A stretch of DNA of 64,000 bases from Populus alba. Taxonomy: Eukaryota > Streptophyta > Magnoliopsida > Malpighiales > Salicaceae. Where the stretch lies: contig NC_133288.1 in the NCBI RefSeq assembly GCF_005239225.2, positions 12,220,169-12,284,168 on the forward strand, given 5' to 3'. Position numbers and translations under genes: made by a program. The notes beneath the pieces were generated by a model. That model did no database searches. It saw only the letters and a list, made by a program, of their open reading frames with translations, and had not been told where the DNA came from. Positions 1 to 64,000 of the stretch are shown in pieces (the stretch's first letter is position 1; each line of letters begins with the position of its first letter).

Positions 1-1
1 A

Positions 2-2233
2 AATGAAAAACCTTTACCCGGCACATCACCCCTCTATCATACAGCTAGAATCTATACGAAAATATCCTCGTATATGCTTGATATCACTCAAACGGGTTCC
101 TACCTTGTCCGCCTTCATTTCTTTCCATTCAGCTTCAAAGGGACTCATCTTGCTGATGCTTTGTTCAATGTGTCTGCTTCAAATTTTTCACTTTTAACAG
201 ATTTTAGAGTCCCGAACAGTACTACTGAGTTCCCAGTGATCAAGGAGTTCTTTCTCACGATTGCTGCAGGAAATTTCAAAATCTACTTTCAACCAGCTGA
301 AGAAACAACTTTTGCTTTCGTGAATGCCATAGAAGCCTTTCTTCTCCCACCAAATTTCTTCATGGATAATTCAACAATTCCTCCTTTACAGACCAAAGAT
401 GGAGCTCTTAGGACACTTTATAGGATCAATGTTGGAGGTCCAGAAGTTAACGATACCCTGTGGAGGAATTGGGTTCCAGATGATGATTATCTAGCTTTTG
501 GGGGTTCGGGTGCAAGCCGTTCTTTTGGTGGTGAACTTCATGAGGCCAGTCAAGGGTTGATTGTCCAAGAAATTGCCCCTGATTCTGTGTACAAAACTTG
601 CAAAGAAGCGCGTGTAGATAATAAAGGGGCATCCAATTTTCCAAATATAACTTGGCGTTTTAACGTGAGTAAGAAAGCTAGGCATCTTGTTCGTCTGCAC
701 TTTTGTGACTTTATCAGCGAGTCACCGGGTACTGTGAAATTTGATCTCAATATATCTACCAATTTCAGTCATGTGATCGATCCTAATTCTGGTGGGTTTA
801 GTGAAATGGCATCTCCATTTTTCTACGATTTTGTGGTTCCTTCTGATGATTCCGGATATATGAGTTTTAGTATAGCCCCAGGAAATAATTCTACTGCGAA
901 AGTTGCTTTTCTGAATGGATTGGAGATCATGGAGTTTGTGGGGAACACGATAGTTGTAGTGCCTGTTGATGAACATGAGACAAAAAAACATCTAGCTCTC
1001 ATAATTGGTTCAGCTGGAGGTGTGGCTCTAGTCTTGGTTTTGATTTTATTATTCTCATTTTGTTTGAGATTAAAGCGACCAAAGCCCGTAAAAGCTGAGT
1101 TTCTTTATGGAAAAGGGAGGTCTTCCAGTTGGATAACTGAAAGAACTGAAAATGCCTCCTCCAAAGTTACTAATTTAAACCTCAAACTGAAGATATCTTT
1201 AGCTGAAATACTGGCGGCGACTCATAATTTCAATCCAAAGTTGTTGATTGGTGAGGGTGGGTTTGGCAAAGTTTATAAAGGAACTCTTGAGAGTGGTATG
1301 AAGGTGGCTGTGAAACGAAGCGATTCAAGCCATGGCCAAGGTCTTCCAGAGTTCCAAACTGAGATCATGGTCCTTTCAAAGATTCAACATCGGCATCTTG
1401 TTTCCTTGGTTGGCTACTGCGATGAAGGATCGGAGATGATATTGGTTTTTGAATTCATGGAAAAGGGGACTTTGAGGGAGCACTTATATGGGAAGGAGAG
1501 CTTAAGGAATCCATCTGCAAAAATTGAATTGACTTGGAAACAAAGGCTCGAAATCTGTATTGGCTCGGCAAAAGGTATCCATTACCTTCACACTGGTCCA
1601 GATGGAGGAATCTTTCACCGTGATGTTAAGTCAACAAACATCTTACTTGATGAACATTACGTGGCCAAAGTAGCTGATTTCGGTCTTTCTCAATTAGGAA
1701 TGCCTGATCCGGACCATATAAGCGTGGGTTTAAAAGGTAGTTTTGGTTATCTTGACCCTGAATATTTCAGAACTTTTCAGTTAACCAACAAGTCAGATGT
1801 GTACTCTTTTGGTGTGGTGCTTCTTGAAGTGCTTTGTGCTCGACCCCCTATTGTAGACTCACAGCAGAGGGAGGAAATAAACTTAGCTGAATGGGGGATG
1901 TTTTGGCAAAAGGAAGGGCAGCTTGAAAAGATTATGGATCCTCTACTAGCAGGTCACATCAACCCTAATTCGCTGAGAAAATTTGGTGAAATAGTCGAGA
2001 TGTGTTTGAAGCCACAAGGAACAGACAGGCCTAATATGATTGATGTGTGCTGGGATTTAGAATACGCAATGCAGCTTCAACAGACTGCAGTGCATAGAGA
2101 GGCACATGAGGACAACACCGCAACTGGTGTTTCATCAGATTCGGCACTCCCACTTATGCAGAACATGAGTTCTAATACGTTTCCAATGGATGATTACTCA
2201 GATACAACAGATACTGTAATGTATCCCAACTAA
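2..2233 (+). CDS. CrRLK1L/malectin-like receptor kinase, At2g23200-like, 5' partial
   Basis: The frame is open from base 2 to a TAA at 2231-2233 (743 codons visible). The ATG at 74 is internal: upstream codons in the same frame give the family-typical block SPLYHTARIYTKISSYMLDI. Roughly the first 80-100 residues, including the signal peptide, lie outside the window. Residues are counted from base 2. The malectin-like ectodomain covers about 1-320, with many N-x-S/T sites. One membrane helix lies at about 331-355. The Ser/Thr kinase spans about 410-690, with glycine loop IGEGGFG (416), the VAIK-type lysine at 438, HRD aspartate at 541, DFG aspartate at 559 and an intact SDVYSFGVVLLE block, so catalysis looks possible. 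Members sense cell-wall state or RALF peptides at the plasma membrane; for this clade that role is inferred. No intron is visible, as is usual for CrRLK1L genes. Juxtamembrane and kinase wording is closest to At2g23200, from memory. Confidence 0.95.
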   Translation, partial: NEKPLPGTSPLYHTARIYTKISSYMLDITQTGSYLVRLHFFPFSFKGTHLADALFNVSASNFSLLTDFRVPNSTTEFPVIKEFFLTIAAGNFKIYFQPAEETTFAFVNAIEAFLLPPNFFMDNSTIPPLQTKDGALRTLYRINVGGPEVNDTLWRNWVPDDDYLAFGGSGASRSFGGELHEASQGLIVQEIAPDSVYKTCKEARVDNKGASNFPNITWRFNVSKKARHLVRLHFCDFISESPGTVKFDLNISTNFSHVIDPNSGGFSEMASPFFYDFVVPSDDSGYMSFSIAPGNNSTAKVAFLNGLEIMEFVGNTIVVVPVDEHETKKHLALIIGSAGGVALVLVLILLFSFCLRLKRPKPVKAEFLYGKGRSSSWITERTENASSKVTNLNLKLKISLAEILAATHNFNPKLLIGEGGFGKVYKGTLESGMKVAVKRSDSSHGQGLPEFQTEIMVLSKIQHRHLVSLVGYCDEGSEMILVFEFMEKGTLREHLYGKESLRNPSAKIELTWKQRLEICIGSAKGIHYLHTGPDGGIFHRDVKSTNILLDEHYVAKVADFGLSQLGMPDPDHISVGLKGSFGYLDPEYFRTFQLTNKSDVYSFGVVLLEVLCARPPIVDSQQREEINLAEWGMFWQKEGQLEKIMDPLLAGHINPNSLRKFGEIVEMCLKPQGTDRPNMIDVCWDLEYAMQLQQTAVHREAHEDNTATGVSSDSALPLMQNMSSNTFPMDDYSDTTDTVMYPN

Positions 2234-5200
2234 GAATTAACGATTCCAGATGATCCCCACAGGTCAGGAATGAGCTCTCAGTGCCTCCTATTATTATATC
2301 AAAATTCTCCAACAACGAATGGACTTTGAAGTCATTTGAGTATATGCTCTAGTTAATTCATGTTGTGAGATGAGAAGTTCTAAATAACAGCAACTACGTT
2401 CACAAGCTTTGTCGATTAAACCAAGAGTGATTGAGGTGGATAGCTTGACAGATGTGCTTTTAGATGCTAATGTTCATCCCTTAGATGCATATCTGTAAAA
2501 TATAAATAATAATAAAGTTTGATTGGATGTTAAATGTAGTGAAATTGTTTCATGGTAGATTTGTCCACGGTATCTAAGAGATAGATGGAAAAAATCCTAG
2601 CTGGAATCATGGGTTTAATTTTGGTAATAAATGTGAGGGGAAGCACTTCGAGATGACTTGCTCAGAACTTGATAGGCCATCACTCTTGTTCAAACAATCC
2701 ATCTTAAGAATTAGCTTCTCCTTTTAGGAACAAATATAAAAAATGATGCACAATTTTCAAGAAATCCAACAACTCAATTAACATAATCTTTTGAGATTTT
2801 AGTTGACCCACTTAACCTAATCTCCAAGAAATCGAGTTGATCCAATTGACATGATCTTCAAATTGATCTAACTAACTCACTACATGCAAACTACCATTTA
2901 AGCTTATGGTGTCTCTCAAATGGACAAATTTGAATCTAATGTTTGCACACTTACGGAAGATTGCTCAACCCATGTTTCTTAACCCGCCCTTTATGTTGTT
3001 GGTATTTAGCACTCAATGTTAATGGGACCTTGCTTGCCATAGTTAGGTCTATAGAACAATGTTAAGGCATGTCAATGCTAGAGTATGACCCATTTAACAC
3101 CATGTTATTTTTAATAAACAATGTAACCATCAACTACTAGGGTTAATTAAATCAAATAATTACCTTTGAACTAGGTCAAATAGTGTTTTTCTATGTATGC
3201 CCTATTCATCATGTAGATTGGTGTGTTTCATGGGTTTAAAAAGACACATGAAACACTAGGTAAAATTTAATTCTTTCATTCCTTGCATGCATAAATATTC
3301 TTATTTTCTAAGCATTTGTATTTATCATCTTCTTCAATATACTTTGTTTCATACAAAACACAACCTTCAAAGTTATATACATCATACAACTAAACAAACA
3401 TAAGAATCAAAAGGTCCCTAAAGCTTTATATAGAACATGTTTTATAGGTGTCATGACCAATGCAATGTTTTTTCTTCAACTTCTTAACCTAGTTATTTTT
3501 TGTTAAAAAGACCTAAATCCAATGCAATTTTCCTTAAACTTCATTGTAATTAAGTTATATAAATATTAAACCCATCTAGTAAATTATGAGAAGTCCAATA
3601 TTGTATTGAATATGATAAACATTTTGTTACTTGGTATAAACTAAATCTTTTTTAATTAAATTTCCTCAATATACTGAAGTATTAGCATTTTATAATGTAA
3701 ATTGTAGCCCAACCAAATATTTTAGCAGGTTATGTTACTTGTTATTTTCTAGTAAAGACAAATTCCTATAGTGAAATAATAAGCTTTCTAGTCCTTATTT
3801 TGTGACTTATTTATAATTACTTAAGTTTATAACAACTTCATGAACTTTAGTGCATTGAGCATCTAGGTAAGTTTTATTATTACTTATATTTTACAAATAT
3901 TCATCCAATATTAATAAGAAGGCATAACAATTTACAACTTGAAACTCATTTGTCAAGATCATTTACCCTAATCACTTTTTGTTGAATGTTGTCGTACCAA
4001 TAATTAATTCTAAATTTAGAGAACAATGTAGTACCTATTGGGTCAATAAAGAGTGATTGATATTTGAGTTTCTAGATGTTAATTTACATGCCTTCTTATT
4101 AATATTGAATGTATATTTGTAAAACATAAGAAATAATAAAGCTTGACTAAATGCTCAATGTACTAAAATTCATGGTAGAATTGTCTAGGTTAGCTAGGTA
4201 ATGGATATGGCAATTATTAGGTCTAATCAATGCCCTAAAACGTCATGAAACAAAGACTTTATCTTGTATCAATGTCGATCCCGAGTGTAGACATAAGTCA
4301 CATCATTTCATCTCCCCAAGACAATTATGACAATCATATGAGGGAAATCCTAAAAGATTTATAACTTTTGAGTTTTGAAACTAACAAAAGAGAAGTTGTT
4401 ACATGTTGATAGATTATAGGCCACTATTAATGGAGAGCATGCATATATAATGTTTGCAACTTCTCTCACTTTATCACCTTCATAAAATCAAAACAATTAC
4501 ACATTTTCTATCTTAGTCTTAACAATTTTAGGCAAGAGTTCATCATTTTATGACTATAAACCAGCCATTAAATTACCATTAAAATTGTCTTGTTTCTTTT
4601 CTACTCTTTACAGAGGAATTTTAGTGTGATTTTGAGTTATAGAGCTAACATTCAAATGAACTCTAAATGCGTTTTGCTGAAATTTAGTGAGAAAACTCTA
4701 TTTAAGTGACATTTTTCCAATAACTTAAGAGTTTTTTTAAGTTATGATAGATATTTTTAGGGTAACTAGTGAATCCAAGGCTACCTTGTATGGGGAGGCC
4801 CTAAGAAACTTTGGATCTGAAAGCACTTTGAGTTGATCGCTTCATAAAATAACAAATTTTCAAACTCACTTTGAGCTAATATCCCTTTAAATGAATACAT
4901 TTTAAGAAATTCACTTTAAGATGATCACTCTATAAAAACTCAAATTTCAAAATCACATTGAGCATATCTCTCTTCAAACTGAATAAGTTTTCAAAAAATC
5001 ACTTTGAGAAAGTTACTCTATAAAAATATCATTTTTCATTAGGTAGATCACCTCATGATTTGACCATTTCAGAAAAATAAGGTCAACCTCTCAATTTAAC
5101 TATTTCAGAAAAATAAGGTTGGTCACCTCTAAGTTTAACCAAAATTCAAAATTCTCTAGTGGATTTGCCTCTCAAGTTTGATGGTTTTTTAACTTTTTTA

Positions 5201-5560
5201 TAAACGCCATATTTTCTTTACAAGCTTACTGCACAAATTCTATGAATATTACTTTTCATAGGGCTTTATATAGTAAGCATTGTTAAGATAAAGCAACTAT
5301 CATAACACAAATTTTGACCCCCTCTTTTCAAAACTTTTTTCAAAAATCCAAAAATAAAAAAAAAAATTCTAAAAAACAAAGTGTTTTCAAGGCATTTGCA
5401 CTCATTTAGTAGTTTTCAACGTCTTTTTTAAAAATTCAGAAAACACTTGAAAAAAAAAAAGCAAAAAAAAAACAAAAAGCTTTTAAAGCATTTCAGTAAT
5501 TAACGCTTGCATTTCATAATTCTTGATTAGTTTTCTTATCAAATTAACATTAAAGTTGTT
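1590..5560 (+). repeat. Inverted segmental duplication, arm 1
   Basis: The kinase 3' coding end plus its downstream flank recurs in reverse complement at about 14400-18629. Colinear blocks are recognisable: 1590-2272 with 17930-18629, 2280-2345 with 17850-17920, 2436-2515 with 17640-17740, 2870-3140 with 17020-17290, 4160-4290 with 16920-17000, 4262-4360 with 14690-14775, 4640-4740 with 14600-14690, and 5383-5560 with 14400-14590. Arm 1 has extra blocks missing from arm 2, at about 3140-4165, 4365-4640 and 4745-5385. The gene-free stretch 2234-5560 is therefore the 3' UTR and flank of the kinase plus old AT-rich DNA. Edges were placed by eye and are good to tens of bases. Confidence 0.85.
2234..2530 (+). 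other. Probable 3' UTR of the receptor kinase
   Basis: Sequence after the stop is less AT-rich than what follows and contains an AATAATAAAG stretch near 2505-2518 that could serve as a polyadenylation signal. It is well preserved in the pseudogene arm, so it travelled with the gene. No other ORF is convincing here. Confidence 0.45.
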
Positions 5561-7460
5561 TCGAAAAAAAAAAACAAAACATAAAAAACAAGAAAACTAA
5601 AAGAACCAAAATTGGAAGCAAGACAGACAAGTGGACTAAAGTGCAAAATAAGAAAAAAAATAAGGGATCAATGTAAAATGGAGTTACTTTGTGACTAAAC
5701 AATTTAAAATAAAATTATATAATTTATAGGCTATAAATAGTTAAGGAGTTTTGAGAGAGGGGAGAAAAAACCCTAGTCACCCAATCACAAAACAACCTAT
5801 AGAAAACTCTAGCCTTATCTCTTTCACTTCCCCTTTTACTACCAAAACCCTAGCCACCCATATCACAAACTAACCTATAAAAAAGCTCTAGCCTTATGAT
5901 TAGCATTTAAAAGTGCATTTTTATCAAGATTTTATATCATTATTTTGCACTTGAAGTATCAATAACTCAACTAAAGCATGTTTTATAATAACATACCTAA
6001 TAATATAAGATACCTTTAATTTATGGTAAATGTTCATCTTAAATGCAAACCTATCACTTAAATGAAAGAATTGATTGATGAGTTTAAGTATTGAAATTGA
6101 AAAGACAAAGAGAGGGCCAAACTTAGAAAAGAGATGTTGGTGCAGTCTAAACTAGAACACTGTTCGGTAATTGGGTTATATCTCGAGTTCTAGATGTCCA
6201 AATGACCTTAATGTTTTGGACAACTTTGGTAAGATATAGGTCTACAACTTTCATGTGGAGTCCAAGATTTAAAAAGGCCGTTTTCAAGTCCAAATTATAG
6301 CAACAACGGAGAAGTTTGAATTTGTCCTGTAACCTAGATACTGTTTAGTGTTCAGCCCATATCTCGAGTTCTAGAAGTCCAAATGACCTCAATTTTTTTC
6401 CTAGAAATATAAGACAATTTCCTAGAACTTTCATGAGTACAAGTGGTTCCAGTTTTAATGTTAGCAATGATGTTTTATTTAAATAAGAAGATAAAGATTT
6501 TCACCAAGTCAAGAGTTGGCCACCCACTCAACAATTAATCATCAAATCAATAGTTGTAAATTTTGGCCTATAAAAGGAGGCATTTGCCATGCATTTAGGG
6601 GCTTGGTTGTTCAAATCAAGAACTTGCTCTTGCTCTCTCTCTTTATATTTTTTTGTAATTCTTAAGTTTTGCTTTCATTAATATCTTGTTTATGCTTTTC
6701 CTTTCCTTTACTTAGTTAACTTGTATCTTATTTATGCTCTTATTTTGTTTATTTATGTTTCTCTTCTTCATTATGTTTAGCTAGGTTTATTATGTCAAGT
6801 GAAAAGGTTACACTAATGGTGTAAGAATAAGTATAGTGTAAACTCAATATGGACCTTAATGTTTAATATTAACATGTCTTATCTTTTTATCTTACTAATT
6901 CTTAATACCTTGCTTTTAAAATGGTTAATCTAGATTTGTGTTGTATAACACTTGGTACAACAAAGGCTTGGAACTCTCATAGCCTAACCATGTGGTATTA
7001 CATTCACCTGTGATATGAAAGGGACTTGATTTGTTGTTAATATAAGTTAGCATCATGAATTCCTGACAATATTTAAAAGTTTGGTGTTACTTAAATAAGA
7101 TAATTAATATGATCATGTTAACAATTTATAATGAGCTATTAATGACAAATCATCTGATCGGAACCTTTTTTGTGTGTGGTTTCCAATTGAATAATAAGAG
7201 TTTATACTATACTTGTTTGAAATACCATTAGTGGATCCTCTAACCTTGACATTTTTTTAATCCTTACATTAATCTTCTATCTCAAAGTTCTCATTAACTT
7301 CTTTTTATTATTATTCTTTACTACTACTACTACTACTACTACTATTGTTGTTGTTGTTGTCTATAATTTATACAATTAACCTCCCTATAGTTCTACCCTA
7401 GTCTTGTCGGGTTATTTATTACTTCGACACTCCTACACTTGGGAGAAGACATCAATCTTT
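5560..7460 (+). mobile_element. LTR-retrotransposon relic (LTR/leader type sequence), no coding
   Basis: No gene is seen. A degenerate direct repeat of about 180 bp occurs at 6140-6310 and 6315-6480, each copy holding the phrase atatctcgagttctaga followed by tccaaatgacct. A TATA-like box (cctataaaaggaggc, about 6569-6583) is followed by a pyrimidine-rich leader, which is the layout of an LTR promoter on the + strand. A compound microsatellite (ACT)n/(GTT)n lies at about 7320-7360. This matches LTR or leader sequence of a plant retroelement in general character. Family and boundaries cannot be fixed by eye. Confidence 0.5.
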
Positions 7461-8440
7461 TGGTCATGTTAAACCCTTTCCTTACCCTCAGAGATTAACT
7501 CGTTATCTTTCTCACAAGGTTCAAAAGTGGGTTTTTCAATAACCTAACCACTACGAAGAGTGATGACTGATTTGACTTGATCCATGTGTTGGCTTCCGAA
7601 ACTACTTGCATTTACATTGTATTGTCCCTTTGGATTTTGTTGTGGTTGAGATGGAATCTTACCTTTCTCTTGAAAACTGAGACCAGATGTGAATTTTACA
7701 AGAGCATCTTTAAAATGTGTCATGTTTTGAGCAAGTTGAGTGTTGATTGTCTCTTGCTTTTCAATGAATGCATGCAATGTTTCTTTAAGATTTCTTTTAG
7801 GAGGTGGAGCATAAGGAAGTGCATATCCATGGGAATTTTGGAAATTATAGTGTGCTTGAAATGGTGGCTGTGAAGTTTGTGCATTATTGTTATCACTCTT
7901 CCAACTTAAATTTAGGTGATTTCTCCAACTAGGGTTGAATGTTTGCGAGAATGGGTTATGATTGGGCCTTTGGAAACTATTTAAAACATGGGCTTATTCA
8001 TGAAGGCATTCCTTGAAAGAAGGCAAAGTTGGACATTCATTAGTTGCATGCTCCTTTGTTTCACTAATTTGACACACAATGTCTTAAACAGATTTTAATT
8101 GACCACTCTTTTTAAATTCAAGTGCCTCGACTTTTCTAGCTAAAGATGCAAATTTGTCTTGGAGGTCATGATCTTCCCCAAGGTTATACATAACTCCACT
8201 AGATATATGAGGTTGGGTTTTACTTGGTGCCTCATAAGTGCCTGTAGTGTCCCAATTTTGTGCATTTTCAGCTAATAAGTCTAGGTACTCCATTGCTTCA
8301 TTAAGGTCTTTATTTTGAAAAGTTCCATTGCACATCAATTCCACCATTTGTCTATCTTTACATGTTAACCCTTCATAAAAATGTGAAACTAATCTCAATG
8401 TTTCAAAACCATGATGAAGGCAAGTATTAAGCAAGTCTCG
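7460..8440 (-). pseudogene. Ty3/gypsy gag remnant, C-terminal part (broken)
   Basis: Read on the - strand, 8434-8084 encodes a clear gypsy Gag segment: FETLRLVSHFYEGL, then the MVELMCNGTF and YLDLLAENAQNW blocks, ending KVEALEFKKSGQLKSV. After a stop, the region near 8080-8040 resembles the zinc-knuckle area (VCQI-ETKEHAT), but the second cysteine position reads serine. The 7777-7544 segment (KQETINTQLAQNM to QVKSVITLRSG) is the Gag-protease linker. Stops and frame changes mean it is dead. The wording fits Tat/Athila-like gag, from memory. No protease, reverse transcriptase or integrase follows; the element ends near 7460. Confidence 0.85.
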
Positions 8441-8933
8441 ATACCAATGTTAGGATAGTGGTGAAGACAAATTGTCTCCTCATTAAGACTTTCATCTCCC
8501 CCCAAGTCTGAACAAGTCGTTCCTCATTCCTCCTTCTACTGATCATAATCTGATCCCACCAAATCAATGCATACTTCGTAAACTCAATTATCACCAATTT
8601 TACTTTTTTTGTTCAGAATAGCTATGGCAAATCAAAATTCCAATCTACCTTTTTCTCCCACTCTTTATGGCCAGCAGATGCACAATCATAGTCATCTGCA
8701 CCCGCATCTATGTTTTCGTTAATAAACTCTTCAAAATCAAATCTGACATTCTGTACAGCTATAAGGACTGTATTTCCCCGGCGATTAGCCCCACTGTTCC
8801 GTTGCTTTATCGAATTCACCTCATCTTTCAGATCCTTGTACGTCCTTGTCAACAACTCAAGTTGCTAGCCTATGGCTTGTAATTGGAAAGCTGTGTCAGC
8901 GTTTTGTGTCGCTGATTCGTTGTTTTCAAACAT
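8440..8933 (-). pseudogene. Ty3/gypsy gag remnant, N-terminal part of a second type (broken)
   Basis: On the - strand an ATG at 8933-8931 starts MFENNESATQNADTAFQL, followed by an in-frame stop and then a 77-codon open stretch (8855-8622) with a coiled-coil-like start and an acidic tail. After another stop, the next bases read KVKLVIIEFTKYALIWWDQI and then RRNEERLVQTWGEMK, the classic tryptophan-rich capsid block of plant gypsy Gag. This block is not what normally precedes the downstream segment at 8434, so the two gag halves look joined from different lineages near 8440. Confidence 0.75.
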
Positions 8934-9952
8934 TCTTTGAATCTGCAAAATTTAGTTAGTAGCATAAAATATATCCTTACACCTCTCGTGTACCACACAA
9001 AAAAACAAAATCCAGGCTTTTCACTCTAATAAGCTCACTACGTCTTTTACCTCATAATTTGTTTTCTTTTGGTTATTTAGGAACTGAAATCAACAGATCA
9101 AAGTCAGTTGCCTTCATAACACACTCTAATTATAATTTTCAGACTCAAGAATCAAAAAATAAACTGAAAACAAAGCAAAAAAAAAAAACTATGATTACAA
9201 TTTTACGAGTAGCAATGCAAATTCGTACGAATTGTGGACGAAACGAAGACACGAAATAAAACAGAAGCGAATATTTACGAGAACAATTAATTGACTCCTA
9301 GATAACCCAAATATAGTAGAAGCAAAAAGATTTGGACAAAACTAAACAACAAAGATCATGATTTGAAACTTGAGGCAAATCTAACCTATTACGTAATTTT
9401 TACATAACATAATTAAAACCCAAACCAAATGATCTTGAAATGACCTCAAATTCAATATTTAGTATTACAATACTATGGAAACACCAAAAATAAATTTATA
9501 GGTCGTTCTCTTATGTCTAGGTACTCAAACCCCTTATATGATTAGTTTACGACAAAATTGAACCTCCAATTAAAACCTCCAGAAGCCGATATCAAAATAA
9601 GCCCAAATTTAATATATGATGCGATATCACCCCTAATAGACTGAATATGAAGTTTAAATTGATTTCGAGGTGGTTTGGTTATGGTTCACCAAGAGTTGTG
9701 TTTATACGGCAAAAATTGAATGATCTTTCAAATTTCAACTAATCCCTCTTTCACTCTCTTTTTGTTTTTTTTATACTAATATGATTAGAGATAGTAACAA
9801 GATGAAATATAAACTTTTTTTTTTTGCTTAGATGATGTAGACATGAAAAACAAGAAGATGGACGCAAACACTGAAAAACTTAAAGGAACACTAAAAAAAC
9901 AAAAATAACATAATGATATGACCTTGTTTCGGAGCCTAGCTTTAATACCAAT
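8934..9952 (-). mobile_element. Gypsy 5' internal leader and tRNA-Met-type primer-binding site
   Basis: Between gag and the LTR edge there is about 1 kb of non-coding leader. At 9939-9951 the + strand reads gctttaataccaa; its complement ttggtattaaagc is one or two changes from the usual initiator-Met PBS of plant LTR elements (TGGTATCAAAGC). It abuts the LTR end (tgatgtga on +) at 9953, which fixes a - strand orientation. A stretch at 9150-9260 recurs at about 57630-57760, so the same family is present twice. Confidence 0.65.
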
Positions 9953-10577
9953 TGATGTGAACCTCATGATTACGTGGTCACGCAAACTACAATTAAGATT
10001 GAGATCTGGTCCCGGAAAGCTGAAATAGGTTTGATAAGAGTGTGACATAATGGAAACCTGCCCCATGGCACCAACACTATTGGAATGAGTAGAATAACGC
10101 CACGAAGCCAGTTAATCTTCAATAAGTCAGATTCAGTTCGTTCAAGAACTGAAGAATGCAAGAATCACTCTCACATATTAAAACTAAAAAATTCAGAAGT
10201 AACCATCATCAAAGCTGCTAAAATTTTGGCTTATATGAGTTTAAATAGTTCTTGAAAAATTAACCCTAATGGACCCTTTATGTGGACTTATATGAGGTTC
10301 ACTCAAAACTAGCCCAAAACCCTAAACTAAAAAGCCCTTAACTTAATCCAAACAAGCCTTGGATCCTAGCTGAAAACAAAGTATTAATTAAGGCCAAATA
10401 AGCTTTGGGTTGTAACTAACAAAATAAAATAAAGCCCCTAATATTACAGAACTGATTTAAGGCTTCTTTATAGCCTTCCATGCAGCCCTTTAATCCTAGA
10501 AATAAAAGGAAAAGGTAGCCACCCATATTGTTTTCAAGTTGTAGTAGGATTCTTTTGTTTCCTTTGCTATCCTCACT
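9953..10577 (-). repeat. Gypsy LTR copy (family A), partial
   Basis: This starts with TGATGTGAACC on the + strand directly beside the primer-binding site. It shares the segment ending gaatgagtagaataacgcc, gaagccagttaatcttc and ggaccctttatgtggac with copies at 10797-11690 and at 18630-18733 plus 23391-23924. It lacks the terminal part with the aactccgattgacc phrase seen in the other copies, so it is incomplete. It stops near the pol tail fragment at 10578. Confidence 0.65.
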
Positions 10578-10796
10578 TTATGGTCTAAATAAGGTTGTAT
10601 TGGACCCTTCTTGCATATAGATAAGATGTACTACGATCTCCTCTTGATACTCCAATGGACCTTTCAATTCTGACTTGGTGGAAACCTTCAAAACCAATAC
10701 ATTCAATGCCTCTTTTAATGTCTTTGTCTTGGACCGAGTTATTGGACCATTTGGAACATGTAATAGGTCCTTATTGGTGTTTCTGGGCTGGTCCAT
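10578..10796 (-). pseudogene. Gypsy polyprotein C-terminal tail fragment
   Basis: On the - strand 10796-10578 encodes 72 residues containing NGPITRSKTKTLKEALN, the conserved tail found at the extreme C-terminus of many plant gypsy polyproteins. The reading frame ends just before LTR sequence, as expected for the 3' end of an internal region. The rest of pol is absent. It sits between two LTR copies, which suggests deletion or recombination between elements. Confidence 0.7.
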
Positions 10797-11690
10797 ATCA
10801 CATGTGCTTCACGAACAAGCAATTCACGCAAAGAACTAGGTCTGATAGGAGTGTGACACAATGGAAACCTGCCCCAGGGCACTAATACTATTGGAATGAG
10901 TAGAATGACTCCACGAAGCCAGTTAATCTTCGATAAGTTAGATTTAGTTCGTTCAAGACTTGAAGAATGCAAGAATCACTCTCACACATTAAAACTAAAA
11001 AATTCAGAATAATAATCATCAAAGCTGCCAAAATTTTAGCTTACATGAGTTTAAATAGTTCTTGAAAAGTTAACCCTAATGGACCTCTTATATGGATTTA
11101 TATGAGGTTCACTCAAAATTGACTTAAAAACCCTAAACTAAAAAGCCCATAACCTGATCCAAGCAAGCCTTGGACCGTAGCTCAAAATAAAGTTTTAATT
11201 AAGCCTAAATATGAAAGAAAATAATAAAAATAACTAATTTATTATTAAATACCATCAGCCCTTCTTTCCTTGTGTAGCTAGGATGAATAAGGTATCCTTA
11301 TAAGAAAAGGATTCTGAAACATTAATGAATCATTGCCACATTTGTAAATTATATTGCAGCTCATTAAAGATTCTTATGGAACTAGAAAATTCCCAAAACC
11401 AGCGGCCACATCCTTGTAGGAAAAGGATCCTTATCAAATAGGAAGTCCACAAGTCAAATGGAAGTAAATAACAGAATTCGTACAGCCTCTGTTGACTAGT
11501 ATTGTGGTACCTTCCCGAACTCCGATTGACCTAAATGTTTAACCCAAGGTAATACAACATGTCTGGAGAGTCCACATAAAATATTAGTCCAATCCAATGG
11601 TCGGATTGAGAAATATGATTGTTTCCGTAAACTTGTACTGTTACGCTTTTTATGCCAAAATCCGAATCTGACCTTATGTGGGTCGTATCA
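10797..11690 (-). repeat. Gypsy LTR copy (family A)
   Basis: It is a direct repeat of 9968-10400 (same order: gataggagtgtgacacaatgg, gaagccagttaatcttcg, aagccttgga) and continues into the distal half with aactccgattgaccta, ccaatggtcggattgag and ccttatgtgggtcgtatca. The distal half matches 23723-23924. Its start next to the pol tail and its loss of the first 15-20 bases compared with 9953 indicate a truncated copy. Confidence 0.7.
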
Positions 11691-14400
11691 TAAGGCTGAA
11701 CTATATTAAGGAGCCTCCATTCTCCTTCCATTTCATTGCACCTCCATCTGCCCCACAACAGCTCCCTCTCACAAAACCCAAGCCAGGCATCCCCCACTGA
11801 CTTCAGCCTCTTCTTCTCCCTTATCGACCACAATAGATCTTCCCTCATCAACATCCTCCACCAATCTCCATAGTTAGCTACAGCAGCACTGTCCTCACTA
11901 GAGATCCACAAGCATCACGAATGACAGCAGCAAGCCTAACCGCTGCTGCTACCAACAGGAGTGAAGACCATCAATTCCTTGACCACCATCGCAGCTCCCT
12001 ATACAACAGCTAGATCGGCCACCAAAAGAAGGAAAGAATAACAAACCAGAGCAGAAAAAAAAAAAGACCCGAGATCAGGAAAGAGAAAAGAAAATTAAAA
12101 TCAACTGCTTGTTGTGTTTCTTTTTTTTACAGATAACTGCAATAGTCACCTCTAACGAGGAAGAGAATAGAGGAGGAAGTCGTTTCGAATCTCCCCTATT
12201 GCCTAGAGTTTTGTGGCGAAGCGTGAGATTCAAAGGGGTCTCTACTTAGTATTATGATCACTGAGAACCTCAGTTGTTCTTTTAGAGTTTAAAATAAGGG
12301 ATTGGTTGTGTTAAAAAAACAACATTATCACCCTAAAACATCTTACTTAAGGTAAGTTATATTAGTACTTGTCTTTTACTCCTAACGTGAATGTATACCA
12401 AGGGTTTATTTATACTAATTCATGGACATATAAGGTCAAGAATGGGTCTAATGTAAAGGATTTGACCGAAAGGATCAAAAGATGGTTGGTTAGGCAAAAG
12501 TCTATCCTTTATAAGGTTCAGGTCATTTCACCATTCTTGGTTATTGTCATAAATTAATTTTGAATCCTTCAAAATTGTTTTATAAAAACGAACATTTTTC
12601 ATTCAAAAATCCAAAAAATCAGAAATCCAAAAAGTTTGGAATACAAGTTTGTGAGCTATAATAGGTCATAACACTAGAAAGATAGTCAGATTAGAATATT
12701 GTTGACGAGATAAAGTTGAAGAAGGATTTAATTGAAGTAAAATTAATTTTGAAAGTTAACTTGATCAAAATTAAAATAATTAATTAAGTTTAAGAACTTA
12801 ATTAAACTTTTAATATGTTTAATCGATTAAATTAAAGACTTAAACAAAGCAAAAAATAAATCTGAAAGTCAGTTCAACATTTTTTTGCCCTGTTATTGTA
12901 TAGCAGATCTAACATTTTTTTGCCATCTTTCCCATTTAAACCCTTTACAAAGCTAGCCAAAAACCAGCCAAGGCCACGGTTGTACCCTGTAGGCTGCAGA
13001 GTCGAGAAGTGCACCCTCTTACACTCCTTGAATAGGCAGTTGAATTGCAAGGAGTTCTTCCAAGACAGACAAAAAAACCAAGGCTTGAGAAAACAAACAA
13101 AACCTACAAAGCAAGGGAGCAGTATACTACTAGCCTTGCAAGAGAGTAGGACGGGCATGAAAAAGGAATCAACAACCAATATGGATGCCTAGTCATAACG
13201 ATGTTGATTTTGCCCACTGAAGATCTTCACTTGCTGGCTTGCAAATATTGACCAAGAGGCAACCATAATCAGTGGGGACGAATTAAACACCAAAAACTCA
13301 TTTTTTTCCCATCATTTTTAGACCAAAAGCCATCCAGTCCATCGTGAACAACCCATGTTCCAGCAAACCCGTCATCTTCCTCCTCGCTACTAGCAACCAT
13401 GACCAAGAACCAGCCACGAAGCCAACACCTCTACCATTACAACCCAAACCTATCTCTACGTGGAGCAGCAGCCCTACAATATCCTTTTAACCCAAATCCC
13501 AACCACACAATAGCCACCATAAAACCTGAGATTAGGCCAAGAAACCAAGCAAAACTCCACAGTAAACCACACCAATGAATCCAACAGTGGTTGCTGCTTC
13601 TTTTATCAAGAAAGTCAAATCGTTTTCTTCCTGTTTCTTTCTTGAGTTCATCTCTGCATGCGAGGTACACGCATGACTGACAAAGCACCAAAAGTGGCAG
13701 TAACAGCCCAATGCCAATGAGTAGCCACAGCCACAATAGAGAGCAAGAATCTGCAGAGAGAGAAATTGATCTAAGAGAGAATGAAGGAAACAAACCAAAA
13801 CTTTATGTGTGGGTTTATCTTCTTTCTTCTTCTTCTTCTTCTTCTTGTATTTTTTTTTAAGGTAATAGTTAAGAGTCACCATAAAAAGTATAAGAAGGAA
13901 GAGGAGAAGCTGTTGCTTGAGATCCACCTTGTTTTCTTGTTTTCCGGTACACTAGTGTTGGCGCGTGAAGTCACGCATGATAACGATGATGGCATATGAA
14001 ACCCATTCACCACTATTGTTCCTATACTTCCAACCTTGATTTCAGTATATCTTGCACACATCAAACACCTCCTACAATTGATCTATAACCTTAAATTGTT
14101 TTTTAACAAATTGCTAAAATATTATAAAATTTAGGAACAAAATTCACATTGTTGTTTATAAGTTTTGGACTGTTTGAACAATATTAATTTGGATTGTTAT
14201 GTATTGTGATTTGAGATGATTTGATATTTTTTGTTGGATTGTTTATTTTTTTTATATGGTGATTGCTATTTGAAAATTAAATATTGATGCATGGATTTTG
14301 TTAAGGTTTGTGTTGATTCACTTAAATTAGAATGATTAACAAAAGTTGAGTTAATTTTTGGTATCATTGGATTATTAAGTTGATGAGTAATGAATAAATA
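11690..14400. other. Gene-free stretch, probable retroelement leader sequence
   Basis: I recognise no gene. Parts are unusually C-rich with CCACC/CAGC phrases (11700-12060, 13320-13560), and there is a polypyrimidine (TTC)n run at about 13815-13850. The open frames on either strand are short and have no family-like motifs. The section at 12290-12560 has the look of a retroelement leader. No terminal repeats or target duplications could be fixed. Confidence 0.4.
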
Positions 14401-14778
14401 TTTTGCATTGTGATTAAAACAGCTTGATTAAAAGCATTTTTGGGTTTTACACATGTTAATTTGATAAGAAAAGTATTCAAGAATTATGAAATGCAATGTT
14501 AATGGCTAAAATGCTTAGAAAACATTTTTTTGGCTTTTTTTCAAGTTTTTTTTAAATATTTTAAAAAGACATTGGAAATTACTAAATGAGTGCAATGATT
14601 TATAAAACTCTTAAGTTATTGGAAAAATGTTAACTTAAATAGAGATATCTACACCAAATTTTAGCAAATCGCAACTAGAGTTCCTTTTAGGATTTTCCTC
14701 GTGTGGTTGTCATAATTGTTCTTGGGGAGATGAATTGATGTAACTTATATCTACACTCAGGATCGACATGGATACAAC

Positions 14779-16918
14779 CATGGTTGTTAAAAACGAGTTT
14801 TGACTCGTAAAATCATCGATTTTACAAGTCAAAATGCATAAAACATGTAAAATTGGGTTTAAACTCGAAAATCGGTAAAATCGATCAAACCTGGTCAAAC
14901 TCGTATAAAATCAGGTTAACCCATAAAAACGATTCAATTTCTTGATTTCACATGAAATTTAAAACTTGTACCCTGTGCTGACTCAGCACCCCCTTTTCCC
15001 AATCCTCACCCCACCCGTGACCAACATGAATTGGGATTGTGCTAGTTGAGTAAGGAAGCTAGTACTACAACGTTGGAACCAAAGGATATGGTTCTTCATC
15101 TTTCAAAAACTAGGCTCTTATTATCTGAAGAAGAAACGATCATCATTTGGAGTGGAGAGAGAGCTGAGGGAGCATGAATTGAACCCAACACCACCATGTT
15201 AAGGGGACCTTTGTTGTCCACTTGATAACTCTAGTTTTTATTAAAGGATAAAGGATTCACCATCTCTATCTCCCCCCCTTTCTAAATGCGCAGAAGCAAG
15301 AACCATCACAACCAAGAATGAAAGAATTAGGATCTGGTTTGTTTAAAATCTTTCATTTCTTTTGCAATGTCCTTAGTTTAGTAAGAGATGGTGTCTAAAA
15401 GCTGTTTTTTATTTTTTTGGATTTTTTGTTGGTTTGTGGTGCTAGATCTGTATGTGAGACTAAAACAGAAAAGGATTTAAAAGTAGAGTATATATGTCCG
15501 TTTTGCGGCGAGGATTTTGATGTTGTTGGTCTTTTTTGCCACATCAATGAAAAACATCCTGCTGAAGCCAAGAATGGGGTATCATATTCTTATCGAGTTC
15601 TATTGATGGATGTAAATTAAAAAGTTTAGTTCTTTAGTGTTAAATTGCTTTTGGTAAAGGGTTTTATGGGGTTTGATTTTAAATGAGATAATTTGGTTAA
15701 CTGTGTGAGTTTGTTGCCTTGTTTTTTAGGATTTTTTTTATTTTATCCTAAAGCATATAAATTGGTCATTTTCTTTTTGTAACACTATTAATTACAATTT
15801 TCTAGTTTTTTTTTTGTCTAAAGACTATTACTAAAATGATATTGGAATTGTTTGTTTTCAGTTATATCCAGTTTGTGCTAAAAGGGTGGGGATGGACATT
15901 GTTACTCATATTACTTGGTAGTATGAGAACTTTTTTAATATATCCTTGTATCTCAAAATTTAACTCTTAACATTTAACATTTTGGTTCTGGTTTTTTTAC
16001 ATAATCTGGATTGGTTTACACATAACCAAACATGCATGTTTATGTAGTTCAAATGTTAATTATATGGAAAAGTGACCTAGGTAATGTTGGTAACTGAAAA
16101 TCTGTTTAGTGAATCTCTAGGCTCATGAGAAACTTTCAACATCAAAAAGGTGCTTAGGAATCTCCTATCTTGTTAGTTACCGGTTAACGGTGTCCGAACT
16201 ATTAGTTTGTATCGACTTCTCTATTGAAGTTCCTTGACTGGAGATTACGTGTAGCATAAGAGGAGAGCGCGGAAGGGGGGAGCTAACTCAGCATTTTCTA
16301 TACTGAGAAAAGAGCTGCAAGAAGGAAGTTTACAATCCCTTCTTGGTGGATCTTCATGCTTTGTTTTGTCCTCCAATACAAAACTTGATCCATTGCTTTC
16401 ACCTTTCATATTTCTTGTCATAGTTTTGCAGAATTGGAAAACTTAAAACTAAGGTTCAACTTCCTGCAGTATGATGTTAGTGTTTTCCTTTTCTGTTAAT
16501 CTTTTCACTAGTTAAGCTTTTTCATATTTTTATAGTGAAAAGAGTTGTGTTATAACCTAGTTTCCATGGAAATTTCACATGCCCATTTAGGCAAGTCAAT
16601 TGTTACCTAGATTTGTAACCAAAAAGTTTTTATTCAAATTGAGAAAATTAGTTGTTGCTTGTATTATGGTGTTTTTGGCAGCCTCAACATTTATTAAATT
16701 TCTTATCCTTGCACAATTAGCATGTCTGATTAATTTGTGTTCAAAGTGTATTGAATTGCAGGATATAATGCATATTTAACATGTATTCTCTTCATTTATT
16801 GAATTGTGATTTTATGATTTTTAATTAAAAAAAATTTACTTGCAATTTTATGATTTTACAATTCGAGTTTATATTATATGTTCCGTGTCGTGTTAAAAAA
16901 GCATTTTTGACAACCTTG
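14779..16918 (+). mobile_element. Non-autonomous hAT-like DNA transposon carrying a Di19 gene fragment
   Basis: The element begins CATGGTTGTTAAAAA and ends with TTTTTGACAACCTTG, whose complement is CAAGGTTGTCAAAAA: a 15-bp terminal inverted repeat with two mismatches. It is flanked on both sides by gatacaac (14771-14778 and 16919-16926), a perfect 8-bp target duplication as made by hAT transposases. The homologous site in arm 1 has one copy of this octamer with one change. Near the left end is an inner palindrome (gtaaaatcatcgattttac). There is no transposase ORF. The inside carries exons of a Di19-type gene on the + strand, so this is a gene-capturing (Pack-type) element. Confidence 0.85.
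15417..16432 (+). pseudogene. Captured Di19 (drought-induced 19) zinc-finger gene fragment
   Basis: Di19 proteins are small nuclear C2H2-like zinc-finger proteins of stress signalling. Three pieces are recognisable in order. Piece 1, to 15576, encodes EYICPFCGEDFDVVGLFCHI and then a tail ending EAKNG, before a GTATC donor. Piece 2, 15862-15918, follows a TTTTCAG acceptor and encodes LYPVCAKRVGMDIVTHIT before a stop. Piece 3, 16261-16430, encodes RKGGANSAFSILRKELQEG, then SLQSLLGGSSC and a DPLLSPF block. Piece order, spacing by introns and conserved residues match the N-terminal zinc-binding domain and the central region of the Di19 family. The N-terminal residues, the end of the second finger and the C-terminal nuclear-export part are missing or unrecognised, so no normal protein is expected. 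Confidence 0.85.
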
Positions 16919-17929
16919 GATACAACATAAAGTCTTTGTTTCATGAAATTTTAAGGCTTTGACTAGACATAAGATTTGTCATATCAATTACCTAGCTAAC
17001 CTAGACAAATATGTTAATCAACACTACTAGTTGATGGTTACATTGTTTATGAGAAAATATGATGTTAAATAGGTCAAGCTCTGGCATTGACTTGCATTAA
17101 CAATATTCTATATACCTAACTATGGTAAGAAGGGTCTTATTAGCATTTAGTGCTAAATACCAATAACATATATGGTAGGTAAAGAAACATAGGTTGGGCA
17201 ATCCTGTCTAGGTATGTAAACATTAGATTCAAGCTTGTTCATCTGAGAGACACCCTAAGCTCAAATGGTGGTTTGCATTTAGTGAGTTAATTACACCAAT
17301 TTAAAGATTGTTTCAATTGGATCAACTCGGCTTTATAGAGCTTAGGTTAATTGAGTCAATTAGAATTTCTAGAGATCATGTTAACTAAGTCAACTAGGTT
17401 TTTTGAAAATTGTGCATCCTTTCTATACTTGCTCCTAAAAGGAGAAGCAAATTCTTAGGATGGAGTGTTTGAATAGGAGTGGTGGCCCATTAAGTTTTAA
17501 GCAAGTCATCTTGATGTGTTTTGCCTCGTATTTAATACCTAGAATTGAGCCTATGATTCAAACTAGGATTTCCCAATCTATCTCCTGGATATCATGGATA
17601 AATCTACCATCAATTTCAGTACATTGAACATCTAAACAAACTTTATTATTATTTATATTTTACAGATATGCATCCAATGGATGGACATTAGCATCCAGAA
17701 ACTCATCTATCAAGTTATCCACCTTAATTTTTTTTTTTTTGAATAGGTGCTTCCAACCCAAAGAATTACTAAGGCATTTGGTATAATTTGCAAAGCTTCT
17801 AAATGTTCTTGTTGTTAGTTAGAACTTCTCATCTGACAACATGAATTAATTATAGCATATACTCAAATGACTTCAAAGTCCATTCATTGCTGGAGAAATT
17901 TGATATAATAATAGGAGGCATTAAGAGCT

Positions 17930-18629
17930 CATTCCTGACCAGTGAGGATCATCTGGAATTGTTAATTCTTAATTGGGATACATTGAAGTACTTGTTGTAT
18001 ATGAGTAATCATCAATTGGGAACATATTAGAACTCATGTTCTGCATAACTAGGAGTGCTGAATTTGATGAAACACCTGTTGTGGTGTTGTCCTTATGTGC
18101 CTCTCTATGCATTGTAGTTTATTGAAGTTGCATTGCGTATTCTAAATCCCATCACACATCAATCATATTAGGCATGTCTGCTCCTTGTGGCTTTAAACAC
18201 TTCTATATTTCACCAAATTTTCTCAATGAATTAGAGTTGATGTGACTTGCTAGTAAAGGATCAATAATCTTTTCAAGCTGCCCTTCCTTTTGCCAAAACA
18301 TCCCCCATTTAGCTAAGTTTATTTCCTCTCTCTACTGTGAGTTTACAATAGGGGGTCGAGCACAAAGCACTTTAAGAAGGACCGCACTAAAAGAGTACGC
18401 ATCTGACTTGTTGGTTAACTAAAAAGTTCTGAAATATTCAGGGGTAGTATAAACAAAACTACCATTCAAACCCATACTTATTATATGGTACGGGTTAGGC
18501 ATTCCTAATTGAGAAAGACCAAAATTAGCTACTTTGGCCACGTAATGTTCATCTAGTAAGATGTTTGTGGACTTAACATCATGATCAAAGATTCCTCCAC
18601 CTGGACCAATGTAAAGGTAATAAAGACCC
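17930..18629 (-). pseudogene. Truncated receptor-kinase pseudogene (copy of the gene at 2-2233)
   Basis: On the - strand this reads like the kinase gene from subdomain VIb to the stop, with many substitutions. The HRD motif has become DHD, DFG has become NFG, and several stop codons occur, for example in the stretch equivalent to the ESQQREE region and after the QLQ block. The equivalent of the normal stop and the 3' UTR is also conserved. Everything upstream of the HRD region is missing because an LTR begins at 18630. It cannot encode a working kinase. Confidence 0.9.
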
Positions 18630-18733
18630 TGATGCGAACCTTGTGATCACGTGGTCACGCAACCCACAATCAAGATTGAGATTTGATACCGGAAAGCCGA
18701 AATAAGTCTGATAGGAGTGTGACACAATGGAAA

Positions 18734-21700
18734 TGTAACAACCCCGATTTTCTACATTCTTTTTTGCGATACATTGGAAATTTTTAGGTAATTTTTTTTT
18801 TTTGATATACAGGTTCCACCAAAATTTCGGCAGAGTCTCCCCTATACTGGGAGGTCCCAAGTTATCGACATATACCCTGTTTACACTTCTAATATCTCAC
18901 ATCTCCTCATAACTCAATTACGACCCAATCATCCTAGGTCTCAACCCAACTCATTCTCATCAACATAACACATCTTATTCAATAACATCATATAATGTAG
19001 TTCAAATAAAAGATTCAATTTCAATTATAAACATGCATGGTCAAAAAGGTACTAAGAGTTTCAACCATTAGATTAAAGACATACATTCAAATTTACAGAT
19101 TTATATTACATCTCAAGTTTTAGGAGATAAGTCCATTAATTTACAATTAATGTACATGGTCAAAAGCAAAAGACAACTAAACTAGTATCACTCTTGACAT
19201 GACCCTGATGGACCTGAAAATAGAAATTAACATGTACACGTAATTATACGAAAATAGTAACAAGCAATAACAATGGCAAACAATAATCTCTACGGAATTT
19301 CTTTTGATATATAAAGTTAGGCATAAACCTCTTTTACAACATATATTTTCCATCTATTACCAATATCCATCTAATATCCTATCTCATTTGCCAAAAACAA
19401 TTCCATTTTGGAAATCTCAACACAACTTAACGGTTTGCGAGCACCATCTTCTTATAAATCAATTCTCACTTAATACCAAGATATTCCTCTCTTGGTATCA
19501 TTAGCTTATCTCATTCTTTTGGAATAACTAATCCATATATTCCCTTTCTGAATCTGTTGCTAAAAGGTAATCACTGAAACTAATAAATCTCATTAGTATT
19601 ATTAGTCTTCTAATATCGAGCTAGACTAATCAATTACATTCACATGTCAATATCAAACCGATCATTATCATTAACTATTCCTTCCTTAGAATGGTTAATC
19701 AAATCTTATTCATATCTGGTTTACCATCAAACTTATCGATGTCAAGAACCCTTGACATCATTAGCCTCCTTACCTGGAGTAGCTAATCACACCAGAAATG
19801 GTTGTCGATACCAATGTGACCTATTGATATCATTAACTATTCTCGACCCGGAATGGTTAATCAATGCCATTTGATTCTTCCATTCGTGCCTAACCCCTTT
19901 CATTATTATTTTTTATTAACATCATATGCATTGTAACCACGGTTGCCAAGTATCATTCGCACACAATCTTAGTTATCGACACTACGGTCACTAAGCATCC
20001 TTAGCCACCAACACTATGGTAACCAATTATCTATCAATTCCCCTCCAATCTCCAAGTCATTGTGTCTATCCAATAACCACATTAATTAATTTACTCAATA
20101 TTTTAGTCATATATTAATTATTTTACTCGTAACATTTAGAATTTACTACTTCTCACTTCAATAAATTAATTCACATAATCTCTTCAAAACTTAACTATCC
20201 GGCTACTCATCCCGATTGCCAATAATTCTGGTAATTTCATATAATTACCCACACATTTGGTTAACCTTCCTCGGTTACCAATAAATCTAGTAATTTCATA
20301 CGAATTACCCAGCCTCCAGCTAACCTCTTTTGTTAGCCAATCAATCCGGTAATTCCATACGAATTACCCTATATTCGATTAACTTCCTCGTTAACCAATA
20401 AACCCGGTAATTCTCTTAATTACCCAAGAAATCTGGCTAACCCATCCTGGTTGCCAAAATCAATCCGGTAATTCCATACGAATTACCTAGCATCCGGCTA
20501 ACCTCTTTTGTTAGCCAATCAATCCGATAATTCCATACGAATTACCTCATATTCAGTTAACTTCCTCGTCAACCAATAAACCTAGTAACTCTATAATTAC
20601 CCAAGAAATCTGGCTAACCCATCCTGGTTGCCAAAATCAATCCGGTAATTCCATTCGAATTACCCAGCACCCGGCTAACCTCTTTTGTTAGCCAAATAAT
20701 TTCAGCACTTTCTCTTAACTTACCAATAGTTCTTATTTGTAATAATCACTCAACTTATTCATTTGTTTCATTCTTTTAACATCAATTAAACACACAACAC
20801 AGATATTAAGAAAAACTGATAATTACAAAATAAGGTGATGAATCACCTACCTAAAATAGGTGCACGTGCTGCCACTCCATGCAATTGTCCGGTCCCCACA
20901 GCTTTCCCTGTACCACCAGGGATTCAATTTTTATCAACAATACAACCAACATCACATCTTCATTTAATTCTCATTCAACTAGTATTCTCAAACTAATCAC
21001 AAGGAATTTTCTTTAAGATCTCATACACTTACTCATTTTAATGTTTATATTCATTCTTATAATTTTGTTATCAAAACCATCACTCAACAGCAATTCCAAG
21101 CAATGATTAAAAATCGTCTAATTTCGATCAATTAAGCTTAACCAACCCAGAACACTATCTAGTGTCTTAATCATATCTAAAGTTGTAAAACTCAGTTTTG
21201 GGAGTGATTTATCTCTATGAAAGGCTAAACATAGAGATACAAATTTTATGAATAAACCAACTCCAAATTATTTTGTTTTAAGGCTCACAATCAACAATCA
21301 TAATAGCCCCTCCTTTATAGCTAAAATTTTGGACAACGAGGATTTTCATTCCTTGGAAATCCTTTTCAACTTCCAACTTATTTTCATTGCAAAAACAACA
21401 TCATCCAAGGTCATTTGGCATAATTAAATCACAAATTCAACCCAATTCTAAAGCAAAACATTCAAACAATTTCCCTACCTCTACAATATAGCAAAGATTA
21501 GACCAAAAATAAGGAAACTCATTCCTTTTGGGATTTCTCCTAATATTATTATTAATACAACAAAATGATGAACTATTCATTTTCTTTCGCTCTCTCCTCG
21601 TGCGATTAAACATATGCGGCAAACCTTAACAATTAATATTCTTAGATCATTATCACCAAAACAATTTCACCCCACTAGTTGGAATCCATGACAATCTTCA

Positions 21701-23390
21701 TTAACTAATCAATTTGCCAAAAATACTTATGGCTAGCTTTAAATATGCTTTATTTTCCATATTTCTTTCATTTCAATTTCTTCATGGTTCCACCCCATTT
21801 ATATCCACACAACCAACAAGTTAGCTTTGTATTCAATCAACATGTTCATATAGCAATGTTCCTTACTATTCTTACACAATAATTATACTTCCCCTCATAT
21901 AAAGAATACACAATTAATCTATAATAATCCCAATAACAAGAACATATTTTACCATTACATCTTCCATAAAACCTACACCCACACAATTCTAATTTCATCA
22001 AAACATGCATTTAATCAAGCTTACTACATTTTGTCAAAACTAGCAATAGATTCAAAAGGTAACAAGTCATCAACCTCTGATTGTTGTTTCAAATCCAATG
22101 GTCAGACTACATATCATAGAGTTGTGCATAATATATCTAAAAATCATAATGATCCAACGGTTAAATCGCCCTAGATCTGAAGAAAACCGAGCTTACTTGA
22201 AAATAGGCGAGATATTGTTCAACATGCATGAAACCTTGCCGGAGAAATATTTTCCGATCTCCACCGTTCAGAATGAAGGACACATCTAGACGCACCACAT
22301 ATCCAAGAATGCGCAAGATCCAACGGTGGAAGAGAGAGAAATCGGCCAGCGACCAAACTGCCCTGCAGGTGCATTTCCTTTTTGTTTTTCAGGAAATTGC
22401 CGATGATGATTTATGTCAAATGGAGTGTGTTCCTTCCAATCCCTCCCGTCAGTTAGTAGATAAGTGTAATAAGAACAACATATCCAAAACTTAGCATGAT
22501 CCAACGGTTGAGTCCTGAGATATGGCCACCGGAGTATTATTGGTTTTACTCCAAAATCTGCAGCTCTCTCTATCCGCTTTTCTCTTCTTCTTCTTTTTCT
22601 TTTTTTCTTTTTAATCTGGTGGCCTTTGCATTTTTATAGGCACCTTTTTCCATAATTACAATTTTGTCCCTTATTCATGCCTTTATGTATTTTATTTTAT
22701 TTTTCATGTAAACTATCTAGTTTATTTCTGCTTAAATCGTTAGTCTTTACCAAACTCCGATTGGGATGAGATATTTAACCAAGGTAGGAAAACATATTAA
22801 TAGACTTCATGCAAAATTTCATCCCGATCCTACGATTGGATTGAGAATTCTGCTTCCTAATATAAACTTGTTCAGTTCATGACTTTTTATAAACAATCTA
22901 GATTTTTCTTGTTCAATCTTCACAAACAAAAATCATATCAATTATCCTTCTAAACCTTTACGATCATTTTATTATTTTGAAATGTATTCATTTTAGGATT
23001 TCCACCTTTATTTATTTATCGGGCTTATTACCGTTTCAAAATAACGTCACTGAGTTTAATCGGTGTTTGCACCTTCAGTCCTACCCTTTTTCATTGCACT
23101 ATCATTTATTATAATGCATTCTTTATTACCTCACTTATTTCCTAAAAATATTTTGTTATTTTTCTCATTATTTTATCCATCAAAACACGTTACCAGTTTC
23201 TCTGTCCTTATGAATTCTAAACCAAAATTCATTTTATAGAGGTCATCTCTTCCATTATATATCATTATTTATCTGTTATTTCTAATCTTGGTTTTCATCA
23301 CTCATTGAAATATTACCACTTTCAGTCTTACGTTTACATGAGGGTTTACATATCTACATATTTAAATTATAAATTTCCAGGGTTTTCACA
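18734..23390 (-). mobile_element. Solo LTR of 4657 bp (family B), nested in a family A LTR
   Basis: The ends read TGTAACAACCCC (+) and GGGTTTTCACA, i.e. TG...CA termini, and the element is flanked by ggaaa on both sides (18729-18733 and 23391-23395). No gag or pol sequence lies inside, so it is a solo LTR left by recombination. The phrase aatttcggcagagtctcccc near 18819 is a hallmark of long gypsy LTRs in plants. Orientation is inferred from the related copy at 48876, where primer site and polypurine tract place the sense strand on -. It contains a 59-bp tandem array at 20228-20700. Confidence 0.8.
20228..20700. repeat. 59-bp tandem repeat array inside the solo LTR
   Basis: The phrase cCggtaatt(c/t)cat starts near 20228, 20287, 20346, 20405, 20465, 20524, 20583 and 20642, a spacing of 59-60 bp over eight units. 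Alternate units are more alike (gaattaccc-agc with ctaacctcttttgttagcc), so there is a two- or three-unit higher-order pattern of about 178 bp. A looser, older repeat of about 70-80 bp (cattaactattcc ... gaatggttaatcaa) precedes it at about 19590-19870. Confidence 0.9.
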
Positions 23391-23924
23391 GGAAACTTGC
23401 CCCAAGGCACCAACACTATTGGAATGAGTAGAATGACGTCACGAAGCCAGTTAATCTTCGATAAGTCAGATTCAGTTCGTTTAAGAATTGAATGCAAGAA
23501 TCACTCTCACACATTAAAACTGAAAAATTCAGAATAATAATCATCAAAGCTGCCAAAATTTTGGCTTATATGAGTTTAAATAGTTCTTGAAAAGTTAACC
23601 CTATTGGACCCCTTATGTGGACTTATATGAGGTCCACTCAAAACTGACCCAAAAACCCTAAACTGATAAGCCCATTAAAAGTAAATAACAGAATTCGTAC
23701 AGTCTCTGTTGACCAGTATTGCGGTGCCTTCTCGAACTCCGATTGACCTGAATTTTTAACCCAAGGTAGGAAAACATGTGTGGAGAGTCCACATAAAATA
23801 TTAGCGCGATCCAACGGTCGGATTGAGAATTATGATTGTTTTCGTAACCTGGACTATTGCATTTTTTACGCCAAAATCCGAATCTGACCTTACGTGGGTT
23901 GTATCACAAGGCTAAACCGTATCA

Positions 23925-24500
23925 TTGCTCCCTCTGGTATTTTTTGTCAAAAGAAAAGGGAGGCCGATGGGTTGGCTGAGAGAGGAGAGGGACGATAGAG
24001 AGGCTGCCGGAGACGATGGGAGAAAACAGTGATGGAGGGTGAGAAGGAAAAGGGAGCAGAAGTTAGAGGGGTTTGTTGGCTGAGAGGGGAGGCTTGTCCG
24101 GCTTAAGGAAGAAGAAACCAAAAACCAGTGGGGGGCGCGACCGACTAATTTGAAAGAAATAGGTTTTTAGGGTTAGGGTTTTTTTGTATTTTTCTCTAAA
24201 TATGGAAAATTACCCTCTTGTGAATGTGTTGGAAACTCCTATTTACAGACAAAAATGTTGCTAGGTTTTCAAACTTAATCCCTCAACTTCTTCTTCTTTT
24301 TTATTTTGTAAATTTGATTTTTTCTTATTTTGTTTGGATTTTTCTTATCAACATCGACTCGAATGAGAAAAATCGATGATTTTAAAATATAATGCGTTCA
24401 AAGTCGAACACGTTTTAAATATCTTTGAAAATTTAAATTATTTTGAGACAATGTTAAAAGTGTTAAAAGCGATACAAATATATTAAAAAACATATATTTT
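23925..24500. other. Gene-free stretch between repeats and the HOS15-like promoter
   Basis: Purine-rich sequence at 23940-24110 (GAGAGG/GGAGGG phrases) gives only a serine/leucine-rich ORF on the - strand with no family signature. Near 24163-24180 there is a short ttagggttagggtt motif (telo-box-like). I see no gene here. Confidence 0.4.
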
Positions 24501-24847
24501 TTTTAATTTTTGGTGTTTTTTGTTATTCTTAGATTTTTCAAAAAATTTATCAAAAAAAGGGTAAAAGATTTGGTAACAACAACGAGCATTGGTCAACTAG
24601 ATTATCAATTTAATCAGTCATCTTTCCATCCATCTATTTATTCTATCTATCTATTTATTTTTATGAAACATCATAATTTTTAGTGTTTTTTGTTATTCTT
24701 AGATTTTTCAAAAAATTTATCAAAAAAAGGGTAAAAGATTTGGTAACAACAACGAGCATTGGTCAACTAGATTATCAATTTAATCAATCATCTTTCCATC
24801 CATCTATTTATTCTATCTATCTATTTATTCTTATGAAACATCATAAT
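24501..24847. repeat. Near-perfect 170-bp tandem duplication upstream of the HOS15-like gene
   Basis: The block beginning near tggtgttttttgttattctt at 24511 repeats at 24681 with the same content (aaaaaagggtaaaagatttg, acaacgagcattggtcaac, and an ATCT-rich run). Only a few differences are visible over about 170 bp. It lies 350-700 bp before the ATG of the next gene. Confidence 0.92.
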
Positions 24848-25199
24848 GTTCATGGGCTCCGCAAATCAATGTGCCCATTTATTATCGGGTCATAGTTCTT
24901 GTGTGCTGGACTACCATGTTCGTCTCATTTGTTTTGGGTATAACAGTCCATCCATCTCTTTGAAGCCCACATTTCAGATGTGAACTGCTGTTACCCGTCT
25001 GAATCGAAATATAAAATATATAAAAACTACAAGATAGCAAGAAAAAACCTCACTTGGTTTTCAGTTACAGAGCTCTTCCGTCTCCTTCAGGCTTCAGTTC
25101 ACATATATCGGCGCTGCCCCTCAACCTTTAGTCGCTTTAGCCCGTATGATTTTATGACCTACATAATCACAGTCATTAGTACCGGGAACTTTCGTTACA

Positions 25200-38194
<12,995 letters not shown>

Positions 38195-38569
38195 AGACTT
38201 GAAAGGTAAGGTGTTAAGATCAGCTAGGATTTCTTGGAGCTTGGTGTAGCATTCTATTTAGTTGGCCTTTAGATTCCCATGTAAGAGGGTTTTTTCTTTT
38301 GCTAGGGTTTTTTCTTGGTAGTTATAGGTGTAACTAATTAGTAATTCTGATATCGCTGCAACTTATAAGTGAATCACCACCCAATAGTTAGCTAGGTTGA
38401 TGCTCTGTTCAGTAACAATTATGTACAGAGTTTGCATTTGATCCATGTAAGCTTTGTTTACCATACTGTCAATCATAAAAGCAATTTGAGCTAGTGTCAA
38501 AGGCATACTGAAAAACAAATCCAGAAAGTCGATTTAGTTCCTGAGCCTGATAGTTATTCACATTTGCAG

Positions 38570-38640
38570 GTCGATTAGAACCACAGCCAACATGACAAGC
38601 TTTTGTAAGTTAACCAGCATTTTCTAATGTGAAAATATTC
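38570..38640 (+). other. Probable last 3' UTR exon of the HOS15-like gene
   Basis: A strong acceptor (catttgcag, ending 38569) follows a donor gtaagg at 38206, in the transcribed direction of the WD40 gene. This would place a 364-nt intron in the 3' UTR. Inferred from splice signals only. Confidence 0.35.
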
Positions 38641-38696
38641 CTCAGAAAAAAAACTGCTTTATCCAGCTTTGAGGCATCCAAATTTACAATTCCAGT

Positions 38697-39063
38697 TCAG
38701 GTGCACAATTTACCAACAGTCGACTCTCCACAAGAACATGAACCATTTACAACGTCGTAGAAACGGTTTCGATCCCTCATCACAATCTTACGTCTGGTGA
38801 TCTTAGAAATCAACTTTGTCACGCCATGACAATCGACGCACACCCGTAGATTATTCTCTACATTGTTTATTGGTGTGCCTGGCTTGGTGCTTTCAAGTCC
38901 AAAAGCGTTGGCAAGTTTCTCGCTATGTACTCCAAGTGGCTGCTCCTTTGGTGCTTCCCCCAAGCTCATCTAATACGATTTAGTCTGTGGGCTGGTTATA
39001 ACCATTAGTCTTAAGCCAGCCATCTATCTCCTCCAGCGTTTCATAGATCTCCTCTTTTTCCTG
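38697..39063 (-). pseudogene. PPR-protein DYW-domain fragment (broken)
   Basis: On the - strand, 39063-39000 encodes EIYETLEEIDGWLKTNGY, the linker that precedes DYW domains. After a stop and a frame change, 38969-38697 encodes HSEKLANAFGLESTKPGTP, then NLRVCVDCHGVTKLISKIT, RDRNRFYDV and GSCSCG. This is the cytidine-deaminase-like DYW domain of organelle RNA-editing PPR proteins. The zinc/catalytic HxE and CxxC residues are still there, but the terminal DYW is replaced by an unrelated tail (ESTVGKLCT). No PPR repeats are found upstream, so it is a detached relic of a gene located elsewhere. Confidence 0.88.
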
Positions 39064-39750
39064 TTTTTATGCAATTTACAACTTCTAATTTGCCCTGATA
39101 AATAGGGGCCTCGAGCATCGGAAATCATCTTGTCCAAGTGACAAAAAAGGCCATCCTGCCCAAATATAAAGGAAATGCCCTAGCATGAAGGCCTTATTCC
39201 TCTCATATCCACAGGGCTACCTTATCTAGGTATAAAGTAGAAAACAAAATCGACTCGATCCCTCGTCACAAACTTACCTTGTCAAAAAGAAAAAGAAAAA
39301 AAAACTCGTGTAATATGTCCGTTTTTGTAGCAAGTTATCTTTGAACTATTTATAAGGATTCTCAAACAGGTACTGAGTTGTGAAGGTTTAGAAATTTCAT
39401 AACCAATTCGTTATTGCACAGATAAACCTAATTGAGGATTTATTTTTAATATTGTGGGGACCAAATTGAGACAAAACATTCTTTAGTGGCTTAAGTGAAA
39501 CTTAGGTTGTAATCGGGGACTAATTTGAGAATTTAAACCACAAGAAAGAGGTGTCACCTTGAGGAGAGAGATAGCTCCTCTGTACCAGAAAGACTTTGCC
39601 AGTTTTTGAAGGTTAAATAAATATTAATATTATTTCAATTCACGCATTCGACGCTGCCTTCCTTCCGACACACCCTCCTCCCTCTCCTCTACGTCGCTTG
39701 AGCTGGAACCGTATTCTTCACTCATCTCCAACTCACTCTTTCACTCACTC
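39064..39750. promoter_or_regulatory. Upstream region of the aspartic protease gene
   Basis: No gene is recognised. The last 120 bases before the ATG are C/T-rich (ccctcctccctctcctctac and nearby), as in many plant 5' UTRs. A TATA-like AT run (aaataaatattaatat) lies at about 39615-39630. Positional inference only. Confidence 0.35.
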
Positions 39751-42700
39751 ATGGCGCGACTGATTCAACTCACCATCCTTTTCATTCAATTTTATTATTA
39801 TTATTACATCACCACCACCGCACACGGCCTCTCTTCCAATGGAACCACCTTCCTCCTCGACAGTTCCCGCTCTGCCATGATATTACCGCTCTTTCTATCT
39901 CCTCCAAATCCGTGTACAAAATTCTCCAGTACGCGTCGGCTTCTCCAGAGATCCAATGCTAATAATGCTCTGCCCAACGCGCGCATGAGACTCCACGATG
40001 ATCTCCTTATCAACGGGTATTATACAACAAGGCTATGGATCGGGACGCCGCCACAGAGATTTGCGCTGATTGTTGATACAGGCAGTAGTGTTACTTACGT
40101 GCCATGTTCTTCTTGTGAGCAGTGCGGCAGGCACCAGGTATCTTTTAATTTTTATTAAATTTGAGAAACAAAAATGTTTTTGTGTTGGAAGTATCAATTA
40201 AATAATGGGAGATCTAGTGAAAAACTATGAGTATAATTCAATTTGAATGAAAGGAGTAAGAGCGTTGTAAGACTTGATGGTCTTGTGCCATCAGTGCAGT
40301 GGTATAATTAGTTGAGATTAATGGGCAGGAGTCTTTTTAAGGACCTGCCTGTAAAACATGCTGACAGAGTCGTTGTGGGATAATATAGTTTTCCTCTCAT
40401 TTCTTTTGCTTTCATCGTTTTGGAGGATGACTTATTGTCCAACATGCTTCTGTAACGCTGGAAATGTTCCTTTTCTTTTTTAATAAAGTTTTTTCTTTGC
40501 TATTTTTGTTATCTTTCACCAGGATCCAAAGTTTCAACCAGATTTGTCAAGCACTTACCAATCTGTAAAGTGTAATATAGATTGCAATTGCGACGATGAA
40601 AAGCAACAATGTGTTTATGAGAGACAATATGCTGAAATGAGCACTAGCAGTGGCGTTCTTGGTGAGGACATCATATCCTTTGGCAACCTAAGTGCACTTG
40701 CTCCTCAACGTGCTGTTTTTGGTTGTGAAAATATGGAAACTGGTGACCTTTACAGTCAGCATGCTGATGGCATAATGGGACTGGGTCGTGGGGATCTTAG
40801 TATTGTGGATCATCTTGTTGATAAAGGTGTGATTAACGATTCATTCTCATTATGTTATGGTGGAATGGGAATTGGTGGAGGTGCGATGGTTCTTGGTGGT
40901 ATATCACCCCCTTCAAACATGGTTTTTAGCCAGTCTGACCCAGTGCGCAGGTGTGTTGTTAAAGATTTTTTGTCTTAGAGGTATAACACTTTTCAAACTT
41001 TCCTAACAAATACATTTGGCACTTCTCCCTTATTTACTCTAGTTTCGGGATGGCAACAGTCCATATTACAACATTGATCTGAAGGAGATACATGTTGCGG
41101 GAAAGCCATTGCCTCTAAATCCTACAGTGTTTGATGGAAAACATGGAACTATTCTGGATAGTGGTACAACATATGCTTACCTACCAGAAGCAGCTTTCGT
41201 GTCATTTAAGGATGCTGTAAGCTACTTTTCTTTGAGTTTCACCCTTTATTTCTTTTTTGGCTCTTTTTGCACATAACTTTAGTGGAACTTTGTTTCACAA
41301 CAATATTCTGTTGGAGAATCATTTTTCTCTATGCTAAATAACATGATAAGGTTGAATGAGCTGCCCGCTATTTCTCCTTGACATTGTTAATGAATGGTGC
41401 ATTTCGAGTAGCATTCAAACAAAAATAAGAAGTATTTGCATCTATCTAATATTATGGCAATATCTATCACCAAAAGTGATGCGCCAACGAGTAGCAAGTT
41501 TCTGAATTATGTTATTTTGATTTTTAGATGTGTTTCTGGTAATCATACAATTTAAGAACTTGTTTTACCCGAAGCTGTCATACATCACTAAGTCCAGAAT
41601 AAATTTTGACCAAATGCCAAGATATGTTTATTGTCTCTCCTAAACATTCAAGGTTGGTCGAAGTTCAACATAATTATTCTTAAATTCTTAATCCATGTAT
41701 TTCAAGGAATGATTGCTAAGCATTTATTTTAATTCTCATCTTCTTTCTTTTATCCTCTGCTTTCCCATGAGATATATTTTTGATACCTCTGATTTCACAA
41801 TGAATGTGTACTGAATAAAGCAGATTAGTTTGATAGACTATTATTGATATAGTGCATCAATTTGTGATTCCTTGCTCTTGTAGTTGTTCCTAATATTTTG
41901 TTCGTTGTTACCATCTTTTGAGTTGGGCATGCAGATTATGAAGGAGCTTCATTCCTTAAAGCCCATCCGTGGGCCTGATCCAAATTATAATGACATTTGT
42001 TTTTCTGGTGCTGGAAGGTATTGCATTTAGATAAATAGAAGGTTGTAGCTTAAGTTCATCACTGGATTTTTATGTCTACACTGTTGTGTGGCTAACAGTG
42101 GTAAATAATTTTCCCCAGTGATATTTCCCAACTGTCAAGCTCCTTTCCAGCAGTTGAGATGGTATTTGGAAATGGGCAGAAGTTGTTACTGTCACCAGAA
42201 AATTATTTATTCCGAGTGAGTAATTGTTTTTTCTAGAATTTTTCTTTAAGAATGGTTGGGGGACAGAGACGTATATATCCTGTAAAAAGCTGCATGTTTC
42301 CTTCGTTCCTTTTTCTTTTCACTGATCTCACTCACTATGCTATTTTATTTATAGTTACTGATTGAGTCCTTATTCTATTCACTTTGTTTTTTCTTAGCAT
42401 TCAAAAGTTCATGGTGCATATTGTTTGGGTATATTCCAAAATGGAAAGGACCCAACCACTCTTCTAGGAGGTATGCAAAATTGTTGAGCATGAGTTTTGA
42501 TAATTTATTATATTATGCTCTCTGTTTGAAAATTTGCCATTTTATTTTCCATCAGCAATATGCTGCAATGTATTCTTGAGGTATTTTTCTAGTCCTGAGT
42601 TGTGTTGCCTTGTGAACTTTTGTTTGTAACAGGAATTGTTGTCCGGAATACTCTTGTCTTGTATGATCGTGAAAATTCAAAGATTGGTTTTTGGAAGACT

Positions 42701-45391
42701 AATTGTTCGGAGTTATGGGAAAGACTTCATGTAGATGGTGCACCGCCCCCAGCACCTTCATCTTCAAATGGAAATAACTCAAATACAGAAATGCCACCGT
42801 CCATGGCTCCTGGTGACCAAAAACATTATGGTCTTCCAGGTATGTCAAGTTCCAGATCTCTGATCAACTCCTATATTGGCAATGAACTTGAAATCAGTGT
42901 ATGAACATATACCTTTTTGTGCTCACACCTATTGGAACTGCTCTTGTTCTAGTGGCTTAAGTAGCATAACTTTCATGACTGATTCAATATCCTAGCACTT
43001 CAGCAGAGTTTCAATCACGTGGGCTCAGATGAAATGAAACTTTTTCTGCAAATCCATGCATAGTTGTTACCATTTGTTCAATTTCAAACACATCATATTT
43101 CTTGAGTTTTTATTTAAGGAAATTTTACAATTTCAAACTTTTTTTTTTCTGTAAGCCAAAGCATTTGGATTTGTCATGGCAAGTTGGTCTTTTGTTATCT
43201 TCTTTCACCATATTCCTCATTTAGTAAAGATATACTTTTAGGCTTAATTGACTGTGCATCCTTACAGCGAATTTGGCATAACTTGTGAGTGCCTTTGAGT
43301 TATTTAAAACGCTACTTTTCACATATTAGCTCTAAGACAATACAATTATGTCTATGAAATCATTTTCACAGCAATGTTGTAAACAACTTAAAGTCATAAT
43401 TCTGTTTTTATTCCATATTGAGTGATGATCAATGAGTAGAAATCATGTATCTTTAAGTCGTATTTCAAAAATTGCTTTTTCATAATTCATTTCTGATATA
43501 TTATATATAAAAAATCTGTTTAACACTATTGTAAACAACCTTTATTTTATTTTGTTTTATTATTTTTTGTCATATTTTAGATTTTGTTCCAATTTAAGTC
43601 ATGATCATTGAGTGAAGAAATTTTGTTTTTGCCCCCATGTTTTTCTACACAAATGAATTCAAAATTTTGTCCCTTGTTTTTTTAACACAATTTTAGTCAA
43701 AATGCTTTATAATTCTTCACTCATATTTTTACTCAAACAAAGTCAAAATAAGTTCTTTGTTTGCTTACATAATATGTATAGAATAAATAATCCATTTTAT
43801 GTTAAAAAAAGATGATGGTAAGTGCTTGAAATATGCCATACCCAGCAGGCTCCTGGAACAGGAGGGATTAAGTTTCATGCCATGAAATATTGGTTTGAAT
43901 TGGGCCAACTGTGTGACGTTAAGGAACATTTACAGAGAACTGTCCCCAAGTCTAAAGCATGTGCTCTAAATCCTCACTCTATATTTTCAGTTGAGATGAA
44001 TCAGGTTCCAAGATTCTTAAGTTATACTAGATACACTTGTTGACTCTTCAACAAATCATGTTTCCTCTTATGGTCTGTTATGATAGCTCAATCAAGATGC
44101 TTTCTGGTCATAATTAATGATTTACTTTCATGGACAGATGAAAAGAAAATTGGAAAAATAACTTTTGAAATGATGTTGAATGTCAACTACTCAGACCTGA
44201 AGCTTCACATTTCAGAACTTGCTGAATCCATTGCTCAGGAGTTAGGCATTAACATTTCACAGGTTAGACAAGTATTGTATTGGAATGCAATGCAGGTTAT
44301 ATTACTTCATTGATGTAGATGCAAATAATATGGGAGTATATAGTCATCTTCTCAATACGGGAAAAGAAGTTAGTTAAAAAGCAACTTTGTAGTTCATACT
44401 GGCTTTGCTGAGGTTTGCTTTAGGAGGCCAATAATTTTAGGTGCATGATTTCAGGTCTATATTCTGAATTCCATGGAAAAAGGAAATGCTTCTTACATTG
44501 AATGGGCTGTAGTCCCCTCCGGATCTGCTGACTGCATTTCCAATGTCACTGCTCTTGTAAGTTTGTTTGTATGTTATTACAGCTAGTGATTATGCCTAAA
44601 ATTAGAACCGTTTGCTTGATGTTTTTGGTTTTCCCCACAGAGCATAATTGCCCGTGTTGCTGAATACCACATGCACCTTCCTGATACATTTGGAAGTTAT
44701 CATTTGATAAACTGGGAAATCAAGGCTTCGGCAAAACGGTAGATTATTTTTTATTTTGTTGACAGCTATTTCCCCACTTCACTTGGTTTATGATTCTTTT
44801 TGCTTCATTATTTTTATTTATTAACTGGGTTCATTTTAGTGACTTGTGTGCAACTCACCATGTCATATAGCATTGAGTGATGTCCTCGTATGTAAAATTT
44901 ATTTCATGGTTCTTGAAGATGTATATACAATCACCTGAGGGTTATGGTTTTTTCTTTTCGTTAAAAAAATTAAAAAAGAAGAAGAAGAAGAAGAAGAAGA
45001 AAAGTTATGTTCTTCTCATTTATAAACTACTTTCAATATGGAAGTTGCTAAAGCACCTTATGGGTCAGTGCTTCCTTCTTTCCAGAGTTCTCAGCGTTCA
45101 CTATTGTTGGATTCTTTTCCCTCTAGTGGTTGTTTTCAGTGTTTAGGCCTTACTACTTTTTGACATGGCTCGTGCCTCATGGTATTCTGTAAACATTGTG
45201 ATCTTATCATATTATGCAGGACATGGTGGCAGCAACATTTTCTATTGGTGGTTTTAGCCAGTGCTGTTACGTTTATTTTTGGATTATTGGCTTTTGGAAT
45301 ATGGTTTATATGGAGACACAGACAACGCGCATTGAATCCATACAAACCAGTCGATGCAGTAGTTACTGAGCAAGAACTGCAGCCGTTGTAG
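39751..45391 (+). CDS. Membrane-anchored A1 (pepsin-type) aspartic protease, 11 exons
   Basis: Exons: 39751-40137, 40523-40950, 41060-41216, 41935-42017, 42119-42215, 42398-42470, 42633-42839, 44138-44262, 44455-44556, 44641-44738, 45220-45391. GT/AG junctions and phases agree; 1929 nt, 642 aa. Exon 1 starts with a hydrophobic signal peptide (MARLIQLTILFIQF). Catalytic aspartates are D109 in VDTGSS and D305 in LDSGTT, both intact. The cysteine-rich CSSCEQCG stretch after the first motif and NYGD-free flap layout are those of the plant nucellin/ASPR-type atypical subgroup. A proline/serine linker (APPPAPSSS) follows the protease fold, then a C-terminal extracellular-like domain (exons 8-10), one membrane helix (LLVVLASAVTFIFGLLAFGI) and the tail YKPVDAVVTEQELQPL. 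It resembles Arabidopsis At3g50050. Expected at the secretory pathway or cell surface; substrate unknown. Confidence 0.93.
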
Positions 45392-45560
45392 GCTTCTCGA
45401 GGGTCAATGAACTGTTTTATTTATGCTGCAGTGTGGAAGATTTTTCTTGTTCTTTGATTCAGAAGCTGTAAATTCTGCAATCCGAGTGACCAAATTTCTC
45501 AAGATTTTATCAATAGACAAAACAGCCCTATCAAATGCTTTATTGTGTTATTCAGTAAAC
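45392..45560 (+). other. Probable 3' UTR of the aspartic protease gene
   Basis: The non-repetitive sequence after the stop keeps genic base composition until about 45560-45740, where AT-rich repeats begin. AATAAA-like strings occur at about 45765-45780. Extent is a guess. Confidence 0.35.
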
Positions 45561-45739
45561 AGGGCGGTGTCAAAAGAATAGCTTTCAGTCCAAATTTTGT
45601 ATTTTAATAGTCATAACTTCGTCTATTGAGCCAGGGGGGATTCTTTTTTCAGAGCGTGAGGATTTTGGGTTGGCACGCCTTTCTAGCTTTGAATTGCACG
45701 CGCGCGCAGGATTCAAGTTGCCTGATTATTCAACAACTA

Positions 45740-48000
45740 TGGGAATATAAATAGAAGTAACTAGAATATAAATAAAATATTTCTAAACGATGATAGAGTT
45801 ATGATTTTGATTAAATTTAGTTAATTTAATAATATAATTATAAAAAAAAATCAACCCCAATAAAAATATAATAATAACTAATTGGAAAAAAATTATCAAT
45901 ATTAGAAAAAAAATATATTATAACAATTATATTTGTTAATAAAACAAAAAATAAGAATACGATAACATTATAAAGAAGAAAAAAAAAAAAAAAGGTTAAA
46001 ACTCATTTACCAATAAATAAGAAGGATGAACTGAAATTTTTTTATGAAAAAAAAATTTGACTCAAATAAGTATGCTAAGTTAATTGTCTAGTTGTAAATT
46101 AAATAAAACAATAGAGGTCAACTTTTAAGTAAACTAAATGAAGAAAAACAAACAAAAAAAAAATTGAAAAATATGTTGAAAAAAACTAAGTTAACTCAAC
46201 TAACTTGCGATCCGAGATATGAGATTAAGATAACTTCATAAAAAAAATATATAAAAGGTCCAATAAATCTAATATCAAATGATGAAATTAAAAAAAAAAA
46301 ACTTGAATTCTAAAAAAGAACCAAAGTCAAATCTGGCTAATTTTTGAAACCCATGACCCATGTAGAAACCAAACATGAGACAATCATGAAAGAAAATTCT
46401 TAATCATCTAAATATTAAGAGATCAAATGGAAACAAATATCAATCAAGAAAGGATAAAAAAAAACAAAATAAATAGCACTAAAAAACGAGAACCAAACCT
46501 AATATAAAAATTAAATGAAATAAAGTAATGAGGGAAAAAATTCAAAATTAAACAAATCAAGAAAATAAAAAAAAAATAGAAATCAAAAGAATGAGGATCA
46601 ATTGGATAAAAAAACTAAACGAAATTAAATGCTAAAAGACAGAATTGAAAATAAAAATCAACTTCAAAAGGCATTTAAAGTAAAACAAATAGCAATAGAA
46701 AAAAAAATAAAGATCAAAATGGATACAAATACAAATTGATAGGACACCTTTTAATTTTTGGAAGGGCAGACATGAAACTTTAGGCAAAGAGAGAGAAACA
46801 AAAAAAAAAAATAGTACATCAGAGCCATACCATCGATCATTTGCCGATACACACTTAACCACCTAGAAGAGCTTGGTGCATTGCTCCCAATGTCATTGTG
46901 GAAGTTAGTGTTTGACAGTTGGGAGACCTTGCATGTGCTGCCCGATGAGTGTCAACATATTCAACACACTGGTGTGGGTGTTGCACACTCCAACCCATAG
47001 TCAACTTGATTTTATATATATATATATTAAAAATACAAAAAAACCTCATACATTAGTTGTTATTTTTTTCTTTTAAGGATAAGTTAGTCATTTTATTTTT
47101 TAAATAGTAAAAAATAAAAAATAAAACCCTTTAATTTTTTTGCTTTTACATGTAATTTATTCATTGCACTGTGATTAAAAATATTAAAAAATTGATTTGT
47201 CCTCTATCATTCCAATAACGATCAATAGATAAATTGTATTAGCTAAATCAATGATTTTTTTGGGAAGGGGGAAATAAAATCCACATAGTATTAATTTGGG
47301 CATATAACGAAAGACTAAGCACTCTTAGTGGTTTTTTAACTTACAAAAATGATTTTGAAATTTTATTTATTTAATTTATGATTATTAAAATAAAACTATT
47401 GAAAGGATTTTAATGATTTAAATTTTAGAGTAAAAATATATTTATTTAGTGAAATCTCTATCTTTTTATTTATACATTTCTTTATTTTAAAAAAATATCC
47501 AGACCTTTTCATCAATATAATGGTTTTTTCAATAAAAATTCAAAGCCATTTAAGTAGAAATTCAAAAGAATTGAAATATTATAAATTTATGAGGAAAAAA
47601 GTTATTATATAGAAAAAGACTCCTTTTTCATTACCAATTCATTTTTATTGACAAACAATACTTTCTTTATCAAAAGCTTATTATTTCATATAAAAAACTT
47701 ATTAATACCTTTAAAGCAAACAAAAAAAAAGTCTTGATTATTTTAATGCAACTGTATGAAAAATATAAAAAATAATAATTTAATTTTACATTTAATTATT
47801 TATAAAGTGAGTGTTAGTTTTTCTGGATAAAACTTTACTCTTATTTGAAAACTATGTCACAATAAGATCATTTTCTAAATATCATTTTAATAATTTTATT
47901 CAAGAATAATTTTACATAAAAATAAATTGTGAAGACATCTAATTGGTATATATAAAAGCTTTAGGTACCAAAATTGTTAAAAATCATTATTCTTCTTAAA
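45740..48000. other. Gene-free AT-rich stretch with dispersed-repeat character
   Basis: No gene seen. From 45840 to 46750 the + strand is strikingly A-rich with A7-A15 runs and phrases such as ttgcgatccgagatatgag, which look like the degenerate 3' part of a dispersed repeat, possibly oriented on the - strand. A GC-richer island at 46855-47000 (agacc ttgcatgtgctgccc) encodes nothing recognisable. A short (TA)n run lies at about 47015-47028. Confidence 0.4.
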
Positions 48001-48029
48001 TGGTGTCTATAACATGCGTGGGTGTCAAT

Positions 48030-48875
48030 TGATCACTCAAATAACTTATTAATCACTTTATATAACAACTCCAACCATTTGAATACACTCTACCGAAGTT
48101 TCGACAAAGTTTATATATATATATATATATATACACACTTAGACTTTACCTAGTTATGGATATCTTCATCAATATCTCAATCCAATACTAAAATCATTAT
48201 CTAATCATCCTAGACCTTGCTATAGGTCAACATAACTCAAGAATGGTATACAAATTAGTTTAATATCAATAATTTTCAATATTTATATCACAAAATAGTA
48301 ATATAGATATTGGTCTGGGATTTTAGTGTGAGTGAAACTTGACAAATAAATTATTTTTCTATATTAGAATGTAATACATCCATGTGAGAATTAAAATTTA
48401 TTTATGAGCATTCAACTCATTAAATGGATTTTGATAACAATTATAAGCTTATAATTTCCTACCCATGTATAATTCATGCATATACTTTACCTTATAAGAT
48501 AGGCTCAATATCCAAGTAGTTAGACAAACCGTTACTGCTAGCTCATTACCGAGCACTACCCCATTATCGATTAATCTAGTTCTATCATTCATTACCGGGC
48601 GCTAGCTTTATTACTGGGTATTCTAGTTCCTTTGCTTGTTACCGGGCGCTAGACCCATTACTGGGTAATCTAGTTTCACTACCCGTTACCAGGCACTATA
48701 CCCATTACTGGGTCATCTAGTTCTACTGTCGATTACTGGGCACTAGACTCATTACCAGATAATCTAATTCCACCACCCATTATCAGGAACTAGTCTCATT
48801 ACCGGGTAATTTAGTTCCGTCATCCATTATTAGGCACTAGCCTCGTTACCGAGTAACTAGTTTTGTTACACCTTG
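48030..48875. repeat. Old family B LTR fragment with a 47-bp tandem array
   Basis: The segment 48030-48230 matches the solo LTR part at 32870-33030 (caactccaaccattt, gatatcttcat-aatatctc). From 48546 to 48870 a unit with ttaccgggc(g/a)ctag recurs at 48546, 48592, 48639, 48686, 48733, 48780 and 48827, a constant 47-bp step (46 for the first). Each unit holds two half-motifs (attaccgggcactag and attactgggtaatctag). A (TA)n run is at 48113-48133. It is cut on the right by the LTR starting at 48876. Confidence 0.8.
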
Positions 48876-51800
48876 TGTAACAATCCCAATTGTATTACAC
48901 AACATTCTAAGTACACAAATTTTATTTAGATATTTTTACATATTTTTTTATATACAAAATTACATTACAAAGAAAAATATTCAATTTCTTCCATTTACAT
49001 CATTTGATTAAACAAAAAAAAAAATACAGAATACATGATCTATTACTTGGCACGATGCTACAAGGTACTTGAAAATACAATAAGTTTTATACACAATGAT
49101 TATTTACTATTATCTCTTCTATATATTTACCACATCAATTACTAAACAATTAATTTTTTATTTTACCCTTAACCTTACATATCAATACAATTAACACAAT
49201 TTAAGGTCATATCAATGTTCTTTCTAGCCCAAATCAGGCATTTATTCCATTACCAAATTAATTGGCTACTCTTATTACTCATTTAATAGGGCACTAGTTC
49301 TATTAACCAATTTTTTTTTTTTTATTATTTCCAATTAATCAAGGCACTTGTCTTATTAACTAGGATAACTAGTTTCTCTAATAATTTAATATTTCCCAAA
49401 TAAAATCAAGATATATTTAAAGAAAATGGTGGTTACAATTTAAATAATATTTTAGTTTTAAATTGTTGAGCACCTACTTAGTACTCTGGTTTCATGAGAT
49501 CCCTTCACAGAAGTTCTTGTTACGAATACCCCTCCTAACATTTACGAGAGGTATCCTGATTAGTATACCAATAACTTATTTCATGAAGTTTATACCATGC
49601 ATCAATATTAACCACATATATTTTTCATAATTTCAAATGACAAATTCAAATTCTCACAAAGTCATCAACTCAAAGTGTAATTTCTCCAACTTGTCCATTT
49701 AATTAAACTCTATCCTATTTATAATTATCCTCACACCTCAACATTTAAAAAAAAATATCTAATTCAATCAATCATAGTTAATTTCTTAAATCCTCCCAAA
49801 TTCTTTAAACTATAAATTTCACTAATTTTAACAAGACTTGCAATCTTTCTATATTCTTTTTTTCAAATCATTATTTGAACATATAAGGTCTCAATATCAT
49901 TATTCATAAACATTCACATTGTTAGCGTGATAACTTTAATATATACATGTATTCTTTTAACCATAATTGTTTTCATCTATACCCACTCATAATTTTTATA
50001 ATGGTTTTAGTTTCACGCATTTATGGATGCCATAACATCTTATATTTTAAACACTTTTAGGCTATTAATGCAACCCCTCATCTCACATATTTATAGTTGC
50101 CACAACAACCTATTTTCACATGCTTTTGAGTTGTTATAGTAGCCCCTACATATGCAAGTTTATGGTTGTCACAACAACCCATATTTTATATGCCATTAAA
50201 AAAGCCCTACACGCTCAAATTTTGATGGATGTCACAACAACTTTCATTCGTATATTTTTTGGCTATCATAACAGCATTCACACATGTAAATTTGTGGCTA
50301 TCACATCAGCCTTTGGTCATATATTTTTAGGCCATCAAAACAAACCTACACACTCAAATTTATGGATGTCATAGTTCCATTTCTTCAGCACATGTTCGAG
50401 TTTCTAAATCTAAAACATGCACTTTTCTTTACACCACACACAACTTACAACATGCATTTACATATATAATAATGTTTTTCTTTAAATACCAACTAGAACT
50501 TTTATACTATCCTACCATTTATCATCATAAGATACATAAGCTTCAAATCCATATTTTTCTCAAAATCCTTACATCTAAAATTTTCATAATAGACAAGGAA
50601 TAAGGAAATTCACCCATTTTACTTAAACCCCCATTTAAAATGAATTACTTAAACTTACTCATCAAAATAACACAAATTTGCAAGGCATTCAAACAAAATT
50701 TTCATCTCCACCTAATACCTCCCATAGCCAACCTTAAGAATGGATTTTACCTAATGTTTTTCTTTCAATAACTTTCATAATTTTTACTCTATCTAGTACT
50801 TAATTCATGTCAAGTTAACAATTTTACACTAAACACACTTTTTCCTTACTTTTTCAAGAACCCTAATTTGAAAAGGTTAAGGATTTCACTTTAAATTGCC
50901 CAAATTCAAATCAACAATGAAATAAGTAACAAAGAACACTTTACCATTCAAATTTGTATCCAATTTCTTGATTTCTTACAAGCTTATCTTCCAATCCATC
51001 TTCCTCTTTAACCATTGTCATTTCTCTCTTTTTAATAGTGAACTCTCTCTCTTGTTTTTCCTAAAACAATCAGCCAACCCTCTAAAAGAAAGAGAACAAT
51101 TGTGTTCCCCCAATGAAACCCATTTTTTTTACACTCCCCAACCTATAAAGTTAAGAAGAAATCTCTAACTTTGAAGAAAATAATAAGAAGAACTAAGGTT
51201 TCCTCTCTTTTATAGTAACAAGAGGAGAGATAGTTTTCTTTTTATTTATAAAAATATCATTTTTAATTCATGTTTTATTTCATGTATTTTCAAACAATCG
51301 ACACTCATTGAAGGCCTTTATGAACTCCAATTGCCATGGAAATTTAACCTAACATAGACAAATATGTCAAGAGATCTACTGTAAAATTTTAGCCCGATCT
51401 AATAGTCGGATTGAAAGTTATGCTTAATAGTTTAAGGATGACCATTAGGTAATTTTACGCCAAAAATATAAGTTTTTTTTATTTTGCTTTAACTACTTAA
51501 ATAATCTATATTTTTAAATAATTCATTGGTAACTTCCATGTCTATTTATAACAAAATTTCCCTCAAATTTCATTTCCTTTTAGGTTAAAGACTGTGCGAT
51601 TGCACATAGACTTTACTGGTAATCAAAGTCATTCGCGTGTAGAATCATACATTAATTCATTTGAAAATTATATAATACTTTTCTAAATATTTTCACCTTT
51701 AATTTATAAAAACTCTCTATATTTATCATTAATATATCAATTTTCAGATCACATGTCTACATTGTACCCTTGATATTCGTTGGGTTATATTTCCCATATT

Positions 51801-52095
51801 CAGACATATTTTTAATCACAGGTTTAAACTTACTACATCGAAATTCATTAAATTATATCCTAGAAACATCACTTTTTTTTTCTTTTTTTTTTCTCTTCCA
51901 TTTGGTTTTTATTTGTATTTCTTTGTTTTTTATTCTCCCACCATTTTCATGCTTTTATTTTAAAGTTAACACATGAACATTTTATTTCAAATTCTCAAAA
52001 TTTAAAGTCACTTTTTTAATTCCAATACTTGATTTACTCCCTTAACATAATATTTTTCATTATTAATTTTATAGATTTTTATCCAAGAATTTACA
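48876..52095 (-). mobile_element. Family B gypsy LTR (3' LTR of a - strand element), degenerate
   Basis: Left end TGTAACAATCCC, right end ATTTACA. The blocks 49030-49230 and 51590-52095 match solo LTR positions 33030-33230 and 35815-36305. To the right, the complement of 52096-52135 reads attttgaggataaaatttt then aaagaggaagaa, the classic motif and polypurine tract at the 3' end of chromovirus-like gypsy interiors. This fixes the sense strand as -. It contains a 69-bp tandem array at 50018-50375. About 1.1 kb of the longer solo LTR's left part is missing here. Confidence 0.75.
50018..50375. repeat. About 69-bp degenerate tandem array inside the LTR
   Basis: The phrase (a/g)tttatgg(a/t)tg(c/t)ca(c/t)aacaac recurs near 50018, 50088, 50158, 50220, 50289 and 50357, spaced 62-70 bp. 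Units are diverged but the order acacgc/caaattt/tggatgtcac is kept. The 84-codon frame across it is a by-product of the repeat, not a gene. Confidence 0.8.
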
Positions 52096-52556
52096 TTCTT
52101 CCTCTTTATAAAAATTTTATCCTCAAAATTTGAATTCATGTGTAAATTTAAGAACAAAGTCAGGCGCTCTTCTTCTTATTCCTTGTTGTTTCCAAATCAA
52201 TTTCTCATGGCTATTATAATAATATTCATTACAATTTCAATTTTTATCATTTTTTTATTCAAAAACTCTTATACAACATTATTATCTTGGTCGCCTTTCG
52301 GCTTATTGCATCTTACCATAGCACACAATTAAATAATATTTTTATTTGGTTAATAATCACAAATCACTTATTATGTAAACCCTACTTTAATATGTTTCTT
52401 CATTTATGGTTTCCTAACATCCCTTTATCAAAGCTTATCAATTTATACTTCATCAATAAACACACATTTTTCATTTCTCATACTATCTATTTTCATTTCT
52501 CATACTATATATTTAGGTTATCTCCTAAATTATAATAATTAGCTCCGATATCAACT
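52096..52556 (-). mobile_element. Internally deleted gypsy interior with primer site and polypurine tract
   Basis: Between the LTR end at 52095 and LTR-like sequence restarting at about 52555 (tataacaaccc) lie only about 460 bp. On the - strand the right end reads TGATATCGGAGCT (52553-52541), two changes from the initiator-Met primer-binding consensus, and the left end is the polypurine tract. Gag and pol are entirely absent. The right-hand LTR is recognisable only for about 150 bp. Confidence 0.7.
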
Positions 52557-53470
52557 ATAACAACCCATATTTTTTAATATATTTTTATATAATTTCAATG
52601 GCATGATACGTAGAAATTCTTATAGTAATTTTTTTGTAAAATATTTTTATTTCATAGAAATTTTTATAGTAATTTTCTTTGTAAAATATTTTTATTTCAT
52701 GAACTTTATTTTTATTTTAGATTTATAAATTAAATATTAGATTCGTTAATCTAACATTATAAGAATATTAAAGATAAATTAAGTCTTTATTAATAATAAA
52801 TATGTATTTATATAAAAATAATAATGCCATATGTAACCAATTGATTTATTACATAATATATTAAATTGATGTTTTTTTATTGGTACCGACTTCAAAAAAA
52901 AAAAAAAAAAAAAAAGGAATAAAAAAAACTTCCAATATTTTATTTTTGCTGATTGTGGTGTTTGGAAACCATCTTTTCAGTTTGTCAAAATATTTTAGTA
53001 AGCTCTCGGGTTGTTTTTTTGGATCCAATTCCTGTGGTTGATGAATTTGGTGCAGAAATTCTAACTTCTCTTAATTTATTGTTCGCCTGTCAACACCATC
53101 TCTTATTCCTTTGTTCCTTTGTAACTCTCAATCTTGTCATTTTTTCTCGTAATTATGTTGGGTTTTGTAGAAATAAAAGTTTTTATTTTTTGTTTTTTTT
53201 ATCATTACAGAAGAATAGTTCAGAATTATGTATTTTTAACTTTGTTTTCAATGAACATGTTTCGTCTCTTTAGTTTATTCCAAAAGAATATCTGGCGTTG
53301 AATTACATTTTAGACATAAATAAATAAAATCTCCATTAACGGTCGGCTATTGACTAGTTTCGTCGCTTTGGCAGTTACGTCATGAATGGTTATGGAAGGA
53401 AAGAACCGCCAATTCCAGCCAATCCTAATAAACAAACACCAATATTCTAAGATACATATAATATTATTTT
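52557..53470. other. Degenerate LTR start followed by unrecognised sequence
   Basis: The first part shows a small duplication (atttttatttcat-gaaatttttatag at about 52610-52700). A 22-bp A run lies at about 52893-52914. The open stretch at 52953-53273 (beginning after frame MWCLET) holds a phrase DPIPVVDEFGAEILTSLN that might be a gene scrap, but I do not recognise a family. Confidence 0.3.
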
Positions 53471-53765
53471 GATTTTAAATTTATGATAGTTATTATTTTT
53501 TAAAATATTTTTTATTTATTTAAAAATATATTAAAATAATATATATTTTTTTATTTTTTAAAAAATTATTTTTAACATTACCACATCAAAACTATAAAAA
53601 ATATATAGAATTTTAAATTTTAAAGAAAAATCATTTTTTAAAATATTTTTTATTTAAAAATTTATTAAAATAATATATATATATATATATATTTTATTTT
53701 TAATATCAATACATCAAAACTATAAAAAAAATATAAAAAATTTTAAAAAATTATTTTGAAGGGGA
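53470..53765. repeat. A/T-rich MITE-like repeat, two adjacent copies
   Basis: Two related units, 53505-53605 and 53640-53735, each contain ttttaaaatattttttattta, then aaataatatatat, then acatcaaaactataaaa. They look like a dispersed repeat very common in Populus intergenic DNA, from memory. No coding potential. An (AT)n run is at about 53673-53692. Confidence 0.55.
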
Positions 53766-54189
53766 TTCTAAATAACTCATAAATGAATAAAGTAGCTAAG
53801 GTATATGTACTATTATCAGAAAATGACGACAATAACCCACCCCTCTCGTAACACAGATTATTTTTTTCATTGGAAGTAACAGATGCATAAATAGACAAAT
53901 AACATTACTCCTTCCAAATATATACAGTTAAGAAAAAGAGAGAGGAGGTTTGAACTACAAAAGAATTAAATTTAAATAATAAATAACGCTAGGTTTAACC
54001 ACTCTTTTTAGGGCCGCAGAACATTATAAAATTAACGAGGGTGCGTAAGTCAGAATAATAATAATATGTATAAACTAAAATAAAAGTGAAGGGATATTAT
54101 TAAGTTATGGTTATATTTTTAAAACACTACCAAACACGCTTCACACTTCTAGCTTGCCAAACGAAGAAAGTAAATAAAAAAAACTCTCT

Positions 54190-54260
54190 ATTATAAATTA
54201 TAATTCGGTGGTTTCTTTCTGTTCATTCTCTGTCTTCTGGGCTGCATTCAACACAGACAG
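54190..54260 (+). other. Probable non-coding first exon of the PUB4-like gene
   Basis: The AT-rich run attataaattataattcgg (54190-54209) resembles a core promoter, followed by a C/T-rich leader (ttctgttcattctctgtcttc) and a strong donor (gacag|gtaaatat) at 54260. The next usable acceptor in front of the PUB4 start codon is at 58966. This would give a 4.7-kb leader intron. Inferred from splice signals and spacing; transcript data would settle it. Confidence 0.5.
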
Positions 54261-57200
54261 GTAAATATATAGTCTTTTGAATATTTATTCTCTGTTGATT
54301 TGATGATCTATCTTCTTAGGGTTTTCTTATATAATTATTTATTTGTTTCTGCTTTGCATAATCCCAACTGTTGCTGCTCAATGTTTGCTCTCTTTCTTCC
54401 ACTTTTAGGGTTTGATTGTCAAAGCTTACCGTCCGTATTATTTTTTTTTTTTTTGTAAAAAGAAAATGGAAAGCTCAAATGATTAATTTTGATGCGATCT
54501 TAATTCGAAACGTTTTTAGGATTTGCTAAAGCAGCGGAGTCGAATTTTGGAAAGTTTGGGTCTGTGATTTGTGGAAACTTTTTAGTAATTATGATTTCTG
54601 ACTAACTAGTGTTAATGCAAAACTTCAATCTGGGCTTAAAGATAATGCTTGTTGAAGCAGCAACTGTGATTTATTTCTAGCCATTACGCTTTTCTAATCC
54701 AATTGGGTCTAAGTTCTTCCCCATTTGGTGAACTGTATTCTGATAAGCGTTCGTTTTTATATTAATTTCATTTCTTTTCTCCCATTAAATGACCATGCAC
54801 TATATTTTTGGTCCTTTCTTGGCCTCACAAATCTCATTTATGCTAAGTCGACTTACAAAGAATTTTTGTTTTAGGGTTTTGTAAAACAGCACGTTTAAAT
54901 TTCACTTGAGATTGGGGTTCCGGGGAGGTGAGTGAATGCAAGTGATTAATTTGGAACTTTTTTGACGGAAGTAAATTTTGAAGTAATAACAATGAGTGCT
55001 GAGAAATTTCCTTTGTTGTTATAGGTGGTAAAATATATCCACTGCCTTGCATATTCAAAGCTGCATGAAATATCTTATCTTGAATATTCATCAATAACCA
55101 AATATTGTACATTCATATGATCCATCTCAAAAAGGGTGATTGTGGTAGACACAAGTTTGAAACTGGCAATGAGAAGGTAAATAATCTTTTTTTCATCATT
55201 GATAACAAAGATCTATGAATTCCTGGAAGCTTTGTAACCAAGAAAGTCTCGTATTTGATAATAGACAGAAAGGACATGACAAAGTTATGGTCTTGCTGAA
55301 TAAAGATCTTGTGAAGTAACCTAGAAAGTCCTACTCTTTGATAATTTTGTATAAAATAGTTGCACTCTAGTCTGGAACTAGCAGTCTTTTGGCGCAAGTC
55401 GGATTATACCATTTCCCTAGATCAGTGGTCCTTCCTGAACTCAAGGGCAGGGATCAATTTATATTCTTCATATTTTACTCACAAAAGTATTGGCCTTTGT
55501 GTGTGTGATCTCCTGTCCAAACTTTAATTAAATCTCAGAATTGTTTTTAGATGATGGCTTAAGAATTTAATATTTGGTTGTTACAGGAGTTCCCTAGTTA
55601 AGAGCATCAATTCTGAAGAATTTCATGAGTTCATCATGGATTTCAAAATAATGTGAGATTCTTTGGGTATTTGAAGAGACAAGTTTGTGGAAAATAAGGT
55701 ACAGTTACTTCTCTTCTCGTTTCTTTGAACATGATTAATAAGAGATAACTACATTACAAGCCTAAAACTTTTTAATTTTGTTATCTAGGACCCAATCCTT
55801 TAATATATAACACAATTAAATGTCAACCTGAATTTTCATCAATGCAATCTTAAATGCAATGTCTGTTAACTCCAAGCTGACTTGTCATTAATTACATATA
55901 CCATCATTGATATGGAATGCGTGTAAGCTGACTTGTCCTTAATTACATATACCATCATTGATATGGAATGCATAATAGGCTATCTGTAGAGACACACATT
56001 TCTTTTTCATTCTTAGGGAGAGAGACTAAAATATAAAAGTAAAACTAAAATTAGTCCACAACGTCTGCAAATCTAGAAATCTACAAATTTCTAACCTTGC
56101 TTCAGTGCTTCAACCAACATGGCAAGGGCTCTAATGGAAGAGCCATGCTCTTGATAAACATCCATAGCCCCCTTTCTTATCCTCCATTTTTTCTTTTATT
56201 TCCTTCCTATGGTCCTAGTACATCAACTCTCATTCATCCTTGACCTTTGTTGATATAAACAAGCCTTGGATCTTAGTTGAAAACCAAAGTATTAATTAAG
56301 CTCAAACATAGAAATAATAATGAAAACAACAAGTCTAGACGGTAGCTTGTTGATGCCGTCTATAATAGAAAGAAAAACAAGATAAGATATCTTAATTCCT
56401 TAGTTTAAATAACTCTTGGTCGAGATCCACCTTCCTAGATACTTTAGGATTGCTTAGCCAACTTTTAAAGTCCTTTAGATGCTAGGAAATCCGATCTGAA
56501 TAGGAATTTAATTGTTGACTTCTTTCCTTTTAGGACTAGGATTTTCCTTGAGAAATGGAAAACATTCTTAGAAATTAATTCTTCTTGTAGCCGCCCATCA
56601 CTTTCCTTGACTAGGAGAATCAAATCTTTGGCATTAAATAATCATTTCAAGTCTATGATTAAGATCTAACAGCTCCCTTTGGTTTCTTTGCACGACCAAG
56701 AAACTTCCTCCTTTGTTGCTAAATATTCTCCTAAATAATAGGGTCAATAATGAACAAATTTTCCTATTGCTGATCCTTGTAAGAAAAGGATCCCAACATC
56801 TTAATTAGTCCAAGCCAACTTTGGACTCCATGCAGCCCAAACCCATAATCATTAATATAGCCCACCCAAATCAGACCTGATATAAGCTCCCAACAAGCCT
56901 ATTTTGTTGCCAAAAGTAGACCCATGCATGGGCTGACCTGATTTGGCCGCATGAACCTTCAAAGAGATTGGACTGAACCCATCATCATACACAATGGAAC
57001 ACAAGGCTGGCTAAAACTATCCCATGCCAAAAGCCCATCATGGTTGAATGGAACACAAGCTAAATTCCAAGAAAAAACACAATCTTGGCTGAATGGCCTC
57101 CCCATCAAACCCAAGCACAAAATTGAAGGCCCTTCATGAGAAATGCATGGCTGAACTGTATCATTCCCTTGCTCTTCAAGAAGATTTGTCCTCAAATCTT

Positions 57201-58966
57201 TAATAGGAATAATGACTGTTTCATAGGTCTGTTGTTTAAGCCTTGAGAATTCATTTCTTGCTAACATTTGCCTTCAACAACACTGTATGGACATCGTGGT
57301 TGATAAGGATTTCAAATAAACATGCCTTACTAACCACTTACGCGTATGCTTTTGGATAATAACCACTACTGTCCTCTTTTGTTTTTCATGCTTGCGGCAT
57401 TGTTTCTTCTTTTCCATCGAAGCTTGAAGGTCATAGAATAATTTTCTATACTTATCAACTTCTTGTTCTAAAACCCCTACACCACGCCTTAAGTTTTTTC
57501 ATTCTTGCTTTGGAATCCTCCTCTCCCTCTCCCTTGTTGAATACATGACACTTTTTTATATATATGACACTTTTTTATATATACCAAAAGACTCAATTCA
57601 ATGCAATCAATCAAGGCCAAAGGCTTTCACAACGTAGTCCAATGATGAATATAGACTTAAGAATAAATAAATATACTGAAAACAAGCAAAATGAAACTAT
57701 GATTACGATTTCACGAGTAAAAATGCAAATTCTAACGAAATTGTGGGCGAAATGAAGACGCGATACATTATCTCTTTTGTATAACATTAGCTCTTATAAC
57801 CCTTACTTTATGGCGGCGGCATCATCATCATCATCATCATCTATCTTTGTTAGCTTGGTATGCTATTTGGTTTTTAGTCTTTGATACAATCCCTGTGTTG
57901 CTTATTCATATTCGTTGATTGTTGTATATTTTTTTCTCCTGCTTTATTTGTGGGTTTGTTTTTAAAAGTTTTCTTGTTTCCATTATCTAGCTATGTTTTT
58001 GCTAGGCAAGGGAGTGCAATGCCATGGGATTCATAAGATTTTAATCCCTTGCTCCATCTTAAAATTTTTTTTCCATTCTCTACCTCCATTGAATTCCTTA
58101 AATAGATTTTAAGAAATTTGGATTGACTTCCTAATGTAGTGATTTTTTTATTTGTGATCACTATTGAGAGTGAAGCATCAGTTAACTTTCAGAATCCATG
58201 CTTTTTCTATGGTTGAATCAAATTACATCACGTTGAACTTCAGTATTTTGCTTTGTCCCTATGACATAATGTTCAAACCGGGAGGCTTAGCCTTTTAGGC
58301 ACATCCTCTATTTTGTGAGACATTGTATTGGTACGCTTCATTCATCCTTTCTTGCTTCATCTTTGTCTAGGAAGCTTTTATTTTTGTTTCCCTACATGAA
58401 AAATTCTAGAATTTCTCAACCTCTACGCCTCACCTTTCTAGCTCAACATGTTTAACAACATGCTTGTCATAACCTGCTCCATGCCTGGAAGAGAAAGTAG
58501 ATGACAACTCATCTCCTAAACCTTCATGTCTTGTTATAGCCTGGAAGAGAAAGTACCCGACACCTAATTTCCTAAACCTTCATGTCTTGTTATATCTTGG
58601 GGCATGAAGTATATTGTTCATGGAGTTATGTTCCAAGGAATTAACTGTTTTTACAGTTGGGAGGATTTCCAAAACATTTGAAGAGGGGGGCATATAATGA
58701 CAACTTGTAGTTTTATCAAGTACCATATTTGTGATATGTGCATTTGAGCGCACAATGGCAGTGGCAAGTGTGTCAAACTAATAATTTTAAATTACTGTGT
58801 GATGCTTAATGAATGTAGAGTAACTATTGATGCTTATTTCAACCTTCACATATGTGACACAATGTATGCTTTTTGTTAGATTGAAATCTGTGTTTAGCTC
58901 TAAAATATCACTGCTTTAACGATTTGCTAGTTTGCTGATAGTTCTTTCCTTTGTCTGGAGATGCAG
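54261..58966 (+). other. Probable leader intron of the PUB4-like gene, with repeat relics
   Basis: No coding gene is recognised. The first 1.4 kb is T-rich intron-like sequence. A 51-bp near-perfect direct repeat starts at 55874 and 55925 (aagctgacttgtc-ttaatt). Gypsy LTR-like sequence covers about 56200-57165 and an internal remnant 57166-57780. A GCG(GCATCA)-type trinucleotide run is at 57812-57842. A 56-bp direct repeat (cctggaagagaaagta ... cttcatgtcttgttata) starts at 58484 and 58540. Confidence 0.5.
56200..57780 (-). mobile_element. Deleted gypsy relic in the PUB4 leader intron
   Basis: The left part shares with the family A LTRs the phrase aagccttggat-ttag followed by aagtattaattaag. 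At 57160-57165 LTR sequence ends with gtatca. Its right neighbour, read on -, is gaggacaaatcttcttgaa then gagcaaggga, the pre-LTR motif and polypurine tract of a gypsy interior. Only about 600 bp of interior remains, because 57630-57760 matches the leader region at 9150-9260 that normally lies near the opposite end. The element has therefore lost gag and pol. Confidence 0.65.
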
Positions 58967-58971
58967 GTGTG

Positions 58972-61900
58972 ATGGAGATATCTTTGTTAGAAGTGCTTCT
59001 GAAAAATATCTCTGCATTTTTGCATATATCAAAAGATGACAAAATTAGCTCAGATCCAGTTCAGAAGTACTACCAGAAGGCAGAAGAGATACTAAAGCTG
59101 CTGAAGCCAATACTTGAAACCATTGTTAATTCTGAAGTAGCTTCTGATGAAGTGCTTAATAAGGATTTCCAAGAATTGGGTCAATCTGTTGATGAATTGC
59201 GGGAGATATTTGAGAACTGGCAACCATTGTCAAGCAAAGTTCATTTTGTAAGTTTTGAACGATATTTTTGTTATTATAGATGGCATGTTTGTTCTACTTG
59301 TAGATTTTCGTGATGGTGTCAAAGCAGACCTTGGCTTAGCATTCTCATGATTATTTCTTTTTTACTTTAGTAAATGCCATTAGCATGCATAAGGATATTT
59401 AGTCCCTTTATTTATATTACGATTACCAATATGGATGGCATTTTCATTCTACCCGTAGATTTTGAGGATGGTGTTAAAGCAGACCTTGGTTTAGCATCCT
59501 CAGGATCATTTCCTGTTTGACTTTTGCAAATGTTGTTGTCTAAGGATATTAAGTCCCTTTATCTATGTTTTTTTATTAGCAACTTTCCGTTGTTGATGGT
59601 GTCTAAGGTGGGAATGCAGCATGATTGTTTGAACAACAAAGATGGAGTGTGGTAGTGGTGATAGGAATTCTTGCATGGGTTGTTGAAAACGAAATGCTAA
59701 GTTGTTGATGCAACAGTGGTGGATTCAGTGTTGGTGGTTCTGGTCTTGTTAATTTGTTCACTTCATTAATATTCACTGATGGTCATTTCATTTATAATCA
59801 AATTTTTTCTCTTGATCGAAATGCAATAATTGCGAATGTTGGTAGTAGATGGAGTGTTGTTGAACAGGCTTCAGTTTGTTTTGAGATTTATATGAATGTG
59901 AAATTCTTGGAAGTATTTGTCTGTGCAATTTGATTAGTTGAAGCTTAGGAGTTGTTGTAGCTGCATCATCTTCATTTTTGCTGATGTTTTTTTTATACTT
60001 TACATCTTGAAATTGGATGTAGGCATTTAATTTATCCTATCCATTTTTAGAACAATGAGAGTTGAAATCTTGAAATATATGCATTGCTTTGGAATATTTG
60101 TGCTATTTAGCACACTAACTTATAACTTACCTTAATCGAGTATATGAACTTTAATTTTTTTTGTTTCAGTACACTGACTTTTTCCAAAAATTTCAATAAT
60201 TTATTTCTTTCCACTTTCGGTCATTTTTTCTGTTATAAAATAGCGTATCATTTGCTCTTAAATCTCCATGAGAACTCAACTTTCATCTTATTTCAATAAA
60301 GCACATGAACTTCAATATTTTTTATTCTGATACACTAAACGTTTTTTTATTGTTCCCACCAAATGCTTCAGTCAATTTTTCATTTTTAAATGTGGATCTT
60401 TTGGTAAAAGTACCCTCTAAAATAAGATTATTTTAATAATAGAAAATTTTTTAAATTAATAAGTTGCTTTTTAAAAAAATAAGATAAATCATTTTAAGAA
60501 GTAAAACTCTTTTTATAAATAGTATGTCATCTACATAAAGACTAAAAACTATTTTATTATTATTTAAAATTAACAAATAAATTATATATACAAATAAAAT
60601 ATTTATTATTTTAAAAAATAATAGCATATGATTGCAATATAAATGGAAAGTTAATGGAATCATGATAGAGAGATCACATTAAAAAAAAATACTTTAGTTA
60701 ATTCAAAAAGGAATAGAGGTGCTACATTAAGAAAATAAATATTTTAATTGTATCAACAATGTACTAAAAATAATTTTATTTTATAGTGTATTTTTTTAAA
60801 AAAATACTCACATTAAAAAAAAAAAAATTGACCAAAGTACTTGATTGAAACAATGAACAACTCTGGTGTATTAAAATGAAAAAGATTAAAGTTCATGCAC
60901 TTGATTGATATATAATGAAAGTTAGAGTACCAACAATGATTTAAGGGCAATTGACATGTCATTAAATAATGAAAAAAAATGATGGAAGGTGGACGAATGT
61001 ACTTGATTGAAATTTTTGAAAATGTTGGTTTGTTGAAACAAAAAAAATGAAAGTTAATGTACTTGATTGAAAAATGGTGTAAAGTTGGTGTACTAATAGT
61101 GCAATTATCCCATCTTCATTTAATTTTCATTATTTACTATTTTCTTCATTGTGTTCTTCATCACTTTTGAATAACAGATAGAGCTAATTACTATAGGAAT
61201 AAAAAGATAATGCTATATGTTTGCAACCATTTTAAAGGGACAGGCTTGTTTGGCTAATCTTGTCTTGTACATGACGTCTAGGTTCTGCAAATTGAATCAT
61301 TAACATCGAAAATTTGTTCTCTGGGCCTGAATAGTTTTCAGCTGTTGAAGGCTTCCCATCAACAACTACCAGATGAATTAAGTTCATCATCTCTTGAGGT
61401 ATTTGTCCTCAAAATCTTGTTATAAACATTTAGTTTATGGATAGTGCATACATCTCAATAAGGTATAATGTATACTCTTTTATGATGCCTAACAATTTAA
61501 TATCTGATTGCAGAACTGCATACAGAAAATTAAACTTTCTGGGTATGTACAAACATCATCCATCATTAAAGAAGCTATAAGTGGCCAGGAGGAGGGTGTT
61601 GGACCCAGCTCAGAGATCTTGGTGAAAATTGCAGACAGCCTGTGCTTGAGGTCCAATCAGGAGATTTTGATTGAAGCAGTGGCCCTAGAGAAGTTAAAGG
61701 AGAATGCTGAACAAGCTGAGAAAACTGCAGAAGCTGAGTTTATTGATCAAATAATCACCCTTGTGACCCGCATGCATGAACGCCTTGTTCTAATAAAGCA
61801 GTCCCAGACATATAGCCCAGTCCCAATACCTGCTGATTTTTGTTGTCCTCTCTCTCTTGAGTTGATGACAGATCCGGTAATTGTGGCATCAGGGCAAACT

Positions 61901-63721
61901 TATGAGCGGGCTTTCATTAAAAACTGGATTGAACTTGGGCTCACTGTGTGTCCCAAGACACAGCAGACTCTGGCTCACACTAATCTCATAACTAATTACA
62001 CTGTGAAGGCATTAATTGCAAATTGGTGTGAGTCAAACAATGTGAAGCTTCCTGATCCCATAAAGTCCATGAGCTTCAATCAGCCATCACCACTTCTTGT
62101 GCATGCAGAGTCTATTACATCCAGGGAGCATGTTCTTTCGCATCCAAGGGGCAGCCAGCCAATATCTTCTGAGTCAAATCAGACTACTGGTTCACCTGGT
62201 CAGAACATGATCTCTTCCAGTGGAATCCAACGAGAGGGAAGTTCTCCACTACATTCACATTCTACTTCTGAGAGTTCCTTGTCAGTTATAGTTGGAAATG
62301 GCCAGGGTTTGGATATTGCAAGAATATCATCACTAATGAGTTCTGAAGAAAGGTCCAGTAACTCAGAAGAGAGGAATTTGGATTCAGTTCACCACTGTTC
62401 TGCATCACCATCTAGAAAGGAAGTTTCAACTTCTGTTAGAGCTGATGGTCTACTATCTCAGAACCATAATAGAAGTGCATCGGCCTCCAGTGCACTTGGT
62501 CATGCAGCTTTTCCTCAAGGAGCATCAGGAGATGCCAATGAATCTTCCGAGTTCTCAAACCATCTTACATCCTACAGCAGTGATATTTCTGGGGAGGTAA
62601 AGCCAGAGCCACAGGCATCTTCTGCCTTGCACACCCCACACAGAGAACCTGAGTTCCCATCCCGTTTGGTTGATACACGGTCTAGAAGCCAAATAATCTG
62701 GCGCCGGCCTTCTGATAGGCTTGTGCCAAGGATAGTTTCTTCTTCAGCTATTGAAACAAGAGCTGATCTTGGTGGCATTGAAACAGAAGTTCGGAACCTG
62801 GTCGAGGACTTGAAGAGCACTTTGGTTGATACTCAAAGAGATGCAACAGCTAAACTTAGGCTACTTGCTAAACACAACATGGATAACCGGATTGTTATAG
62901 CAAATTTTGGGGCCATTAGCTTACTGGTCAACTTGCTTCGCTCAACAGACTTGAAAATTCAGGAAAATGCTGTCACAGCTCTTCTTAACTTATCAATTAA
63001 TGATAACAACAAAACAGCGATTGGCAATGCAGATGCTATTGAACCCCTGATTCATGTCCTTGAAACAGGAAGCCCTGAGGCTAAAGAGAACTCAGCTGCC
63101 ACACTCTTTAGTCTCTCTGTGATCGAGGATAACAAGGTCAGGATTGGAAGGTCTGGGGCAATTGTACCACTGGTTGATTTACTGGGCAATGGAACACCCA
63201 GGGGGAAGAAGGATGCAGCCACAGCTTTGTTTAATTTGTCAATATTTCATGAAAACAAGGACCGGATTGTACAAGCTGGTGCTGTTAAACATCTTGTGGA
63301 ATTGATGGACCCGGCAGCTGGGATGGTTGACAAGGCAGTTGCTGTTTTGGCAAATCTTGCGACGATTCCAGATGGAAGGAATGCTATTGGTCAGGAGGGT
63401 GGGATCCCTGTCCTGGTTGAGGTTGTCGAGTTGGGTTCTGCAAGAGGGAAGGAAAATGCAGCCGCTGCTCTCTTGCAGCTTTGCACAAATAGTAGTAGGT
63501 TTTGCCACATGGTGCTCCAAGAAGGTGCTGTCCCACCATTAGTGGCTTTGTCTCAATCTGGTACTCCAAGGGCTAAAGAAAAGGTACGAGATTGAAGATG
63601 CTTTTCAATATTCTCTCTTTTTTCATGAAAGTTTAGGATAACGAGTTTTTGTTGCTTGCAGGCACAGGCCCTTCTTAGCTTTTTCAGAAACCAGCGGCAT
63701 GGTAACGCTGGAAGGGCTTGA
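58972..63721 (+). CDS. PUB4: U-box/ARM-repeat E3 ubiquitin ligase, PUB4-like (4 coding exons)
   Basis: Coding exons: 58972-59247, 61282-61398, 61514-63583, 63662-63721; all GT/AG, phase 0; 2523 nt, 840 aa (Arabidopsis PUB4 about 826). The start is the first ATG after the acceptor at 58966 and begins MEISLLEVLLKNISAFLHIS. Domains: an N-terminal helical UND region at about 1-230; a U-box at about 237-310 (ADFCCPLSLELMTDPVIVAS, then SGQTYERAFIKNWI), which recruits E2 enzymes; a serine-rich variable linker at about 315-550; ARM repeats at about 560-835 with NAVTALLNLSINDNNK-type repeats for substrate binding; and the end FFRNQRHGNAGRA. Arabidopsis PUB4 acts in root meristem, tapetum and immune or chloroplast turnover pathways. 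Orthology is by remembered sequence, but similarity runs over the full length. The 2.0-kb intron after the first coding exon carries an inverted-repeat element. Confidence 0.95.
59281..59585. repeat. 155-bp direct duplication in PUB4 intron
   Basis: The block starting tggcatgtttgttctacttg at 59281 returns at 59436 (tggcattttcattctacccg), and both continue through gtagatttt, gatggtgt-aaagcagacctt, and end near aggatatt-agtccctttat. Identity looks like roughly 85-90 percent. It lies just downstream of the exon donor at 59247 but does not include it. Confidence 0.85.
60091..61111. mobile_element. Long-terminal-inverted-repeat (MITE/MULE-like) element in PUB4 intron
   Basis: The first 160 bp and the complement of the last 160 bp match loosely. 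The left end reads ttgtgctatttagcacact, then gaactttaattttttttgtt and aaaaatttcaat; the right-end complement reads attgcactattagtacacc, then taactttcattttttttgtt and aaaaatttcaat. The inside is AT-rich without a convincing ORF. Similar 'attgcac-attagt' ends are common in plant non-autonomous Mutator-like elements, from memory. Exact target duplication was not determined. Confidence 0.65.
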
Positions 63722-64000
63722 TACAAGACAGACAACCTGTCAAAGTGATTGAAGGTTTTGATTCAAGTTATATACATAATGTGTGTACATTTGATGTGGG
63801 AAATAATGCATATGAAGGTTTTTCTGCTTGGATTCTTTCATGATTTGTAGAGAAATTTGATTTATGGAGGGTGCGAATAGGCATCTTGTGAAAAGTTTTT
63901 TTACACGTGAACGTGGAAAGAAAATATAGAATTGGCTATTCAGAGAGAGCCTGAGCAATGCGATGATGGATGCTGTTCCATGTTATTTACTTATTTGCCT
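63722..64000 (+). other. Probable 3' UTR of the PUB4-like gene
   Basis: Non-repetitive sequence after the stop, with no competing ORF of interest. It runs to the window edge. No clear AATAAA signal is obvious. Confidence 0.4.

What the first reader, a model, noticed from the sequence alone, without database searches (positions are those of the whole stretch)
14779..16918. Gene-capturing hAT-like element carrying a piece of a Di19 stress gene
Sequence shows a 15-bp terminal inverted repeat (two mismatches), a perfect 8-bp target duplication (gatacaac), and three Di19-like exon pieces with introns on the + strand. The paralogous arm keeps the unoccupied target at 4263-4270. Pack-type capture is well known for Mutator-like elements; a hAT example is less usual. 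The captured part includes the zinc-binding fingers, so sense or antisense transcripts could pair with the parent Di19 mRNA (inference).
Basis: partly seen in the sequence, partly recalled or inferred. Interest (0 to 1): 0.75.

Follow-up and report, generated by a model that had tools for sequence, protein, structure and literature searches.

The report
Gene-capturing hAT transposon with Di19 piece
A small non-autonomous plant jumping gene has picked up pieces of three host genes, including a drought-response gene; it is a clean example of a known kind of element, and the drought-gene piece it carries is broken and decaying.

Summary
Window 14779-16918 is a 2,140-bp non-autonomous hAT element with 15-bp TIRs (13/15), a perfect 8-bp TSD and an unoccupied paralogous site at 4263-4270 (7/8). 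Of 16 paired elements with these ends, 16 have an 8-bp TSD (13 perfect, 3 at 7/8). Three 4.7-4.8-kb relatives share the ends and carry transposase frames; BED, DUF659 and hAT-dimerisation domains were confirmed in one, L042.

The element is more composite than reported. It carries DNA of three genes on three chromosomes: DEG5 (antisense, two pieces around Di19), 1,083 bp of Di19 with introns (92% to the C8 gene), and an apparently intronic ACT-repeat-gene piece. Two sister elements have the DEG5 piece without Di19, so DEG5 probably came first.

The Di19 piece has a frameshift and two stops, exons as diverged as introns, and excess C:G>T:A change at CG/CHG sites, consistent with a methylated, decaying fragment. 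Pack-hATs are already described: a new member of a known kind. Pairing with Di19 mRNA is untested.

The parts
14771..14778 (.). left target-site duplication GATACAAC
14779..14793 (+). left terminal inverted repeat, 13/15 to the right one
14779..14929 (+). left end shared with the family and with the transposase-bearing elements (75-76% identity to L042-L044)
14930..15026 (+). subterminal stretch shared with the C1 and C5 sister elements
15027..15253 (-). captured DEG5 piece: part of the first exon plus upstream DNA (exon read by eye), 90% identical to the C11 donor, antisense relative to Di19
15254..15285 (.). filler shared with the C1 and C5 sister elements; source not found
15331..16413 (+). 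captured Di19 segment from the C8 gene, introns included, 91.8% identical
15331..15336 (+). last 6 bp of Di19 exon 1
15446..15578 (+). Di19 exon 2 (first zinc finger), with a 1-bp deletion relative to the parent
15862..15939 (+). Di19 exon 3 (second finger), with an in-frame stop at 15919-15921
16249..16413 (+). Di19 exon 4, 5' part (start of Di19_C), with an in-frame stop at 16252-16254
16414..16479 (.). filler of unknown source
16480..16543 (-). second DEG5-locus piece, which lies about 24 bp from the first piece in the donor (89% identical)
16534..16684 (+). captured ACT-repeat (ACR-type) gene piece, apparently intron, 89% identical to the C7 donor
16799..16918 (+). right end shared with the family
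16904..16918 (-). right terminal inverted repeat
16919..16926 (.). right target-site duplication GATACAAC
4263..4270 (-). unoccupied target octamer (GATACAAG, 7/8) in the paralogous inverted arm

Best explanation
It is a Pack-hAT: a non-autonomous hAT element whose ends belong to a family with transposase-bearing members (BED + DUF659 + hAT dimerisation) and whose interior is copied host DNA. Shown: TIRs, 8-bp TSD, empty site, other insertions with the same ends, transposase-bearing relatives with the same kind of ends, and matches to three donor genes on three chromosomes. Shown by comparison: two sister elements hold the DEG5 piece without Di19, which most simply means DEG5 was acquired first. 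Inferred: mobilisation in trans by the family transposase. Inferred: the pieces were added by repair of breaks inside the element that copied ectopic templates and switched between them; the signs are small sub-gene fragments, short fillers at joins, a DEG5-derived stretch interrupted by Di19 with about 24 bp missing, and no clear internal TIR relic. Inferred: after insertion the element was methylated and decayed; it encodes no intact Di19. The confidence given is for the identity as a Pack-hAT with three donors; I hold the break-repair route at about 0.75.
For: TIR/TSD; empty site; 16 of 16 paired elements with an 8-bp TSD, 13 perfect and 3 at 7/8; L042, L043, L044 with the same ends and TSDs of 8/8, 8/8, 7/8; PF04937 4.4e-58, PF02892 2.2e-6, PF05699 2.1e-9 in ORFs of L042, the only one of the three scanned; right end 92% identical over 109 bp to L023, a deletion derivative wholly covered by L042. 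Donors: Di19 on C8, paralogue on C10; DEG5 on C11, best PDB match 'Protease Do-like 5, chloroplastic' 1.1e-63; ACT-repeat gene on C7, PF01842. Sisters with DEG5 but no Di19: L011, L012. Decay: 49 changes derived in the element (35 C:G>T:A) vs 18 in C8 (4 C:G>T:A), Fisher p = 5.5e-4; C>T at 16 of 95 CG+CHG sites vs 19 of 298 CHH, p = 0.003; exons 32/382 vs introns 46/693, p = 0.33.
Against: The left end is only 75-76% identical, and the last 288 bp only 63-67%, to the three transposase-bearing copies read, so the exact partner subfamily was not identified. Two fillers (15286-15330, 16414-16479) have no donor found. Only one join (DEG5/ACR) was examined for microhomology: the simplest overlap is 2 bp ('AG'); a 7-bp shared run (0.0005 of 20,000 random junctions) needs a 1-bp indel. 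The TIR-relic scan had no shuffled control. L011 and L012 could in principle have captured DEG5 independently, though the shared filler after it (476-503/507) speaks against that. The Fisher tests were chosen after seeing the data.
Confidence: 0.93

Rival explanations
1. On how the cargo was acquired: by fusion of neighbouring insertions, where two family elements flanked host DNA and the outer ends were mobilised together (the model favoured in PMC8903248).
For: Published for other Pack-TYPE families, with similar hAT examples mentioned (PMC8903248, section 9 read).
Against: Donors lie on three chromosomes; the DEG5-derived stretch is interrupted by Di19; the best internal match to a TIR is 11 of 15, without a shuffled control. 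In the four donor-side loci read (L009, L010, L013, L014) no match to the left end was found, only matches of 41-114 columns at 65-80% to the right-end region, none reaching the terminus.
Confidence: 0.12
2. The captured Di19 piece is functional: its transcript, a fused protein or small RNAs act on the parent Di19 mRNA.
For: High identity to the parent; splice-site motifs are kept. DEG5 upstream DNA is present, though by its orientation it would drive transcription leftwards, away from Di19 (inference).
Against: 1-bp deletion and two in-frame stops; exons no more conserved than introns; excess C:G>T:A change as expected in methylated DNA. No RNA, small-RNA or methylation data could be examined.
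Confidence: 0.05
3. A degraded Di19 pseudogene from local or segmental duplication, with chance inverted repeats.
For: The window is AT-rich, and 2 other TIR+TSD coincidences occur in it.
Against: Empty site with one octamer; ends shared by other insertions with 8-bp TSDs; Di19 piece lies inside the ends and is cut within exons 1 and 4.
Confidence: 0.01

Closest known systems
Pack-hAT elements of maize and rice (PMC8903248, passages and section 9; authors Gisby and Catoni recalled)
   Same: hAT ends, 8-nt TSD, non-autonomous, internal host-gene DNA
   Different: Different host and TIR family; three donor genes in one element; an order of capture is suggested by sister copies
Pack-TIRs of animals, including Pack-hAT-N8_XT of frog (PMC8277862, passages)
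   Same: TIR element with copied host DNA; gap-filling/template-switching model
   Different: Plant element; no second copy with the Di19 piece was seen among the scored matches
Pack-MULEs (recalled)
   Same: Gene fragments, often from several donors, inside TIRs
   Different: MULEs have about 9-bp TSDs and usually long TIRs (recalled); this has 8 bp, short TIRs and a hAT transposase family

Membership tests
hAT superfamily | 8-bp target-site duplication | tested here: met
   Perfect at this locus; 16 of 16 paired elements at 8 bp, 13 perfect and 3 at 7/8
hAT superfamily | short terminal inverted repeats | tested here: met
   15 bp, 13/15
hAT superfamily | related autonomous-type element with hAT transposase | tested here: met
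   L042-L044 share the ends; BED, DUF659 and Dimer_Tnp_hAT found in L042 ORFs, the only ones scanned
hAT superfamily | mobilisation of this element by that transposase | not testable with these tools
   needs a transposition assay; left end only 75-76% identical to those read
Pack-TYPE | non-autonomous: no transposase inside | tested here: met
   longest stop-to-stop frame 73 aa, Di19-derived; interior 152-1852 unrelated to L042
Pack-TYPE | host-gene DNA between the ends, donor gene elsewhere in the genome | tested here: met
   DEG5, Di19 and ACT-repeat donors on C11, C8 and C7
Pack-TYPE | DNA-level capture (introns kept) | tested here: met
   Di19 introns align with the parent
Mutator-like (Pack-MULE) | about 9-bp TSD (recalled) | tested here: not met
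   8 bp; 9-bp frames match at most 5 of 9 in the 16 elements

The most novel reading that the evidence does not exclude
The whole family, not just this copy, serially gathers gene fragments: 15 of 16 paired elements have a longest interior stretch of 524-3607 bp unrelated to the transposase-bearing copy L042. Each acquisition would be nested inside the last by break repair within the element, giving a readable order of captures in a tree genome. Cautions: some of these interiors are shared (L018a/b; L020, L024 and L025), 10 of 10 ORFs scanned from three interiors had no Pfam match, and the donor searches did not complete.
Probability: 0.3. Interest if true: 0.5.

Novelty: new member of a known kind. 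Interest (0 to 1): 0.33.

Why it matters
It is a well-documented Pack-hAT in what looks like a poplar-type genome: an empty site, three identified donor genes, sister copies that suggest the order of capture, and transposase-bearing relatives. The DEG5-Di19-DEG5 arrangement bears on the choice between two published acquisition models (fusion of neighbours versus break repair with template switching). It is not evidence for a new regulatory mechanism.

Tried and rejected
Chance inverted repeat: rejected. Mutator: rejected on TSD length. Retrocopy of Di19: rejected because introns are kept. Intact Di19 protein: rejected on frameshift and stops. Fusion of neighbours: disfavoured, not excluded.

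Led nowhere: a Pfam scan of 10 single ORFs that I picked from the interiors of L015, L021 and L028 gave 0 families for 10 of 10. ORFs from the interiors of L011, L016-L020 and L024-L027 were not scanned, so the cargo of the other family members is unknown, except for the DEG5 piece in L011 and L012. Own-genome DNA searches with the interiors of L028, L021 and L015 did not complete. The paper searches for a known hAT family in Populus listed nothing that I recognised as this family.

Rows dropped: of 20 loci, L009, L010, L013 and L014 were fetched as donor-side loci; L012 and L022 showed only one family end and were left out of the TSD count. The remaining 14 loci gave 15 elements (L018 has two); with the window element that is 16.

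Full report
Setting. The window is a piece of a 416-Mb genome (G000, C5:12220169-12284168) held in 96 contigs. Its genes are plant genes; contig sizes and the C8/C10 Di19 pair suggest a poplar-type genome, which is inference from recalled knowledge.

Observation. TIR, TSD and coordinates are as reported. The window has an inverted duplication, seen as four BLAST pieces between 1581-4356 and 14684-18621 at 81-89% identity. The unoccupied arm carries one copy of the octamer (7/8). With the element and one octamer removed, 177 columns align without a gap at the site. The insertion therefore most likely came after the duplication.

Family. Searching the own genome with the element gave 49 matches; 40 of 568 candidates were scored, so counts are lower bounds. 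Of the 49 rows, 40 fall wholly within the two ends (1-243 or 2012-2140). Of 20 loci fetched, 14 hold 15 elements with both ends. With the window element that makes 16, all with an 8-bp TSD (13 perfect, 3 at 7/8). Other register lengths match worse: at most 3 of 7, 5 of 9, and 5 of 10 apart from L011 at 7 of 10. One element, L023, is wholly covered by the transposase-bearing type and carries a 186-aa frame of it. A protein search with that frame gave 151 matches (150 of 232 candidates scored). Three of these loci were read, L042-L044: elements of 4,797, 4,753 and 4,717 bp with the same ends and TSDs of 8/8, 8/8 and 7/8. ORFs of L042 carry zf-BED, DUF659 and the hAT dimerisation domain; L043 and L044 have similar frames, not scanned. 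The other 15 of 16 elements have a longest interior stretch of 524-3607 bp unrelated to L042. These are not 15 independent interiors: L018a and L018b are 99.5% identical, and L020, L024 and L025 share interior DNA at 93-95%.

Cargo. Element positions 553-1635 match the C8 Di19 gene at 91.8% including introns; the C10 paralogue is more distant (71% and 87% over two pieces). The segment starts 6 bp before the end of exon 1 and stops within exon 4. Positions 249-475 and 1702-1765 match two parts of a C11 locus that lie about 24 bp apart there. The gene's downstream exons match DEG5 (PDB 4ic5, 1.1e-63; exon pieces joined by X); by eye the captured part is the first exon, with a start codon, plus upstream DNA, antisense to Di19. 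Positions 1756-1906 match, apparently as intron, a C7 gene with ACT domains. Sister elements on C1 (L011, 1,002 bp, TSD 8/8) and C5 (L012, left end only) share 1-507 and 1-503, including the first DEG5 piece and the filler after it, but neither Di19 nor the second DEG5 piece. The simplest order is DEG5 first and Di19 later, between the two DEG5 pieces; a single repair event that visited DEG5 twice is the alternative for the second piece.

Decay. Against C8, with C10 as outgroup, 49 changes arose in the element and 18 in C8; 10 were ambiguous and 1 had no outgroup base, of 78 differences in 1,075 aligned sites. In the element 35 of 49 are C:G>T:A, in C8 4 of 18 (Fisher p = 5.5e-4), and those C>T changes favour CG and CHG sites (16 of 95 against 19 of 298, p = 0.003). 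Exons (32/382) and introns (46/693) diverged alike (p = 0.33). A 1-bp deletion and two stops break the frame, while the splice motifs looked for remain. I read this as a neutral fragment that was methylated; methylation itself was not observed. C8 change since capture (18) against half the C8-C10 divergence (177 of 1052) puts capture very roughly at a fifth of the age of the C8/C10 split.

Mechanism. Three unlinked donors, interrupted pieces, fillers and no clear internal TIR relic (best 11 of 15, no shuffled control) favour copying during repair of breaks inside the element over fusion of neighbouring insertions. The DEG5/ACR join has a 2-bp overlap on the simplest reading. PMC8277862 (passages) reports microhomology of 1-36 bp, median 2, at one or both breakpoints of 190 (67.6%) animal Pack-TIRs. 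PMC8903248 (section 9 and passages) favours tandem insertion and re-mobilisation for plants.

Novelty. Pack-hATs are described (PMC8903248 and PMC8277862, passages). I saw no paper on this family or on a Di19 capture in the listings, which show titles and the starts of abstracts only. PMC8954995 (passages) describes eight five-exon Di19 genes in poplar and, in the passages seen, does not mention capture. The regulatory idea remains untested.

Noticed in passing
L009 (C8) Di19 intron 3; window 15940-16248: The third Di19 intron has U12-type AT-AC signals (exon|ATATCCTT, branch TTCCTTGAC...TTAC|exon; motif recalled), and the captured copy keeps them.
   Followed up: partly
window 1581-4356 and 14684-18621: Inverted duplication in four BLAST pieces, 81-89% identical; the element sits in one arm only.
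   Followed up: partly
window 24504-24847: Tandem pair of 174 bp, 98% identical.
   Followed up: no
window 61508-63595: Long frame of 695 aa resembling a U-box/ARM-repeat protein, by eye only.
   Followed up: no
C1, C8, C19 (L042-L044): Transposase-bearing hAT copies with long frames and TSDs of 8/8, 8/8 and 7/8, perhaps recently active.
   Followed up: partly
L018 2740-1320 and 6518-5098: Two copies of one family element, 99.5% identical, lie about 2.4 kb apart with different TSDs, suggesting recent local transposition.
   Followed up: no
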